Below, one piece after another: positions 1 through 64,000 of a DNA stretch of 64,000 nucleotides. Origin of the DNA: Prosthecobacter algae (GTDB lineage: Bacteria; Verrucomicrobiota; Verrucomicrobiia; Verrucomicrobiales; Verrucomicrobiaceae). The notes under the pieces are model-generated. The model searched no databases. It saw nothing but the letters and a program-made list of their open reading frames with translations, and was not told the DNA's origin. The DNA lies in NCBI RefSeq assembly GCF_039542385.1, contig NZ_BAABIA010000004.1, positions 62,001 to 126,000 of the forward strand, written 5' to 3'. Within the stretch, counting starts at the first letter, position 1; every line of letters begins with the position of its first letter. The translations under genes and the position numbers were made by a program.

Positions 1-59
1 AGTGAGAAGGCTCTGTATTGCATCCAGGGCTCCAAGTAAAAGGGAGTCCAGGCTGGACC

Positions 60-824
60 TCAGTCCATTCCGGTATCCGTCAGCCGCTGCAGTTGGCGCA
101 CCAGTTCTTTGACCTCGTGCGCCCCACGGATGTCGCTAAACTTCACCTCAATGCCGGCATTGGCCGCTGAGGAGAAGTCCACTGTGCCCAGCCCCAGCAG
201 TCCTTTGAGGCCGCTTTCATAGACATCAATGCTGCGTATGTCGCAGATACGCACCTCTCTGGAGCTGCGCCCCAGCAGGCCCCAGACCACCTCCACGCGC
301 TCCTCCGTCACCAGGTAGGTGCGGGTCCCCCGTGCGATGCCGACCACCAGCAGCAGAGTCAGGGCCGCCATGCCGGTGATGGGGGCATAAATGGGCTCGA
401 TCTTCATCAGCATGGCTGTGGTGATGAGCAGTAGCAGGGCCAGAAACAGGGCCTTGCCCGCCCCCAGCCATGATGGGTGAGACTCGTGCAGGATCAGTTC
501 ACCTGCGGGGGTGTAGCGGTCATTTGTGACGACTTCAGTCTCCTCTTCTGGGGCGGTGACGTCATCTTCATCAGTGAATTCTTCCTCATCAACGGGTGCA
601 TCGGCGCGGAATTCCCGAAACATGGGGCGGTCGATCCGTGCCCCGGCACTGGCCCTGGGGGCCCGCATGCCACCGATCACATCTCCCACCGTGTGATCTC
701 GCCCAGACACGGTGTCTTCACACAGATCCCCGCGTGCCAGGGATCCCCGTTCCACAAGAAGAAACAAATCTTCCTTGGACAACAATCCCGGAAAAGCCGG
801 ATGATCGTGCAGACGGTAGCGCAT
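60..824 (-). CDS. GYF-like / bacterial PH domain membrane protein
   Basis: About 254 residues. The first ~50 residues look like a GYF_2-type module (aromatic start MRY, then a KEDLFLLVERGSLARGDL pattern), followed by an acidic low-complexity linker. Two hydrophobic segments come next (around ALFLALLLLITTAML and GMAALTLLLVVGIA), and the C-terminus is a bacterial PH domain (bPH_2 type: RTYLVTEERVEVVWGLLG, then IDVYESGLKGLLGLGTVDF). It is probably an inner-membrane protein; GYF_2 and PH modules are usually protein- or membrane-interaction domains, and no enzymatic role is visible. The ATG at 824 is preferred over one at 911 because the domain starts there and the extra residues look non-native. 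Divergent from sufS. Specific function unknown. Confidence 0.75.
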   Translation of the reverse strand: MRYRLHDHPAFPGLLSKEDLFLLVERGSLARGDLCEDTVSGRDHTVGDVIGGMRAPRASAGARIDRPMFREFRADAPVDEEEFTDEDDVTAPEEETEVVTNDRYTPAGELILHESHPSWLGAGKALFLALLLLITTAMLMKIEPIYAPITGMAALTLLLVVGIARGTRTYLVTEERVEVVWGLLGRSSREVRICDIRSIDVYESGLKGLLGLGTVDFSSAANAGIEVKFSDIRGAHEVKELVRQLQRLTDTGMD

Positions 825-1001
825 GAATGGGAAAAGCCGCCCCAGTCTTAAAGGAAAGAGCGTGAGATGCAAAAGACAAAGGCTGGGTGGCGACGTATTT
901 GATGACTTCATTCCGGCGCAGTGAAAAGGCCTCGCTTTGATTCAGGGGCGGTTGAGCGGGCTTGCGCGACGTAATCAGTGGTGATACGGCACATCATACC
1001 C

Positions 1002-2216
1002 ATGGACTTGCTTCACTTGCGCGCAGATTTCCCCATCCTCGATCAGGAGGTGCATGGGCATCCGCTGGTGTACTTTGACAATGCGGCCAGCAGCCAAAAG
1101 CCACGTCAGGTCATCGAGACCCTGGTCCGCTATTACCAGCAGGACAATGCCAACGTCCATCGCGGGCTGCATGAACTCAGCATGCGGGCGACGGATGCCT
1201 TTGAAGCCACGCGGAAAAAGATCGCCCGCTTCATCGGTGCTGCCCGCGAGGAGGAAATCATTTATACCCGTGGGACCACGGAGGGCATCAATCTGGTGGC
1301 CCAGGTCTGGGCTGCGCAGTTTCTGAAACCCGGAGATGTCATCCTGCTCACAGGCATGGAGCATCACAGCAACCTTGTGCCCTGGCAGTTGGCTGCTAAG
1401 CGCAGCGGTGCGGTTTTAAGGCACATCCCTGTTCAGGAAGATGGCACGCTGGATCTCGTTGCGGCGGAGCCGTTGTTCGATGAGCAGGTCAAGGTCTTTG
1501 CCTGCGTCCATATTTCAAATTCTCTGGGCACGGTGAATCCAGTGCGCGAACTCTGCGCCAAGGCCCGTGCCCTGGGCGCGATGACTCTGGTGGACGGAGC
1601 CCAGGCTGTGGGGCACATCCCGGTGGATGTGCAGGCCATCGGTTGCGATTTTTACGCTTTTTCCGGCCACAAGATGTGCGCTCCCACGGGCATCGGTGCC
1701 TTGTATGGGCGGTATGAATTGCTGGAGCAAATGGAGCCCTGGCAAGGGGGGGGCGAAATGATCACGACGGTGACGCTCGAAACCTCTGCCTACAAGGCCC
1801 CGCCGGCCAAGTTCGAAGCAGGCACGCCTAACATTGCCGATGTCATCGGACTGGGCGCTGCGATTGATTACCTGGAAGCCGTGGGGCTGGAAAACATCCA
1901 GGCACATGGGATGGAGCTGACCGAGTATGCCTATCAGCGCATGTCTGATCTGCCAGGCATCCGCATTCTGGGGCCGCAGCAGCCACGTGCTTCCCTCATC
2001 GCCTTTGCCCTGGCCTGCGCCCATCCTCATGATCTGGTGGAGTATGCCAACACGTACGGCCTGGCCCTGCGTGGGGGGCATCACTGCACGCAGCCGCTGA
2101 TGAAACGTTTCAAGCTGCCGGGCACCAGCCGTGCCAGTTTCTATTTTTACAACACCCGCGCCGAGGTGGACCGGATGATGGACATCCTGCACCAGGCGGT
2201 TAAATTTTTCTCCTGA
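1002..2216 (+). CDS. sufS: SufS-type cysteine desulfurase
   Basis: Group II cysteine desulfurase of about 404 residues, normal for the family. It removes sulfur from L-cysteine as an enzyme persulfide for iron-sulfur cluster assembly in the cytoplasm. Visible landmarks are the PLP-binding lysine in FSGHK (about residue 224), the H-H-S-N block near residue 121 and the catalytic cysteine in RGGHHC (about residue 362). The ATG at 1002 gives the canonical short N-terminus; a GTG at 978 in frame is possible. The stop overlaps the next start as TGATG, so sufS and sufU form a translationally coupled pair, which is the usual SufS/SufU partnership in bacteria using SufU as sulfur acceptor. Confidence 0.95.
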   Translation: MDLLHLRADFPILDQEVHGHPLVYFDNAASSQKPRQVIETLVRYYQQDNANVHRGLHELSMRATDAFEATRKKIARFIGAAREEEIIYTRGTTEGINLVAQVWAAQFLKPGDVILLTGMEHHSNLVPWQLAAKRSGAVLRHIPVQEDGTLDLVAAEPLFDEQVKVFACVHISNSLGTVNPVRELCAKARALGAMTLVDGAQAVGHIPVDVQAIGCDFYAFSGHKMCAPTGIGALYGRYELLEQMEPWQGGGEMITTVTLETSAYKAPPAKFEAGTPNIADVIGLGAAIDYLEAVGLENIQAHGMELTEYAYQRMSDLPGIRILGPQQPRASLIAFALACAHPHDLVEYANTYGLALRGGHHCTQPLMKRFKLPGTSRASFYFYNTRAEVDRMMDILHQAVKFFS

Positions 2217-2671
2217 TGGCCCTCTCTGACGAACTGCGCGACCTGTACCAGCAGGTTATCCTCGACCACTCCAAAAATCCCCGCAATCACGGTGAACTCA
2301 CCGGTGACTGTGTGCATGTCCATGGCGACAACCCGACCTGCGGGGACGAGATCGACATGTGGGTGAAATTTGGCCCGGAAGGGCAGGTGGAGGACATCAA
2401 GTTCACCGGCCAGGGCTGTGCCATCAGCCAGGCCAGTGCCTCCATGATGACGGTGAAGATCAAAGGATCCGAAGGGGCCAAGGCCCGCTCCATGCTGGAA
2501 GACTTCCGCCATGTGGTGCTGGGTGATGCGCCTGTGAAGGACGAGGATGCTCTGGGCGAACTCATCCTTCTGGAAGGGGTGCAAAAGTTCCCTCAGCGGG
2601 TCAAATGCGCCATGCTCGGCTGGCGTGCCCTGGAGCAGGCGATGGGCGAGCAGCAGAAGCAGGACGTCTGA
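2216..2671 (+). CDS. sufU: SufU-type Fe-S assembly protein
   Basis: SufU/IscU-family protein of 151 residues. The three conserved cysteines are at about C42 (in PTCGDEI, with the partner Asp at 44), C68 (GQGCAISQAS) and C131 (RVKCAMLGW). The insertion between the second and third cysteine is the feature that separates SufU from IscU. In characterised SufU proteins these residues hold zinc and accept persulfide sulfur from SufS. Its start overlaps the sufS stop by one base, which supports joint function. The remaining suf genes (sufBCD) are not in this window. Confidence 0.93.
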   Translation: MALSDELRDLYQQVILDHSKNPRNHGELTGDCVHVHGDNPTCGDEIDMWVKFGPEGQVEDIKFTGQGCAISQASASMMTVKIKGSEGAKARSMLEDFRHVVLGDAPVKDEDALGELILLEGVQKFPQRVKCAMLGWRALEQAMGEQQKQDV

Positions 2672-2744
2672 AAGTCACAATAGGGTGTCAATACAAAGCA
2701 TCCGCACGCAAGGGATGCGGCCCTCGGTGACGTACATTTGGGGC

Positions 2745-3632
2745 ATGTTTCATTCCCCGCGTTTTCTTGTCACTGCCGTCCTGGGACTCATCGTCGGCGG
2801 CTCTTTCGCCAAAGAGCCCTTCAAGCCCAATCTCGGCCCCGACCTACCCAGCATCCAAGTGACCTGCGGGGGGGTGACGGTGATGCTGCGTCAAGCCTCC
2901 CAGTGGACACCTGGCCGTCTTGACTTTCGAGGCTCGGCCATGACGACGGAACGCAGCGCCTATGGCACGGTCTTTTCCTTTCCAGATGTCGGTTTCATCG
3001 GCACAGGGCATTTGGAAAATGAGCCGGAGCCCTTGCAGTCACTGGCCTTTTTTCTGGATGGTCAGCCTGTGGCCAATCCCACCGCCGAGATGAAAGGCAG
3101 CACGTTCCGTTTTGAGCGCAGGTCGCGCGTCCGCCAGTTTGATCTCACCTGCATTCTGGAGATCCGGGACAACCGTCTTTACGAGACCACCACCGTTCAC
3201 ACGGATGAGGCCCAGCCACTCAAGCTGGTGTATCATTTCATGCATGCCTGGGCACCGACGGTTTCGGCCTTCATCGCCGGGCGGGATGCGAACCCGGGTC
3301 AAGTGATGACTGGGGTCCTGAACGACGATGCGGCCCTGGCGCGGAAGTTTTACATCAATGAGCCGGTGGATTGGATGTCCGTCTATGAACCGAAGAGCGG
3401 CCAGTATGGGGTGTCGCGCCTGCTGGAGACACCGCCCCAGGGAAAGCCGATTTCCATGATCTGGAATGTGCCGGGCAGTTACCGGAAGTATTATCTGAAG
3501 AGCTTTAGCAATGAGACGGTGCCTGCGGGTTTCACGGGCACGTGGAAAATGGTCACCACCTTTGGGGCTGCCCCTGAGGCTGAATGGGAAGCGGCTGCAC
3601 GCAAGACCGCAGCGGATTTGGGCAAGCCGTGA
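2745..3632 (+). CDS. Secreted protein of unknown function
   Basis: About 295 residues with a clear signal peptide (FLVTAVLGLIVGGSFA, cleavage before KEPF). The mature part is rich in beta-strand-like segments and reads like a carbohydrate-associated beta-sandwich (phrases such as YETTTVHTDEAQPLKLVYHF and TWKMVTTFG), somewhat like galactose-mutarotase-type folds, but I do not recognise a named family. The ATG at 2745 is chosen because it starts the signal peptide. It lies 73 bp after sufU on the same strand and has no obvious link to Fe-S assembly. Probably periplasmic. Confidence 0.7.
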   Translation: MFHSPRFLVTAVLGLIVGGSFAKEPFKPNLGPDLPSIQVTCGGVTVMLRQASQWTPGRLDFRGSAMTTERSAYGTVFSFPDVGFIGTGHLENEPEPLQSLAFFLDGQPVANPTAEMKGSTFRFERRSRVRQFDLTCILEIRDNRLYETTTVHTDEAQPLKLVYHFMHAWAPTVSAFIAGRDANPGQVMTGVLNDDAALARKFYINEPVDWMSVYEPKSGQYGVSRLLETPPQGKPISMIWNVPGSYRKYYLKSFSNETVPAGFTGTWKMVTTFGAAPEAEWEAAARKTAADLGKP

Positions 3633-3711
3633 TGGCTGAGGGCGTGAGGCTGCTGTCCGGTCTTGCTTGAGATTTGCGGTCATCGCTTGCACCTTGCCCG
3701 CCAGATCTGCC

Positions 3712-4524
3712 ATGCCCGAACTTCCTGAAGTCGAAACCACCCTCCGCGGCGTCTCCCCTTACCTCGTTGGCCGCAGCATTCGGGAGGTCATCGTCCGGGA
3801 CTCCCGGCTGCGCTGGCCGGTGCCGGAGACGGTGCATGAACTGGAAGGGCAGCGCATCACCGCTGGCCAGCGCCGGGGAAAGTACCTGCTTTTCACCTCG
3901 TCCAAAGGAACTCTGCTGCTGCATCTGGGCATGTCTGGAAGCCTGCGGGTGACGGACCCTGACACTCCGTGGCGGAAACATGATCACTTTGCGCTGACGA
4001 CAGACCGTGGGATGCAGATTCGTCTGCATGATCCACGGCGTTTCGGGGCGGCCCTGTTTATTCATGGGGATCCGTTGTTGCATCCTTTGTTAGCCGAGCT
4101 GGGGCCGGAGCCGCTTTCGGACGATTTCACAGTCGCTCTGTTGAAGACGCAGTGTGGTGGGCGCAGTGCGCCGGTGAAGGCGGTCATCATGGACAGCCAT
4201 GTCGTTGTTGGAGTGGGCAATATCTATGCCTGCGAGGCACTGTTCATGGCGGGGATTTCACCCCTGAAGGCGGCAGGCAAAGTGAGCGGGCCGAGGCTGG
4301 CGAAGCTGGTGCAGGCCATTCGCGAGGTGCTGGTGGCCTCCATTGAAATGGGGGGCACCACCTTGCGTGATTTCCTCAATGAAAAGGGAGAGCCTGGCTA
4401 CTTCAAACAGACCCTCCGCGTCTATGACCGGGAGGGACAGCCCTGCCATGCCTGTGCTACTACCGTCAAACGGGTGGTGATGAGCAACCGCTCCACGTTT
4501 TACTGCCCGACCTGCCAGAAGTGA
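3712..4524 (+). CDS. mutM: Formamidopyrimidine-DNA glycosylase (Fpg/MutM)
   Basis: 270 residues, the usual Fpg length. It excises oxidised purines such as 8-oxoguanine and cleaves the abasic site. The start is fixed by the catalytic N-terminus MPELPEVET (Pro-1 after Met removal, Glu-2). The beta-hairpin lysine is in RRGKYLLF, the middle shows the VGNIYACEALF block, and the C-terminal zinc finger is complete (CHAC near the end and CPTC in the last residues). Upstream in-frame codons are ignored because Pro must be second. It is convergent with scpA, 18 bp apart. Confidence 0.97.
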   Translation: MPELPEVETTLRGVSPYLVGRSIREVIVRDSRLRWPVPETVHELEGQRITAGQRRGKYLLFTSSKGTLLLHLGMSGSLRVTDPDTPWRKHDHFALTTDRGMQIRLHDPRRFGAALFIHGDPLLHPLLAELGPEPLSDDFTVALLKTQCGGRSAPVKAVIMDSHVVVGVGNIYACEALFMAGISPLKAAGKVSGPRLAKLVQAIREVLVASIEMGGTTLRDFLNEKGEPGYFKQTLRVYDREGQPCHACATTVKRVVMSNRSTFYCPTCQK

Positions 4525-4542
4525 TCTGGCAGCATAGGCCCC

Positions 4543-5274
4543 CTAGAGATTGGGCCTGATGACGACGATGTCTCCCAGCATCTGTTCCTGCTCCACCATG
4601 AGGTGATTCAGCTTCATGAGTTCGAGCATGGCCAGGAAGGTGACGATGACCTCCACCCGGCTGGCGGCAGTGCTGAACAGGGAGTCAAACCGCACTCGTC
4701 CCCCCATAGGGATGGCCTCCAGCAGATGCTCAATCTTGTCGGCGACGCTGTAGCGGTCGCTGACGATTTCGCGGATGTCGGTGGAGTTTTCGAAGCGCTT
4801 CAGCACCTTTTGAAAAGCGCGGATGAGATCGAAAATGCCCACTTGCCCAACGATGTCGGGTGCGGGGGCCGTCAGGTCTGGCAACTCCGGCGTTGTGGCA
4901 AAAAATTCGTCGGCTTTCACTTCCTGGGTTCCAAGAAACTGGGCCACGTCCTTGAACTTCTTGTATTCGACCAACTGGCGGATCAGTTCCCAGCGCGGGT
5001 CTTCTTCATCGGCATCCTCTTCAGGTGGCTGCTGGGTCTGCGGCAGCAGTTCGCGGCTTTTGAGGTACATCAGGTTGGCGGCCATGACGATGAACTCGCT
5101 GGCCACCTCGATATTCAGCATCTTGAAGGTGTTGATGTAGTCGAGGTACTGTTTGGTGATGCGCCCGATGGACACATCATAGATGTCGATCTCATCCTTC
5201 TTGATGAGATACAGCAACAGATCGAGGGGGCCCTCGAAAATCTCCAGTTTGACCTTGTAATCCTTGTCTTCCAC
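4543..5274 (-). CDS. scpA: Segregation and condensation protein A
   Basis: Kleisin subunit ScpA (243 residues) that bridges SMC heads with ScpB in the bacterial condensin complex. The N-terminal signature VKLEIFEGPLDLLLYLI and the following EIDIYDVSIGRITKQYLDYI are diagnostic; the C-terminal winged-helix region (VTFLAMLELMKLNHLMVEQEQ) is also present. The start codon is GTG at 5274. The usual partner scpB is not adjacent: upstream is a secreted protein and downstream is convergent mutM. Confidence 0.95.
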   Translation of the reverse strand: MEDKDYKVKLEIFEGPLDLLLYLIKKDEIDIYDVSIGRITKQYLDYINTFKMLNIEVASEFIVMAANLMYLKSRELLPQTQQPPEEDADEEDPRWELIRQLVEYKKFKDVAQFLGTQEVKADEFFATTPELPDLTAPAPDIVGQVGIFDLIRAFQKVLKRFENSTDIREIVSDRYSVADKIEHLLEAIPMGGRVRFDSLFSTAASRVEVIVTFLAMLELMKLNHLMVEQEQMLGDIVVIRPNL

Positions 5275-5319
5275 CTGGGAGCTTATGGGCGGGAAGTGGT
5301 GGGAAGCGAGGAGAAAAAC

Positions 5320-5793
5320 TCACTTCACCACGGGCGGTTCGATCCCGAGTTCCAGGGTGAGTTTTCGCGCAGCGTCCAGTTGCTCGGGTTTCACGAAGAT
5401 CATGCTGTAGTAGTTGCCTTCCAGAACGACAAAGAGAGGCGCATAGCCCTTGGTCTTGTAGTCGTTCACCGTGGCCTCCATTTCTTTCTCGCTGTAGATG
5501 GTGCTACGCCACCAGCCATTGAACTGAATGGCCTTGGAGAAAATGGCCCGGTAGGCCTCCTTGCCTTCGTGATACTCGTAATAGATCATCTGCTCCCCAG
5601 TTTCTCGCTTGGCATCGGAGAGCTTGGCCATCGCATCCGCCTTCATCCACTCGGTGAAGAGCTTTTCCCGCTCGCGCGATTTGGCGGAGCTGACTTTCGA
5701 GGGTTTCACCCGCACGGGTTTGTCGGCAGCCTGGGCCGGTTGGCTGAAGGCGGCGGTCAACAGGAGGCAAAGCAATAGGCAGAAGGCTTTCAT
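5320..5793 (-). CDS. Small secreted protein of unknown function
   Basis: 157 residues with a signal peptide (AFCLLLCLLLTAAFSQPAQA, cleavage before ADKP). The mature region is basic, then contains aromatic-rich segments (EQMIYYEYHEGKEAYRAIFSK and EGNYYSMIFVKPEQ). No family recognised. It is 45 bp upstream of scpA on the same strand and may share its transcript, but the secretion signal makes a direct role with cytoplasmic ScpA unlikely. Confidence 0.7.
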   Translation of the reverse strand: MKAFCLLLCLLLTAAFSQPAQAADKPVRVKPSKVSSAKSREREKLFTEWMKADAMAKLSDAKRETGEQMIYYEYHEGKEAYRAIFSKAIQFNGWWRSTIYSEKEMEATVNDYKTKGYAPLFVVLEGNYYSMIFVKPEQLDAARKLTLELGIEPPVVK

Positions 5794-5871
5794 GCGAGAA
5801 GAACGGTTAAAGCTTACGGTTTGATCAGGAACTTTTCTGAGAAGTTGAAACTGGCGATGCCATCTTTGGGA

Positions 5872-6861
5872 TCAAGGAAGTAGGGCGACGCCTTTGATGG
5901 CTTGGCTGCCCGGCTGAATCAGGTCTTCCAGCAAGGACGGCAAATTCTCCCATCCGGTGTGGTGGGTGATCCAGGGCTGGGTGTTGATACGCCCCTCTTG
6001 GATCAATGAAAGGATGCGTGGGAAATCCGCTGCCTGGGCATTGCGGCTGGCCAGCAGGGTGAGCTCCCGCCGATGCAGCAGGGGATCGTCCAGGAGCACG
6101 GGTTCTTTGGTGATGCCGACGTAAACAATGCGGCCAGTGAACCGGGCCAGCCGCAATGCCCGGGCCATGGATTGTGGATTGCCTGTCGCATCAAAGACCA
6201 CTTGGGCGGCGGGTTCATCCGGAAGCATTTCCACCACATTTACACCTGGATAATGCTGCGTCACAAAGGCGCGGCGGGCGGCGCTGAGTTCCAGGACGGT
6301 GATGTGCTGCGTGGCCAATCGGGCGAACTCCAGGACCGTGAGCCCGATGGGGCCGGCACCGATGATGAGTACATCCTCCGTCGGCCGGATCTCTGCCCGA
6401 TTCACCGCATGGCAGCCGATGGCCAGTGTCTCCACCAAGGCCAGTTGTTCATAACCTAGAGTATTGCAGGGGTGGAGCTTGGAGGCGGGCAGTAGGAGCC
6501 TCTCCCGCATGCCGCCATCGCAATGCACACCCAGAACTGCCAGCGTTTCGCAACAATTGGTTCGGCCCTGAAGGCAGGCATGGCAGTTCCCGCAATGGAG
6601 GTAAGGCTCCACAGAACAGCGATCCCCGGGCTGCAAGTGTGTAACATCCGGTCCCACAGCCAGCACCTCGACCCCCAGTTCATGGCCAAGGATGCGCGGG
6701 AATTCAATGAAGGGCATCTTGCCCAGATAACCGCTGATGTCAGTGCCGCAGATGCCGATGGCGCGAATCGCGACTAAGGCCTCGCCAGTGCTGGGAGACG
6801 CGGTTTCGGGAAGTTCGATCCATTGAAACTGGCGGGGCTGGGAGAGCTGCAGGGCGCGCAT
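5872..6861 (-). CDS. Zinc-dependent alcohol/polyol dehydrogenase
   Basis: Medium-chain dehydrogenase of 329 residues. The catalytic zinc site is seen in GICGTDISGYLG and GHELGVEV, the structural zinc site in HCGNCHACLQGRTNCC, and the Rossmann nucleotide-binding loop in IIGAGPIGLTVLEFA. The overall pattern resembles sorbitol or L-threonine 3-dehydrogenase relatives, but the substrate cannot be read from sequence. It is the last gene of a minus-strand group headed by a LacI-type regulator, with 50 bp to the L,D-transpeptidase, so sugar- or polyol-responsive control is plausible. Confidence 0.88.
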   Translation of the reverse strand: MRALQLSQPRQFQWIELPETASPSTGEALVAIRAIGICGTDISGYLGKMPFIEFPRILGHELGVEVLAVGPDVTHLQPGDRCSVEPYLHCGNCHACLQGRTNCCETLAVLGVHCDGGMRERLLLPASKLHPCNTLGYEQLALVETLAIGCHAVNRAEIRPTEDVLIIGAGPIGLTVLEFARLATQHITVLELSAARRAFVTQHYPGVNVVEMLPDEPAAQVVFDATGNPQSMARALRLARFTGRIVYVGITKEPVLLDDPLLHRRELTLLASRNAQAADFPRILSLIQEGRINTQPWITHHTGWENLPSLLEDLIQPGSQAIKGVALLP

Positions 6862-6911
6862 GATACCACTGTGCTAGCAGGCCGATTCCCGCGCGGCAAT
6901 CAAGATCCCGT

Positions 6912-7748
6912 TCACTTCTGCAAAACGTAGCGTCCGGCCTGGACGGTGATGCGGGGCAGAGGCTGCGTGGGTTGGAAGGCCTCATAACCTGGGCGCAGTT
7001 CCTCCCAAAAGGCGGCGGATGAATGGCTGGCTGCCTGGGCCAGACGTTCGGGGGTGAGGGGGAAGGGGAAGACATGCACTGGCGTGCTGTCCTGACCGGC
7101 AGACAAGGCGGCCTCGACCACAAGGTAAATCTCTTCGATCACCGGATCGGTCATCGCAAAGCACCCGATGCTGACTTCATTGCCATGCACCATGATGAAG
7201 CTGCCTGTACGGCCATGATGCTGGTCATAGGCGTTTGGGTAGCCAATGTTGAACGAGAGATGAAAGTTGCTTCCGGGATTCAGGGCGGCCTTGTCCACGC
7301 TGTAAAAACCTTCGGGGGCCTGACCGTCCCCTTCGATGAGCTTGGGGCCGAGGTTGCCAGACATGGCCGCGATGGGATAGGTGCGAAAAAGCTTCCACCC
7401 TTGCTTGGATCGCAGCCAGAGTTCCAGGGTTCGGCTTTCTTTGAAGACCCGGATAAAAGCGGGATTCCCCAGCCGCAGCCCCTGTTTTTTCAATTCCGCA
7501 TTGAGCGGAGCCTGGACTCGGTCACGGGCGTGGGCAAGGCGGTCTGGCGGGGAAAGTTTGCGCCAGTCTTCAGGGGCAGGGGGAGCTGGGTAGGGGAGCT
7601 TCATCGAGACACGGCCGGACCATACGCTGGCCAGGAAGGGAAGAGAAATGACAGGCCCACAATCTGAGCAGGTCTGGCCTTTCGGTACCGAACTGAAATA
7701 GGCGAGGGCAGCCCCCATCGGAATCAGCAGCCAAAAGACATTTTTCAT
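6912..7748 (-). CDS. L,D-transpeptidase (YkuD/YafK type)
   Basis: About 278 residues with an N-terminal hydrophobic anchor or signal (FWLLIPMGAALAYFSSV). The catalytic motif is clear: IMVHGNEVSIGCFAM, with the His and the nucleophilic Cys of the YkuD fold. The segment before it (LWLRSKQGWKLFRTYPIAAMSGNLGPK) is typical of YafK-like members. Such enzymes form or cut L,D-crosslinks or attach proteins to peptidoglycan in the periplasm. ATG 7748 is chosen for the signal peptide. Confidence 0.88.
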   Translation of the reverse strand: MKNVFWLLIPMGAALAYFSSVPKGQTCSDCGPVISLPFLASVWSGRVSMKLPYPAPPAPEDWRKLSPPDRLAHARDRVQAPLNAELKKQGLRLGNPAFIRVFKESRTLELWLRSKQGWKLFRTYPIAAMSGNLGPKLIEGDGQAPEGFYSVDKAALNPGSNFHLSFNIGYPNAYDQHHGRTGSFIMVHGNEVSIGCFAMTDPVIEEIYLVVEAALSAGQDSTPVHVFPFPLTPERLAQAASHSSAAFWEELRPGYEAFQPTQPLPRITVQAGRYVLQK

Positions 7749-7820
7749 AAGGGGAGGACACAGCCGGTATGCCCCGCGTGGCGGGCACCCCATATAAGAT
7801 ACCGAATCCTGGGAATTTGA

Positions 7821-8846
7821 TCAATGTTCGCGCTGATTGCGCACCGTCTCTCCGGGACGCCAGGTGCCCTCGGTCATCACAATCTTCGGGTATTTGGGCA
7901 GGCCGCGCTCATTTTGCTGCTCCTGGGCCACCAGCAAATCCACGGCTGCCGCACCCAGTACATCTGCTTGCTGGTCAATCCCGGCGACCTGGGGCCGGTC
8001 GGCCCTCCAGCCCAGGGTGACGATTCCGGGCTGCTCAGGCAGGGGAATGCCCTCCAGCCATTCGGGCAGGCTGTGGCCGCCCTCGATCACGGCATCTGGT
8101 TTCACTTTGGCCAGCCATTGCTCAAAATCCTGGCGGCTGGGTTCCCGGCGCAGGCACAGCAGGGCTTCGGCCTGTTTCAGCGGTAGCGGATGGTGGGCCA
8201 GAAAACTGGCGGACCAGGCGCTGAACATCCGTTCATTGATCACGCTGCCCCCATAATAACCGATGCGTTTGTAGCCCAGTTTTTTCAGGTGGCGCATCGC
8301 TGTCATCATACCCAGGTAGTGGTGGTGATGCACACGGTGCAGGGCAGGGCGGGCATAGCCCAGGCCGATGACCACGCTGCTGAATTTCTCCCAGCGCATG
8401 GAGACGTGGCCCCGGCTACGGGAGATGAGCGGTGACAGGATGAAACCTGGAATGCCCCGTGCCTCCAGGATGCCCGAGAGCCGCCGCCCGGTCATCCCCT
8501 TGGCGGCGAGATGAAATTCGTCCAGTTGAAAGCCGAGCTGTTCCGCCCGCTGCTGTGCCCCGAGAATGAGCTGCTGTGACCAGGAGGAGAAACCGAGATC
8601 TGAAGGCTCCTTTTCAGCCCAGATGAAAGCCAGTGTGCGAGGGGCCTGCGACCTTCGCTTTTGCCGCATGTGCGTCATCAGCTTGGAGATTTCAGGGTCT
8701 GGCCGATAACCCAGGGTGGCCGCAGTCTCCAAAATCCGGGTCCGCAGGGCAGGCTGCACATGGGGTTCTCCCCTCAGCGCACGGGACACGGTCATCTTCG
8801 AGATGCCTAGCTGGTCGGCAATGTCCTGGAGATTGGGGCTGCTCAC
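7821..8846 (-). CDS. LacI-family transcriptional regulator
   Basis: 341 residues. The N-terminal helix-turn-helix is canonical (LQDIADQLGISKMTVSRALRG) and is followed by the hinge helix region (TRILETAATLGYRPDPEIS). The rest is a periplasmic-binding-protein-like effector domain. GTG start at 8846. It precedes the L,D-transpeptidase (72 bp) and alcohol dehydrogenase on the same strand. A strong 10-bp inverted repeat sits just upstream (8899-8936) and could be its own operator. The effector is probably a sugar but cannot be named. Confidence 0.92.
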   Translation of the reverse strand: MSSPNLQDIADQLGISKMTVSRALRGEPHVQPALRTRILETAATLGYRPDPEISKLMTHMRQKRRSQAPRTLAFIWAEKEPSDLGFSSWSQQLILGAQQRAEQLGFQLDEFHLAAKGMTGRRLSGILEARGIPGFILSPLISRSRGHVSMRWEKFSSVVIGLGYARPALHRVHHHHYLGMMTAMRHLKKLGYKRIGYYGGSVINERMFSAWSASFLAHHPLPLKQAEALLCLRREPSRQDFEQWLAKVKPDAVIEGGHSLPEWLEGIPLPEQPGIVTLGWRADRPQVAGIDQQADVLGAAAVDLLVAQEQQNERGLPKYPKIVMTEGTWRPGETVRNQREH

Positions 8847-8893
8847 GTCTTGGCCAATGAGTAGGACGGGGGACAGGGGGCCGCAAGATCATC

Positions 8894-8940
8894 TCATCAG
8901 GCAGGCTGAGTGCTTGAGAAGTCCGCCAGCCTGCCTATGA
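8894..8940. repeat. Long inverted repeat between lacI-type gene and lspA
   Basis: AGGCAGGCTG at 8899-8908 pairs perfectly with CAGCCTGCCT at 8927-8936. The stem extends by TCAT/ATGA (8894-8897 with 8937-8940) around a single unpaired C at 8898. The loop is 18 nt. No T-run follows on either strand, so it is not a standard intrinsic terminator. Its place between divergent genes suggests an operator or an RNA element in a 5' leader. Confidence 0.6.
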
Positions 8941-8980
8941 GAGAGGTCCGGCCTAGCCACGCCCCGCGATTTTACTTCCC

Positions 8981-9475
8981 ATGATCCGTCTCCTGCTTCT
9001 CCTTTCCGTCCCGCTGTACATCCTCGATCAGTGGTCGAAGCTATGGATTGTGAAGCATTTTGTGCTTCATGAGACCGAGCAGGAAGTCATCCCCGGTATC
9101 TTCTGGCTGCATCACACGGCGAATACTGGCGTGGCCTTTGGCATGTTTAATGGCACTGAGTATGCCAACTACGCCTTCGGGGCCATTTCGCTCACAGCCT
9201 TATCCTTCATCATTTGGATGTATAAGAAGGGAGCTTTTCCAGGAATTCTGAGCCGCACCGCTGTGGCTCTCCTGGTCGCTGGCATCTTTGGCAACCTGAC
9301 CGACCGCCTCCTCCACGGTTACGTGGTGGATTTCCTCCGCTTTGACTTCGGCTTCCGGCCCTTCAATCCCTGGCCTTCGTTCAATGTGGCGGATTCCTGT
9401 GTGGTCGTTGCGGCCATCCTGCTGGCTATTGCTTCCTTCACGGAAAATGCGCCAGCCCCCAAGCCCAAGAGCTGA
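8981..9475 (+). CDS. lspA: Lipoprotein signal peptidase (signal peptidase II)
   Basis: 164 residues with four hydrophobic segments. It cleaves prolipoprotein signal peptides in the inner membrane. The catalytic aspartates are D117 (in GYVVDFL) and D138 (in FNVADS). Other family blocks are seen: LDQWSKLWI near the start, TANTGVAFG and GNLTDRLLHG. Followed by a good intrinsic terminator, so it is the last gene of its transcript. Divergent from the LacI-type regulator. Confidence 0.97.
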   Translation: MIRLLLLLSVPLYILDQWSKLWIVKHFVLHETEQEVIPGIFWLHHTANTGVAFGMFNGTEYANYAFGAISLTALSFIIWMYKKGAFPGILSRTAVALLVAGIFGNLTDRLLHGYVVDFLRFDFGFRPFNPWPSFNVADSCVVVAAILLAIASFTENAPAPKPKS

Positions 9476-9506
9476 TCTGACTCCGTCTCGCATTTCTGCG
9501 ATCTTT

Positions 9507-9536
9507 GCCCCGCCACGCAAGAGGCGGGGCTTTTTT
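9507..9536 (+). terminator. Intrinsic terminator after lspA
   Basis: GCCCCGCC (9507-9514) pairs with GGCGGGGC (9523-9530) around an 8-nt loop, followed directly by six T (9531-9536). This is a textbook Rho-independent terminator 31 bp after the lspA stop. Confidence 0.95.
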
Positions 9537-10050
9537 GTGCCTAGCCGCAGAGGGTCAAACATCGGCAAATTCGGGTATTTCCCCTTCAGGCTGAGCCGAG
9601 AGGCGCAAAAACGTAGGGCCGTAGTGTGGAAGGGGCTGGTCTTTCAGACTGTCCCCACCACCAGCACGCACTGATGAGAAACAAGTCTTGGGGAAGCTTG
9701 GCGCAGACGGATTGAAGCCGGTCAAAATGGGAAAAAACGGTAAAAAGCGTCTTTTTTAGAGCCTTCATCTTTTCAATCAGTCGCCATAAGAATCCAAAAT
9801 GTGGATGACAAGCGCCAAAAATCTTTTGGTTATGATAAATGATAAAGAAGGTGATAAAACAACCTTTTGAGTTCTAGTATATTGATAATGAACCGCTTAA
9901 TGTGGTTTATATCATTATTTGAAATCATAATAAACTCCGCCCTGGCCTCAAAAAGCCTCTCATTTTACAGAAATTCCAGAAAATGACGATTATGAGATTG
10001 CAGTGATTCTAGTTTTTGATATAATTACCATATCAAAAGCAAAAACTGCT
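9537..10050. other. AT-rich intergenic region without a supported gene
   Basis: About 500 bp between the lspA terminator and the next signal-peptide gene. The part from about 9700 is markedly AT-rich; by direct count 9841-9900 is 18/60 G+C. I see no credible ORF, tRNA or repeat family. The only candidate signal is the promoter near its right end. Such a composition could mark a former insertion or a xenogeneic segment. Confidence 0.6.
9998..10025 (+). promoter_or_regulatory. Possible sigma70-type promoter
   Basis: A perfect TATAAT -10 box at 10020-10025 with TTGCAG at 9998-10003 as a weak -35 box and a 16-nt spacer. It lies 25 bp before the ATG of the NlpC/P60-like gene. The -10 is convincing but AT-rich surroundings raise the chance of coincidence. 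Confidence 0.4.
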
Positions 10051-10752
10051 ATGAAAACAGCCTCCACCACCTTCGCCGCTCTCTCCCTCTTCCTTGCGGC
10101 CTTTATTTTCCCCGGCTTGGTTTCTGCTCAAAATGGCTATGCTGCTAGTCACTATGCGGCCCAGCAGGCAGCGTACGCGCAGCAGCAACAGGCGGCTGCC
10201 TACCACGCTCAAATGCAGCAGCAGCAAGCCTGGGCTGCCTATCATGCGCAGCAGCAAGCCGCAGCCTATCATGCACACCAGCAGCAACAAATGATGGTGG
10301 CACGGGCTGTGCCAGTGGCCCGGACGGCTCCTGCGGCGGGATCCCTCATCCGTTTCGATGGAAAATATGCTTCTTGCTCTGCCAGTCTGCCTGGCCAGGT
10401 CCAATACCTTATCAATGCTGCGAATCACCTGCAGAACAGCCCTTATGTCCGCGGTGGAGGCCACGGACGAGTGGAAGATCGTGCTTATGATTGCTCCAGC
10501 TCCACCTCCTACGCCTTGATCAAAGCTGGCTTGCTGAAAAGCCCCCTCACTTCCGTCGGATTTTCTCAATACGGCCAGCCTGGAGAGGGTCGTTTCATCA
10601 CCATTTGGGTGAAACCTGGTGACCATGTTTTCATGACGGTGTGCGGCCTTCGTCTGGACACGTCAGGTGGCAAGGTGAGCGAGGGTCCCCGCTGGCGCAC
10701 CAAGGGCCGCAGCTATGCAGGCTTCACACCTCGTCATCCTTTTGGTCTTTAA
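10051..10752 (+). CDS. Secreted NlpC/P60-like protein with Gln/His-rich region
   Basis: About 233 residues. Signal peptide at residues 1-26 (TTFAALSLFLAAFIFPGLVSA). Residues ~27-90 are a low-complexity stretch built from repeated QQQ, AAY and YHA units. The C-terminal half resembles an NlpC/P60 cysteine peptidase: PYVRGGGHGR, then YDCSSSTSYAL with the candidate nucleophile Cys, and a candidate His in KPGDHVFMTV. Such enzymes cut peptidoglycan peptides. ATG 10051 is chosen for the signal peptide. The Gln/Ala/His region may be a flexible linker or bind metal; that is inference. Confidence 0.75.
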   Translation: MKTASTTFAALSLFLAAFIFPGLVSAQNGYAASHYAAQQAAYAQQQQAAAYHAQMQQQQAWAAYHAQQQAAAYHAHQQQQMMVARAVPVARTAPAAGSLIRFDGKYASCSASLPGQVQYLINAANHLQNSPYVRGGGHGRVEDRAYDCSSSTSYALIKAGLLKSPLTSVGFSQYGQPGEGRFITIWVKPGDHVFMTVCGLRLDTSGGKVSEGPRWRTKGRSYAGFTPRHPFGL

Positions 10753-10867
10753 TTCTCATTTTTGTGACTCGTTTGTCAATTTTGAATCAATGCAGCGAAG
10801 CATAGTGGAGAATACCACCTTCCAACCTTGATAAGATCGCAGCCTTGCAAAAAACTCTCTCAATTTT

Positions 10868-11104
10868 ATGAACACCTCTCTCGACTCTGCTTCTCATCTG
10901 TCAGCCACTCCGAACGAATTTGCACTCGGTTGGAATGCTATGGAGGCTTTTAATGCCAGCGTCGCTCGCCCAATGAACGCCGAGATCGTGGCTGATTTTG
11001 TGGCTTCTGCCCGTCAGGAGAAGCCTGCAAAGCCGCATTTTGTGGCTTCCTTTTGGACGGCTCTGTCAGTAGCAGGAGGCCGGAAAGCTGCTGCAATCGC
11101 CTGA
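10868..11104 (+). CDS. Small protein of unknown function (78 aa)
   Basis: A 78-residue open frame with ATG start, no signal peptide or membrane segment, and a normal mix of residues (for example FALGWNAMEAFNASVARP). It is 115 bp after the NlpC/P60-like gene on the same strand and is followed directly by a 7-bp hairpin, GTCCGTT (11105-11111) with AACGGAC (11117-11123). The hairpin right after the stop favours a real gene. No family recognised. Confidence 0.5.
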   Translation: MNTSLDSASHLSATPNEFALGWNAMEAFNASVARPMNAEIVADFVASARQEKPAKPHFVASFWTALSVAGGRKAAAIA

Positions 11105-11123
11105 GTCCGTTAACTGAACGGAC
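11105..11123 (+). other. Hairpin directly after the 78-aa gene
   Basis: GTCCGTT and AACGGAC form a perfect 7-bp stem with a 5-nt loop, starting one base after the stop codon. No T-run follows, so it may stabilise the mRNA 3' end or mark a weak terminator. Confidence 0.4.
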
Positions 11124-11218
11124 AAAGATGGAACGTTGCGATAAGAAGCCGTCGTGAGCTTATTCGGAGCGTGCTTTCATTGGAAAGGCTCCAGGCAGGG
11201 CAGTCTTTAGCAGGCTGT

Positions 11219-11353
11219 CTATTTGGGTTTGTGAGAGCAGCCGCAAGAACCACCACAACCGCCTTTTTTCCGGCCTTTGAGGGCTGAAACGAGAAAGAAC
11301 AAGGCCGTCACCAGGACCACGGCGGGAGCTGCCCAAGATTGCCAGTCGTTCAT
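11219..11353 (-). CDS. FeoB-associated Cys-rich membrane protein
   Basis: 44 residues: one transmembrane helix (AAPAVVLVTALFFLVSAL), a basic patch (KGRKK), and a cysteine-rich tail (GGCGGSCGCSH). This is the FeoB-associated Cys-rich protein family, found downstream of feoB in many bacteria. It lies 44 bp after feoB on the same strand. Its role in ferrous iron uptake is presumed from context; the cysteines may bind iron or an Fe-S cluster. Confidence 0.88.
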   Translation of the reverse strand: MNDWQSWAAPAVVLVTALFFLVSALKGRKKGGCGGSCGCSHKPK

Positions 11354-11397
11354 ATCATTGGTTAGACCTTGCCAAGTCTGGAAGTGTTGATTTTTCG

Positions 11398-13578
11398 TCA
11401 ATACCCCAGCGCGGTGCCGATCTGGAAGATGGCCAGGGAGAGGATGTAGGCGGTTCCCGTCATGAAACCGAGCTGGAACCACATCCAGCCCCAGCTTCCT
11501 GTTTCACGTTTGACGATGGCCATGGTGCTGACGCACTGCATGGCAAAGACGTAAAAGACGAGCAGGCTGATGCACACAAGCGGGGTGTACACCGCTGTGC
11601 CATTGGCCCGTTTTTCCTCGCGGATGCGGTCGCGCACCGGCGTGAGGTCTTCGTCATCCTGGGCCTGCACGGCATAGACGACGGACATGGTGTTCACAAA
11701 CACCTCGCGGGCGGCAAAGCTGCCGATGAGGCCGATGCCGATCTTCCAATCATAACCCAGGGGCTTGATCGCAGGCTCGATGAGATGACCGGCGCGACCT
11801 GCAAAACTCTGCGCCAGGTGTTGGGAATTGAGCGAGGCGAGTTCGGCCTTGGCGGCTTCGAGCTGCGGTGCTGCGGTCTCGCTTTCTCCCTGTGCTTCGA
11901 GTCCGGCAATGCGCTCTTCGACGACGCCCACCTGATCGCTGATCTCATGGTTTTTAGGGTAAGTGGAGGCGGCCCAGATCAAGATGGAGATGCCGAAGAT
12001 GATGGTGCCTGCACGCACCAGGAAGGCCTTGGCCCGCTGCCACACAAGAAGGAGGATGGACTTCAGCGCCGGCATCTTGTAGGTGGGCATTTCCAAGATC
12101 ATCGGGGCGTTTTGCCCGCGCATGATGCCCTTGTTCAAAACCCAGGCGAAGAAGAAGGCCCCGAGGGTGCCCAAGGCATAAAGGCCGACCATGATGCCCG
12201 CCTTGGCCCAGGTGGAGACGGTGTCTGGCATGAAGACGCTGATGAGCAGCACATACACGGGGATGCGCGCCGTGCAGCTAGCCAGCGGGGCGATGAGGAT
12301 GGTGATGAGGCGGTCCTTGGGACTGTCAATTGTTCGTGTGGCCATCACGCCGGGGATGGCGCAGGCATAGGAACTGAGGAAGGGGAGGAAGGCCTTGCCA
12401 TTGAGGCCCACCACGCTCATCAAACGGTCGAGAATAAAGGCCACACGCGCCATGTAGCCCGTGTCCTCCATGATGCCGATGAAGAAGAAGAGGATGAGAA
12501 TTTGTGGCAGGAAAATGACCACCCCGCCGACCCCGGCGATGGCACCTTGGACGATGAGATCGCGCAAGTCTCCCGGAGGCATGATGCCCGTGACCCAGGT
12601 GCCCAAGGCACCGAAGGCCTCATCAATGAGCCCCATGGGAATCTCAGCAAAGGCGAAGATGAGGTAGAAAAGGAAGGCCAGGAAGGCCAGCATGGTGAGG
12701 CCGCCTAACCAGGGATGCAGAAGGATGGCATCCAGCTTTTGCGTGATGGTGGGCAGTTCCTGGCCGGGGCGCTGCAGGACCTGGGCGGTCAGGGTTTCAA
12801 TTTTGGCGTAGCGGTCGGCCACCAGTTGGTCTTCCCAGCCCGGGTGGGTGGCGCTGAGGGTGTCGCGCCCGCGCTGGATCTGGCCCAGGTGGGCATCGCG
12901 GATGCCGGCGTGCAGGGGATCGTGGTCGGACAGCAGGTAGAGCGGCTCAAGCAGGGTGGTCTTGTCATTGACCGCTCCCGTCAGCAGCAGCTCTGCACGG
13001 GTGCTATGCAGGGCGGCACGGATGTCGTCTGGCAGGGGCGCAGACTGCCAGCGGGGCAGGGGGATGTCTTCGCGGCTGATGGCGGACTTCAGTTCCAGAA
13101 AGCCATTGCCGGTGGTCGCCTGCATGGGCACGACCGGCACACCGAGTTCGTCCGACAGCTTTTTCAGGTCAATGCGCCACTGCTTGGCTGTGGCGATGTC
13201 CATCATGTTCAGCACAAGAATGGTCGGCAGCCCCAGTTCCAGCACCTGGGTGAGAAGGTAAAGATTCCGCTCCAGGTTGGCCGCATCGGCAATGAAGACC
13301 ACCCGGTCGGGCCGGGGAGTGTCAGCCTGGCGGCCCAGCAGCACGTCGCGCAGCACGGCCTCATCCGGGCTGCGGGCGTTCAGGCTGTAGGCACCGGGCA
13401 GGTCAATGAGGCGCAGCTTTTTACCATGCTGGCTGTAGCACTCGCCGATCTTTTTTTCGACGGTGACCCCTGGGTAGTTGCCCACCTTTTGCCGAAGGCC
13501 GGTGAGCTGGTTGAAAATGGTGGTCTTCCCCGAGTTCGGGTTGCCGACGATGGCCAGCAGGGGCAATTCAGCGCTCAT
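11398..13578 (-). CDS. feoB: Ferrous iron transporter FeoB
   Basis: 726 residues. The N-terminal G-protein domain shows G1 GNPNSGKTTIFN, G3 DLPGAYSL and G4 LNMMD. The C-terminal part is polytopic with the Gate domains (for example SYACAIPGVMATR and the later FAAREVFVNTM). It imports Fe(II) across the inner membrane with GTPase activity. Its ATG overlaps the feoA stop as ATGA, so the two are translationally coupled. No complete Fur box could be identified upstream. Confidence 0.97.
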   Translation of the reverse strand: MSAELPLLAIVGNPNSGKTTIFNQLTGLRQKVGNYPGVTVEKKIGECYSQHGKKLRLIDLPGAYSLNARSPDEAVLRDVLLGRQADTPRPDRVVFIADAANLERNLYLLTQVLELGLPTILVLNMMDIATAKQWRIDLKKLSDELGVPVVPMQATTGNGFLELKSAISREDIPLPRWQSAPLPDDIRAALHSTRAELLLTGAVNDKTTLLEPLYLLSDHDPLHAGIRDAHLGQIQRGRDTLSATHPGWEDQLVADRYAKIETLTAQVLQRPGQELPTITQKLDAILLHPWLGGLTMLAFLAFLFYLIFAFAEIPMGLIDEAFGALGTWVTGIMPPGDLRDLIVQGAIAGVGGVVIFLPQILILFFFIGIMEDTGYMARVAFILDRLMSVVGLNGKAFLPFLSSYACAIPGVMATRTIDSPKDRLITILIAPLASCTARIPVYVLLISVFMPDTVSTWAKAGIMVGLYALGTLGAFFFAWVLNKGIMRGQNAPMILEMPTYKMPALKSILLLVWQRAKAFLVRAGTIIFGISILIWAASTYPKNHEISDQVGVVEERIAGLEAQGESETAAPQLEAAKAELASLNSQHLAQSFAGRAGHLIEPAIKPLGYDWKIGIGLIGSFAAREVFVNTMSVVYAVQAQDDEDLTPVRDRIREEKRANGTAVYTPLVCISLLVFYVFAMQCVSTMAIVKRETGSWGWMWFQLGFMTGTAYILSLAIFQIGTALGY

Positions 13579-13811
13579 GCCAGGGAGATGCAGATGTCGG
13601 CGGCCTCGTGATTGCGCATGGCCAAGTGGGAACCGCGTACGGTGATTTCAATCGGTTCGCCTAGAGGGGAGCGACGCACCATGGTGACCTTCGCTCCAGG
13701 GGTCAGGCCCAGTTCGCGGAGCCGTGTGAGCCCTGCCCGCCCCGTGGGCATGGACTGGATGATGCCGGATTGGCCGACAGGGAGCTGAGAAAGTGTGGAA
13801 GGGGCGTGCAT
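13575..13811 (-). CDS. feoA: FeoA-domain protein
   Basis: 78 residues from ATG 13811. SH3-like FeoA fold with the pattern LPVGQSGIIQSM, then LRELGLTPGAKVTMVRRSPLG and a C-terminal HEAADICISL. FeoA is a small cytoplasmic partner needed for FeoB transport. The overlap ATGA with feoB and the downstream Cys-rich gene make a compact feoA-feoB-accessory operon. An in-frame upstream start would add residues not typical of the family. Confidence 0.92.
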   Translation of the reverse strand: MHAPSTLSQLPVGQSGIIQSMPTGRAGLTRLRELGLTPGAKVTMVRRSPLGEPIEITVRGSHLAMRNHEAADICISLA

Positions 13812-13960
13812 GGCTAAGGTGCAATTGAGACGCGCTCGCAGACTGAACGCTAGCGGGGGCTTGAACCTTTGCAACCAAGACAGGCGATTATGCAGAATTA
13901 TGACGAAATGAACCGTGTGCTGTCCTGCCCTGCGTCGCTATTGCGCTGCGGCATCAGCGC

Positions 13961-14737
13961 GTGAATCTTTCCACGTTCATGGTCCCGCGACTGCTCACCG
14001 TTTTCATCCTCCTCTTTCTGCACGCTCCGCTGGCCGTGCTAATGGTGAATTCCTTCAATGAATCGCGGTTTGGCGGTGAGTGGGAGGGGTTCACCTGGAA
14101 ATGGTATGAAAAGCTGTGGGAAGCGGACGAGGTGTGGGAATCCCTGTGGCTGACTCTCAAGATCGCTTTCTGTGCGAGTGGGGCGGCGATGCTGCTGGGC
14201 ACGCTGGCTGCCTGGGTGCTGCATCGTTTCCAGTCGCGGTTGCAAAGGGCGCACCAGACTTTGGTGACGCTGCCCCTGGCCCTGCCGGACCTGCTTTTGG
14301 GCATGTCTCTGCTGGCCCTTTTTGTGGCTTTGGGTGTGGAGACGGGTTTTTTGACCATCTGGATTGCCCATGTCACCTTTTCCGTCAGCTATGTGACCAT
14401 GGTGGTGCTGGGGCGTTTGCAGGATTTTGACCTGACGCTTCTGGAGGCTGCCCGGGATCTGGGGGCGAATCGGTGGCAGACGGCCCGGCGGGTTTTGCTG
14501 CCGCTGCTGCTGCCCGGGATTCTGGCGGGTGGTCTGCTGGCCTTCACCCTTTCGATGGATGATTATGTGATCACCTTTTTCGTTTCAGGTCCAGGCAGCA
14601 CAACTTTGCCGCTGCGGGTGGCCAGCATGATGAAGACCAGCCGCAACCTGCCGGTGATCAATGCCCTGAGCACCCTGATGATCGCAGCCACCTTTGTGCT
14701 GGCTGCCATCAGTTTCCGGCTTCAGCGTGCCCGCTAG
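13961..14737 (+). CDS. PotC-like ABC transporter permease
   Basis: 258 residues, six predicted membrane segments. The inner-membrane binding-protein-dependent permease signature is present in LEAARDLGANRWQTARRVLLP, which contacts the ATPase. The whole protein resembles PotC, the spermidine/putrescine permease subunit. It starts at GTG 13961 (ATG 13979 is an alternative). No potA, potB or potD is adjacent: feoA diverges on the left and a DUF5069 gene follows. It therefore must work with subunits encoded elsewhere or be a remnant. Confidence 0.85.
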   Translation: MNLSTFMVPRLLTVFILLFLHAPLAVLMVNSFNESRFGGEWEGFTWKWYEKLWEADEVWESLWLTLKIAFCASGAAMLLGTLAAWVLHRFQSRLQRAHQTLVTLPLALPDLLLGMSLLALFVALGVETGFLTIWIAHVTFSVSYVTMVVLGRLQDFDLTLLEAARDLGANRWQTARRVLLPLLLPGILAGGLLAFTLSMDDYVITFFVSGPGSTTLPLRVASMMKTSRNLPVINALSTLMIAATFVLAAISFRLQRAR

Positions 14738-14811
14738 AGAAGTCATTTCTTCAGCTTTGTTTGAAACTTTCGCGTGCCCATGCGGCCTCCTGTGTTTATC
14801 CGTGCAGTCTT

Positions 14812-15339
14812 ATGAAGCATTACATCTGGGACTCTTATTTCGTGGAACTTTTCGACGCCTGCGTGGACGAGTACGATGATGGCAACCACGACTTTGAGAG
14901 CTGGTTCAGCGATGAGGACCAGGACTTCCTGAAGGCGATCGGCTATCGTGAGCGCGAGTTTTTTGACTTTGTGGAAGACAACGTCACTTCCGGTGGCGAG
15001 CAGCCGACGGCCATCACGGCCCTGCTGGTGGCGGCGGTGCGCCGGGATTACTTCCTGACGATACAAAAGGGAGTCGCCAGCACCCACATCATCACTCCGG
15101 CGGACCTGCCTGCCAAGACAGCCGAGCTGGAGGGCTTTGTCTGGCTGCCGCGTATCATTGTGAAGGCCCGCGCCAAGCTGCGTGGTGAGATGGACCCGGA
15201 CACGATGTTCTGCTGTGGCGGTGACCGGGCCTTTTTGTCCAAACATGACATCCATCCGGCAGACTTCCTGCGTGTGGTCTGGGCGGCAGGTGAGGATGAC
15301 CAGAAGATCCTCGCCTACGTCAAATCTCGCCAGGCCTGA
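14812..15339 (+). CDS. DUF5069-family protein
   Basis: 175 residues. The C-terminal part has the DUF5069 pattern: FVWLPRIIVKARAKLRGE, followed by a conserved aspartate/cysteine region and the closing GEDDQKILAYVKS. The N-terminal part is acidic and aromatic. The family is frequent in Verrucomicrobia and Planctomycetes and has no known function. No signal peptide with the ATG at 14812. It sits between the PotC-like permease and a fatty acid hydroxylase gene on the same strand. Confidence 0.7.
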   Translation: MKHYIWDSYFVELFDACVDEYDDGNHDFESWFSDEDQDFLKAIGYREREFFDFVEDNVTSGGEQPTAITALLVAAVRRDYFLTIQKGVASTHIITPADLPAKTAELEGFVWLPRIIVKARAKLRGEMDPDTMFCCGGDRAFLSKHDIHPADFLRVVWAAGEDDQKILAYVKSRQA

Positions 15340-15363
15340 AGGGGCGGGCGATCCTAATCCATC

Positions 15364-16206
15364 ATGGAGTTGTTTCGTGAACAGTTGCTGCTGCTGGTGA
15401 CCGTGCCGGTGATTCTGGGGGCCATCCTCCTGGAAATCATCGTCACGCATTTCCATGGCATCCGGGCTTATACCCGCCGGGAGACGCTGACGAATTTCTA
15501 CATGGCGGCGCTCAATGGCAGCCTGGACCTGCTGCTGCGTGCGGTGCTGGTTCTTCCAGTCCTCTTGTGGTGCTGGAACCACCGGGTGATGGATCTGGAA
15601 AAAGGCTGGGTTTACTGGCTGGGGCTCTTTCTCCTCCAGGACCTGGCCTACTACGTGTTGCACTTTGTGGACCACCACTGCCGCCTGTTCTGGGCGGTGC
15701 ATGTTACGCATCACTCCTCGGAGGAGTTTAATCTCACGACGGGTTTCCGTTCATCTGTATTCCAGCCGGTGTACCGGACGGCTTACTTTATGCCCATCGC
15801 CTGGCTGGGGTTTGAGCCGCTGGACATCCTGTTCATGTATGCGGCCACGCAGATCTACGGCAGCCTCATCCATACGGAGCGGATCCAGAGCATGGGATGG
15901 CTGGAGCATGTGCTGGTGACGCCGAGCCATCACCGCGTTCACCATGCCTCCAACGGCCGCTATCTGGACAAGAACATGGGTATGTGTCTCATCCTTTGGG
16001 ATAAGCTTTTTGGCACCTTCCAGGCCGAGCTTCCCGAAGAGCCGGTGCGCTATGGCCTAACGAAAAGGATCGAAGATCGCGGCCCGGTAAACATTGTCCT
16101 GCATGAGTGGAAAGACATGCTGAGGGATGTGCGCCAGAGTGCGCTGCCCTGGTGGAAACGGCTGGGCTACATCCTTCGCGGCCCGGGCTGGAAGGCGGGG
16201 GAGTAG
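15364..16206 (+). CDS. Fatty acid hydroxylase / sterol desaturase family protein
   Basis: 280 residues with several membrane helices and the His clusters that bind a di-iron centre: HFVDHHCRLFWAVHVTHHS and later TPSHHRVHHASN. Members hydroxylate or desaturate lipids in the membrane with O2. The subtype and substrate cannot be told. It starts 24 bp after the DUF5069 gene and may be cotranscribed. Convergent with the Trm112-like gene, 3 bp apart. Confidence 0.88.
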   Translation: MELFREQLLLLVTVPVILGAILLEIIVTHFHGIRAYTRRETLTNFYMAALNGSLDLLLRAVLVLPVLLWCWNHRVMDLEKGWVYWLGLFLLQDLAYYVLHFVDHHCRLFWAVHVTHHSSEEFNLTTGFRSSVFQPVYRTAYFMPIAWLGFEPLDILFMYAATQIYGSLIHTERIQSMGWLEHVLVTPSHHRVHHASNGRYLDKNMGMCLILWDKLFGTFQAELPEEPVRYGLTKRIEDRGPVNIVLHEWKDMLRDVRQSALPWWKRLGYILRGPGWKAGE

Positions 16207-16209
16207 TTT

Positions 16210-16413
16210 TTACTTTGCGGCTTCCTGCGGCAGCAGCACGGGGATGCCTTGGTCAATGGGATAAAGCCGCGAGCCATCCTGGCAGACGAGGGCTTTCTCC
16301 TCAGCGGGGTGGCCATGGCGCAGCAGATCCTCCGGCAAGGCCCAGCGCAGCGGCTGGTGCGTGTGAGGGCAGCGGAAAGTGGGCAGAAAATCGTTGATCC
16401 AAGAAAGGTCCAT
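16210..16413 (-). CDS. Trm112-family small protein
   Basis: 67 residues in the Trm112/UPF0434 (YcaR) family: FRCPHTHQPL near the start, then ALVCQDGSRLYPIDQGIPVLLP at the end. Bacterial members are small, partly zinc-binding proteins; some act as partners of methyltransferases or are of unknown role. Only part of the zinc cysteines is kept here (one Cys in each half). It lies 8 bp after moeB and is likely in the same operon. Confidence 0.8.
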   Translation of the reverse strand: MDLSWINDFLPTFRCPHTHQPLRWALPEDLLRHGHPAEEKALVCQDGSRLYPIDQGIPVLLPQEAAK

Positions 16414-16421
16414 AAGAGTGA

Positions 16422-17555
16422 TCAGGCGGCTGGAAGGGTGGGGTCAATCTCCTTGGCCCAGGCGAGGATGCCGCCTGCGACGCTCCAGACCTGAGTGTAG
16501 CCCAGATCCTGCAGGGCGGCCACGGCCTTGGCACTGCGCACCCCGGAACGGCAGTGAACCAGCACGGGTTTGTCGCGGGGGATTTCCGCCGCACGCGCGG
16601 TGATCTGGGCCAGGGGAATGAGGGTGGATCCTTCGATCTGGGCGGCCGCGTATTCGTCAGGCTCGCGCACATCCAGCAGGAAGTGGTCCTCCTGCCTGCT
16701 GCGTTTGTCCTGAAGTTCCTGAACGGTGATGGTGGGGACGTTGGGTGGAGGTGTCATGCCGCAGAAGCCTTGGTAATCGATGGGTTCGGTGATGGTGGGG
16801 TTTTCGCCACAGACCGGGCAATCTGGATCCCGCCGAAGGGTGAAGGTACGGAAACGCAGGCTGAGGGCATCCACATGCAGCAGCTTGCCTAACAAAGGTT
16901 GCCCAATGCCGGTGATGAGTTTGATGGCCTCCAGGGCCTGCATGGTGCCAACGAGGCCGGGGAGGACTCCCAGAACACCGCCTTCGGCACAGCTTGGGAC
17001 CAGGCCGGGCTTGGGCGGGGTGGGGGACATGCAGCGGTAGCAGGGGGCGCCCAGATGCGGGGCGAAGACGGCCACCTGGCCTTCAAAGCGCAGAATGCTG
17101 CCATAGACGTTGGGTTTGCCCAGCCAGACGGCGGTGTCGTTGGAAAGGTAGCGCGTGGGGAAGTTGTCGGTGCCGTCGATCAGCAAGTCATAGTCGGCGG
17201 CGATTTCCCGGGCATTGGCCGCGGTGAACATTTCGCGGTGCATCCGCACTTCGAGGTGGGGATTGATGTCCAGCAGCCGGTCGCGTGCCGCTTCCAGCTT
17301 GGGGCGACCAATGTCGCTTTGGCCAAAAAGGAGCTGACGTTGCAGATTGGACACTTCCACCACATCCGGATCCACCAGCCCCAGGGTGCCCACACCGGCC
17401 GCCGCCAGATACATGCTGATGGGGGAGCCCAGCCCGCCGGCACCGATGCACAAGACACGGGCGGCCTTCAGCTTTTTCTGCGCTGCCAGACCAAACTCCG
17501 GCATGGCGAGATGCCGGGCATAGCGCTGGAGTTCGGCGGGGGCAAGGTCTGGCAT
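16422..17555 (-). CDS. moeB: MoeB/ThiF adenylyltransferase with rhodanese domain
   Basis: 377 residues. The N-terminal E1-like domain has the nucleotide loop LCIGAGGLGSP, the zinc-binding cysteines (CYRCMSPTPP and CPVCGE), and the DGTDNFPTRY block. The C-terminal ~100 residues form a rhodanese domain with catalytic Cys in LVHCRSGVRSAKA. Such fusions activate the C-terminus of a sulfur carrier protein (MoaD, ThiS or CysO-like) and supply sulfur. The partner carrier is not in the window, so molybdopterin versus thiamin versus cysteine use is open. Confidence 0.9.
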   Translation of the reverse strand: MPDLAPAELQRYARHLAMPEFGLAAQKKLKAARVLCIGAGGLGSPISMYLAAAGVGTLGLVDPDVVEVSNLQRQLLFGQSDIGRPKLEAARDRLLDINPHLEVRMHREMFTAANAREIAADYDLLIDGTDNFPTRYLSNDTAVWLGKPNVYGSILRFEGQVAVFAPHLGAPCYRCMSPTPPKPGLVPSCAEGGVLGVLPGLVGTMQALEAIKLITGIGQPLLGKLLHVDALSLRFRTFTLRRDPDCPVCGENPTITEPIDYQGFCGMTPPPNVPTITVQELQDKRSRQEDHFLLDVREPDEYAAAQIEGSTLIPLAQITARAAEIPRDKPVLVHCRSGVRSAKAVAALQDLGYTQVWSVAGGILAWAKEIDPTLPAA

Positions 17556-17683
17556 TGGCGGGGGCTACAGGGGAGCATTGGCGGTGCGGAGAGGCAACCA
17601 GCTTGTGCGAATTCGGGAGGATGAAAAACTGCCAGACAACGGGGCCCGGCAGTGCTCGTTTAAGAACCGTCATCCCTTTCATC

Positions 17684-18136
17684 ATGTCCACATCACCTGT
17701 TTTTGTTCCGGCGGGGCAAGGCTCCGTCATCCGTGCCTTTGGTCAGGAATCGCACTTTCACCTCACGGGTGAACAGACTGGAGGGGCCTATACCCAATGG
17801 GTGGAAATCACGCTGCCGGGTGGTGGGCCACCGCCCCATTACCATACCCTGGAAGACGAGTGGTTTTATGTCCTGGAAGGTCAGATGAGCTTTTTGAAGG
17901 ATGGTGAATGGACGGAGGGCGGGCCGGGGACGGCTGTTTACATGCCTCGAAACGTCCCACATGCCTTTAAAAACACGGGCGAGACGGTTTCCAAGATGGT
18001 GATCACCACGGCACCTTCCGGCTTTGAGACCTTCTTTGCCCGCTGTGCTGAAGTCTGGAATCAGCCGGGTGCGCCGGACATGCAGCGCATCATGGAGATC
18101 AGTGCCGAACATGGGATTCATTTTGTGAATCCCTAG
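17684..18136 (+). CDS. Cupin-domain protein
   Basis: 150 residues, single cupin barrel. Motif 1 is GGGPPPHYHTLEDEWFYVLEG, giving the H-x-H-x4-E metal ligands, and motif 2 is MPRNVPHAFKN. A mononuclear metal enzyme or sugar/small-molecule binding protein; no more specific family recognised. ATG 17684 is chosen as it begins the typical cupin lead-in. Divergent from moeB and convergent with purF. Confidence 0.8.
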   Translation: MSTSPVFVPAGQGSVIRAFGQESHFHLTGEQTGGAYTQWVEITLPGGGPPPHYHTLEDEWFYVLEGQMSFLKDGEWTEGGPGTAVYMPRNVPHAFKNTGETVSKMVITTAPSGFETFFARCAEVWNQPGAPDMQRIMEISAEHGIHFVNP

Positions 18137-18149
18137 GCCAGCCTTTTTT

Positions 18150-18186
18150 GGTTTCTTGCCCTGGCACAAAGCAGGGGCAAGAAACC
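18150..18186. terminator. Strong hairpin between convergent cupin and purF genes
   Basis: GGTTTCTTGCCC (18150-18161) pairs perfectly with GGGCAAGAAACC (18175-18186). It lies 13 bp after the cupin stop and 10 bp before the purF stop. A T-run lies before rather than after the stem on the plus strand, so it lacks a standard U-tail in both directions; it probably still ends or protects both transcripts. Confidence 0.5.
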
Positions 18187-18195
18187 AGGCTAAGA

Positions 18196-20172
18196 TCAGA
18201 GCAGGGTGTCGTAACTGCGGCCGCCTTTGCCTTCAAAGAAGTTCATGAAGGCACGGTTCACGGTGTAGAAACCGCCAGGAGTCGGGTAGTCGCCGCTGAA
18301 ATACCAGTCGCCATAGTCAGGCCCAAGTGCCTTGTGCAGGCCCTCGATGGACTGGAAAATCACATGGATGTCACCCTTCCAGGTCGTGTGCTGTGGATAG
18401 ACAAGCTCGCTCACTTTGGCGGAGATTTGCTCATCGGTGAAGGGCGCATAGATGGCCTTCACAGCATTGCACATTTCAGACTTGGGCTTGTTCACTTCCG
18501 CTTTGCAGGCGTCGTAAGTTTCCTTCACCACATGGCGCATGCCATTTTCATCCAGCAGCGCGATGGCGGCCTGGAAGGCGATGAATTTGCCCAGCTCCGA
18601 CATGTCAATGCCGTAGCAGTCCGGGTAACGGATCTGCGGAGCGGTGGAGCAGACGATGATGCGGCGGGGATTGGTACGGGCGAGGATGCGCAGCAGGCTC
18701 TTTTTCAGCGTGGTGCCGCGGACGATGGAGTCATCAATGACGACGAGGTTGTCATTCGGAGTCACGACTCCGTAGGTGATGTCATAGACGCTGGAGACGA
18801 GCTGGTCGCGCCCGCTTTCCTGCGCGATGAAGGTGCGCATCTTGATGTCCTTGTGGGCGATCTTTTCAGACCGGGGCCAGTTGCGCAGGATGAGGTCGTC
18901 CAGCTTGGTTTCATCAAAGGTGCCGCTGTTTACCATCTCCACGATGGCGTCCTTCACCTCCTGACGGCGCTTGTAACGCAGGCCGTCCAGGAAGCCGTGG
19001 TAGGCGGTCTCGGCGGTGTTCGGGATGAAGCTGGTGACGGTGTGTTCCCAGTCATTGCCAATGGACTCGATGAGCTGCGGCACCATCTGCTCGCCCAGGG
19101 CTTTGCGCTGGCGGTAGATGACGGAATCGTTGCTGCGTGAAAAGTAGATGCGCTCAAACGAGCAGGGGCGCAGGTGGGCTGCCTGCGGCGCAAAGGCGGT
19201 GGTGGTGATGGTGCCGGAGGACTTGATGACACAGACATGGCCGGGAGTCAGCTCCTGGACGTCGTTTTCACCGACTTCAAAGACGGTCATGAGAGCGACA
19301 CGCTCGGAAGCGAAAGCGACGACTTCATCATCCTCATACATGTGGCAGGGGCGGATGCCGAGGGGGTCCCGCATGATGAAGAAATCCCCGTTGCCGATGG
19401 TGCCGGCGATGGTGTAGCCGCCGTCCCAAAGTTCAGCCGATTTGCGGATAATCTGGGCCACGTCGAGCTGCTCGCTGATGTGTCGGGTGATGTCTTCCAG
19501 AGGGATGCCGGAATCCCGCATGGTGTGGTAAAGATCGGTGTGGGCTTCATCAAGCTGGAAGCCGATCTCTTCGAGGACGGTCTGGGTATCGGTATCGAAG
19601 ACGGGGTGCTGGCCCCGTTTCATCATGATTTTGTTCAGTTCACCGGAGTTGGTGAGGTTGAAGTTCCCCATGACCATGAGGCTGCGGGTGGGCCAGGTAC
19701 TGCGGCGGATGTAAGGGTGCAGGCTGCCTTTGCCAAAGGCGCCGCTGGTGCCGTAGCGCAGATGCCCCATGTTGACTTCACCAGCCAGCTCAAACTCGCG
19801 TTTGATGGCTTCCGGATCGTCTTCAAACTTGGTGTATTCGATGCCCATTTCATCGCGGCGTTCCTTCCGCTCAGCATTCACGCGGCGGGCGATGCGGCCA
19901 AACTCCTTCATCTCGTCCGCGAGGACTTCACCAATGGCCTCGGCCGATTTGGTGGAGCGCACGCGAAACATGTAGGGGGCACCTGGTTGCATGTCGAGCT
20001 TGCAGCAGCCGATGCCGATGCCGTCCTGGCCACGGTTTCGCTGCTTGGCCATGAGGCCGAAAAGACGCTCCAGTCCATACAGGGCTGTGCCATACTTGTC
20101 CTGGTAGTAGGCCAAGGGTTTTTTCAGCCGGACTACGGCAATGCCGCACTCGTGTCGGATGGGGTCGCTCAT
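18196..20172 (-). CDS. purF: Amidophosphoribosyltransferase, long form
   Basis: 658 residues, clearly longer than the ~505 of E. coli PurF. The N-terminal glutaminase has HECGIA, whose Cys-9 would be the nucleophile after propeptide removal, and MGHLRYGTSG. The PRPP site is VVIDDSIVRGTTL. The expected oxyanion-hole motif AHNG is changed to MGNFNLTN, a variant I associate with long Bacteroidetes-type PurF. There is a long charged insertion (about residues 80-125) and an extra C-terminal region. Catalyses the first step of purine synthesis. ATG 20172 gives an 8-residue propeptide. Confidence 0.88.
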   Translation of the reverse strand: MSDPIRHECGIAVVRLKKPLAYYQDKYGTALYGLERLFGLMAKQRNRGQDGIGIGCCKLDMQPGAPYMFRVRSTKSAEAIGEVLADEMKEFGRIARRVNAERKERRDEMGIEYTKFEDDPEAIKREFELAGEVNMGHLRYGTSGAFGKGSLHPYIRRSTWPTRSLMVMGNFNLTNSGELNKIMMKRGQHPVFDTDTQTVLEEIGFQLDEAHTDLYHTMRDSGIPLEDITRHISEQLDVAQIIRKSAELWDGGYTIAGTIGNGDFFIMRDPLGIRPCHMYEDDEVVAFASERVALMTVFEVGENDVQELTPGHVCVIKSSGTITTTAFAPQAAHLRPCSFERIYFSRSNDSVIYRQRKALGEQMVPQLIESIGNDWEHTVTSFIPNTAETAYHGFLDGLRYKRRQEVKDAIVEMVNSGTFDETKLDDLILRNWPRSEKIAHKDIKMRTFIAQESGRDQLVSSVYDITYGVVTPNDNLVVIDDSIVRGTTLKKSLLRILARTNPRRIIVCSTAPQIRYPDCYGIDMSELGKFIAFQAAIALLDENGMRHVVKETYDACKAEVNKPKSEMCNAVKAIYAPFTDEQISAKVSELVYPQHTTWKGDIHVIFQSIEGLHKALGPDYGDWYFSGDYPTPGGFYTVNRAFMNFFEGKGGRSYDTLL

Positions 20173-20395
20173 GTGTTGGGAGCACTCATCCTTGGCAGAC
20201 AATGCTGGGAGTGCAAGACGTGGCCGCAGCTTTTTCTCAAGTCGGGGCGTGTTCTCAGGAAAACAGGGGAGAATGACATGAAAACAAAAGTTTTTCGGAA
20301 TCTGCGAACCGGGAAAACGCGGTGGTGGCGGGGGTGGTTTTTCTGCCGGGCTGTCAGCTCACTCGCTTTGAAGAGAGAAACAGGTGATCAAAGAC

Positions 20396-21307
20396 TCACT
20401 TTTTGCGCCAAGAAAGGGCACTGAGGATACGCCGACCTTTAGAATGTGTGCCAGCCAATTCTGCCGCCTCGACTTCGCTGTCGCTGAGAATGTCCGGATC
20501 CCCAGAGTCAAAATCTTCCGCGCGTGGCAGGCCGATAGGTAGCTCAGGTTCGGCCTCGGGCTGGTGCGATTCTTCGGCCACGGGCAGCGGGGCCGGGCTG
20601 ATATCCGGTTTGGAGGCTGGGGCGGAAAGGCTGGATGGCACGATGAGACCCCCAGAGAAGATTAGCTTCATGGCATCTTCCACGCTCAGCGGGGCATCGG
20701 TCACCTGCTCGATGGGGACTACCAGGAGAAGACCCGTCATGGGGCTGAGGGCACCTGGGATGAAGACGGCAGCGAGGACCTTGTTCTGCTGCGGATCTAG
20801 GTACTGGCCAGTGACAAAGCCGAGCATTTTCATGTCGCCTGACGGATAGTCCACATAGACCACCCGCTTGAAATTCTGGCGACCGCCCAGACCTTTGAAA
20901 CCGTCGATTACTTGCTTGAGCGACTTGTAAATGAAGGAGACGATGGGAACGCTGAGGAGTAGCTTGTCCATGGCCGTGACGACGCGGACACCGAGGACGT
21001 TGGTAGCCATGACGCCGAGCGCCAAAAACACCATGAGGGGGATCATGAATCCCACGAAGGTCAGCACATGCTGGTAGGTCGGAGAGTTCGGATCAACGAT
21101 GACCTTCCCGGTCAGCTCATTGATGAACCGCGCGATAAAATCCACCAGGGGCACGCTCCAGCCATGAAGAAGATGATATGCGCTTTGGAGAATCCAGAAC
21201 GTGATGAGCAGTGGCAATGCCACGGCTAGGCCCGCCAGGAACTTATTGCGCAGCCACACGAAAGGGCTGCGCGGGTTGGGCGGAGGAATGGGGGGGAGTG
21301 AGGACAT
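20396..21307 (-). CDS. DUF502 family membrane protein
   Basis: 303 residues. Two membrane segments (FLAGLAVALPLLITFWIL and FVGFMIPLMVFLALGVMATNVLG) and the DUF502 core: LLSVPIVSFIYKSLKQVIDGF, then AVFIPGALSPMTGLLLVVP. The C-terminus (~80 residues) is acidic and Pro-rich and looks disordered. DUF502 proteins are inner-membrane proteins of unknown function in many bacteria. Located between purF (on the same strand, 223 bp away) and sucB. Confidence 0.85.
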   Translation of the reverse strand: MSSLPPIPPPNPRSPFVWLRNKFLAGLAVALPLLITFWILQSAYHLLHGWSVPLVDFIARFINELTGKVIVDPNSPTYQHVLTFVGFMIPLMVFLALGVMATNVLGVRVVTAMDKLLLSVPIVSFIYKSLKQVIDGFKGLGGRQNFKRVVYVDYPSGDMKMLGFVTGQYLDPQQNKVLAAVFIPGALSPMTGLLLVVPIEQVTDAPLSVEDAMKLIFSGGLIVPSSLSAPASKPDISPAPLPVAEESHQPEAEPELPIGLPRAEDFDSGDPDILSDSEVEAAELAGTHSKGRRILSALSWRKK

Positions 21308-21405
21308 GAATGGGTGCAGGCCCTGATGCAGCAGAGAGACACTCTCCCTGCCTTAGAGAACCTAACACCGATCCGCGTTCAACGAACGTGAAAGTTCGTG
21401 TCATT

Positions 21406-22512
21406 TCATGCACCGACGAGCATCCGGGCCGGATTCTCGATGCAGTCTTTGATGCGGATCAGGAAGGTCACAGCTTCTTTGCCATCCACGACGCGGTGGT
21501 CGTAGCTGAGCGCCAGATACATCATGGGGCGAACCACCACTTGGCCGTCCACGGCCACGGGGCGCTGCTGGATGCTGTGCATGCCCAGGATGGCGCTCTG
21601 AGGCGGATTGATGATAGGGGTGCTGAGCAGGGAGCCATAGACCCCACCATTGGAGATGGTGAAGACGCCACCGCTGAGATCTGGGATGGAGATCTTGCCT
21701 TCCTTGGCCTTGGCCGCGTAGCCGAGAATGTCCTTCTCGATGTCCGCAAAAGACTTCTGGTCCGTGTCACGCAGGACAGGGACAATCAGGCCTTTTTCCG
21801 TGCCGACGGCGACACCGATGTCATAAAAATGGTTCTGGATGATTTCGTCGCCATCTACGCGGACATTGATGGAGGGAACCGCCTTGAGGGCTTCCACCAC
21901 GGCTTTCACGAAGAAGGACATGAAGCCGAGCTTGACGCCGTGGGTCTTGACAAAGCTGTCCTGCAGCTTGGAACGCATGGCCATGATGTTGGTCATGTCG
22001 CACTCGTTGAAGGTCGTCAGGATGGCGGCAGTCTGCTGGGCGCTGACGAGCTGCTCGGCGATCTTCTTGCGCAGAGGCGACATCTTCTTGCGCGTGGTGC
22101 GGCCTTCCGGTTTGGCGGGGGCCGGAGCCGGGGCTGGCTTGGGAGCAAGGGCGGCTTCGGCTTTTGGGGCAGGGGCTGCTTTGACCTCCGGTGCGGGAGC
22201 GGCAGGCTTCGCTTCTTCAGCCTTGGGGGCGGCTGCTGGGGTGGCAGGTTTAGGAGCTTCTGCGGCGGCTGCAGGAGCTGCGCCTTCGGCAATGCTACCG
22301 ACGACGGCACCGACTTCCACGTCATCGCCAGCCTTATTGCCAATGGTGAGGATGCCCGAGGCTTCGGCCGTGACTTCGGCAGCCACTTTGTCGGTTTCCA
22401 GGGTCAGCAGAATGTCACCGGCTTTCACGGCGTCACCGTTGTTGAAGTGCCATTTGGCGATTTGACCTCCGGCGACAGATTCGCCGAGTGCGGGGATTTT
22501 GATGTCAGGCAT
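21406..22512 (-). CDS. sucB: 2-oxoglutarate dehydrogenase E2 (dihydrolipoyl succinyltransferase)
   Basis: 368 residues. The N-terminal lipoyl domain has the acceptor lysine in [10 protein letters not shown], followed by an Ala/Pro/Lys-rich flexible linker (about residues 85-145). The acyltransferase domain carries the conserved catalytic block [13 protein letters not shown] near the C-terminus. The peripheral subunit-binding domain seems very short or lost: the linker runs almost directly into [16 protein letters not shown]. Transfers succinyl to CoA. Lies 54 bp after sucA on the same strand. E3 (lpd) is not in the window. Confidence 0.94.
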
Positions 22513-22566
22513 GGCTAAGCTTAAAAAGGGAAGGGATCGTTCGGAGTGGGGTGCAGAGGCCTGCGA

Positions 22567-25338
<2,772 letters not shown>

Positions 25339-25519
25339 GGCGTTGGGGGTCAGGCAGAATGAGCCCTTTTGCTACGCTTGCAACTTTGTAAAGGACGTAA
25401 TTGGAGGAATCTTCATGCAACCAAGGCCGAAGATCACCCGAAGATGCAAAAGCATGATGAAATGACCGACCTTTTCCGGCCCTTGATGTCACGCCTTCCC
25501 ACCTCTATCTGCTGCCTTC

Positions 25520-26770
25520 ATGCGCCTCGAACTCGTCAATACCGGCACCGAACTCTGCCTCGGTGACACCATCAACACCAATGCGGCCTGGATCGGCCAG
25601 CGAATGGCCGCCCTGGGCATCGAGGTGGCCCGGCAGACCATCGTGCCGGATGGAGGGGCTGTGCGCGAAGCCATTGAGGAAGCGGCTGCTCGCGCGGATG
25701 TGGTGCTGGTTTCCGGCGGTCTTGGGCCGACCAATGACGATGTGACCCGTGAATCCACGGCGGAGCTCCTGGGACTACCGCTCGTCCAGGATGCCGGAGT
25801 GACGGAGCAACTGAACGCCTACTTTGCCAAGCGCAACAAGGTGCCTGCCGTCTCCAACCTCCGCCAGGCCATGGTTCCTGTAGGCGCTACGGTGCTGGAA
25901 AACGCCTATGGCACGGCCCCTGGGCTGTATTTCCCGGCGGAGCTGAGTGCTGTCCGTGGGTGGCACAGCCATATTTTTCTGCTGCCTGGGCCGCCGCGTG
26001 AGATTAAGCCCATGGTGGAATCCTGTGTGGAACCGCGCTTGCGTGCGCTTCTGCCAGATGGCGAAAACCGCCGGGTCATCTATCTGAAGCTGACAGGCAT
26101 TGGCGAGTCGGAGATCGTGGAAAAAGTGGAAAAAGACCTCGAGGCCCTGGCTGGGCTGGAGCTGGGTTACTGCATCGGCAAGGGAGATGTGGATGTGCGT
26201 CTGGCGGGGCTGGCCGGTCCGGTGGCGGCCGGGGCCCAGATTGTGCGCGAGCGATTGGGCGAATATATTTTGTCCGAAGACCGCCGCGTGCTGGAAGAGG
26301 TCATCATCCAGTTGCTGACGGAGCGCGAAGAGTGGCTAGCCACGGCGGAGTCCTGCACGGGAGGTTACCTTTCCAGCCGGCTCACGGATGTCAGCGGCTC
26401 CTCCAAGGTTTACGGTCATGGCTTTGTGACCTATGCGAATGAGGCCAAGGAGAAACATCTCGGCGTCTCGGCTGATCTTTTGCAAGTGCATGGTGCCGTG
26501 AGCGAGCCGGTGGCCCGGGCCATGGCCGAGGGATGCCTGCGCACATCCGGGGCGGATTACGCGATTTCCATCACAGGCATCGCAGGGCCGACGGGAGGCA
26601 CGGAGGAAAAGCCAGCGGGTACGGTTTATGTCGGGCTGGCTTCAAAAGGGCGCGAGACGGTGGTGCGGAAGTTTTTTTACCCCATCTCGCGCGACCGTTT
26701 CAAGCTGCTGACTTCCCAGGCCGCGATGGACCTTTTGCGCAGGCTTATTCAAGGCCTGCCGCTTGGGTGA
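25520..26770 (+). CDS. cinA: CinA-family protein (nicotinamide-nucleotide amidase)
   Basis: 416 residues, with both halves of CinA. The N-terminal molybdopterin-binding-like COG1058 domain begins MRLELVNTGTELCLGDTINTN and has SGGLGPTNDDVTRE. The C-terminal PncC domain shows ATAESCTGGYLSSRLTDVSGSS and ITGIAGPTGGTEEKPAGTVY. The PncC part deamidates nicotinamide mononucleotide for NAD recycling; the N-terminal part can act as ADP-ribose pyrophosphatase. Convergent with the gdx gene. Confidence 0.95.
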   Translation: MRLELVNTGTELCLGDTINTNAAWIGQRMAALGIEVARQTIVPDGGAVREAIEEAAARADVVLVSGGLGPTNDDVTRESTAELLGLPLVQDAGVTEQLNAYFAKRNKVPAVSNLRQAMVPVGATVLENAYGTAPGLYFPAELSAVRGWHSHIFLLPGPPREIKPMVESCVEPRLRALLPDGENRRVIYLKLTGIGESEIVEKVEKDLEALAGLELGYCIGKGDVDVRLAGLAGPVAAGAQIVRERLGEYILSEDRRVLEEVIIQLLTEREEWLATAESCTGGYLSSRLTDVSGSSKVYGHGFVTYANEAKEKHLGVSADLLQVHGAVSEPVARAMAEGCLRTSGADYAISITGIAGPTGGTEEKPAGTVYVGLASKGRETVVRKFFYPISRDRFKLLTSQAAMDLLRRLIQGLPLG

Positions 26771-26784
26771 TGCGGGCTGCGGCC

Positions 26785-27105
26785 TCAGGCTGGCGAGCTC
26801 ATCTTTAGCCCGATGATGCCCGCCAGGATGAGGGCGATGCAGATGAGCCGGATAGCCGTGCGAGGCTCATCAAAAAAGACGATGCCGATGATCGCGGTGC
26901 CCACCGCGCCGATGCCGGTCCAGACGGCATAGGCGGTGCCGATGGGCAGGGTCTTCAGCGCCTGGGAGAGCAGGCCGAAGCTGACGATCATGAGAGTGGC
27001 CGTGAAGACACTGGGCCACAGTCGCGTCCAGCCGTACGTATGTTTTAAACCAATGGCCCAAGCAATTTCAGTGAGCCCCGCCAGCAAAAGATAGATCCAA
27101 GCCAT
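26785..27105 (-). CDS. gdx: Guanidinium exporter (SMR family, Gdx/SugE)
   Basis: 106 residues from ATG 27105, four membrane helices. The Gdx/SugE subgroup of small multidrug resistance proteins is indicated by E13 followed by W16 in [16 protein letters not shown], and by [17 protein letters not shown]. Members of this subgroup export guanidinium ions in exchange for protons as dual-topology dimers. A guanidine-II riboswitch lies directly upstream (27122-27168), which strongly supports the guanidine role. A TTG at 27114 is an alternative start. Confidence 0.94.
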
Positions 27106-27121
27106 TTTAAACAAGTGTTGC

Positions 27122-27168
27122 CAGGGTCGTCCCTGCTGTGAAAAATGGAACTGCGAGGTCGTCCTCGC
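27122..27168 (-). promoter_or_regulatory. Guanidine-II (mini-ykkC) riboswitch
   Basis: Read on the minus strand, two hairpins with the diagnostic ACGA tetraloop follow each other. P1 is GCGAGG-ACGA-CCTCGC (27168-27153, 6-bp perfect stem) and P2 is CAGGG-ACGA-CCCTG (27135-27122, 5-bp perfect stem), with a 17-nt linker. Tandem stems with ACGR loops define the guanidine-II class, in which each loop binds one guanidinium and the loops kiss. P2 ends 16 nt before the gdx ATG. No clear Shine-Dalgarno lies between P2 and the start, so whether control is translational or by another route is open. Confidence 0.92.
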
Positions 27169-27232
27169 GTCCGTGGTGGTAAGGCTTGGTACTTAGCCCA
27201 CGTTGTGTGTTTGTCAATCCAACTCCAACTCT

Positions 27233-28207
27233 ATGATACGTCGTTCGTTTTTCACCCTCCTGGCCGTGCTGGCCGCCGTCACTTCTTACGCGGCAGATGC
27301 CCCTAAAAAGCTGCTTGTCGTCACTGTGACCACGGGCTTCCGCCATTCCTCCATCGAGACCGCCGAAAAGGTGCTGGCAGAGCTGGGCAAGTCCTCCGGA
27401 GCTTTCACTGTGGACTATGTCCACCAGCCTGAGGGGCAGCCCAAGAATCCAGGCAAGGCCCCGGAAAAGAAGCCCAATGAAACCGATGAGGCTTTCAAGG
27501 CCAAGCAGGAAGCCTACAGCAAGGCACTGGCTGACTACAACACCGCCAATGCGGTCTGGAATGACAAGGTGAAAGCCTACATGGCGGAGCACATGGCGAT
27601 TGAGAAGATCAAGGGTTATGACGGTTTCATCTTTGCCAATACGACGGGTGACCTGCAGTTCCCGGACCGGGATGGTTTTGTGGAACTGATCAAAGGCGGC
27701 AAAGCCTTTGTGGCCATGCATTCCGGTGGAGACACCTACCATCCTTTCCGCGGTTATGTGGACATGCTGGGCGGTGAATTCCAAACCCACAAGGCCCAGG
27801 TGGAAGTGCAGCCTGTGCTGCATGATCCTGCGCACCCGGCCACGAAGCCCGTGCCTGCGGGCTGGCGCGTGTTTGACGAGATCTACCTCTTCAAGAACTA
27901 TGATCCGGCCAAGGTGCACGCCCTCATGGGTCTGAACAGTCATCCGAATGAAGGCACCCCTGGTTATTACCCAGTGTCCTGGTGCAAAGAGTTCGGCAAG
28001 GGCAAGGTGTTTTACACCTCCTTGGGACATCGTGAAGACGTCTGGGATCCGACCTGGAAAGAAGGCACGAAGGACCGCAAGAACTCCCCTGAGATTGCCA
28101 AGACCTATCAGGAACACATCCTGGGCGGCATCAAGTGGGCGCTGGGCCTTGTCGAAGGCGATGCCGAAATCGGCAATCTGAAGGCTGAGCTTGGCCCAGT
28201 GAAGTAA
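27233..28207 (+). CDS. Secreted ThuA-like domain protein
   Basis: 324 residues with a signal peptide (SFFTLLAVLAAVTSYAADA). The mature protein has the ThuA-like fold, related to class I glutamine amidotransferases: KLLVVTVTTGFRHSS at the start, then GGKAFVAMHSGGDTYHPFRGYVDMLGGEF and GKGKVFYTSLGHREDVW. A charged segment (about residues 75-120) interrupts the domain. ThuA-like secreted proteins are abundant in Verrucomicrobia and Planctomycetes and are thought to act on sugars; substrate unknown. Followed by a strong terminator. Confidence 0.88.
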   Translation: MIRRSFFTLLAVLAAVTSYAADAPKKLLVVTVTTGFRHSSIETAEKVLAELGKSSGAFTVDYVHQPEGQPKNPGKAPEKKPNETDEAFKAKQEAYSKALADYNTANAVWNDKVKAYMAEHMAIEKIKGYDGFIFANTTGDLQFPDRDGFVELIKGGKAFVAMHSGGDTYHPFRGYVDMLGGEFQTHKAQVEVQPVLHDPAHPATKPVPAGWRVFDEIYLFKNYDPAKVHALMGLNSHPNEGTPGYYPVSWCKEFGKGKVFYTSLGHREDVWDPTWKEGTKDRKNSPEIAKTYQEHILGGIKWALGLVEGDAEIGNLKAELGPVK

Positions 28208-28243
28208 GTTGGCCTAACTCAAAGTTAGTCTTTAAAAGAAAGG

Positions 28244-28274
28244 AGAGCGTCCCATTCGGGGCGCTCTTTTTTTT
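28244..28274 (+). terminator. Intrinsic terminator after the ThuA-like gene
   Basis: AGAGCGTCCC (28244-28253) and GGGGCGCTCT (28258-28267) form a 10-bp stem (one G-T pair) with an ATTC loop, followed by seven more T (28268-28274). Strong Rho-independent terminator on the plus strand. Confidence 0.95.
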
Positions 28275-28292
28275 ATTCGGGTTCGTTGCATG

Positions 28293-28322
28293 AAAAAAGC
28301 CAGCCACCTTGCGGCGACTGGC
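28293..28322 (-). terminator. Intrinsic terminator after trxA
   Basis: On the minus strand GCCAGTC (28322-28316) pairs with GGCTGGC (28305-28299) with one mismatch, followed by six T (28298-28293). It is 25 bp after the trxA stop. Confidence 0.85.
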
Positions 28323-28347
28323 TTTTGGGAAAGACCTTGGAAACGGA

Positions 28348-28677
28348 TTAAGCCAGGGCGTCCAGCTTGCGTGAAAGAGCATCCTTGGACTGCACGCCGA
28401 CGACGGTCTCCTTCACTTCGCCATTCTTGATGAAGAGCAGCATCGGGATGGAGCGCACGCCATACTGGGCGGCCAGATTTGGATTTTCATCCACGTTCAC
28501 TTTGGTGACCTTCACGGCGGCGCCTTTTTCGGCGGCCAGTTGTTCCAGGATGGGGGTCAGCATCCGGCAAGGACCGCACCATTCAGCCCAGAAGTCCACA
28601 ATGACAGGGACCGTGCTGCTGGAGATTTCCGTCTGGAAGTTGGATTCGTTCAGATTGAGGACTGCTTCGGAGGCCAT
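28348..28677 (-). CDS. trxA: Thioredoxin
   Basis: 109 residues, standard thioredoxin. Active site WCGPC in VDFWAEWCGPCRML, the buried structural region VDENPNLAAQYGVRSIPML with the cis-Pro. Cytoplasmic dithiol reductant. ATG 28677 gives the usual N-terminus; upstream in-frame residues are not family-like. Its transcript ends at the terminator at 28293-28322. Confidence 0.96.
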   Translation of the reverse strand: MASEAVLNLNESNFQTEISSSTVPVIVDFWAEWCGPCRMLTPILEQLAAEKGAAVKVTKVNVDENPNLAAQYGVRSIPMLLFIKNGEVKETVVGVQSKDALSRKLDALA

Positions 28678-28803
28678 AGGTAGGAGGGGGTTGAAAAGGT
28701 TACGGGAGGGGTGGCTCTGACGATGCATGAGGTAGGCGCACACGTCCGTGAATCAATCATTTTCACGTTTCATCCGCCGCTTTTGCGGCTATCGCGTGCA
28801 GGA

Positions 28804-29595
28804 ATGAGCCTTGATCACCCAGATCCCATGACCCGTCTGCGTTACGTTGTGCACCGTCTGCGCGCCCCTGGTGGCTGCCCATGGGACCAGGAACAGACGC
28901 ACGAAACGCTTATCCCGCATGTGCTGGAGGAGGCCTATGAAGTGGTGGATGCCATCCGCAGCCGGGATCCGGCGCAGATGTGCGATGAACTGGGTGATCT
29001 GCTGTTGCAGCCCGTGCTCCATGCGGAAATCGCCGCCGGGGCGGGCACCTTTGACCTGGATGCCGTGGCCACGGGCTTGACGGAGAAACTGATCCGCCGC
29101 CACCCGCATGTGTTTGGCGATGCCAGTGCGAATGATTCGGCCGCAGTGCTGACGCAGTGGGATGCCATCAAGCGGCAGGAAAAGGGTACGCAAAAGGAAG
29201 GTCACCTGCATGGAGTGGGCGGGGGGCTGCCAGCCCTGATGCGTGCGCAGAAACTGCAAAAGAAGGCGGCCCTTGTGGGCTTTGACTGGCCGGATGTTGC
29301 ACCCGTGTTTGGCAAGATCCGCGAGGAGGCTGCCGAACTGGAAGAGGCTGTCTCCGCCGGCCAGACGGCGGCCATCGAAGAGGAGCTGGGGGACCTGCTC
29401 TTCAGCGTGGTCAATCTGGCGCGCAAGCTGGGTGTGGAATCTGAGGCTGCGCTGGCTGCGGCTAACGAAAAGTTTGTTCGCCGGTTTCATCAGGTGGAGT
29501 CCGCCCTGACCGCTGAAGGCAAGAAGCTGGGCGAGGCGACCTTGGCGGAAATGGATGCGGCCTGGGACACCGTGAAAAAGCAGACTCAAGCCTGA
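28804..29595 (+). CDS. mazG: Nucleoside triphosphate pyrophosphohydrolase MazG
   Basis: 263 residues with two MazG repeats. The first has GGCPWDQEQTHETLIPHVLEE and DELGDLLLQ, the second KIREEAAELEEAV and EEELGDLLFSVVNLARKLG, giving the EExxE and ExxD metal-binding pairs. Hydrolyses NTPs to NMP and pyrophosphate, cleaning the nucleotide pool. ATG 28804 is chosen just before the domain. Stop and the next start overlap (TGATG), so the next gene is coupled. Confidence 0.94.
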   Translation: MSLDHPDPMTRLRYVVHRLRAPGGCPWDQEQTHETLIPHVLEEAYEVVDAIRSRDPAQMCDELGDLLLQPVLHAEIAAGAGTFDLDAVATGLTEKLIRRHPHVFGDASANDSAAVLTQWDAIKRQEKGTQKEGHLHGVGGGLPALMRAQKLQKKAALVGFDWPDVAPVFGKIREEAAELEEAVSAGQTAAIEEELGDLLFSVVNLARKLGVESEAALAAANEKFVRRFHQVESALTAEGKKLGEATLAEMDAAWDTVKKQTQA

Positions 29596-30371
29596 TGAAC
29601 ACGGTGCTGCGCGAGATCCTGTTTCTGCTCCAGCCTTTGTGTCTGGTGTGGCTGCTACTGACGGCGTGGCTGCTGAGGATGCTGTGGAAGAGGTTGTGGC
29701 GCTGGTCTTTGCTGCCCGTTTGTGCGTGGGTCATTTTGACAGTCGTCACCTGCACGGCGCTGCCTTCCTGGCTGATGGCGGGGCTGGAGTCTCAGCATGA
29801 GTTGCCGACGATGGAGGAAATGGCGGGAGCGGATGCCATCATCTGTCTGGGTGGCGGTGTGGAGCCTTCATTCAAGGAACCCACGGGCATGCATCTGATG
29901 CGGGGTGCGGATCGCCTGGCCACTGCACTTTCGATGGCGATCTCAGGTGTAGCGCCGGTTCTTGTTTTGGGCGGTGCAGGGTACGAGCATGAAGGGCAGT
30001 ACGTATCCGAAGCAGATGCCGTCTTTGCCAACTTACAGAACTACCCCCGGCTGAGCTTTGAGCAGATCAGCCTCGGCGTCTGCGCGAATACTCGTGATGA
30101 GGCTCTGAAGGTGGCTGATCTGGTGGAAAAGCGAGGCTGGAAAAAGGTGCTGTTGGTGACCTCGGCCAACCACATGCCGCGTGCCTGGGCCACCTTTAAA
30201 AAAGCGGGAGTGCCTGTCTTGCCCATTCCTTGCCACTACATGAGCAGCTTTCACCGGGTGGGTGAGGTGGACTGGCTGCACATGCCCTATGCAGGTTCAC
30301 TGGAGCTCTTTGACTCCTGGTTTCACGAATGGATCGGCACGCGCCTGTATCAGTGGCGCGGCTGGATGTAA
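29595..30371 (+). CDS. YdcF/DUF218 family membrane protein
   Basis: 258 residues with two N-terminal membrane helices (LFLLQPLCLVWLLLTAWLL and WSLLPVCAWVILTVVTCTAL) and a C-terminal DUF218 domain: DAIICLGGGVE, VLVLGGAGYEHEG, then GVCANTRDEALKVADLVEKRGW and VTSANHMPRAWATFKKAGV. Similar to SanA/ElyC-type proteins linked to envelope integrity. Its start overlaps the mazG stop. Confidence 0.9.
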   Translation: MNTVLREILFLLQPLCLVWLLLTAWLLRMLWKRLWRWSLLPVCAWVILTVVTCTALPSWLMAGLESQHELPTMEEMAGADAIICLGGGVEPSFKEPTGMHLMRGADRLATALSMAISGVAPVLVLGGAGYEHEGQYVSEADAVFANLQNYPRLSFEQISLGVCANTRDEALKVADLVEKRGWKKVLLVTSANHMPRAWATFKKAGVPVLPIPCHYMSSFHRVGEVDWLHMPYAGSLELFDSWFHEWIGTRLYQWRGWM

Positions 30372-30391
30372 TGGACAGATGCGGCGGCGAT

Positions 30392-31933
30392 CTATTTCAT
30401 CGCCGCATAAAGGGCATCGGTCTGGTCCGCATCCGGCAGGATTTCGATGAGTACGGGACCATCCGGCAAATCTTCGAGCTGATCTGGATGAGTGATCTGC
30501 ACATAGTTTAGCCCCCACATCTGTGCCCAGGGGGCAAAGGTCACCCGATGGCGGTTTTCGATGATGTGCCTGGCCTGCCGTGAAAGGGAACGGAGCGAGG
30601 AGACCTGGGAGAAGATCTTGCCCCCGCCGTTGTTGATGACGACGAGCTTGCGGTTGCCTGCGGGAAGCTGGGGCATGATCCAGGGGGCGGCGAGATCATA
30701 CATGGCGCTGAGGTCGCCAATGATCAGCCAGCTTTCACGGACGATGGCGCTGGTGCCCAGCCAGGTGGAAACCACGCCGTCAATGCCATTGGCCCCTCGG
30801 TTGGCAAAGAACTCGATTTCAGGCTGAACGGAACTGACGCCGAGATTGAATTCGCGGATCGGCAGGCTGTTGCCAAGAAAGACCTGCGCCTGGGTGGGGA
30901 TGTGCATGGCCAGCTCGCGAATCCAGGCGGGCTCAGATAGCGGGTGGTCGCTCAGGCGGGCCTGGACATCGGGTGCGTTGCTGGCCAGGACGGCTGGTGG
31001 GAGCTGAAATCTGGCCAGTCCAGGCAGGCAGGACCAAGGCAAGGTTTGCACTTTTTCCTGCCTGGCCAAACCTGGAAACGGCTGCCGAGAAATGTTGGTG
31101 ATGTGGATTTCGGGACGGTTTTCCAGATCCCGCCACCAGCGTGCGGTGGGGATGCCGCCGATGCGGATGATCTGCCGCAGATCCAGAGCGCGCAGATGTG
31201 ACTCCGCAGCCACATGAAGGAGGTGATCCAGACGAGGCCGGTCAGGCCATTGGCCCCAGAGATTGGAAGTCGCCTCGGCCATGACCGGGAGACCGAGCTT
31301 GGCGAGGACGGGGGCCGCCTGGTGGGCCTCGGCCTTGGTGAGGCCGGAAACCAGCACCGCTGTGGGCTCCATGGTGACGGTGAACAAAGGCGGGGCAGGG
31401 GGCTTGGGCGCTGCGGGGCCATGATGGGCCAGGAAGTCCACGCCGTTTTGATTGGTATCCAGCGGCTCATCCAGGCAGATGTTGATGTGCAGGGGCCGGG
31501 GGCCGATGCGGGTAGGCCAGGACAGACTGGCCCCGACTTCCACATCCAGGCAGGCGGAAACATAGGGGCCAAAGAGGTCCTTTTGTTCAATGGCCTGCGG
31601 GGCACCCGTACCGCGAAAACGCCGAGGTCGGTCTGCGGTGATCAGCACGAGGGGCAGGCCCTGGTAGTGGGCCTCGATGGCAGCGGGCAGCAGTTCGGCG
31701 GCGGCGGTGCCGGAGGTCGTCAGCACGGCCACCGGGGCGCGGTCTGCCAGGATGCGACCAATGGCAAAAAAGGCGGCGCTGCGTTCTTCAAAAAAGTTCC
31801 AGAGCTTCACGCCCTCACTTTCCGTCAGGGCGGCAATGATGGGTGCATTCCGTGCGCCTGCGGCCACACAGACCTCGGCCACGCCCATGCGGGCCAGGGC
31901 GGTGATGAGGGAGCGGATGATGTGGGTGTTCAT
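30392..31933 (-). CDS. menD: SEPHCHC synthase MenD
   Basis: 513 residues, somewhat shorter than E. coli MenD (~556). Thiamin diphosphate enzyme that joins isochorismate and 2-oxoglutarate in menaquinone synthesis. The ThDP glutamate lies in WNFFEERSAAFFAIGR, with LTTSGTAAAELLPAAIEA and ITADRPRRFRGTGAPQAIEQ following. The C-terminal half has FANRGANGIDGVVSTWLG and IGDLSAMYDL, the metal-binding motif. menF lies 20 bp upstream on the same strand, so the two form an operon. Confidence 0.95.
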   Translation of the reverse strand: MNTHIIRSLITALARMGVAEVCVAAGARNAPIIAALTESEGVKLWNFFEERSAAFFAIGRILADRAPVAVLTTSGTAAAELLPAAIEAHYQGLPLVLITADRPRRFRGTGAPQAIEQKDLFGPYVSACLDVEVGASLSWPTRIGPRPLHINICLDEPLDTNQNGVDFLAHHGPAAPKPPAPPLFTVTMEPTAVLVSGLTKAEAHQAAPVLAKLGLPVMAEATSNLWGQWPDRPRLDHLLHVAAESHLRALDLRQIIRIGGIPTARWWRDLENRPEIHITNISRQPFPGLARQEKVQTLPWSCLPGLARFQLPPAVLASNAPDVQARLSDHPLSEPAWIRELAMHIPTQAQVFLGNSLPIREFNLGVSSVQPEIEFFANRGANGIDGVVSTWLGTSAIVRESWLIIGDLSAMYDLAAPWIMPQLPAGNRKLVVINNGGGKIFSQVSSLRSLSRQARHIIENRHRVTFAPWAQMWGLNYVQITHPDQLEDLPDGPVLIEILPDADQTDALYAAMK

Positions 31934-31953
31934 GCAGAGTCGGGTGTCCGGCT

Positions 31954-32979
31954 TTACAACCCCAGCATGGTCACAACGGATTCACGTTTTAATCGCAATT
32001 CACGCCATTCATGATCAAAGGCGCTGCCACCGACAATGCCACAACCCGAAGGAAGTTTCGCCTCGCTTCCCGCCCAGCTCAGGCCTCGGATGGCGACGAT
32101 CATGTGGCAGGTGGGCGCATCGCCGGGCTCGATGAATCCAAAGGGAGCCCCGAAAAAGCCGGGGACATTGAGTTGGCTGCGATACTCGCGCAGGCGATCC
32201 AGCCAGGGTTCTTCGCGGGGCAGACAGCCGACGGCGGGCGTGGGATGCAGCGCCTTCACCAAGGCAGCGGCTTCTGCTGGTTGTTCCAGCTTCACCCGCA
32301 GATGGCTCTGAAAATGCAGGAGGCCGGTGGTCTGGCAGAGCCCGCGTGGTTCGCGTTCCACAGTGCCCAGGTGCCCCAGTTGCTCGGAAAGATACCGAAC
32401 CACGATCTCATGTTCCTCGATCTCCTTCACATCGGTCAAAAAGGCGGCTTGGTCGCCAGGCTTGGCCGTGCCAGCCAGGGCCATGGTCTCCACCGTGCCG
32501 CCCTGGAGTCGGAACAGCAGTTCCGGAGATGCGCCCAAAAAGCCCTGGCTGCCCTGGAGCCAGGCATAGCCCCAGGTATTGGCCGGGGCGGACATCACCC
32601 GTTCCAGCAGCCGCACGGGGTCGCCTTCGGTGATCGTGCCTTGTTCGGTCAGCACCGGGACCATTTTTTCGAGCCTGCGGGCCAGCACCTCTCTCCGGAT
32701 GCGGCGAAAGGCCATCTTGAACCACTCCGTTGCGGGCTTGGCCCATTGAATGTGAGGAGGCTGGGCTCCGTTCCAGCCGACATTTTGTGCCAGGCTCTCA
32801 GGACCCACTTCCACGAGGTGGGCGGGTTTCTTCCAGGGCTTGGGGTCTGAGAGGTCAAAATCGTTGACATAGAACACCCCGCCCCCGGCTGGGGCCTCTG
32901 TAAAAGATTCGAAGGGGCCTTGGCCGATCCACGCCCGTCCTCCGGGCAACCTGAAAAGTGCGATATCCGTCATGTGCAT
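31954..32979 (-). CDS. menF: Isochorismate synthase
   Basis: About 341 residues. Chorismate-binding enzyme fold: ASPELLFRLQGGTVETMALAGTAK, then EHEIVVRYL, HPTPAVGCLPREE and the closing AIRGLSWAGSEAKLPSGCGIVGGS. Together with menD next to it, isochorismate synthase is the best call rather than anthranilate or aminodeoxychorismate synthase. It lacks much of the usual N-terminal extension. ATG at 32979 or 32973; upstream is a divergent gene starting at 33062. Confidence 0.92.
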   Translation of the reverse strand: MHMTDIALFRLPGGRAWIGQGPFESFTEAPAGGGVFYVNDFDLSDPKPWKKPAHLVEVGPESLAQNVGWNGAQPPHIQWAKPATEWFKMAFRRIRREVLARRLEKMVPVLTEQGTITEGDPVRLLERVMSAPANTWGYAWLQGSQGFLGASPELLFRLQGGTVETMALAGTAKPGDQAAFLTDVKEIEEHEIVVRYLSEQLGHLGTVEREPRGLCQTTGLLHFQSHLRVKLEQPAEAAALVKALHPTPAVGCLPREEPWLDRLREYRSQLNVPGFFGAPFGFIEPGDAPTCHMIVAIRGLSWAGSEAKLPSGCGIVGGSAFDHEWRELRLKRESVVTMLGL

Positions 32980-33061
32980 CTTATAGTGAAACGCATGTGC
33001 TGTGGTGCAAGGGGCGAGGATTTCGCTTTTCGGTTTTCTCAAACCGAGTTTACATGCAGGC

Positions 33062-33691
33062 ATGCGACTGACTCACTTTGCCCTTTCCCTCACTTTGATC
33101 CTCCTTGCCATCACCAGCTACCTGGCCTGGGAGGGGCAACAGGAGATCAAAGGCCTGAAGCGGGAGCGGGAATTCGACAAGGAACAGCTCCGTGCCGAAA
33201 AGACGGCTAGCCCTGACCAGGGTTCCCTGGTGCCTCTGCCCTCCACCCCTGCGGCCAGCATTACTCCCCCTCCAGCTCCAGGCACCATCGCCGCTGCTCC
33301 CCCTCCTCCTGCGGAACTCATGGCAGGCACCAGCACTCTCCCCGGCGGTGGACTGACGGTGCCAAAAACGGTCATTGAGGCTGAATCGAAGGGCATCTCC
33401 ACCAATACGCTGACCTCCCTGCAAAAGCAGGTGATCGCCTCGCCAGCCGTGGCCCGGGTGAAAACGGTGGTGAAGGACCAAGGTTTTGTTGTTTTGGACG
33501 CAGGGTCCAAACAGAGCCTGGCCAAAGGGCAGAAATATGAGATCCGTCGCGGCAATGCGATCCTCGCCAAGATCACCCTGACCGATGCCATCGAAGAGTC
33601 CGAAGCTGTGGCCGACCTGGACTTTGCCTCCATCCCGACCGGGGTGGAAATCGAACCCGGAGATGAAATCATCGCCCCTGTGGCACGCTAA
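33062..33691 (+). CDS. Membrane-anchored protein with Pro-rich linker
   Basis: 209 residues: N-terminal membrane helix (THFALSLTLILLAITSYLAW), a short coiled-coil-like charged segment, a Pro/Ala-rich linker (about residues 60-95), and a C-terminal ~80-residue beta domain (VKTVVKDQGFVVLDAGSKQ, then KGQKYEIRRGNAILAKITL) reminiscent of the C-terminal domain of FlgT-like proteins. Function unknown. The stop overlaps the tlyA start as TAATG, so the genes are coupled. Confidence 0.8.
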   Translation: MRLTHFALSLTLILLAITSYLAWEGQQEIKGLKREREFDKEQLRAEKTASPDQGSLVPLPSTPAASITPPPAPGTIAAAPPPPAELMAGTSTLPGGGLTVPKTVIEAESKGISTNTLTSLQKQVIASPAVARVKTVVKDQGFVVLDAGSKQSLAKGQKYEIRRGNAILAKITLTDAIEESEAVADLDFASIPTGVEIEPGDEIIAPVAR

Positions 33692-34437
33692 TGGCCAGAA
33701 TCCGTATTGATCTTGCCCTGGTCCAGCGCGGCCTCGTGCCCTCGCGTGAACAGGCCAAGCGCCTCATCATGGCCGGGGAAGTTTTCCTTGGGGAAGAGCT
33801 GATCACCAAGCCAGGATGGCTGGTGCGGCAGGATGCGGCCTTGCGGGTCAAGGAGCCTCCTCGCTACGTCAGCCGCGGTGGCTTTAAAATGGAAGGGGCC
33901 CTGGAACATTTCGGCATAGATGTCACGGGTCTAACCGCCATGGACGTCGGGGCCTCCACCGGAGGCTTCACCGATTGCCTGCTCCAGCGTGGGGCGGTGA
34001 AGGTTTATGCCTTTGATGTGGGGACCAATCAGATGGTCTGGAAGCTGCGCAGCGATCCGCGCGTGGTCTGCCGCGAGAACTTCAATGTCCGGCATCTGGT
34101 GCCCGCCGATGTTCCTGAAAGTGTGGATTTCATTGTGGCCGATGTCTCCTTCATTTCACTCACGCTCGTGCTGCCTGGTGCGCTTTCCGTCTTGAAGCCG
34201 GGCGGTCAGGCCCTGGTGCTGGTGAAGCCCCAGTTCGAACTCAGCCGCGAAGAAGTTGGCAAAGGTGGGATTGTACGAGAGCCGGAACTGCACGTGAAGG
34301 CCTGCACACGCATTCAGACCTTTGTCGAAAGCCGTTCAGAGCTGGAATGGCGGGGACTGGTGGAGTCCTCCATTCAGGGGACCGATGGCAACCGTGAGTT
34401 TTTGGCTTGGTTTGCCAAACGGATTTTACCAGAGTGA
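33691..34437 (+). CDS. tlyA: TlyA-family rRNA 2'-O-methyltransferase
   Basis: 248 residues. N-terminal S4 RNA-binding domain (IRIDLALVQRGLVPSREQAKRLIMAG) and C-terminal FtsJ-like methyltransferase with SAM site MDVGASTGGFTDCLLQRGA and later VDFIVADVSFISLTLVLP. TlyA proteins methylate 16S/23S rRNA and are also called hemolysin A, a misleading name. Coupled to the preceding membrane protein gene; its end overlaps the convergent gene by 12 bp. Confidence 0.94.
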   Translation: MARIRIDLALVQRGLVPSREQAKRLIMAGEVFLGEELITKPGWLVRQDAALRVKEPPRYVSRGGFKMEGALEHFGIDVTGLTAMDVGASTGGFTDCLLQRGAVKVYAFDVGTNQMVWKLRSDPRVVCRENFNVRHLVPADVPESVDFIVADVSFISLTLVLPGALSVLKPGGQALVLVKPQFELSREEVGKGGIVREPELHVKACTRIQTFVESRSELEWRGLVESSIQGTDGNREFLAWFAKRILPE

Positions 34438-34890
34438 AAAGCCGATGGTCACGGCCCGACGCACCTTCTTATGCAGGATCAGGCAGACCCCGGCGACCGC
34501 ATACAGCAGGTTCAGCATTCCCAGCCAGAACGGCAGAATGTCACGTGTCAGCCAGGGGTCCTGCTCCGTGCTGAGGGAAGGGGCCACCTGGGTGAGGAAG
34601 AACACGCCGCAGACACTGAAGCCAATAAACATCAGTCCAAGAATGTGACGGCAGGCACCATTGGCAGACATCATCCCAACCAATGGAAGAATTGTCAAAA
34701 TGTACCATAGCGCAGTCGCAACCGCCCAGAGGAAAAGACCATGGCCAAAAATAAGCGCCACCACAGAGATGCCGATCAGCAAATGGGCGAGCAAAATACG
34801 CCGGGTGAAGTGAACTTCATCCCGTAATATCGCTGCACGATTGCGTTGAACATCCAGCATATTGCTTACGGAAGATAGAAAGTTGAGCAT
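34426..34890 (-). CDS. Small membrane protein of unknown function
   Basis: 154 residues with about four hydrophobic segments (LLAHLLIGISVVALIFGHGL, AVATALWYILTILPLVGMM, LGLMFIGFSVCGVFFLTQV, and FWLGMLNLLYAVAGVCLIL). No family recognised. The ATG at 34890 is chosen as later starts would cut a charged N-terminus typical for a cytoplasmic leader. Its 3' end overlaps tlyA by 12 bp in convergent orientation. Confidence 0.7.
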   Translation of the reverse strand: MLNFLSSVSNMLDVQRNRAAILRDEVHFTRRILLAHLLIGISVVALIFGHGLFLWAVATALWYILTILPLVGMMSANGACRHILGLMFIGFSVCGVFFLTQVAPSLSTEQDPWLTRDILPFWLGMLNLLYAVAGVCLILHKKVRRAVTIGFSLW

Positions 34891-35077
34891 TTCAGTCAAC
34901 CTGCATTTTGTATTAGGATGAACAGAAGTGCAAAAAGACCGGAGATCAGCGTCTGTATGGCGGCTGCTTAACGATTTAATCTTGGTTTTTGAATTCGCAA
35001 AAAATAAGAGCACTGTGGAGAGGGATAGGAGCCGGGGAGCGGCAGACGGTGCCTAAGCCGAGCTTCCAGGGGTTCTG

Positions 35078-36277
35078 TCAGCGTGATTCCACGTTGTCTT
35101 TGACAAGGCTGGCCTTGTCCGATTCGATGGCGAACCAGGCGCTGCTGGCAGCAAGTTTGCGACCGCAGTCCGTTGCTAGATTTTGGGTGATGAGCATGCC
35201 TTTGCAGGGGCGGGTGCTCCAGATGGCGGCAGTGGACAGGCCGGCAAAGGTATTGCCGCTGAGTGTGCAGGATTCGGTGCCTTCCAGCAGGATGCCTGTG
35301 CCTTCATCAATGCTCATCAGTGTCTTGCCTTCCGCAGGCCGTTTGTCCTGACCGGCCCCAATGTAGGTATTGCCAAAGTTGTTGGCGGAAAGGGTGTTCC
35401 GACCGGAGTCTGCGCTGACACGAACGGAGAACTTGTGGGCAATGGTGAAGGTGTTGGCACTGATGGCGCAGCCGTGGGCATCACGCAGATCAATGCCACC
35501 TTCCAGATGATGGGCGATCACATTCGCGCTGAGGGTGATGCCGTAGCAGTCACGGTCTAGGATGACGGCAGTGCCATTGCACTCCTCGATCATGTTGCCG
35601 CTGACGACGGAGCCATAGGTGTTTTCGATCACCACGCCATGTCTCAGGTGGTCGTCCACGTTGTTGCCGTTCATGCACAGGTTAAAGGAGTCGGTGCAGT
35701 GCAGGGCATCCTGGTTTTCTTCAAAGTGGTTGGCATTTACCACGATGTCATGGCAGTTGATGATTTCGACGCCACACTTTTTGTTATACGTAAAGATGCA
35801 GGCACTGATGCGAGGATCTTCAAAACAGTCCAGCAACTGCACCCCGTGGCCGCCATGATGATCCACCGACATGCCGCTGAGGTAGATCTCCTGGATGGAT
35901 TCGGCAAAGATGCCGTCGCCGCTTTTCTCCTGGCCCTGGATGCGGAAGTCTGCCAGTTGCACACGCCAGAGCTTGGCCTTTTTGTCCTGGTCCAAAGTCG
36001 GCGGGCGGAGGATCAGTGAAGGTTTACCCTCTTCGTTTTTATTGATAATGCAGGTGGCGGCCCCAGCGCCGACGATGCGCGTGTCCTCCGTGTGAATGCG
36101 CAGGGGCTCGGTGATCTCAAATTTGCCGGCGGGCAGAATCACCAGGCCACCGGAGGCAGGAACGGAATCAAAAGCGGCCTGCAGGCTGGGGAATTTGGCC
36201 GCATCCACGGTGACGGGCGGTGCGCCGGCGGCAAAGGTAGCGGTGAACAACAGACAGAGCAGGGGAACGAGGCGCAT
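35078..36277 (-). CDS. Secreted right-handed parallel beta-helix protein
   Basis: 399 residues. Signal peptide (LVPLLCLLFTATFAAGA). The N-terminus has the pectate-lyase-like entry VDAAKFPSLQAAFDSVPASGG, and the body is a ladder of beta-helix rungs with repeated N-x-F or S-x-N patterns such as VVSGNMIEECNG, ITLSANVIAHH and CAISANTFTIAH (PbH1-type repeats). Probably binds or cleaves polysaccharides, but no catalytic residues can be assigned. Divergent from the sulfatase gene (76 bp), which suggests shared regulation in glycan use. Confidence 0.85.
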   Translation of the reverse strand: MRLVPLLCLLFTATFAAGAPPVTVDAAKFPSLQAAFDSVPASGGLVILPAGKFEITEPLRIHTEDTRIVGAGAATCIINKNEEGKPSLILRPPTLDQDKKAKLWRVQLADFRIQGQEKSGDGIFAESIQEIYLSGMSVDHHGGHGVQLLDCFEDPRISACIFTYNKKCGVEIINCHDIVVNANHFEENQDALHCTDSFNLCMNGNNVDDHLRHGVVIENTYGSVVSGNMIEECNGTAVILDRDCYGITLSANVIAHHLEGGIDLRDAHGCAISANTFTIAHKFSVRVSADSGRNTLSANNFGNTYIGAGQDKRPAEGKTLMSIDEGTGILLEGTESCTLSGNTFAGLSTAAIWSTRPCKGMLITQNLATDCGRKLAASSAWFAIESDKASLVKDNVESR

Positions 36278-36353
36278 GCCAAACCTACGTGATCGAAAGG
36301 GAGGATTGTGCGCACAGGTTGCAAGCGGTGCCGGAAATGCTCCATTGGGGCAG

Positions 36354-38357
36354 ATGATTTTCCCCGTCCGATTTTTCCTATCGATCCTTTGCCTGGGGCC
36401 ACTCGTCCTCCAGGCCGCCCCCAAAGTGAAAACCCGCAGCGCGGCGGGCAAGCCGAATGTGCTCTTCATCATCGCGGATGACCTCAAGGACTACGTGGGC
36501 TGGATGGGCGGGCATCCCCAGGCCCTGACGCCTAACATGGATCGCCTGGCGAAAATGGGCATGCGCTTCACCAATGCCCACTGCAACTATGCCCTGTGCA
36601 ACCCGTCCCGTACAAGCCTGCTGACTGGCCTGCAGCCTGCCTCCAGCGGAGTCTTTGGCAATGAGCAGGACTGGCGCCGCAGTTTGCAGGTGGCGGGCAA
36701 AGCCACTCTGCCAGAGCATTTTAAGGCCATGGGATTTGCCACGGCTGCGGGCGGGAAAATCTTCCATGCCAATCACGGTGGCCCAGAGGGGCGGTTGGCA
36801 GGCTGGCATGGTGGTCGGCGTGGCTTTGAACAAGATGCTGCCTGGGACACCCGTTTCCCTGAGCCGGGGGTACAGATCCCTGACCTGCCTGTGCATACCG
36901 GACAAAACTTCAACGGCATGAACATCTGGCATTGGGACTGGGGCCAGATCGATCTGCCGGATGAGCTGACGGATGACGGCGCGGTCACCACCTGGGCGGC
37001 TGATTTTCTCAAGCAGAAGGCGAAGAAGCCCTTCTTCCTTTCGGTCGGTCTCTATCGTCCGCATTCGCCCTGGTATGTGCCGCAGAAGTATTTTGACCTG
37101 TTCCCTCTGGACAGCATCCAACTGCCGGAGGTGAAGGAAGGGGACCTGGACGATGTGCCTGAGTTTGCTCGATCCCATAACAAACCGGGCAGCCATCATG
37201 AAAAGATCCTGAAGGGCAATCAGTGGAAGGAAGCCGTGCGTGCCTACCTGGCCAGTGTCGCCTTTTGCGATGCAATGCTGGGGCGTGTGCTGGATGGCCT
37301 AGCCAGTGGACCCAATGCGGAAAACACCATCGTCGTCTTCACCTCCGACCATGGCTGGTACCTGGGGGAAAAGAACCTGTGGCACAAAGGCAAGCTGTGG
37401 GAGGAGACAACCCGTGTGCCCCTGACCATTTACGCGCCCGGTCTGACGAAGGAAGACACGGTGAGTGATCAGCCCGTGTCGCTGGTGGATCTGTATCCGA
37501 CCCTTTGCGATCTCGTGAAGGTGGCCAAACCGGAGCACCTGGACGGCCACAGCCTGCTGCCTCTTTTGAAAGATCCCTCCGGCAAGAGCGAAGGTCCTGC
37601 CATCACTACCATGGGCGGCGGGGACCGGGCGAGCTATGCGGCCCGTAGCGACCGCTGGCGCTACATCCGCTATGCCGATGGCAGTGAGGAACTTTATGAC
37701 CATCAGGCCGACCCGCATGAGTGGACCAATGTGGCTGGCGACTCCGCCCATGCCTCCCTCAAGCAGGAACTGGCGGCTTTCTTCCCCAAGGAATTCAAGT
37801 CCGCCTCCCGCCCGGCCAAAGAAGTGGGCAACACCCCCAGCGATGACGGCAGTGCGCATCTGAAATTGCAGATCGGCGATGAACTGAGCGCGGAAGAATC
37901 CCCCAACATCCAGGGGCGAGGTCTTTTTGTGGATGCGGTCTTTGATTACAGTCCCCGTGTGGATGCGGACAGTTCTCTGGTCTCGCAGGGAAATGGCCAG
38001 ATGGGGTGGGCTCTGCATCTGGTGGCTGGCAAGCCGACGTTGAGCATTTTCCAGGATGGCAAGGTCACCTCCATCACGGGAGACGGGCTGGTGGAAGGGA
38101 CCTGCAATGTGCGGGCCATGATTGATGCCGATGGTCTGATGTCCCTGGCCGTCCCCGGGCGCAGCGAAGTGCTGGGTGTCACACCTTTTGCCAACGGCTT
38201 CCCCACTCAACCCACCCAGGGGCTGGGGGCTGGCATCAGCTTTGGTCCGCTGAGTGTGGCCGAGTTTCCCAACAGCACTCCTTGGGATGGTAGGGTCTAT
38301 CGCCTGCGGGTGACCGTGATGCCCCCTAAAGAGACAGTCGCGAAGCCGGGCAATTGA
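36354..38357 (+). CDS. Secreted sulfatase with C-terminal lectin-like domain
   Basis: 667 residues. Signal peptide (VRFFLSILCLGPLVLQAA). Metal ligands in IIADDLKDYVG (D42, D43), and the formylglycine site C82 in LCNPSRTSLLTG, a C-x-P-S-R sulfatase. The catalytic domain resembles iduronate-2-sulfatase-like enzymes and ends near residue 480 (YDHQADPHEWTNVAGD). The last ~190 residues form a separate beta-sandwich that looks like a LamG/concanavalin-type domain (FVDAVFDYSP to VYRLRVTV). Needs a formylglycine-generating enzyme encoded elsewhere. Probably hydrolyses sulfated glycans. Confidence 0.92.
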   Translation: MIFPVRFFLSILCLGPLVLQAAPKVKTRSAAGKPNVLFIIADDLKDYVGWMGGHPQALTPNMDRLAKMGMRFTNAHCNYALCNPSRTSLLTGLQPASSGVFGNEQDWRRSLQVAGKATLPEHFKAMGFATAAGGKIFHANHGGPEGRLAGWHGGRRGFEQDAAWDTRFPEPGVQIPDLPVHTGQNFNGMNIWHWDWGQIDLPDELTDDGAVTTWAADFLKQKAKKPFFLSVGLYRPHSPWYVPQKYFDLFPLDSIQLPEVKEGDLDDVPEFARSHNKPGSHHEKILKGNQWKEAVRAYLASVAFCDAMLGRVLDGLASGPNAENTIVVFTSDHGWYLGEKNLWHKGKLWEETTRVPLTIYAPGLTKEDTVSDQPVSLVDLYPTLCDLVKVAKPEHLDGHSLLPLLKDPSGKSEGPAITTMGGGDRASYAARSDRWRYIRYADGSEELYDHQADPHEWTNVAGDSAHASLKQELAAFFPKEFKSASRPAKEVGNTPSDDGSAHLKLQIGDELSAEESPNIQGRGLFVDAVFDYSPRVDADSSLVSQGNGQMGWALHLVAGKPTLSIFQDGKVTSITGDGLVEGTCNVRAMIDADGLMSLAVPGRSEVLGVTPFANGFPTQPTQGLGAGISFGPLSVAEFPNSTPWDGRVYRLRVTVMPPKETVAKPGN

Positions 38358-38398
38358 CCTGCGGGCAGAAGCGGGTTATTGCCTTTCCTACCAATCTC

Positions 38399-38764
38399 AT
38401 GCGCTGCCGCATCATCAAAGACTTCCGCTTCGAGGCCGCTCAAACGCTGCCTAATCTCCCTGGGAACCATAAGTGCACCCAGATGCATGGCCATAGCTTC
38501 AAAGTGGAGATCGCTGTCGAAGGTGAGGTGGATCCGCACATCGGCTGGGTGTATGACCACGCAGAAATCAGCAAGGCCATGAAACCTCTGCTGGATCGCA
38601 TGGATCATGCCTACCTCAACGAGATCGAGGGCCTGGAGAATCCGACCATCGAAAACATGGCTGCCTGGCTGTGGAAAAAGCTGGCCCCTCAGCTTCCCGG
38701 CCTGTGCGAAATCGTCATCTACGAAACCCCGACGGCGCGCTGTGTTTTTCGTGGGGAGTTCTGA
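38399..38764 (+). CDS. queD: QueD-like 6-carboxytetrahydropterin synthase
   Basis: 121 residues of the 6-pyruvoyl-tetrahydropterin synthase family. Zinc histidines in CTQMHGHSFKVEIAVEG with an earlier FEAAQTLP, and the catalytic MDHAYLNEIEGLENPTIENMA block. In bacteria most members are QueD in queuosine synthesis. ATG 38399 is chosen as family-like; the rest of the que pathway is not in the window, so a folate or biopterin role cannot be excluded. Confidence 0.88.
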   Translation: MRCRIIKDFRFEAAQTLPNLPGNHKCTQMHGHSFKVEIAVEGEVDPHIGWVYDHAEISKAMKPLLDRMDHAYLNEIEGLENPTIENMAAWLWKKLAPQLPGLCEIVIYETPTARCVFRGEF

Positions 38765-38778
38765 GGTGAGATAACCTC
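38763..38778 (+). promoter_or_regulatory. Hairpin covering the RBS of the gene at 38779
   Basis: GAGGT (38763-38767) can pair with ACCTC (38774-38778), just before the ATG at 38779. GAGGTG is also the best Shine-Dalgarno for this start and overlaps the queD stop codon. A ribosome ending on queD would open the hairpin, which suggests translational coupling. Confidence 0.4.
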
Positions 38779-39243
38779 ATGCATTGGACACGCCCTTTTC
38801 AGGTCCTGACGTTGGCGGGGTTCAGCGTCAGTCTGACCTCTCACTTTCTGGCCATCACGGGAACGGTGGAGGCATTCCCTTCCTCAGTCATGATGCTGCA
38901 TGGTGGAGTTTTTATCGTCTTTATTCCTGCGGCCATTGTGGGGAGCCGAGTCGCCAAAGGCAGCCCTCGAAAAGATGTTTGGAAGGTCATGTTGGCCCAC
39001 AGTCCCGCTTGGTTGAGACGGGTTTTCTGGAGCGTATGTATTTACGCCCTCCTCAACTTTATGACCTTTACCTTCACAGTGCCCATGGGGATGCCCACGG
39101 GAAAAGATTCCCCCTTGGGTGTGGGTGCAGCCGTGGTTCGTGCCTTTTCAGGCCATTGGATGGTCTTTTACCTCGCTGCTTTCGTGATCCTTTACTCTGA
39201 AGAGCGCAGGAAACGACAGTCGGCAGAAGAGACCGTCCATTAA
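38779..39243 (+). CDS. Small membrane protein of unknown function
   Basis: 154 residues with about four hydrophobic segments (LTLAGFSVSLTSHFLAITG, MLHGGVFIVFIPAAIVG, VFWSVCIYALLNFMTFTFT, WMVFYLAAFVILYSE). No family recognised. It begins 14 bp after queD and is probably translationally coupled. Its end overlaps the convergent gene by 4 bp. Confidence 0.7.
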   Translation: MHWTRPFQVLTLAGFSVSLTSHFLAITGTVEAFPSSVMMLHGGVFIVFIPAAIVGSRVAKGSPRKDVWKVMLAHSPAWLRRVFWSVCIYALLNFMTFTFTVPMGMPTGKDSPLGVGAAVVRAFSGHWMVFYLAAFVILYSEERRKRQSAEETVH

Positions 39244-39713
39244 CGAAACACCGGCGAAAGCAGGAACGGGCTGGACTCACGGATGGCCGAAGCTTCACGG
39301 CGCTTGCCGGAGCGTTGGCTTTCAAGATGAGCTTTTTTGCCACGGATGTTTTCCACCCGGGTCGAGGTCTGGAAACCGCTCATCGAGAAACGTGGAGTCA
39401 GACGGCTGATCTTGCTGTCCATGGTGCGCAGGCTCTGGACGAGCAGTACAATCAGGGCGGAGTTCAGCACACTGCCGAGAAGCAGCAGGACATACTTGCC
39501 CGCCACCTTGGCCAAAGCAGGCAGCCAGACGGAGGTTTCGGAAAGGAATTTTAAAGCTCCACTCTCTTTGCCAGAGCTCTGGGCTGAGGCGAGATCGAGC
39601 ATGAAAAAGCAGCCCACAAGAACAAAGAGGGCAGCCGTGAGAACAAAGGCAAAATCAAAGCCAGACACTGAAGTCCGGGAAACTCGGCGGGCAGAGGGCT
39701 CTGCCAAGTGCAT
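39240..39713 (-). CDS. Membrane protein of unknown function
   Basis: About 157 residues from ATG 39713 (other in-frame ATGs upstream). Two membrane helices (FAFVLTAALFVLVGCFFML and VAGKYVLLLLGSVLNSALIVLLVQSL) separated by a short polar loop, and a basic C-terminal tail (IRGKKAHLESQRSGKRREA). No family recognised. Lies downstream of parA on the same strand after a 196-bp gap with two dyads. Confidence 0.6.
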   Translation of the reverse strand: MHLAEPSARRVSRTSVSGFDFAFVLTAALFVLVGCFFMLDLASAQSSGKESGALKFLSETSVWLPALAKVAGKYVLLLLGSVLNSALIVLLVQSLRTMDSKISRLTPRFSMSGFQTSTRVENIRGKKAHLESQRSGKRREASAIRESSPFLLSPVFR

Positions 39714-39794
39714 GATCGGGGTGGCAGGACGGATCATAATAATTGGAGCGGATAATAGACTCCATACGCTATGTGCCAACTAAATATTTAGGTA

Positions 39795-39829
39795 AGTTAA
39801 TATTTTTATTAACTACTGTTCTTTAGAAC
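39795..39829. repeat. Two adjacent AT-rich inverted repeats
   Basis: AGTTAATA (39795-39802) pairs with TATTAACT (39807-39814) around TTTT. Three bases later GTTCT and AGAAC (39818-39829) form a second dyad with a TT centre. They sit between parA and the downstream membrane protein gene and may be an operator or a terminator for parA. Confidence 0.5.
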
Positions 39830-39909
39830 AACTAAGTTGGTGTTAAACTAGATGCACTTATCCCGAGTTAGCTCACTGCGGTTGCAGTGACGGCCCTGGC
39901 CACACCTCG

Positions 39910-40683
39910 TCACTTGTTGGCTCGCCGGGCCATGAACTCTTCCGCCAGGGCCCGGTAGGCCTGGGCCCCGCGTCCATTGGCTTCATACTCGACGATGGTC
40001 TTGCCGTAGCTCGGGGCCTCACCCAGGCGCACGGTGCGAGGGATGATGGTATTATAAATGACCTCGGCAAAGTAGCTCTTCACATCGTTGACGACCTGGT
40101 TGGCCAGATTGGCACGCTGATCGTACATCGTCATGACGATGCCTTCCAGGAGGAGGTTGGGATTGACCCCACAGTCGCGGATCTGCTGCACCACCTGCAC
40201 AATGCTCGAAAGGCCTTCAAGACCGAAGTACTCACACTGGATCGGCACCAGCATTTCATCGGCCGCAGCCAGGGCTGAGGTCATCAGGACGCCCAGGGAA
40301 GGGGGGCAGTCCAGAAAGGCGTAGTCAAAATGGTTCGACTGGCGGAGCTGGTCCAGCACCTCGCGGAGGCGGGTGAGGTGGTTGCCTCGCTGGGCGAGTT
40401 CGATCTCGCAGCCCGCCAGTTCCTGGTGGCTGCGGATGATGGAAAGATTGGGCAGCCGGGTGCTGCGGATGACTTCGTGAGGGTCGGAGCCTTCGACCAG
40501 AGCCGAATAGATGCTGCCGCCCTCTTCCTTGGCCAGGCCCAGGCCGCTGGTGGCATTGCCCTGGGAGTCCAGGTCAATAAGCAGGCAGCGCACGCCTCGC
40601 TGGGCGAGACAGGCAGACAGGTTGACGGCGGTGGTGGTTTTACCCACTCCGCCCTTTTGATTGGTGATCGCGACTATCCGCAT
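39910..40683 (-). CDS. parA: ParA-family ATPase
   Basis: 257 residues, Soj-like. Deviant Walker A KGGVGKTTTAVNLSACLA at the N-terminus, LLIDLDSQGNATSGLG and the FLDCPPSLGVL Walker B region, ending in EYEANGRGAQAYRALAEEF typical of chromosomal Soj. Normally works with ParB and parS sites in segregation. No parB, gidA/gidB or parS-like site was found nearby, so this copy is separated from its usual cluster. Divergent from the SNF2 helicase with only 54 bp between the starts. Confidence 0.93.
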   Translation of the reverse strand: MRIVAITNQKGGVGKTTTAVNLSACLAQRGVRCLLIDLDSQGNATSGLGLAKEEGGSIYSALVEGSDPHEVIRSTRLPNLSIIRSHQELAGCEIELAQRGNHLTRLREVLDQLRQSNHFDYAFLDCPPSLGVLMTSALAAADEMLVPIQCEYFGLEGLSSIVQVVQQIRDCGVNPNLLLEGIVMTMYDQRANLANQVVNDVKSYFAEVIYNTIIPRTVRLGEAPSYGKTIVEYEANGRGAQAYRALAEEFMARRANK

Positions 40684-40737
40684 AAGTTGCCTTGACGGGC
40701 GACATTGAACGGGAACCATGCCCCGCGCCAGAAAGAA

Positions 40738-43700
40738 ATGGAATTCACGGAGAAATGGTTGGGAGAAATCGGTGGCTGGCAGGCCATGAAGGCCGCGCGT
40801 GGCCTCGTGGAAGCCGGTCTTGTGGAACTGCAGACCGCAGAGGCCGGCCTTGTGCGTGGTCTGGCCGGCAGTGGGAAAATGAAGTTTTCCTGTGGACTTC
40901 GCATCAAAGGCCGCAGCGATGTGGACAACCTTTGCACCTGCCCCGCAGCCCGCCGGAGCATGATCTGTGAGCATTCCCTGGCTGTGGCACTGGTGCATCT
41001 TCGGCCAGCCAGCGCTCGCCCAGCCCCTGTCTCAGGCCGTCCATCGGGAGGGGCGGTGCCACCACCTGCCAGGAGCGCGGGTCCCGTTCCTGCCGCTCCA
41101 AAGGCACGTGTGCCCCGGCGTGTCCCTGGGCGCTACTCCTTATTTTTGCCGGAAACGCTGCTCCTGGGAACGGCACGTGAACCGCTGGGAGCCTACGTGA
41201 AATTTGAGGCGGGAGGCGAGGCTGAGGAATCCCTGCTGGCGGCTTGGTTGGCGGAGCAGGGAATCCAGGCTCAAAGCGCCCCCCTGTCTCTCAATGCAAA
41301 GGTCCTGGCGGAGATGTTTCCGCTTTTGTCAGGTCATCCACGGGTGATTGCTGGAAAACCCTCGGGAGGTGGCAAGGGGGTGGCCGTGGCTGCCGAACCC
41401 ATGCGGCTGCCCCTGCTGATCGAGGCCAAGGGTGGGCAGGTGGATCTCAGGCTGGAGGGAGGCGGCCAGGGGCCTCTTTTTAAATCCGACCCAGGCGGGT
41501 GGTGGGTCTGTCGTGAGACTTCGAGTCTCTTTTCGTTGCCACGGTCCGAAAGTGAAGTGAGTCGGGTCTTGGCGGAGTTGCCGGCGATGCGTCCGCTTTC
41601 CTGGTTGGTCGCTCACCGGGAGGCTCTGGCCGACGTGTTCCAGATTGAAATGCGCGGTGCTGCCCTGGAGAAATTCCACGTGGCCCCGGTGCCCTGTACG
41701 TTCGAATTGCACTTGGACGGTTCGTTCCAGGCTGCCGATGTGACCCTTTCCGCCGAGTATCAGGGGCGACGTTGGGGCATTACCTCCGGGAAGGTACCAA
41801 CATCCGTTGAGAGCATTTTTCCCATTCAGGATCAAGAATCAACGGGAACTTTTTACGTTTTCAACAGGCAGGCTGAATCCAGGCTTTTGGCCCGGCTTCA
41901 GTTTATGGGCTTCAAGTCAGCCGGGATGAAACTGGGAACCGTGGATACCGAGGTTTTTCGCCTGATGGGGCAGGAAAATGTGATGCGGTTTTTTGCTTCA
42001 GACCTGCCGCGTCTGCGTCACGAAGTGCTGGTTGTTGAGGGGGATAAATGGCGGGCGGCCACCCGTGGGGTGGGGCGCATCCAGCCTCAGGTCCGCGAGG
42101 TGCCCGCCAATGGCGAGCGCGGGGCGGGTTCAGACTGGTTGGCGGTGGAGTTTGGCTATGAATCTCCCGATGGGTTCCGCCTTCCCAGGGCGGAGGTGCT
42201 GCGGTTGGTCCGCTCGGGCCAGCGAAGTGTGCAGGGGAAAAATGGCAAAAAGTACCTTCTGGACCTCCAGGAGGTGGAGGAGTTTGAGGATACCCTGAAG
42301 GATGTGCCGCTCCAGATTACCCCGGATGGAGCCAAGATCAGTTCCCTTCACGCCGGGTATTTCCTGCCGGAATCAGACACAGCGGCCTCGCTGCCGGGGG
42401 AAAAAGAGACTCTGGGTCTCCTCGGTGATCTGGGGGGGCGTCTGCGCCCTTATCAGCTCTTGGGGGTTCGCTGGATGACTTCCCTGGTCCAGGCGGGCCG
42501 TGGCGGCCTTCTGGGGGACGAGATGGGGCTTGGCAAAACGGTCCAGAGCATCGCGCTGGTAGCCAGTTTTCTATCCCAGCGGCAGCGTCAGGAGCCGGTT
42601 TTGATTGTCTGCCCGAAATCCCTGTGCGGAAACTGGCTGGCGGAGTTTGAGCGCTTTGCCCCCCATTTAAAGGTGACCATCTCCCAAGGGAGCAAGCGTG
42701 AAAGCGTGTTGAATAATATTAACGATTTTAACGTGATAATAACCACTTATCAGTTGGTGGTTAGAGATGTTGATCAATTAAAGATTCAAAAATTTGGCTT
42801 CATTTTATTGGATGAAGCCAGCTACATTCGGAATCCCGATACGGATGCTGCCAAATGCCTGCGTAGCCTGAAGGCCCACGCTCGCGTCGCCCTGACGGGA
42901 ACCCCGGTGGAAAACAGCACCCGGGATCTGTGGTCCATCTTCCAGTTCCTTCTCCCTGGTTACCTGGGCAGCCGGGAAAACTTCAAGGAGCGGTTTGATC
43001 AGCCGATCCAGACGGCCCTGGGAACTCCGGCTGGGCAGGCGGCGAGTGAGCGTCTGAAGAAACTCATTCGCCCGTATTTTCTGCGGCGCACCAAGCGGGA
43101 GGTGCTGAAGGACCTGCCGGATAAGATCGAACAGGTACTGTGGTGCGATCCTTCACCAGCGCAGGGTGAGGTCTATCGGCGTCTGCTTGAGGAAGGTCGC
43201 GAGGAGATCAAGGCTGCACGCAAACGTTCCGGCCAAGGCGGGGCGAAGATGACCATGTTCACCGTGCTGCTCCGTCTGCGCCAGGCTTGCTGTGATTTAC
43301 GTCTCACCGGCTTGCAGGGGGATACTATAGGCAAGCTGGACCGGGAGGATCTGTCTGGGAAATGGCCCATGCTGCAGGAGCGCCTGGAATCCATCATCGA
43401 TGGTGGTGGAAAAGTTCTTATATTCAGCCAGTTCGTTCAATATTTACGTTTGGTTCGTGATTATTTGGGCGAACAAAAAACCTCGTATGCCTATCTGGAT
43501 GGTGGCAGTCAGGATCGCGATGCCCAGGTGAAGACTTTCCAGTCGGATCCTTCCTGCCGGGTCTTCCTCATCAGTCTCAAGGCCGGTGGCTACGGGCTGA
43601 ACCTTACCGCCGCAGACCACGTCATTCTGCTGGACCCCTGGTGGAACCCGGCGGTGGAATCGCAGGCCATTGACCGTGCCCACCGTATCGGTCAGCAGCG

Positions 43701-43863
43701 GGTGGTCACCGCCTACCGTCTGGCGATCCGGGGGACGGTGGAGGAGCGAATCCTGGCTCTCCAGGCGAAAAAACGCGGTCTGGTGGAGGCGGCGCTGGAT
43801 GAGCAGTCGCCTCTCATGGCGGGGCTTTTGGAGAGCGATCTTGAGTCCCTGATTGCGGATTGA
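40738..43863 (+). CDS. SWIM zinc finger / SNF2-family helicase
   Basis: 1041 residues. Near the N-terminus a SWIM zinc finger is seen (C66-T-C68, then C77-E-H79 in MICEHSLA). A ~450-residue middle region follows. The SNF2 ATPase has Walker A in LGDEMGLGKTVQS (~residue 600), motif II DEAS at 692 and motif VI QAIDRAHRIGQQR at ~978. Such proteins translocate on double-stranded DNA or remodel protein-DNA or RNA polymerase complexes; the target is unknown. Start ATG 40738 is chosen with AGAAAG upstream. The region around motif II has unusually low G+C (see findings). Confidence 0.92.
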   Translation: MEFTEKWLGEIGGWQAMKAARGLVEAGLVELQTAEAGLVRGLAGSGKMKFSCGLRIKGRSDVDNLCTCPAARRSMICEHSLAVALVHLRPASARPAPVSGRPSGGAVPPPARSAGPVPAAPKARVPRRVPGRYSLFLPETLLLGTAREPLGAYVKFEAGGEAEESLLAAWLAEQGIQAQSAPLSLNAKVLAEMFPLLSGHPRVIAGKPSGGGKGVAVAAEPMRLPLLIEAKGGQVDLRLEGGGQGPLFKSDPGGWWVCRETSSLFSLPRSESEVSRVLAELPAMRPLSWLVAHREALADVFQIEMRGAALEKFHVAPVPCTFELHLDGSFQAADVTLSAEYQGRRWGITSGKVPTSVESIFPIQDQESTGTFYVFNRQAESRLLARLQFMGFKSAGMKLGTVDTEVFRLMGQENVMRFFASDLPRLRHEVLVVEGDKWRAATRGVGRIQPQVREVPANGERGAGSDWLAVEFGYESPDGFRLPRAEVLRLVRSGQRSVQGKNGKKYLLDLQEVEEFEDTLKDVPLQITPDGAKISSLHAGYFLPESDTAASLPGEKETLGLLGDLGGRLRPYQLLGVRWMTSLVQAGRGGLLGDEMGLGKTVQSIALVASFLSQRQRQEPVLIVCPKSLCGNWLAEFERFAPHLKVTISQGSKRESVLNNINDFNVIITTYQLVVRDVDQLKIQKFGFILLDEASYIRNPDTDAAKCLRSLKAHARVALTGTPVENSTRDLWSIFQFLLPGYLGSRENFKERFDQPIQTALGTPAGQAASERLKKLIRPYFLRRTKREVLKDLPDKIEQVLWCDPSPAQGEVYRRLLEEGREEIKAARKRSGQGGAKMTMFTVLLRLRQACCDLRLTGLQGDTIGKLDREDLSGKWPMLQERLESIIDGGGKVLIFSQFVQYLRLVRDYLGEQKTSYAYLDGGSQDRDAQVKTFQSDPSCRVFLISLKAGGYGLNLTAADHVILLDPWWNPAVESQAIDRAHRIGQQRVVTAYRLAIRGTVEERILALQAKKRGLVEAALDEQSPLMAGLLESDLESLIAD

Positions 43864-43997
43864 GAAGTTCGGAGGGTGATTTGACTTGGACCGGTGTGTC
43901 AGAAAAGTGACCCGATGCGGTTGGTTTCTTATCACCACCGATTTAAGTCTGCCCTGCTGGGAATCCGGCCCGAATACTGCTTCTTCTCTCCCCAAGT

Positions 43998-44324
43998 ATG
44001 ACCTCCACTCCTGTCCCTTGGAAGATTCTTTCCTCATCTGCCACTTTCAATGTCCTCAGTGAGGGCTGGAACCTGGCGGAAATTGAAGCTGGTGAGGAGC
44101 AAACCCGCAGCTTCAGTGTGGAGATCGTCTTTGATTCTCCCTTCTTGGCCACGCCGGTCGTCCAACTCGGAATCTCCAGTTTTGACATTGATCAGCGCGA
44201 CAGTGCCCGCCTGACCGTCCTGGCCACTCAAATTACTGAATCTGGATTCACAGCCGTCATTTCCACCTGGGCCAACACGCGGGTTTACGCCGCCGGCTTC
44301 AACTGGTTTGCGATTGGGGCATAG
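43998..44324 (+). CDS. H-type lectin domain protein
   Basis: 108 residues, nearly all one H-type lectin domain (Helix pomatia agglutinin/discoidin C-terminal type): FDSPFLATPVVQLGISSFDID, then ARLTVLATQITESGFTAVISTW and a final W in FNWFAIGA. These domains bind N-acetylgalactosamine and similar sugars as trimers or hexamers. No signal peptide, so export is unexplained. Between the SNF2 gene and a secreted carboxypeptidase on the same strand. Confidence 0.75.
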   Translation: MTSTPVPWKILSSSATFNVLSEGWNLAEIEAGEEQTRSFSVEIVFDSPFLATPVVQLGISSFDIDQRDSARLTVLATQITESGFTAVISTWANTRVYAAGFNWFAIGA

Positions 44325-44385
44325 GCCAAGCCCCCATTGCTTCATTGCAAGCCGATGAGGTTCTGGCGCGTTGGTGAAGGCAGTT

Positions 44386-45312
44386 ATGAAATGCTTCCTC
44401 CGTTCTACGTGTGCTTCCCTGATGATACAGACCTGTCTTGTCAGTTCGGCTGCCGAGGAAGATCTGAGTGCGCCGCCGGTGGTCACTGCGAAATCCTGGG
44501 CGATCGTGGACGCCAAGACGGGTAGCCTATTATGGGGAGACTTGGCGGGTGAACCGCGCAAGGCGGCCAGCACGGCAAAGATGATGTGCGCCCTGGTGGT
44601 CTTGCAGATGGCGGAAAAGGAGACCTCGATTTTCGAGGAATGGGTGACGTTCTCCAAAGTCGCCAGCAGCACACCCGGATCCACGGCCGGGATCAAAGCC
44701 GGGGAGAAGGTGAAGGTGCGGGATTGTCTCTATGGCCTGCTGCTCCCTTCCGGCAATGATGCGGGCAATGCCCTGGCTGAACATCTGAATGCACGACTGG
44801 CCGGACCCGATGAGGCAATGCTGAAAGCGGGCATGGATAATCCGACTCTGAAAAGCCGGGTGAATTTCATTGCCGAGATGAACCGTGTAGCCCGCCAGAT
44901 CGGGATGACGAAGACGGTCTATCGCTCCGCCTACGGGGATGGGGGGACGGACAAGGACCTGACGACGACGGCAAGCGATCTCTGCCGATTGGCGGTAAAG
45001 GTGATGAGCTCGGAAACCTTCCGAACCTGTGTCCGCACTCAGCATCATGAAGCCGTGGTGAGGACGGGGGCTAAGTCCACCCGGCAGGTGACCTGGGAAA
45101 ATAGCAATGCCTTGCTGGCCTTGGACATGGGTTACGATGGTATCAAAACGGGTCTCACCAACCAGGCGGGGCACTGCCTGGTGGCCAGTGCGCATCGTGG
45201 CGGTGATCATCTTTATGGGGTGGTTCTAGGGAGTTCCTCCGCCGATGGACGTTATGCCGATATGCGGAATCTCTTTCGCTGGGCCTGGAAGCAGCGTCCT
45301 GCTAGGCCGTAA
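44386..45312 (+). CDS. D-alanyl-D-alanine carboxypeptidase (DacA-like)
   Basis: About 308 residues with an N-terminal signal-like segment (FLRSTCASLMIQTCLVSSA). Low-molecular-weight penicillin-binding protein motifs are all present: SxxK in ASTAKMM, SxN in LPSGNDAGN and KTG in GIKTGLTNQAG. Trims pentapeptides of peptidoglycan in the periplasm. No C-terminal membrane anchor helix is visible. The start is uncertain (ATG 44386; other starts nearby). Confidence 0.9.
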   Translation: MKCFLRSTCASLMIQTCLVSSAAEEDLSAPPVVTAKSWAIVDAKTGSLLWGDLAGEPRKAASTAKMMCALVVLQMAEKETSIFEEWVTFSKVASSTPGSTAGIKAGEKVKVRDCLYGLLLPSGNDAGNALAEHLNARLAGPDEAMLKAGMDNPTLKSRVNFIAEMNRVARQIGMTKTVYRSAYGDGGTDKDLTTTASDLCRLAVKVMSSETFRTCVRTQHHEAVVRTGAKSTRQVTWENSNALLALDMGYDGIKTGLTNQAGHCLVASAHRGGDHLYGVVLGSSSADGRYADMRNLFRWAWKQRPARP

Positions 45313-45317
45313 AAGAA

Positions 45318-45349
45318 AAATGCGTGCGCCGTTGAGGGCGCACGCATTT
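45318..45349 (-). terminator. Intrinsic terminator after the DUF6600 gene
   Basis: A perfect 13-bp stem, AAATGCGTGCGCC (45318-45330) and GGCGCACGCATTT (45337-45349), with a 6-nt loop. On the minus strand it is followed by a T-rich tail (TTTTTCTTTT across 45320-45311). On the plus strand no T-run follows, though the stem may also stop the converging carboxypeptidase transcript. Confidence 0.92.
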
Positions 45350-45375
45350 GGGGGATGCTTCGAAGCGATCAGAGA

Positions 45376-47379
45376 TTAGCGTTCACGGCGCTTCTTTTCA
45401 GCATCCGCTGCGGCTGGCTTTTTAGTCGGAGCTGGGGCTTTCTTCACTTGGGGGCGAGGCGCTGGAGCGGCCTTTTTTACCTCAGGGCGTGGGGCTGGGG
45501 GAGCCTGTTTGACCTGAGGACGTGGCTGGGCTGCAGGCTTTTTGACCTGGGGGGTGACCCGTGGTTCTGGCCGGGCTGTCCGCAGCGCAGCTTCATCGGG
45601 CCGTTTCACGGCTGGGGTGGGGCGGGCTTCGGGCTTGGGCATCGGCGCAGGTTTCACCTTTGGGGTGCTGGGTTCTGGCATGCGCTTCGGCTTGGCTTCA
45701 GGAACGCGGCGTGGCTCCGGCATGGGGACTGGGCGGGCATCCGAAGGGGCATTGGGAATATTGGGACGCATATCCGGGAGGCGTTCAGGCCGATTTCCTG
45801 GGGACTCAGGGCGGACCTTCGGCAGCTCGGGTCTGGTTTTACGGGGTTCGGGCACATTAGGGACAGCCTTGGGGGCTGGGGGCGCATCTTCGGTTTTTGG
45901 CGGGGTCATCGGGGTGCCGCCACGACGTGGAATTTCATCGCTGGGAACCACACCTGGAGCTAGCCGAGGACGGGGGGCCTCGCCTGGCTTCACGCCTGGG
46001 CGACGATCTGGGCGGTCATCTTTGTCTGCACCTGGACGCTCAGGTTTTTCGGGCTGTCCACGGCCAGGGAGGTCGCGTGGGTTGGCACCTGGCATGCGGC
46101 CTTCTTCACCACGGCCATCCGGGGTGCGGTCACCCGGCATCCGGCCATCTCTCGGGCGTTCACCTGGACGTGTTTCACGGTCAGGCATGCCGGGGCGATC
46201 TGGCGCACCGGTGGGAGGGGTGTCTTTCACATCGGGCCTGCCATTCTTTTTCCGAGGGTCGCCTGGTTGGCCATCCTTATCGGCGGGCATGGCCTTGCGC
46301 ACATCTTCCTCGATGCTGCCTGGGGCTGGGCGCTGGCCGGGGCCACGGCGTTCTTCGGGCTTCAGCAGACGGCCAACGGCGGGTGGTGGCACTTTGCTGG
46401 TCACCAGATCGAGCGCTTTGTCAGGCAGATTGGCAGGTTTGTTTTTGGAAAAATCTTCGCGTTGACGCTCACGCAGGCGCTCGACGGCCTGTGTATCGCT
46501 GCCACGCCAGCCGCGGTCAATTTCAGGGCGCTCGAGGCGTTCTTTCACCCGGGAAGGGAGGCGGAGGGACTCATCTCTGCGAATGGATGGGGCAGCGACG
46601 ATGAGTTCATCCCGCTCAATGCGTGAGAGGCTGTCGTAACCCCGGGGCCGTTCGCCGCGTGTGTTCTGCCAATCATTGCGGAAGCGGTCATCGTCGCGGC
46701 GCAGGCTTAGGCGACGGATGCGGTTTTCACCCCGGTCGAACCGGGAAGGATCCGGGCCGCCCACAAAGATGTTGTTCACCACATTCTGCCTATAGGAGAT
46801 GTTGGTGATGTTTACGGAGCGGTCAATGTAGGTGTAGTTGCGGCCGCGATCAATGATGACCGGACGCAGGGAAGTGCGGCGGGCAAAGAGATTGAACGGC
46901 ACGAAGTTATAATAGGAGGGGCCGACATCGTAGTAGCTGTCCGTCCACTGATTGAAGCCGACGCTGACAGACCAGCGAGCCTCGGGGGGCAAGGGGGCCC
47001 AGCCGATGTGGTCATCGGCCTGGCGCCAGGAAACCCAGGCGGGGGCCCACTCATAACCAGGCACCCAGACCCAGTTCCCGCTCATGCGGATCCAGCGTCC
47101 ATAGTGGTAGGTGGCCCAGCCGAAGTCTTCGTTCGAGATCCAGGTCCAGCCGGCATCCGTGTAGGCCCAATAGCCATCCGAGTAAGGTGCCCAGCCGGGA
47201 TCTTGGGAAACAGCAGGCTGAAATACGTATCCGTAATCATCGGCATAGATCCAGTCGCCGTGCGGACTCAGGTTATCAAAGAAGAAGTCGATGGAGACAT
47301 CCACATCAGCGCGCGCCGTGGAGACCGGCGCTGCCACCGCTAGAAGCGTGGCGCATAAGAGGAGATAAAAGTGTTTCAT
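45376..47379 (-). CDS. Secreted DUF6600 protein with long basic Pro-rich tail
   Basis: 667 residues. Signal peptide (FYLLLCATLLAVAAPVSTARA). Residues ~25-130 have the Trp/Tyr-rich DUF6600 pattern: PHGDWIYADDYGYVFQP, GWAPYSDGYWAYTDAGW, WATYHYGRW and WVPGYEWAPAWVSW. Residues ~190-320 are Arg-rich, and the last ~330 are a Pro/Arg/Lys/Ala low-complexity tail, with three copies of a PAPRP-x-VKKA-like unit close to the end. The family often sits near FecR-type genes, but none is here. Function unknown; the tail could bind polyanions such as nucleic acid or acidic glycans. Confidence 0.85.
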   Translation of the reverse strand: MKHFYLLLCATLLAVAAPVSTARADVDVSIDFFFDNLSPHGDWIYADDYGYVFQPAVSQDPGWAPYSDGYWAYTDAGWTWISNEDFGWATYHYGRWIRMSGNWVWVPGYEWAPAWVSWRQADDHIGWAPLPPEARWSVSVGFNQWTDSYYDVGPSYYNFVPFNLFARRTSLRPVIIDRGRNYTYIDRSVNITNISYRQNVVNNIFVGGPDPSRFDRGENRIRRLSLRRDDDRFRNDWQNTRGERPRGYDSLSRIERDELIVAAPSIRRDESLRLPSRVKERLERPEIDRGWRGSDTQAVERLRERQREDFSKNKPANLPDKALDLVTSKVPPPAVGRLLKPEERRGPGQRPAPGSIEEDVRKAMPADKDGQPGDPRKKNGRPDVKDTPPTGAPDRPGMPDRETRPGERPRDGRMPGDRTPDGRGEEGRMPGANPRDLPGRGQPEKPERPGADKDDRPDRRPGVKPGEAPRPRLAPGVVPSDEIPRRGGTPMTPPKTEDAPPAPKAVPNVPEPRKTRPELPKVRPESPGNRPERLPDMRPNIPNAPSDARPVPMPEPRRVPEAKPKRMPEPSTPKVKPAPMPKPEARPTPAVKRPDEAALRTARPEPRVTPQVKKPAAQPRPQVKQAPPAPRPEVKKAAPAPRPQVKKAPAPTKKPAAADAEKKRRER

Positions 47380-47529
47380 GGTGAGGGTGGGTTCATGGGA
47401 ATCAGCCTCGTTGGATGCGGTGGCCGGGTCATTCATTCGAACTGAATGAGTGACAGGTCTTGCCGCAGCCTCTGGGGCTGATTACCACCCTCACTTCTGC
47501 ATGCAGTTGGCCAAGGTATCTCGCTGATC

Positions 47530-47554
47530 TAATTCGTTGTTATTGAACGAATTA
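47530..47554. repeat. Inverted repeat upstream of the DUF6600 gene
   Basis: TAATTCGTT (47530-47538) and AACGAATTA (47546-47554) form a perfect 9-bp dyad with a 7-nt centre. It lies 151 bp before the DUF6600 ATG in a 286-bp gap and would suit a dimeric regulator's operator. No T-run follows. Confidence 0.5.
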
Positions 47555-47665
47555 AGTCATGTCTTGAATTCTTGAATTCGTGCGATACGCAAGGTGCTGC
47601 GCGAATATCATGCACAATGGTCACTTGTCGCCCATGACGAATCTTTTGGTTAGGCGGGCTGTTTC

Positions 47666-48340
47666 CTAGCTTCGGTCACCCACAAAAATGGTGTGCGTCT
47701 TTTTCTTCGCTTGAGGGTAAGCCTTGCAGCCCACGATTTCGACTTTGAAGCCTGCTTTGGCTAGCCTCCGGGCAAAGGCGGAGTCCTGGCTGGCAGACCA
47801 GAAGGTGACGCGGCCTCCAGGCTTTAAAGCCCGTGAGATGGTGGCCAGTCCCTGGGCCTGATAGAGGCGGCCATTGCCTTCTTTGACCATGGCGATGGGG
47901 CCATTGTCCACATCCAGCAAAATGGCATCATAATGGCCTGAGGGGGCCTGGGCGAGGATTTGGAAAACATCCATGACGGAGATTTCCACACGAGGATCAT
48001 CCAGCAGCAGGCCATTGACGGTGGTGAGGAATTCACGGTTCCAGGCGACCACTTCAGGCAGCAGCTCCGCCACCTGCACATGGGCACCAGCACCCACGCA
48101 CTCCAGCACGCGACGCAGGCTGAAGCCGAGCCCCAAACCCCCGATGAGAACGCGGGGGGCCGTGTGCTGACCCAAGCGGCTGCAGGCCAGTTCGGCCAAG
48201 ACCTTCTCGGACTCGGAAGCGTTGGTTCCCATCAAAGGTTGGCGGTTCACGCGAATGTAAAACTCCGTGTCGTGGGAATGCAGCGTCAGTTCGGCCCCCT
48301 CGGGCGTGCGGGCTTGGGCGAGGGTGAGGAAGGGTTTCAT
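47666..48340 (-). CDS. Spermidine-synthase-like methyltransferase-fold protein
   Basis: 224 residues. Rossmann-type fold with RVLIGGLGLGFSLRRVLE as the SAM-type loop, then VQVAELLPEVVAWNREFL, HYDAILLDVDNGP, and ALKPGGRVTFWSAS, as in the SpeE superfamily. The N-terminal beta part of spermidine synthase is reduced (residues 1-60), so polyamine synthesis is not certain. ATG 48340. Divergent from an unusual cupin gene (156 bp). Confidence 0.8.
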   Translation of the reverse strand: MKPFLTLAQARTPEGAELTLHSHDTEFYIRVNRQPLMGTNASESEKVLAELACSRLGQHTAPRVLIGGLGLGFSLRRVLECVGAGAHVQVAELLPEVVAWNREFLTTVNGLLLDDPRVEISVMDVFQILAQAPSGHYDAILLDVDNGPIAMVKEGNGRLYQAQGLATISRALKPGGRVTFWSASQDSAFARRLAKAGFKVEIVGCKAYPQAKKKTHTIFVGDRS

Positions 48341-48496
48341 GAATGAGGCTGGGAAAAGGGTGCGCAACCTGCCGCCTCCAGGAGGTGCAAAGGAGCGCGC
48401 AGAGGTGCGGGTGCAAGGGCGAAGCAGGCGGATGTTTGCCCTACCGCCTTTGAATGGCTCTTGTCGGGGCCTTTCCTCTGGTGAAAGGGTGCAGGA

Positions 48497-49717
48497 ATGA
48501 ACGACTTTTTCAAGGATATGGGCCAGACGGTTTTGAAGCGCTGGAAGCAGGAGAATTTCTCGTTGGAGAAATTCCCTGGCATCGCGCAGGCGGTCCTGGA
48601 CGAGCGGCCGCCAGCCCAACATGTGGACCTCCCGGCCTTGATGCGGGAGTTCCTGCTGGATGACGAGCAGCCTTTGCAAACTCAGTCCGGTTTTGGCCAG
48701 CCGGAGCTGGTGGCGTATGAGCATCCGCGCTTTTATATCCAACTGCTTTTCTGGATGGATGGGACGACGGACATTCATCAGCATGAGTTTTCCGGGGCCT
48801 TTCACGTGATGCATGGTTCCAGCATCCATGCGCATTATGAGTTCGAAAAAAGGCACGCCATCACCCCGAATCTTCAGATGGGGCAGGTGCGGATGAAAAA
48901 CATCGAACTGCTGGAGACTGGGCGCACAGTATCCATCATCTCCGGTCGCCAGTGCATCCATTCGCTTTTCCATCTGGATACCCCCTCTGTGACCGTGGTG
49001 GTGCGCACGCAGAATGATCCGGGCACGGGGCCCCAGTTTAACTACCTGCCGCCTCACGTCGCCCTGGACCCGATGTTCAGCGATGTCCTGACCATGCGCC
49101 GCAAGCAACTGCTGGATGTCTTGGAGCAGACGGAAGATCCTGAGTATGCGGACCTGGTGATCGAAATGATCTCAGACCTGGATTTCGAGCGTGGCTTTTA
49201 CATCTTGCAGCATTGCATGGGGGCCTTGGCGAATCTTGGCGAGTGGGGGACTGCGCTATCAGTTTTTGAAACTAAGCATGGGGAACTGGCCCAGGGCGTG
49301 GCGGCCACCCTGGAGGAGTGTGTGCATCGCGATGCTATCAAAGGCATGCGCAGCAGCATTGGCGAGCCGGAGCATCGCTTCTTCCTGGCACTGCTGATGA
49401 ATGTCACCAACCGGGCAGATCTGCTGGCCCTGGTGGCCCAACGTTTCCCGAATGTGACGCCGACGGATACTGTGCTGCGCTGGGCGGATGAGTTGATGGA
49501 TACTTCCGATGATGGCTGCGCCATTCTGGATGCCCTGTTCCCAGAGTCCCTGGACATCGCCATCGAGGACCAGGGGGAGCTCTTCCTGGCTGCCTTGAAG
49601 CACTTGATGTTAGGTCAAAAGAAGGCTCCGGCTTCGCTCAAGCCTTTGGCTGCGGCCGGGCTGAAACAGGTGAAGGCTGCATTGGCGGCCTCCAGCCTGC
49701 GCGTTTTGGTGGACTGA
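48497..49717 (+). CDS. Cupin-like protein with helical C-terminal half, unknown function
   Basis: 406 residues. The N-terminal ~190 residues carry a cupin-like motif: DIHQHEFSGAFHVMHGSSIHAHY (H-x-H) and later GRTVSIISGRQCIHSLFHLD with a second His pair, resembling cysteine-dioxygenase-type cupins. The C-terminal ~200 residues look all-helical (for example FERGFYILQHCMGALANLGEW, then LFLAALKHLMLGQ). I do not recognise the family. No signal peptide, so cytoplasmic. Possibly a metal-dependent enzyme fused to a regulatory helical domain. Confidence 0.75.
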   Translation: MNDFFKDMGQTVLKRWKQENFSLEKFPGIAQAVLDERPPAQHVDLPALMREFLLDDEQPLQTQSGFGQPELVAYEHPRFYIQLLFWMDGTTDIHQHEFSGAFHVMHGSSIHAHYEFEKRHAITPNLQMGQVRMKNIELLETGRTVSIISGRQCIHSLFHLDTPSVTVVVRTQNDPGTGPQFNYLPPHVALDPMFSDVLTMRRKQLLDVLEQTEDPEYADLVIEMISDLDFERGFYILQHCMGALANLGEWGTALSVFETKHGELAQGVAATLEECVHRDAIKGMRSSIGEPEHRFFLALLMNVTNRADLLALVAQRFPNVTPTDTVLRWADELMDTSDDGCAILDALFPESLDIAIEDQGELFLAALKHLMLGQKKAPASLKPLAAAGLKQVKAALAASSLRVLVD

Positions 49718-49747
49718 GTGAACGACGCAGGCCGGGCTGCTTAAATC

Positions 49748-50494
49748 CTACTTGGCTGCTTCGGCATTCCAGACTTTCACGTCGTCGAAATAGCCGTCTT
49801 TGCCTGCGACACCGAGTTCGATCTTCGACTTGGTGGCGTGGGCGATGCCGGAGGATTTGAGGAAACCTGCGGGTTTGCCATCCAGGGTGACGCGCATTTC
49901 ATCTCCCACGGTTTCTACGACCAGGGTGTACCACTTGCCTGTTTCCAGTTTGGCGGGGAAGGTGGCGGAACGTCCTGCCAAGAGTTTGGCCACTTCGGCT
50001 TTTTTGCTGGGGTCGTTGCGCATCTCGCGGATGTCATTGCGCATGCCGCCGTCGCGCTCGTCAATGAGGGTGACGCCGTTCAACCGAACCTGCGCACGAC
50101 AGAGGTGGCCATAGTGAGCCCCGGTGTATTTGCGGTCGTCGAATTCGACATCAATCATCGTGGCCCCATCGAAACGGATTTTGGCCTCCACCACACTGTC
50201 CTTGGTGGGGATTTCCAGGCCGTGAACGGCGGCATGGGCTCGGATCTCAGGTTTGCCATTGGCGGCCGGGATGGTCACATCGCGGGTCTGGGTGCCTTTC
50301 AGAGTGCCTTTCTCGACGACAAAGGTCGGAACCACCTTGTGCCAGACTTTGTCAGGGGTGGAGCCTTCGAAATCATCGCTGAACAGCAGCTCCTTCTTAT
50401 TGGCAATGGACTTGGAAGGGATGGTCGGCAGGTCAGCAGCCAGAGCTGCGGAGGTGATGACCAGGAGAGGGGCGATGAGAAGGCGGGGATTCAT
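49748..50494 (-). CDS. Secreted LamG-like beta-sandwich protein
   Basis: 248 residues. Signal peptide (LLIAPLLVITSAALAADL). The mature region looks like a concanavalin/LamG or DUF1080 (3-keto-disaccharide hydrolase-like) sandwich: FSDDFEGSTPDKVWHKV, VVEAKIRFDGATMIDVEFDD, then KWYTLVVETVGDEMRVTLDGKPAG and GYFDDVKVWNA at the end. Probably binds carbohydrate in the periplasm. Catalytic residues cannot be assigned. Confidence 0.8.
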   Translation of the reverse strand: MNPRLLIAPLLVITSAALAADLPTIPSKSIANKKELLFSDDFEGSTPDKVWHKVVPTFVVEKGTLKGTQTRDVTIPAANGKPEIRAHAAVHGLEIPTKDSVVEAKIRFDGATMIDVEFDDRKYTGAHYGHLCRAQVRLNGVTLIDERDGGMRNDIREMRNDPSKKAEVAKLLAGRSATFPAKLETGKWYTLVVETVGDEMRVTLDGKPAGFLKSSGIAHATKSKIELGVAGKDGYFDDVKVWNAEAAK

Positions 50495-50641
50495 GGTGGG
50501 AGTGACGATTCAAAAAGGTGTCATGATAACACGGCTAACGAGGCTTTTGATCATGAAAAAGCCTTTTCATTTGTTGTTTATACGATTCTGTCTTGCGCCA
50601 TAAGGGTTGATGTTCCTGGTGGTTTCAGGAGGATTCGTTTT

Positions 50642-51133
50642 ATGGATGCTGATGAGTTAACTGGGCTGAGATCTCTTCACACAGATGAAGTGCATGAATA
50701 CGGGAATCCGGTGCACGTTCTCTACCGGGTGGCTTTCGTCGGCGTCATCATTACGGTGCTGGTAGTCGTGGCCACGGGGATCAGTATGTGGTCTGAAGGG
50801 CGGCTGGAATATCTTCGCTCTGGTACGGCCCTTGGCGGGTTTTTGGCTCTGTTGACTATCATGCCGCTGGGGGTGCTACCCACGGTTCTCTTTCGCATTC
50901 GTCTGATCCGTGGCCGGGTGCAGCATGTTTTTCTCAACCGCTATGTGGTGAGCGACTATCCCATCCATGAGTATGAGAGAACCAAGCGAAATTCCCGTGG
51001 TTGTGCCGCCGTGCTGCATTTTCAAGGCGGCCACAAGATCCACTTTTTCGGAGCTCAAGCCGGAGAACTCGACAGGATGGGAAAGGATCTCAAACGCATG
51101 AAACGGGAAGCCGTTCAAGGATTGACCACATAG
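50642..51133 (+). CDS. Small membrane protein of unknown function
   Basis: 163 residues from ATG 50642. Two membrane helices (AFVGVIITVLVVVATGISMW and GGFLALLTIMPLGVLPTVLF), then a soluble C-terminus with VQHVFLNRYVVSDYPIHEYER, somewhat PH-like. No family recognised. Its 3' end overlaps the convergent di-haem peroxidase gene by 19 bp. Confidence 0.65.
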   Translation: MDADELTGLRSLHTDEVHEYGNPVHVLYRVAFVGVIITVLVVVATGISMWSEGRLEYLRSGTALGGFLALLTIMPLGVLPTVLFRIRLIRGRVQHVFLNRYVVSDYPIHEYERTKRNSRGCAAVLHFQGGHKIHFFGAQAGELDRMGKDLKRMKREAVQGLTT

Positions 51134-52473
51134 GCATAACGATAGAACTTGGAGTTGGTTAGGCTGACGCTGTGCTGGCAGAGGCCATTGAGGTCGGCGG
51201 TCACAGTGGCCACGATGCTGTTCCAATTCACCAGATCCGTCGAAGACTGAAGCTGATAGGACAAACCTGGGACGGCCTGGCAGATGACGTTTGCTGTACT
51301 GCTCCCCGTTTTTTGAATGGCGATCTCGGTGGGCGGGAAGACGATGAGTGTGAGATTGCCTTGGTCATCAAAGGGATCTGACCAGCGGGCATCGGTGTAA
51401 ACGGCGCTGCCGGTGAGCGTTTGAAGAAAGGCCACAAGACTTTCTTTCTGAGGCTGGGTGAGGTTGAGGTTTTGAGTTTGATTATTAGGACGGCGGAGAC
51501 GGTTGTCGAGGCCTGCATTGTCGGCTGGAATGGCATTGTAGTGATTCACCACCTGGGCCAGCGATGTCAGGCTGCCATCATGCATGAAGGCACCGTTGGA
51601 CTGGCCTCCTGGCCCTACAAGGTCTCGCAGGGAAGGGGAGCGGGTGTTCGTCAAATCGGTGCCACCGCCAATCTTGGTGATCACTCCGTTGTTTCCGCTG
51701 AGAGGGTCAATGTCAAACTCGCCGGGCCGATGGCAGCCTGCACATCCAGCACCTCCAGGAGGCGGGGCGAGGAAGAGCTGTTTGCCCGCGTTTTCCTGCG
51801 CGGTGTAGTTTGGGAAGGCGTTGTTAGCGTTGGCCACCTGCACACGGCCTGCATCGAAACGAGAGTCAAAGGACTGGATGCTGCGGATGAACTGGGAGAT
51901 GGCCAGTTGCACGCGAGTTTCGGTGATGGCGCTGTCTCCAAAGGTCATGGTGAAAAGCACCCGATACTCTTCAATGGCGGCCAGCTTCACCAGCAGTTCA
52001 GAGAAAGCCGGATCTCCATTGGCCCCGCTGAATCCCATCTCAGCATGATCGCGGATCGGCTGGGTGGTCTGGTTTTCCAGCGAGGTGGCGCGCTCATCCC
52101 AAAAGAACCGCACCTCTTGGGCAAAGCGGGCATTGATGAGCCGCATGGAATGCCGTCCCGTCGTACCGTTCACGCCCGTGCTGGCCGTAGCTGTGTCGCT
52201 GAAGGCGTGAGCCTGCTTATGGCAGGTGGAGCAGGAGACGCTGTCATTTCGCGACAGTCGCTTGTCATAAAACAGCACGCGCCCCAGCGTGGCTCCCTTG
52301 TCCGTGATGGCATTGCCTTGCGGGGTGTTGTTGCGGGTGACGTAGGCTGGCACCGTCTGGTTGGCGTAATTGGCCAGACTCGTCAGGTCAATGACTCCGT
52401 CTCCGGCTTTGGCGATGGAGGCCAGGCTGGAAGCAAACGTTGTCCAGAGGACAAAAAGGGGAGAAATTTTCAT
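51115..52473 (-). CDS. Di-haem cytochrome c peroxidase (MauG/CCP family)
   Basis: 452 residues with a signal peptide (PLFVLWTTFASSLASIAKA). Two c-type haem sites: SCSTCHKQAHAF (about residue 80) and CAGCHRPGEFD (about 245). The family blocks LIN-ARFAQEVRFFWDERATSL and TRSPSLRDLVG are present. The last ~75 residues form an extra module with YQLQSSTDLVNW, a pattern common on exported Verrucomicrobia proteins. Acts in the periplasm, reducing peroxide or modifying a protein; substrate unknown. Confidence 0.92.
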   Translation of the reverse strand: MKISPLFVLWTTFASSLASIAKAGDGVIDLTSLANYANQTVPAYVTRNNTPQGNAITDKGATLGRVLFYDKRLSRNDSVSCSTCHKQAHAFSDTATASTGVNGTTGRHSMRLINARFAQEVRFFWDERATSLENQTTQPIRDHAEMGFSGANGDPAFSELLVKLAAIEEYRVLFTMTFGDSAITETRVQLAISQFIRSIQSFDSRFDAGRVQVANANNAFPNYTAQENAGKQLFLAPPPGGAGCAGCHRPGEFDIDPLSGNNGVITKIGGGTDLTNTRSPSLRDLVGPGGQSNGAFMHDGSLTSLAQVVNHYNAIPADNAGLDNRLRRPNNQTQNLNLTQPQKESLVAFLQTLTGSAVYTDARWSDPFDDQGNLTLIVFPPTEIAIQKTGSSTANVICQAVPGLSYQLQSSTDLVNWNSIVATVTADLNGLCQHSVSLTNSKFYRYAYVVNP

Positions 52474-52576
52474 GAGGCGGCCCCTCGTTTCTCATGAACG
52501 AGTCCGCCGGGCAATGCCCTTTACCTGGGCTTAACAATTCTCAAGACAGGGGCGAACGAATTGGTAAAATGAGGCC

Positions 52577-52969
52577 ATGGATTCGCATGCCTCTCCTTCC
52601 GAATATCTCGTCCTCTCTCGCGGCCAATGGGACAAAGACCTGCCGCCGGAAACCATCCAGACGACCATTGACCATTTTTACTCTTGGATAGACCGGATGG
52701 TTGAGGACGGTAAGATGCGTCATGGTCAGAGGCTGGCGACAGGAGGCAAAACGTTGTCGCGCAATCATGGCATTACCGACGGCCCTTACGGCGAGGCCAA
52801 GGAGGTCATCGGCGGCTACTGGTTCGTCCTCGCGGACAGCCTGGATGAGGCGGCGGAATACATGTCAGGCAATCCTTGTCTGGCCTGCGGGCTGGTGTTT
52901 GAAGTGCGTCCTCTGGAGACCATCAAGGCTTCGGCTTTCGCGGTGACGAATGAGACGCCGGGGAAGTGA
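52577..52969 (+). CDS. YCII-related domain protein
   Basis: 130 residues of the YCII-related/DGPF-type family: EYLVLSRGQWDKDLP, then the DGPYGEAKEVIGGYWFVLADSLDEA core and a final VFEVRPLE. Small cytoplasmic dimeric alpha/beta barrels; some are associated with ECF sigma factors. No sigma gene is adjacent. Function not known. Confidence 0.88.
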   Translation: MDSHASPSEYLVLSRGQWDKDLPPETIQTTIDHFYSWIDRMVEDGKMRHGQRLATGGKTLSRNHGITDGPYGEAKEVIGGYWFVLADSLDEAAEYMSGNPCLACGLVFEVRPLETIKASAFAVTNETPGK

Positions 52970-52978
52970 TTCTAGTGT

Positions 52979-54985
52979 TTACCACCCGCTTCGCACATTC
53001 CATTTTTCCATGAGTTCCATGGGCAGCTCGGTGATGAAGCGGCTGGGTTTCATGAGGATGTCGCCGTCGCGGGCCTGGTGATTGATGAGCGGGTAGGTCA
53101 GATACAGCTCATCCTTGGCGCGGGTGACGGTGACGTAAAAGAGGCGGCGTTCCTCCTCCAGTCCAGCATCGCTTTCCTCAATGGCGCGGGCATGGGGGAA
53201 CATGCCATCGGCCATCCAGACGGCGAAGACGCTGTGCCACTCGAGACCCTTGGCCTGGTGGGCGGTGGAAAGGGTGACGGCTTCGCGGTCCTGCTGGTCC
53301 GGTTTGTTATCTGTATCCACCCCGCTGAGCAGCGAGAGCTGGCTGAGAAACTCGAGCGGATCGGTGAAGCGCACGCTGTAGTTGCTGAGCTGTTCCAGGT
53401 CTTGCTGGCGCTGCTCGGCATTCTTAAATTTGGACTTCATGTACTCTTCATAAACACCATCGTAGATGCTGCGGATCATCTCGGGCGGGGTGGCAGTCTT
53501 GCCGTCCACGATGAGTTCATCCAGGGTGTAGGCGAATTGGTCCCAGGTCTCGCGGGCTTTCTTGGGCACGCTCATGGGGATGAGCAGATCCGAGAACTTG
53601 CCGGTCATCACTTCGGCCTGAGAAGCTTCGGTTTTCAGCCAGTCATTCCAGACCTTGGTGGCGCTGGCTCCGCCGATGCCGGGGATGAGTTTCACCATGC
53701 GCATGAAGCTAATTTCATCGCGACGGTTCACGGCAAATTTCATGAAGGCGGCGACGTCCTTGACATGGGCCTGCTCAAAGAACCGCAGACCGCTGGTGAT
53801 CTGGAAGGGGATGCCTCGGCTGGTCATCTCCATCTGGATTTCCATGCTGTGGAAATGAGCGCGGTAGAGGACGGCGATTTCGTTCAGTTCCACACCTTCA
53901 TCCTGAAGCTCCAGAATGCGCTGCGCGATGAAGGAGGCCTGGGCGCTGCCATTGTCCAGCGGCACCAGGGCAGGGAGCTGGCCCTTCGGCTCACGGGAAG
54001 GCTGCAGGTTCTTGCGGATCTGCGCCTTGTTATTGCCGATGGAGACATTGGCCAGTTCCAACACTTCGGGCACGCTGCGATAGTTGACTTCGATCTTGTG
54101 GACCCGGGCGCGGGGCCAGTGCTCGTGAAAGTTCAGCACGTTGGTCACATCCGCCCCGCGCCAGGAGTAGATGGACTGGGCATCGTCCCCCACCACCATG
54201 AGATTGCCATCCTCGCCGGTCAGCATTTCGACAAACTGCGACTGCAGGCCGTTGGTGTCCTGATACTCATCCACCAGCACGAATTCAAACTGGCTGCGGT
54301 AGCGCTCCAGCAGGTCCTCATTTTCCTTCAGCAGGCGGACGGATTGGGTCAGCAGGTCATCGAAGTCCATGCAGTTGGTCTCCACCTTCTTGTCCTGGTA
54401 GAGCTTGCGGATGTGGATGATCTGATCGGTGATCTTTTCGAAGTAAGGGTATCTCGTGAGCAGGATCTCCTTCAGCGGCGTGCAGGTGTTGTCCGCCATG
54501 GAGTAGATGTCACCCAGCACTTCGGCCTTGGGGAAGCGGAAGCCGGCGGTGTCAATGCCACTGCTGCTCACCACGGTCTCCATGAGATCCTTCTGGTCCT
54601 CGCGATCCATGATGGAAAAGCCTTTGCGATAGCCCAGGCGTTCCGCATTCCAGCGCAGGAGCTTGTTGCCAATGCTGTGGAAGGTGCCGCCCCAGAGTCG
54701 CTGCGTGTCCACGGGGACCAGGGCGGTGACGCGCTCCAGCATCTCCCGTGCGGCTTTGTTGGTGAAGGTGAGGAGGAGGATCTGCTCCGGCAGCACCCCA
54801 TTGTCCAGCAGCCAGGCCACGCGGTAGGTCAGCGTGCGGGTTTTGCCCGAGCCTGCGCCTGCAATCACCAGGGTCTGCCCCGGCGGGGTGGTCACGGCGG
54901 CATACTGCTGCTCATTGAGCTCCGCTTTGTAGTCAATGCGGGGCGCAGCGTGGGGCGCGGTGTGCAGGGTGTAGTTGCGGGACAT
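52979..54985 (-). CDS. UvrD/PcrA-type DNA helicase
   Basis: 668 residues, superfamily 1A helicase. Motif I IAGAGSGKTRTLTYR, motif II VLVDEYQDTN, motif III GDDAQSIYSWRGAD, motif V/VI HQAKGLEWHSVFA and RRLFYVTVTRAKDEL. Length is close to Rep and shorter than UvrD. Unwinds 3'-5' in repair or replication restart. ATG 54985 begins a family-like N-terminus; it ends just after the core with little C-terminal extension. Divergent from the DUF58 gene. Confidence 0.93.
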   Translation of the reverse strand: MSRNYTLHTAPHAAPRIDYKAELNEQQYAAVTTPPGQTLVIAGAGSGKTRTLTYRVAWLLDNGVLPEQILLLTFTNKAAREMLERVTALVPVDTQRLWGGTFHSIGNKLLRWNAERLGYRKGFSIMDREDQKDLMETVVSSSGIDTAGFRFPKAEVLGDIYSMADNTCTPLKEILLTRYPYFEKITDQIIHIRKLYQDKKVETNCMDFDDLLTQSVRLLKENEDLLERYRSQFEFVLVDEYQDTNGLQSQFVEMLTGEDGNLMVVGDDAQSIYSWRGADVTNVLNFHEHWPRARVHKIEVNYRSVPEVLELANVSIGNNKAQIRKNLQPSREPKGQLPALVPLDNGSAQASFIAQRILELQDEGVELNEIAVLYRAHFHSMEIQMEMTSRGIPFQITSGLRFFEQAHVKDVAAFMKFAVNRRDEISFMRMVKLIPGIGGASATKVWNDWLKTEASQAEVMTGKFSDLLIPMSVPKKARETWDQFAYTLDELIVDGKTATPPEMIRSIYDGVYEEYMKSKFKNAEQRQQDLEQLSNYSVRFTDPLEFLSQLSLLSGVDTDNKPDQQDREAVTLSTAHQAKGLEWHSVFAVWMADGMFPHARAIEESDAGLEEERRLFYVTVTRAKDELYLTYPLINHQARDGDILMKPSRFITELPMELMEKWNVRSGW

Positions 54986-55109
54986 GGGGAAGGATGGAAC
55001 GTGCTCAGTGCTCAGGCGGTTGCCGGGAGTCAATAGGGAAGTTTGCTCCCAACAACGGGCCTGCTTGAGAGCAATCCTTGGTTGTGGGTCATTCTGGCGA
55101 CGTAAATGC

Positions 55110-55138
55110 TTGTGCTTGCAGGTGTCTACATGGATAAA
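55110..55138 (+). promoter_or_regulatory. Possible promoter for the DUF58/VWA pair
   Basis: TTGTGC (55110-55115), a 17-nt spacer and GATAAA (55133-55138) lie 33 bp before the ATG at 55172. Match to the sigma70 consensus is moderate; spacing is ideal. Confidence 0.3.
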
Positions 55139-55171
55139 AGATCTGTTTTTGGACGTTAACTCCGCCTCCCC

Positions 55172-56086
55172 ATGCCATCCGAAACTCTCGCCCGCGATGA
55201 CCTCTTCGATGCGGCCTTTCTGGACCGGCTGCGTTCCCTGGCTGTGCGCCTGCGGAAGCGGCGGTCGCTGATGCGGCGCGGGGCGCAGTCCACTCCGGCC
55301 ACGGGTTTTACACGGGAATTCAAGGACTACCGCCATTACACGCCCCGCGAGGACTATCGGGCGATTGACTGGCGGCTGTATGCGCGTCTAGACAAGCTTT
55401 TTGTTAGGCTTTATGAGGAGACCCAGGAGCTGAACCTGCACATCCTGGTGGATACCAGCGGCTCCATGGCGGAGCCGTTTGGCGAAAAGCGTCGTCAGGC
55501 CCTGCGGTTCGCCGTGGCGCTGGCCTATCTCGGGCTGGCCGGGCAGCAGCGGGTAAGTCTGCATTCGCTCAATGACACGGTGCGCCAGGAACTGCCACCG
55601 CTGAGAGGGCAGGGGAACATCGAAAAGATCATTCAGGCGGCCACACGTCTGAAGTATGGCGGCTTTACGGATCTGGAGCGGGGGTTCACGGAGTTCCGCC
55701 CCACCCGGCAGCGTTATGGGGTGATCTTTGTGATCTCGGACTTTTTTGGCCGGGATGTGAATACGGCGGCGGAGGCGGTGAAACGTGCCGCGGCCTGGCC
55801 TGGGGAGTGCCATTTTGTGCAGATTTTGCATCCTGAAGAGAGGCAGCCTTCCCTGGAAGGTGAGGTGGAGCTGACGGAAGTGGAGACGGGGGAGAAGCGA
55901 CGCTTTTGGCTGACACGACGGGACATGCAGCGCTATGTGGACAGCTTTGACGCCTTTTGTGAAAACCTGGCCCGCGAGTGCGCGGCCCACCGCATTGACT
56001 TCATGCAGTGCGGGGCGGAGGAACCCTTTGAGGACCGCTTCCTGGATCTTCTGAACCGTGGGAGCGCGCTGGCCGGCGGCGTCTAG
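55172..56086 (+). CDS. DUF58 domain protein
   Basis: 304 residues. The DUF58 signature is seen in FTREFKDYRHYTPREDYRAIDWRLYARLDKL, with a following VWA-like core LHILVDTSGSMAEPFG (D-x-S-x-S metal site) and FVISDFFGRD. Such proteins are typically encoded next to MoxR ATPases and Bat proteins. Here only a VWA membrane protein follows (13 bp gap); no MoxR is in the window. Cytoplasmic; function in envelope or stress is inferred. Confidence 0.9.
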   Translation: MPSETLARDDLFDAAFLDRLRSLAVRLRKRRSLMRRGAQSTPATGFTREFKDYRHYTPREDYRAIDWRLYARLDKLFVRLYEETQELNLHILVDTSGSMAEPFGEKRRQALRFAVALAYLGLAGQQRVSLHSLNDTVRQELPPLRGQGNIEKIIQAATRLKYGGFTDLERGFTEFRPTRQRYGVIFVISDFFGRDVNTAAEAVKRAAAWPGECHFVQILHPEERQPSLEGEVELTEVETGEKRRFWLTRRDMQRYVDSFDAFCENLARECAAHRIDFMQCGAEEPFEDRFLDLLNRGSALAGGV

Positions 56087-56099
56087 TAGGAGCGACTGC

Positions 56100-57941
56100 A
56101 TGCAATTCCTGAATCCCCAGCTTCTGCATCTGGCCTGGTTGGCACTCATTCCGCTGGCGCTGTACCTGTTTCGGAAAAAGGCGCGCCGGGTGCCGGTTTC
56201 CACACTGCTGTTTTTTCGATCGTTGTCGCGCGAGCACCAGGAATCTGCCTGGCTGCGCCGGTTGAAAAAATGGCTCTCACTGCTGCTCACCTTGCTGGTG
56301 ATCTGGTTCGCTGTTCTCGCTCTGGGCAGGCCTGTAGGGGATGCGGGAAAAGAATCCACGGGTGCGGTGATCGTGGTGGTGGATCGTTCCGCCTCGATGG
56401 CCGCCACCGATGCAGCGGGCAAAACCCGCGTGGAGGAGGCGCGGCGGCTTTTGCGGGATCGCCTCAACCGCCTGCCAGACCAGGTGGTGATCTCTCTGGT
56501 CGCCTACGATGCCAAGGCGCAAGTGCTGCTGTCACGAAACCGCAACCGCCGTGAGTGCCTGCGGTTGCTGGATGAGATCCGCCCGCTGCCGATGGAAGGC
56601 CGTCCAGATGCGGCAGTGACCGTGGCGCGGCGGCTGGCCGAACTGGAAAAGGGATCGCAGGTCTGGCATGCGGGGGATGCGGCCTGGGTGGATACGGAGG
56701 GCCTAGCCTATGAGTTTACCAACGTTGCTTTGCCCAGCCTGACCAATGTGGGCATCACGGGTTTTCAGATCCGTCAGGCACCGCTGGCCAGGGACCGTTA
56801 CGAAGGGTTTGTCAAAGTCTCCGCTTCAAGCGCGAACGCTGGCAAGGTGACGGCCACGCTGGAAATCATGCTGGCGGGAAGACTGGCTCAACTGCGTGAA
56901 CTGGAGCTGGAGCCAGGTAAGTCCAGTTCGCTCATTCTGCCTCTGGAAGGCGTGCGCGGCCAGCGGGTGGAAATGCGGCTGAAGACGGCAGGCGATTGCC
57001 TCGCCTGGGATGATGCGGTGGCGGCACCGCTGCCGAATGCGCGGCCCCTGGTGGTGGCCTGGGTGGCGGACAAGGCGGACCCGTTTACGGAGCTGGCGAT
57101 GACCTCCATGATTGAGGCGGGACGCATCGAGATGCTGAAGGGCAGTCCAGCGGCTTGGCCCATGAAGGACAAGCCGGACGTGTATGTCTTTGAGCAATGG
57201 CTGCCGCCTGAATGGCCGACGGACCGCCCCGTGATTGTGCTGAATCCAGCCAAGTCTGCAGGACCGGTGCAGGTGAAGCCTTTGCCAGGGGCGGGACTGC
57301 CGCATGACAGCGTGCGCAGTGTGGCACCGGATCATCCCGTGCTGTTCCGGGTTTCGCCCACGCGGCTGGCCATCACCCAGACAGGTGTTTTAGATCTGGG
57401 TAGCTCGTTTGAGCCGCTGTGGATGGCTGGCACCGAGCCGGTGCTGGCTGCGGGTGAGGCCCATGGTCAGCGGGTGGTGGTGACGGCCTTTTCTCCTGCT
57501 AAATCGGAACAACTGGCCCTCCTGCCCGCCTTCCCTCTGATGCTGGGCAATGCCCTCTACTGGTGTGCGGAAGGGGATGAGGCGGCCTCTGGCCTGAAGG
57601 TGCAGCGCCCCGGAGATCTGCTGGAAGAGACAGGCCTCATCCAGTGGATGGAGTGGGATGGGACGCAGTTTCAGGAAGCTACGGATTCCTCCTCTTCAGG
57701 TCTTCTTTCCATCCGGCGTCTGGGGGCTTGGCAGACGGTAGACGGGCGGTCGGGTGCCAGCGTCCTCGCCTCTATCCAGGAAACGAATGTGCCTGCCAAG
57801 GGCGAAGTTCCGCCCTCAGCCACCTTGCCCAAGCTTGCAGGGGCCAGCCGTTTTAGCGACTGGCCTCAACTGTTGATCTGGAGCCTTCTAGGTGTGCTGC
57901 TGCTGGAGAGTTTCCTCTTCCACCGCAAAGCGGTGTTTTAG
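56100..57941 (+). CDS. VWA-domain membrane protein (BatA/YegN-like)
   Basis: 613 residues. N-terminal membrane segments (LHLAWLALIPLALYLFRKK and LSLLLTLLVIWFAVLALG) of the Aerotolerance/BatA type, a VWA domain with metal site VVVDRSASMAATDA, a long periplasmic part, and a C-terminal helix (LLIWSLLGVLLLESFLF). AGGAG at 56088-56092 is a good ribosome binding site for ATG 56100, unusual for this window. Cotranscribed with the DUF58 gene. Confidence 0.88.
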   Translation: MQFLNPQLLHLAWLALIPLALYLFRKKARRVPVSTLLFFRSLSREHQESAWLRRLKKWLSLLLTLLVIWFAVLALGRPVGDAGKESTGAVIVVVDRSASMAATDAAGKTRVEEARRLLRDRLNRLPDQVVISLVAYDAKAQVLLSRNRNRRECLRLLDEIRPLPMEGRPDAAVTVARRLAELEKGSQVWHAGDAAWVDTEGLAYEFTNVALPSLTNVGITGFQIRQAPLARDRYEGFVKVSASSANAGKVTATLEIMLAGRLAQLRELELEPGKSSSLILPLEGVRGQRVEMRLKTAGDCLAWDDAVAAPLPNARPLVVAWVADKADPFTELAMTSMIEAGRIEMLKGSPAAWPMKDKPDVYVFEQWLPPEWPTDRPVIVLNPAKSAGPVQVKPLPGAGLPHDSVRSVAPDHPVLFRVSPTRLAITQTGVLDLGSSFEPLWMAGTEPVLAAGEAHGQRVVVTAFSPAKSEQLALLPAFPLMLGNALYWCAEGDEAASGLKVQRPGDLLEETGLIQWMEWDGTQFQEATDSSSSGLLSIRRLGAWQTVDGRSGASVLASIQETNVPAKGEVPPSATLPKLAGASRFSDWPQLLIWSLLGVLLLESFLFHRKAVF

Positions 57942-57946
57942 CCAAA

Positions 57947-59074
57947 TCAGATCACGGGACCTTCCACGGCATCCCATTTTTGGTGCCATTCGCGGTAAAC
58001 GATGGGGCTGATCTCGCTGGGCTTGATCTCACTGCGGCCACCCCAGAACACATTGGTGTATTCCACCGGAATGCCGATGGAGGCGAGGTGGTCATCAATA
58101 GCCGCCTTGTGTTTCATGATGAGGTCTTTGTCAGTGCCATGCACCACGCCCATGATGTTCACATTGCCAAAGCGGGGGCCGCCTTCGCGCCAGTAACAGT
58201 GGGTCATGATGGTATGACGACCGACTTCGGCACCGCCACGCTCCTGCATGCCCACAGGCACTTTCCAATGGAAGAGGCCGTTGAAGCGGGTCACCCGCAC
58301 GCCGGTTTGGCTGGGTTTCACATGCTCAAGGAAGGTGGAGAAGCGGCCGATGACGCCTTTTCTATCGAGGTTTTTGGCCACCTCGCAGAAACGCTCCAGC
58401 GTGGTGCCGGCAGCGGCGGCGCGGCCAGCCCAGGGCTCCGGACCGATTTCTTCCAGAGAAAGCTCACCCTTCAGGTGCAGCAGGACATTCCACTCTTCCT
58501 CATCCAGGTCAGCGATGTTGGTGGTCATCATCTTGGCCGGTTCATCGGCCTTCTCGCCTGGCTCCATGGTCTTGCGGCGGACGTGGCCCACGCCCAGGGC
58601 AAAGATGCCGTGGGCAGGCATGAGGAGGTATTCTTCGGCCCCGGTCAGGCGCTTCAGCACGTCGGCGTGCTCCGTCATGTCGGTGCCCTGGGGCACTTTC
58701 AGGGTGGTCCACAGCCTGTAGTCGCTGCCGCTGACCTCGCGGTCTGTGGAACGAAGGACGACGTGGCCGCTGAAGGGATCCTCCTTGAACATGAATTCAA
58801 AGGCGGCGTCCAGTTTCTCATTCGGCACTTTCCAGGCCACCAGGGCACCTTCGGCCAGCTTGTTGGCCAGCAGGGTCTGGCGCACCCGGCGGATCACGCC
58901 CCCAGCGACCATGGCGCGGATGCGCTCCACCACCGTTTCAAAAGGCAGGCCGCTCTCTTCGGCGATGAACTGGAAGGGGTGCTGGTGAAAGCCCTTCACA
59001 CGGTCTTCACTCACCGCCAGGATGCGGGCGTTGGTTTCTTCCGTGTGTTCGATAGGGAGGGTGTCGGCGGTCAT
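57947..59074 (-). CDS. Fused siroheme decarboxylase-like protein (AhbA/AhbB or NirDL type)
   Basis: 375 residues, two copies of an AsnC-like winged helix plus effector-like domain. The first half has GGVIRRVRQTLLANKLAEGAL, then SGHVVLRSTDRE and YRLWTTLKVP; the second has KGVIGRFSTFLEH, then HTIMTHCYWREG and NVNIMGVVHGTDKD. These match the siroheme decarboxylase family (HCY and NLWFTL-type blocks), in which NirD and NirL are fused in some species, better than true Lrp regulators. Candidate histidines are H104 and H292. In the family the reaction is siroheme to didecarboxysiroheme. ATG 59074 chosen. Confidence 0.72.
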   Translation of the reverse strand: MTADTLPIEHTEETNARILAVSEDRVKGFHQHPFQFIAEESGLPFETVVERIRAMVAGGVIRRVRQTLLANKLAEGALVAWKVPNEKLDAAFEFMFKEDPFSGHVVLRSTDREVSGSDYRLWTTLKVPQGTDMTEHADVLKRLTGAEEYLLMPAHGIFALGVGHVRRKTMEPGEKADEPAKMMTTNIADLDEEEWNVLLHLKGELSLEEIGPEPWAGRAAAAGTTLERFCEVAKNLDRKGVIGRFSTFLEHVKPSQTGVRVTRFNGLFHWKVPVGMQERGGAEVGRHTIMTHCYWREGGPRFGNVNIMGVVHGTDKDLIMKHKAAIDDHLASIGIPVEYTNVFWGGRSEIKPSEISPIVYREWHQKWDAVEGPVI

Positions 59075-59280
59075 GTTGAGAAAGGGGGCGGAAAGCATGG
59101 CAGATGTAAACACGCCACGCGGGGAGCGATTCTTAGCGCGCTCGCCAGGAATGACAAGGACGGCGTGCTCTTGGACAAGGTGGTTCAAAGATGCCAGGAA
59201 TGAAAACCAAAGTGCTTTGCCAGGAATCCCGCCTTGCCAGCGTTTGTTCCGCTCCCTATTCTCGCGCTTTCTCTCCCGAT

Positions 59281-60519
59281 ATGAAATCACCCGCTGCTAA
59301 GAAGCTGTTTGTCATGATGGTCCTGGAGTTCTTCATCTGGGGGGCTTGGCTGCCGCTGATCTGGGGGTACATGGGCAAGGATGGGCTGAATTTCACAGAA
59401 ACTCAGATCACCTTGGTCGGGACGGCCTTTGTCATCGCTTCCATTTTGGGCATCTTTTTCAGCAACCAGTTCGCTGACCGTAACTTTGCCGCTGAAAAGT
59501 TCATGGCGTTCAGCCACCTCGTCGGGGGATTGGCCATCCTTGGCATGTATTGGGTGAAGGATTTTCCGACCTTTTTTGGACTGATGCTGCTGCATTCCCT
59601 CCTGTATGTGCCTACCATTTCCGTCTCCAATTCCATTGCCTTTGCGCACCTGAAAGATGCCAAAAAAGAATTCGGCCTTGTTCGTATGGGCGGCACCATC
59701 GGTTGGATGCTCGCAGCCTGGCCGCTTTACTTCGTGTTGGAAGGCAAGGCCGGAGCTGAAGCTGTGGCGGCGAGCCGGAACATCTTCCTTGTCTCGGGCA
59801 TCTCCTCCTTGGTGTTAGCGGTTTTCAGTCTCAGCCTGCCTCACACGCCACCGAAGCCTGCGAAGGCTGGTGAGAGCGGTTTCGCCTGGCTGCATGCAGC
59901 GAAGTTCCTGAAGAAGCCCTTCCTGTTGGTTCTTTTCATCGTCACCTTCATTGATGCCACCATTCACAATGGTTACTTCCTCATGGCAGGCAGCTTCTTG
60001 GGCAGCGAAACCGTTGGCATCAAGGCGCAGTGGATCATGCCGGTGATGAGCATTGGCCAGATCGCCGAAATTTTAACAATGGCGGTGCTCGGCTGGTTCC
60101 TCTCCCGCATGGGCTGGAAAACGACCATGATCCTGGGTGTGCTGGGGCACGCGGCACGCTTTGCCGTGTTTGCCTTCATGCCACAAAACCAGACGATGAT
60201 CATCCTGGTCCAGGTGCTGCATGGCGTGTGCTACGCCTTCTTCTTCGCCACCCTCTACATTTTCATTGATGCGGCTTTCCCAAAAGACGTGCGCTCCAGC
60301 GCCCAGGGACTCTTCAATCTCCTGGTGCTGGGATTGGGAGATTTCGCCGCCAAGCTGATCTTCATTCCCTTGCAGGGTAAACTGACGGTCGATGGGGTGG
60401 TCAATTACCGCGAGCTTTTCCTCTGGCCTACCGGCATGTCCCTCGCGGCGGCGCTGCTGCTACTGTTCGCCTTCTGGCCACCGAAGGAACTGGATGCGCC
60501 TGCTGAAGTGTCGCACTGA
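59281..60519 (+). CDS. NupG-like nucleoside:H+ symporter (MFS)
   Basis: 412 residues, 12 membrane helices. Resembles the nucleoside:proton symporter family: EFFIWGAWLPLIWGYMG, then ETQITLVGTAFVIASILG, VRMGGTIGWMLAAW and the later HGVCYAFFFATLYIFIDAAFP. The family is very common in Verrucomicrobia and Planctomycetes, where substrates may differ from nucleosides. ATG 59281. Followed by a strong terminator. Confidence 0.9.
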   Translation: MKSPAAKKLFVMMVLEFFIWGAWLPLIWGYMGKDGLNFTETQITLVGTAFVIASILGIFFSNQFADRNFAAEKFMAFSHLVGGLAILGMYWVKDFPTFFGLMLLHSLLYVPTISVSNSIAFAHLKDAKKEFGLVRMGGTIGWMLAAWPLYFVLEGKAGAEAVAASRNIFLVSGISSLVLAVFSLSLPHTPPKPAKAGESGFAWLHAAKFLKKPFLLVLFIVTFIDATIHNGYFLMAGSFLGSETVGIKAQWIMPVMSIGQIAEILTMAVLGWFLSRMGWKTTMILGVLGHAARFAVFAFMPQNQTMIILVQVLHGVCYAFFFATLYIFIDAAFPKDVRSSAQGLFNLLVLGLGDFAAKLIFIPLQGKLTVDGVVNYRELFLWPTGMSLAAALLLLFAFWPPKELDAPAEVSH

Positions 60520-60831
60520 GACCTAGATTGAAACATTGATCCAAAAGTCCGGTGGAGCCTGCTTCACCGGACTTTTTTGTGCAGACGAAGCTTGTTGATC
60601 GACTCTTTAACGGTCACCCATTCGTTTCCAGACGGCTGGTAGGTCTTGGCGGCGCAGCGAGGAGCGAGGCATTGACGGTGTCCTCACGTTCCCGTTCAGG
60701 TGGGAGTCAATGGCGGCAAAAGACAGGCTTGTCTCTTGCCCGCAGGCGGATGAATCTCTGCATCAGCCCTGGAACATCCGGCCACCTGGAGGCGTTTGTT
60801 CGTAGTTACCTGCGTGTTCCCATTACTGTCC
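60520..60831. other. Intergenic region with one terminator
   Basis: About 310 bp between the NupG-like transporter and the beta-propeller gene. It holds the terminator at 60543-60578; the remaining ~250 bp show no credible ORF, repeat or clear promoter. Confidence 0.6.
60543..60578 (+). terminator. Intrinsic terminator after the NupG-like gene
   Basis: AAAAGTCCGGTG (60543-60554) pairs perfectly with CACCGGACTTTT (60565-60576) with a 10-nt loop; six T run to 60578. Strong terminator 24 bp after the stop. Confidence 0.95.
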
Positions 60832-61998
60832 ATGAAGCCTGCATTCTCTCAGTTGATCCGTTCTCTCATCGTGCTGGCGCTTTGCCCTGCCGCCTTCACC
60901 CAGGCCCAGACAGCCGGGGAATGGGTCCACTCCCGTGGCAATGAGGCGATGACGGGAGTTTCGGCTTCAGAGCTACGCTTTCCTCTGGAACTGGCCTGGG
61001 AATTTAAAATGCAGGACAAACCGAAAGGGCAGGGGGAAATGCTCGTCAGCAGTGCCGTGGTGCGTGCGGGCAAGGTCTATGCCGGCTGCAAAGACGGCAA
61101 ATTTTATGCGCTGGATCTGGCCACAGGCACCAAAAAATGGGAGGTGACGGCCAAGGGGGCCTTTGATGGTGCTGCCTCCTTTGCCGGAGAGCTGGTGGTC
61201 GCAGGTTGTCAGGACGGCTTTGTTTATGCCTGGAATGCGGAGACGGGTGCCGAGGTTTGGAAGTTCGAAACGGAGGCCGAAATCCATGCCGCCTCCAATA
61301 CCTGGACCGACCCCAAAACGGGCGTGCAGAAGATCCTCATCGGCAGCTATGACTACAACGTCTATTGCCTGGATGCGAAGACCGGGAAGAAGGACTGGGC
61401 AGCGGAGACAGGCTACTACATCAATGGTGGATCCGCGGTGGGAGAGGGCGTGGTGGTCTTTGGTGGCTGCGACAGCGTGCTGCACGTGCACGATGTGGCC
61501 ACGGGCGTGGAGAAGCGGCAGATCGAGGTCGGTTCCTACATTGGCAACAACGTGGCCATTGCCGATGGGGTGGTGTATGTCTCCCATTATGGCAACCGGG
61601 TGGGGGCTTACAATCTGGCTGATGGTGCCATGGTGTGGGAGTATGGGGAGCGCGAATTTGAGTATTACGCAGCCCCGGCCATCTGGGAAAAAGCGGTTTT
61701 TGTGGGAGGCCGCGACAAACGTTTTCATGCGATTGATCGCGTGAAAGGCACCAAGCTGTGGGAGTATCGCAGCCGCGACCGGATCGACAGCAGCGCCGTG
61801 ATCTGTGCGGGCAAGGCCGCCCTCTTTGGCAGCGATGACGGTTATGTCTATGCCCTGGACCTGAAGGATGGCAAAGAGCTGTGGCAGTACGAGATCGGCG
61901 CGCCAGTGAAGACCTCGCCTGCTGTGGCGGGTGACTACGTGCTTTTTGGGGCGGATGACGGGGTGATGTACTGCTTTAAAAACGCTGCTGCCAAATGA
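60832..61998 (+). CDS. Secreted PQQ-type beta-propeller protein
   Basis: 388 residues. Signal peptide (QLIRSLIVLALCPAAFTQAQ). The mature protein is a series of propeller blades with the repeated pattern Y-A-L-D-x-x-T-G-x-K-x-W, for example FYALDLATGTKKWEV, VYCLDAKTGKKDWA, and VYALDLKDGKELWQY. Similar to BamB and PQQ-domain proteins. It may be a scaffold or binding protein; no PQQ-dependent catalytic residues recognised. Cotranscribed perhaps with the next gene. Confidence 0.88.
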   Translation: MKPAFSQLIRSLIVLALCPAAFTQAQTAGEWVHSRGNEAMTGVSASELRFPLELAWEFKMQDKPKGQGEMLVSSAVVRAGKVYAGCKDGKFYALDLATGTKKWEVTAKGAFDGAASFAGELVVAGCQDGFVYAWNAETGAEVWKFETEAEIHAASNTWTDPKTGVQKILIGSYDYNVYCLDAKTGKKDWAAETGYYINGGSAVGEGVVVFGGCDSVLHVHDVATGVEKRQIEVGSYIGNNVAIADGVVYVSHYGNRVGAYNLADGAMVWEYGEREFEYYAAPAIWEKAVFVGGRDKRFHAIDRVKGTKLWEYRSRDRIDSSAVICAGKAALFGSDDGYVYALDLKDGKELWQYEIGAPVKTSPAVAGDYVLFGADDGVMYCFKNAAAK

Positions 61999-62068
61999 GG
62001 CGGGGCCGCTGGTAGGGAAATCTGACCAGTAAGGGCGAGCGGTGGGTTGCGTTTCCTCAATCCTGACC

Positions 62069-63787
62069 ATGACCCGCTCTTCCTTTTGCTCCCGGACTGC
62101 CGCCTTTTTGGTGCTGGCGACTTGCAGCCCTTCACTCCTTGCCGCTGACGTCATCGAGGCGGATGTCTGCATCTATGGCGGCACCAGCGGTGGTGTGGCG
62201 GCGGCGGTGCAGGCGGCCCGCATGGGGAAACGTGTGGTCATTGCGGAACCCGGTCGCCATCTGGGTGGCATGACCTCCGGGGGCCTCAGTGCTGTGGATA
62301 TCGGGGATCCTCGCAGTGTGGGAGGGATCTCGCGCGAATACTTTACCAAGCTGGCGGCCACCGTGGGAACAGTCCTCGCCTGGGACAAACCGTTTGTTGC
62401 CAAAGGCGGCGGCCCGGCCACCGGCGGGGCTTATGCCATCGAGCCCCACAAGGCTGAAGAGGTCTATGCAAAAATGGCGCGTGAGGCGGGCGTCCAGGTT
62501 CACTTCGGAGCGAGGCTGGCCAGGGTGCTCAAAGAGGGGGCGAGCATCACTGAATTTGTCACGGAGGACGGCACGATCTTCCGCGCGAAGATGTATGTGG
62601 ACACCACTTATGAAGGCGACCTGATGGCGAAAGCCGGTGTCAGCTACACGCTGCTGCGTGAGGGCAATGCGAAGTATGGGGAGACCTACAATGGCATCTA
62701 TTACGATGAAAAATACGTGCCCCGCACAGGCCACCTACAGCCGGGGACGACAGGGCGTGTCAAAGGCGGGCAGGGCGTGTGGGATCGGGATTTTCCGCTG
62801 GACCCTTTTGTGGTGAAAGGCGATCCCAAAAGCGGCCTCTTACCCCTGATTCAGGAAGGTGATCCCGGCCGCCCTGGCGAGCCTGCACCGGGGGTTCAGG
62901 CCTACTGTTTCCGCCTCTGCCTGAGCGTGGACCCTGCTAATAGCACCCCCATAGCGCCACCTCGCGGCTATGACCCGAAGCGGTATGAGATCGTCGCACG
63001 CTTCATCGAGGCCTGCCTTGCCAACGGGGATGACATGGACCTGCGTTGGTTTTCCAAGCATGATGCTCTGCCTAACCAAAAGTGGGATTTTAATACCGCC
63101 ACCTTTGGGGGGAATCTGCCAGGAGCCAGCCATGAATGGCCGGAGGCCAGCTATGCTCGTCGACAGGAGATCGCCAAAGAGCATGAGAACTACCATCGGG
63201 GGCTGCTCCACTTTTTGGCAACCGATCCCCGAGTGCCGGCGAAAGTCCGCAAGGACATGGCGCGCTTTGGCCTACCAAAGGATGAGTTCACCGACAATGG
63301 CGGCTGGCCACACCAGATCTACGTTCGCGAGGCCCGCCGCATGATCAGCGATCTGGTGCTGACCGAGCACCACACCTTTGGCCGTGAGATCGCCCCCAAA
63401 CCGGTGAGCCTCGGCAGCTACGGCACGGACACCCATGAAATCCGCCGCATCGTGAAGGATGGCATCGTCATCCGCGAAGGCAAGACCGCAGGTGGCCGGG
63501 GGGGCTTCGGCCCTTACCAGATCGGCTATGACTGCATCGTGCCCAAGCCGTCGGAGTGTGAAAACTTGTTCGTCACCTTTGCCCTCAGTTGCAGCCACAC
63601 CGCCTTCAGCAGCCTGCGTATGGAGCCTGTCTTCATGGTCACCAGCCAGAGTGCCGCGACAGCCGCCGTCATCGCCATTGAGGACGGTGTGTCCGTCCAA
63701 AAAGTGGACTATGAGAAACTGCGGACCCGGCTGGAGAAGGACGGGCAGGTTTTGACCTGCAAGTTCAAGGACAGCGGAGGTCATTGA
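62069..63787 (+). CDS. Secreted FAD-dependent oxidoreductase
   Basis: 572 residues. Signal peptide (SRTAAFLVLATCSPSLLAAD). The dinucleotide-binding loop is IYGGTSGGVAAAVQAARMGKRVVIAEPGRHLGG, with MTSGGLSAVD next, as in the FAD_oxidored family of Verrucomicrobia/Planctomycetes (sometimes annotated xanthan lyase-like). The C-terminus has FVTFALSCSHTAFSSLRMEPVFM. Substrate unknown, possibly a carbohydrate. ATG 62069. Confidence 0.88.
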   Translation: MTRSSFCSRTAAFLVLATCSPSLLAADVIEADVCIYGGTSGGVAAAVQAARMGKRVVIAEPGRHLGGMTSGGLSAVDIGDPRSVGGISREYFTKLAATVGTVLAWDKPFVAKGGGPATGGAYAIEPHKAEEVYAKMAREAGVQVHFGARLARVLKEGASITEFVTEDGTIFRAKMYVDTTYEGDLMAKAGVSYTLLREGNAKYGETYNGIYYDEKYVPRTGHLQPGTTGRVKGGQGVWDRDFPLDPFVVKGDPKSGLLPLIQEGDPGRPGEPAPGVQAYCFRLCLSVDPANSTPIAPPRGYDPKRYEIVARFIEACLANGDDMDLRWFSKHDALPNQKWDFNTATFGGNLPGASHEWPEASYARRQEIAKEHENYHRGLLHFLATDPRVPAKVRKDMARFGLPKDEFTDNGGWPHQIYVREARRMISDLVLTEHHTFGREIAPKPVSLGSYGTDTHEIRRIVKDGIVIREGKTAGGRGGFGPYQIGYDCIVPKPSECENLFVTFALSCSHTAFSSLRMEPVFMVTSQSAATAAVIAIEDGVSVQKVDYEKLRTRLEKDGQVLTCKFKDSGGH

Positions 63788-63966
63788 TAACCTCAAATCG
63801 AGGCATGCTTCCAGAGATCGGGGAGATGCCTGATTCGAAGCTCTTTCCAAAGTTTCCCCAATGTTTACACCAGCCACGGTCGGAACGAACCCGCTACCAC
63901 AGACGAAATCATCCCGCGGCGAAGCACTACTGGCGATGTGGAATGTATTGCACTCGAAGTGACCTT

Positions 63967-64000
63967 ATGAAACGAACCATCCTTCTATCGTCGATCTTCG
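63967..64000 (+). CDS. Start of a further CDS, truncated at the window end
   Basis: ATG at 63967 followed by codons reading MKRTILLSSIF to the last base. The basic start and hydrophobic run look like a signal peptide. The gene continues beyond the window, so product and true start cannot be confirmed. Confidence 0.45.
   Translation, partial: MKRTILLSSIF

Follow-up and report, generated by a model that had tools for sequence, protein, structure and literature searches.

The reading frame at positions 48497-49717 (+ strand, ATG start) of the 64,000-nucleotide stretch of Prosthecobacter algae DNA analysed here (the window) encodes a 406-residue protein in which a cupin with the thiol-dioxygenase fold is followed by a helical region and a C-terminal β3-α3 module of RRE-like topology. 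We suggest that it belongs to an undescribed family of iron enzymes with this fold that serve in RiPP tailoring in myxobacteria, and that the window copy lies in a solitary Verrucomicrobia branch; we regard this reading as plausible, if somewhat short of probable. As the original prediction held, the protein falls in no named family: it has no Pfam match, one chance-level row in NCBIfam (10.5 bits) and two chance-level rows in the PDB. None of 19 diverse members scanned singly (E ≤ 0.1) matched a cupin or CDO family, PF05995 (CDO_I) included, and no cupin came up in PDB sequence searches, whether the query was the single protein or one of the profiles A2 and A3 (A2 left out eight of 48 loci, L014, L031, L035, L040, L046, L047, L049 and L054, as cut or near-identical). 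Relatives were absent from the viral contigs searched and from the plasmids searched with three family queries, and PHROGs yielded nothing meaningful for the family. Five BFVD entries matched at E ≤ 0.001, including at least one viral protein with the name cysteine dioxygenase type I.

Fold and predicted active site

The AlphaFold model of the window protein (42 sequences) has a pLDDT of 91.7 and a pTM of 0.86. Among 50 listed PDB rows from Foldseek, 47 bear the name of a dioxygenase of cysteine, mercaptopropionate, mercaptosuccinate, cysteamine or ergothioneine, or simply 'thiol dioxygenase'; the remaining three comprise B. subtilis YubC, listed with two chains, and a Clostridium protein whose function is unknown (E 7e-6 to 2e-4). 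VIA aligned residues 1-193 (48497-49075), including the N-terminal helices, with Pseudomonas MDO (4tlf_A) at a Z of 14.6 (rmsd 2.9, 163 residues aligned), and Z was about 13 (13.4) against CDO, 11-12 against PCO and about 11 against ADO. The window protein thus has the thiol-dioxygenase cupin fold, as seen in a predicted and not an experimental structure, and the CDO-like cupin that had been proposed for its N-terminal half is borne out. The same prediction of some 200 helical residues behind the cupin holds roughly, with helices between residues 197-332 and 356-405, but residues 334-347 form three short strands; residues 3-54 of the model are also mostly helical. Modelled separately, residues 193-406 reached a pLDDT of 93.7, had no Foldseek match at E ≤ 0.001 and gave only generic helical matches in VIA, the best at a Z of 6.8, which is in the noise range for helical models. 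These VIA rows mainly span the first 81 of the 214 residues, so that the absence of an RRE among them is uninformative. Structure prediction of each half, the check recommended at the outset, therefore assigns the thiol-dioxygenase fold to the N-terminal half and generic helical likeness to the other, and the middle region (residues 197-332, 49085-49492) has no convincing known fold.

The expected HxH and late His pair are present as I-H94-Q-H96 (H94 to H96, 48776-48784) and I-H155-S-L-F-H159 (H155 at 48959-48961, H159 at 48971-48973). In an alignment of 76 rows, which include the window's own, truncated and near-identical rows, 73 retain all of His94, His96, His155, His159 and Arg170 (49004-49006); singly they are kept in 75, 73, 76, 73 and 75 rows. 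Trp86 and Gln61 are found in 75 rows each and Gly107, Gly129 and Gly142 in all 76. His159, a possible second-shell residue, stands at what we take, placing the motif by eye, to be the Asn position of cupin motif 2. When the family profile was aligned with four myxobacterial CDO_I proteins, H94, H96 and H155 coincided with the three iron ligands of CDO, A101 with its Cys, and T166 and V168 with the Ser and His of the Ser-His-Tyr motif; R170 falls on the motif's Tyr (CDO Tyr157), one column past the aligned block. The profile-profile search advised in the original prediction hence brought the His ligands into register with CDO, but at a weak score (hhalign E 0.011, probability 4%). A three-His iron site is accordingly predicted from alignment and conservation at the sequence level. 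In the register of this weak alignment the Ser-His-Tyr motif is absent (T166 in 65 of 76 rows, with Ser in seven; V168 in 73; R170 in 75), and the crosslinking Cys is replaced by Ala in 71 rows and Val in five. Most rows have FG[QE]P near the CDO Arg60 position; the Arg60 and Arg168 parts lie outside the CDO profile alignment. From fold and conservation, both computed, we infer an iron enzyme that acts on a thiol: Fe(II) would be bound by the predicted ligands His94, His96 and His155, and O2 would oxidise an iron-bound thiolate, in the simplest case to a sulfinate.

By the features tested, the protein is outside both CDO/MDO and ADO/PCO. It resembles MDO and CDO in the fold over residues 1-193, N-terminal helices included, and in the register of HxH...H, and differs from them in having T166-V168-R170 for Ser-His-Tyr, Ala for the crosslinking Cys, no PF05995 match and about 210 extra residues. 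With ADO and PCO it shares the fold (Z about 11-12), the lack of Ser-His-Tyr and a proposed peptide-type substrate, but it has Val168 (73/76) where ADO and PCO, in excerpts of PMC8503633, have Asp at the motif's His position, and it has no Pfam match. As far as excerpts of PMC8050391 and PMC8503633 describe them, the substrates of known thiol dioxygenases are free thiols or protein N-termini; the motif raises the rate in CDO and MDO and is not required (PMC8050391), and ADO and PCO, which have protein N-termini among their substrates, have lost it (PMC8503633). Since the Ser-His-Tyr motif and the crosslinking Cys are both lost here, as in the enzymes that act on N-termini, a large or peptide thiol substrate is suggested.

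Distribution of the family and its Verrucomicrobia neighbourhoods

A scan of a bacterial genome collection of 84,980 species, with two patterns fitted to close relatives, recovered 48 cupin loci. All but a few carry titles that name Verrucomicrobiota groups, the exceptions being one Corallococcus, one titled only 'bacterium' and one labelled Proteobacteria that nevertheless falls inside the Verrucomicrobia branch. The matched reading frame is open from start to stop in 45 of the 48, and the remaining three run into the end of the fetched DNA. With the window's genome counted, 9 of 56 relatives and 10 of 387 genomes of its phylum have the cupin; matches were found in 15 of 193 genomes of the Corallococcus phylum (two partial only), and 13 of 147 genomes of the class Myxococcia are carriers. 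A quick tree was built from 71 rows, 53 of them on the Verrucomicrobia side; of these, 49 form one group (99% SH-aLRT), outside which stand L057 and three distant class members (L065-L067). The rows L057, L067, L081, L082 and L101 are on long branches and uncertainly placed, and L014, L031, L035, L047 and L054 were left out of the tree; the alignments exclude L083, which has an internal stop, and a fragmentary second copy in G513. The C-terminal module is missing from 11 of the 76 aligned rows, four of which are cut by contig ends. Four shorter Verrucomicrobia members (L045, L048, L049 and L051; 351-358 aa with a stop codon) end ahead of it.

No shared gene context was found for the Verrucomicrobia copies: no neighbour was conserved across their loci beyond clade-level synteny, and their flanks, taken to 2.5 kb, yielded no conserved small ORF resembling a precursor. 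The window genome has no LanB match, LanB being missing also in 26 of the 27 other genomes searched together with it, and no PqqD match. The window copy is thus solitary, and its link to peptides is indirect.

Such a copy might instead be a small-molecule thiol dioxygenase, turning a free thiol into a sulfinate in sulphur catabolism, with the lanthipeptide association described below a myxobacterial recruitment. The fold is that of MDO and CDO, canonical CDO_I is absent from all ten Verrucomicrobia genomes searched (the window's included), and a TauE/SafE-cluster gene lies 0-2 genes downstream on the same strand in seven loci mostly labelled Spartobacteria (L027, L029, L038, L041, L043, L044 and L056; Pfam on L043). 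In that subgroup the cupin is upstream of the TauE/SafE sulfite exporter, dnaG and rpoD; an exporter gene in a dnaG/rpoD block may, however, be mere synteny. As the Ser-His-Tyr motif is absent and a small thiol needs no fused helical region of 200 residues, we consider this alternative unlikely.

The facing gene (47666-48340, - strand) encodes, as predicted, a short spermidine-synthase-like protein of 224 aa from an ATG at 48340 (PF01564 Spermine_synth, 34.1 bits against a cut-off of 22.9). Its start codon is 156 bp from that of the cupin, and in the intergenic region (48341-48496) no promoter-like site was found; a single one turned up in 2.3 kb, as chance would give. It had been proposed that the two genes share a promoter and a metabolite, and a functional partnership of this kind, around a polyamine-type metabolite, would fit the divergent pair in L001, L002, L010, L059 and L061, which make up all five members of one clade (97% SH-aLRT), and the convergent neighbour in L034. 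Surveyed across Verrucomicrobiota, however, the divergence is restricted to that clade and was seen at no other locus, which leaves the proposal unsupported as a general one. The SpeE-like gene accompanies the cupin at 4 of 50 distinct loci (L001, L002, L010 and L034; 900 bases or more were available upstream at 46 of the 50 and downstream at 42) and at two of nine further Verrucomicrobia loci (L059 and L061). It is also common without the cupin: 35 of the 56 relatives have a match, 8 with and 27 without the cupin, and of the 18 with at least 70% identity seven have the cupin. The pair is split between contigs in G006, G010, G024 and G029. A family-wide link is largely refuted, the SpeE-like gene is probably outside any conserved system, and we give a partnership hardly any credence. 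Elsewhere in the window, a long Pro/Arg-rich protein with an N-terminal DUF6600 domain (45376-47436, - strand) and a di-haem cytochrome c peroxidase/MauG-type protein (51115-52473, - strand; PF03150, 145 bits) are encoded.

Lanthipeptide-type neighbourhoods in Myxococcia

In 9 of the 13 Myxococcia carrier genomes a gene for the lantibiotic dehydratase LanB (Lant_dehydr_N match; lesser pieces of LanB frames already counted were left out) lies 290-4393 bp from a family member. The density of LanB genes predicts 0.08 such genomes; the nominal probability of 2e-18 treats the genomes as independent, which they are not, and the carriers span several deep branches. For the G519 and G597 copies the nearest LanB on the contig is 1.7-1.9 Mb distant, and G583 has three copies, one of them on a contig without LanB. 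Contig ends about 1.8 kb away hide part of the surroundings of the G492 and G589 copies. The two LanB proteins examined are full-length, with N- and C-terminal domains. LanC was confirmed by Pfam in L089, L087 and L103, and no gene of the LanC-like cluster was found within the fetched stretches of L084-L086.

Each of the nine LanB loci has a candidate precursor peptide, and all candidates have Cys in the second half. For five loci the candidate came from a leader-motif filter: a 55-aa ...GCPG peptide in L084-L086 and a 64-aa five-Cys peptide in L089 and L090; the filter picked two evident non-precursors as well. The candidates of the other four were chosen by eye and comprise a 58-aa peptide (L087 and L093) and more doubtful peptides in L088 and L103. 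The neighbourhood, like the fold, is a computed result; from it we infer a peptide substrate, the family being in myxobacteria a presumed tailoring component of class I lanthipeptide-type clusters. Because the relatives in these predatory myxobacteria adjoin genes for modified peptides, the family may be a new peptide-modifying tool. Among the literature matches listed, drawn mostly from outside the subscription literature, none describes a thiol-dioxygenase-like or RRE-fused thiol-dioxygenase-fold protein in RiPP biosynthesis; an excerpt of PMC10783134 concerns Nif11/cupin in Synechococcus.

An iron enzyme of these clusters need not oxidise a thiol. Carbon oxidation, cleavage or isomerisation of a dehydrated or cyclised peptide would accord equally with the LanB neighbourhood and the conserved active site; cupins are chemically versatile, and an Arg at the position of the catalytic Tyr (75/76) suggests altered chemistry. 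This is nevertheless quite improbable in our view, as the best structural matches are specifically thiol dioxygenases and every candidate precursor has a Cys in its second half.

The three rows of the alignment without both H96 and H159 are degenerate paralogues beside LanB (L084b, L085b and L086b; L084 5145-6353, L085 5475-6683 and L086 14331-15698), and each shares its locus with an intact paralogue some 6.6 kb away. Intact and degenerate copies possibly form a pair of enzyme and pseudoenzyme. That the paralogues persist without these residues, and that the helical half resembles generic helical repeats, would also suit a non-catalytic metal- or ligand-binding protein acting as sensor, chaperone or scaffold, an explanation which is very improbable given that all predicted active-site residues are retained in 73 of 76 rows. 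Around the cupins, the L084-L086 clusters (Pfam on L084; L085 and L086 by clustering) encode an 800-aa WD40 protein, a DUF6445 protein, an unknown 391-aa protein and a protein with sub-cut-off ATP-grasp matches.

Several further loci were noted. The fragmentary copy in G513 (G513:C1 4536897-4537061) is 2.2 kb from a second LanB. A canonical CDO_I gene lies about 7 kb from another LanB (G578:C1 11981947-11991428, L097) and reads in frame with an ABC-transporter ATPase. A distant Verrucomicrobium member in G230 (L106, G230:C17:160000-178000), without the C-terminal module, stands between asparagine synthase (Asn_synthase) and sulfotransferase genes and has two PqqD genes, a JmjC_2 protein, PhyH and an ABC-transporter segment within 10 kb, a lasso-peptide-like set; inspection by eye of G094 and G319 showed no such set, and neither has a PqqD match. 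A set of PQQ-type genes, read by eye about 13 kb away from the family member in G597, is probably there by chance.

The C-terminal module and a proposed role in peptide tailoring

By DSSP, the C-terminal module of the window model (49496-49711) consists of strands at residues 334-337, 340-343 and 346-347 (two residues), a turn at 350-352 and helices at 356-372, 379-397 and 402-405. This is the β3-α3 order by which, according to an excerpt of PMC12710340, RREs are defined; the likeness is one of secondary-structure order. PqqD-like sequence was found in some myxobacterial homologues at the extreme C-terminus, matching profile positions of about 14-62 (Pfam PqqD) or 26-77 (NCBIfam lasso PqqD). 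The matches, all below cut-off, were in L055 (NCBIfam E 0.0009, Pfam 0.028), L087 (0.0037 and 0.057), L089 (NCBIfam 0.057) and the degenerate paralogues of L084 (Pfam 0.016) and L086 (Pfam 0.0001; 23.0 bits against a cut-off of 23.4). Pfam PqqD did not match the degenerate paralogue of L085, L088, L090 or L103, and nine other proteins scanned alongside L055 had no PqqD match.

Profile-profile comparison by hhalign of PqqD (21 rows including one identical pair, 14 after filtering) with 15 myxobacterial C-termini scored 23.2, which none of 60 column shuffles reached (maximum 14.6), and 31 other segment and reversed comparisons scored at most 16.0. Without L055 and L086b the score was 17.9 (maximum of 60 shuffles, 14.3). 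The clade of Corallococcus/Myxococcus type alone was exceeded by one of 60 shuffles. For the Verrucomicrobia C-termini alone the likeness is not detectable (11.2, reached by 11 of 60 shuffles); they align collinearly with the myxobacterial C-termini (E 0.0014). A home-made PqqD HMM (21 rows) did not separate members from shuffles (best 3.3 bits against 6.5 for a shuffle), so that the link to PqqD draws on the sub-cut-off Pfam and NCBIfam matches and the profile-profile scores.

Like RRE-fused RiPP tailoring proteins and class I lanthipeptide clusters, the family has LanB beside 9 of its 13 Myxococcia carriers, and it shares with the former the β3-α3 module (window model) and, in several myxobacterial members, sequence that is PqqD-like at sub-cut-off scores; unlike those clusters, the window copy is outside any RiPP cluster. 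For the favoured reading, an iron enzyme in myxobacterial RiPP tailoring, these features suggest that the PqqD/RRE-like module would grip a leader peptide while the iron domain oxidises a cysteine of the core, which in three genomes may be the sole Cys of the ...GCPG precursor, with the degenerate paralogue as a possible partner of the intact cupin. The solitary Verrucomicrobia branch, window copy included, keeps the active-site residues of the myxobacterial members and its C-terminal module has diverged; it would act on a substrate that is not encoded next door. Taken further, the family could be a new class of RiPP tailoring enzyme, uniting in one chain a thiol-dioxygenase fold, a helical spacer and a leader-binding RRE, oxidising peptidyl cysteine (such as the single Cys of ...GCPG) and sometimes paired with a paralogue whose metal site is dead, while the Verrucomicrobia branch modifies an unclustered peptide or protein; this fuller proposal is possible, though on balance we doubt it.

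If a branch of the family is indeed tied to the modification of ribosomal peptides, it would add enzymatic cysteine oxidation to peptide tailoring. The candidate precursor peptides that accompany the family make this directly testable, and the results are an initial pointer to the function of a family found in two phyla and absent from Pfam and NCBIfam.
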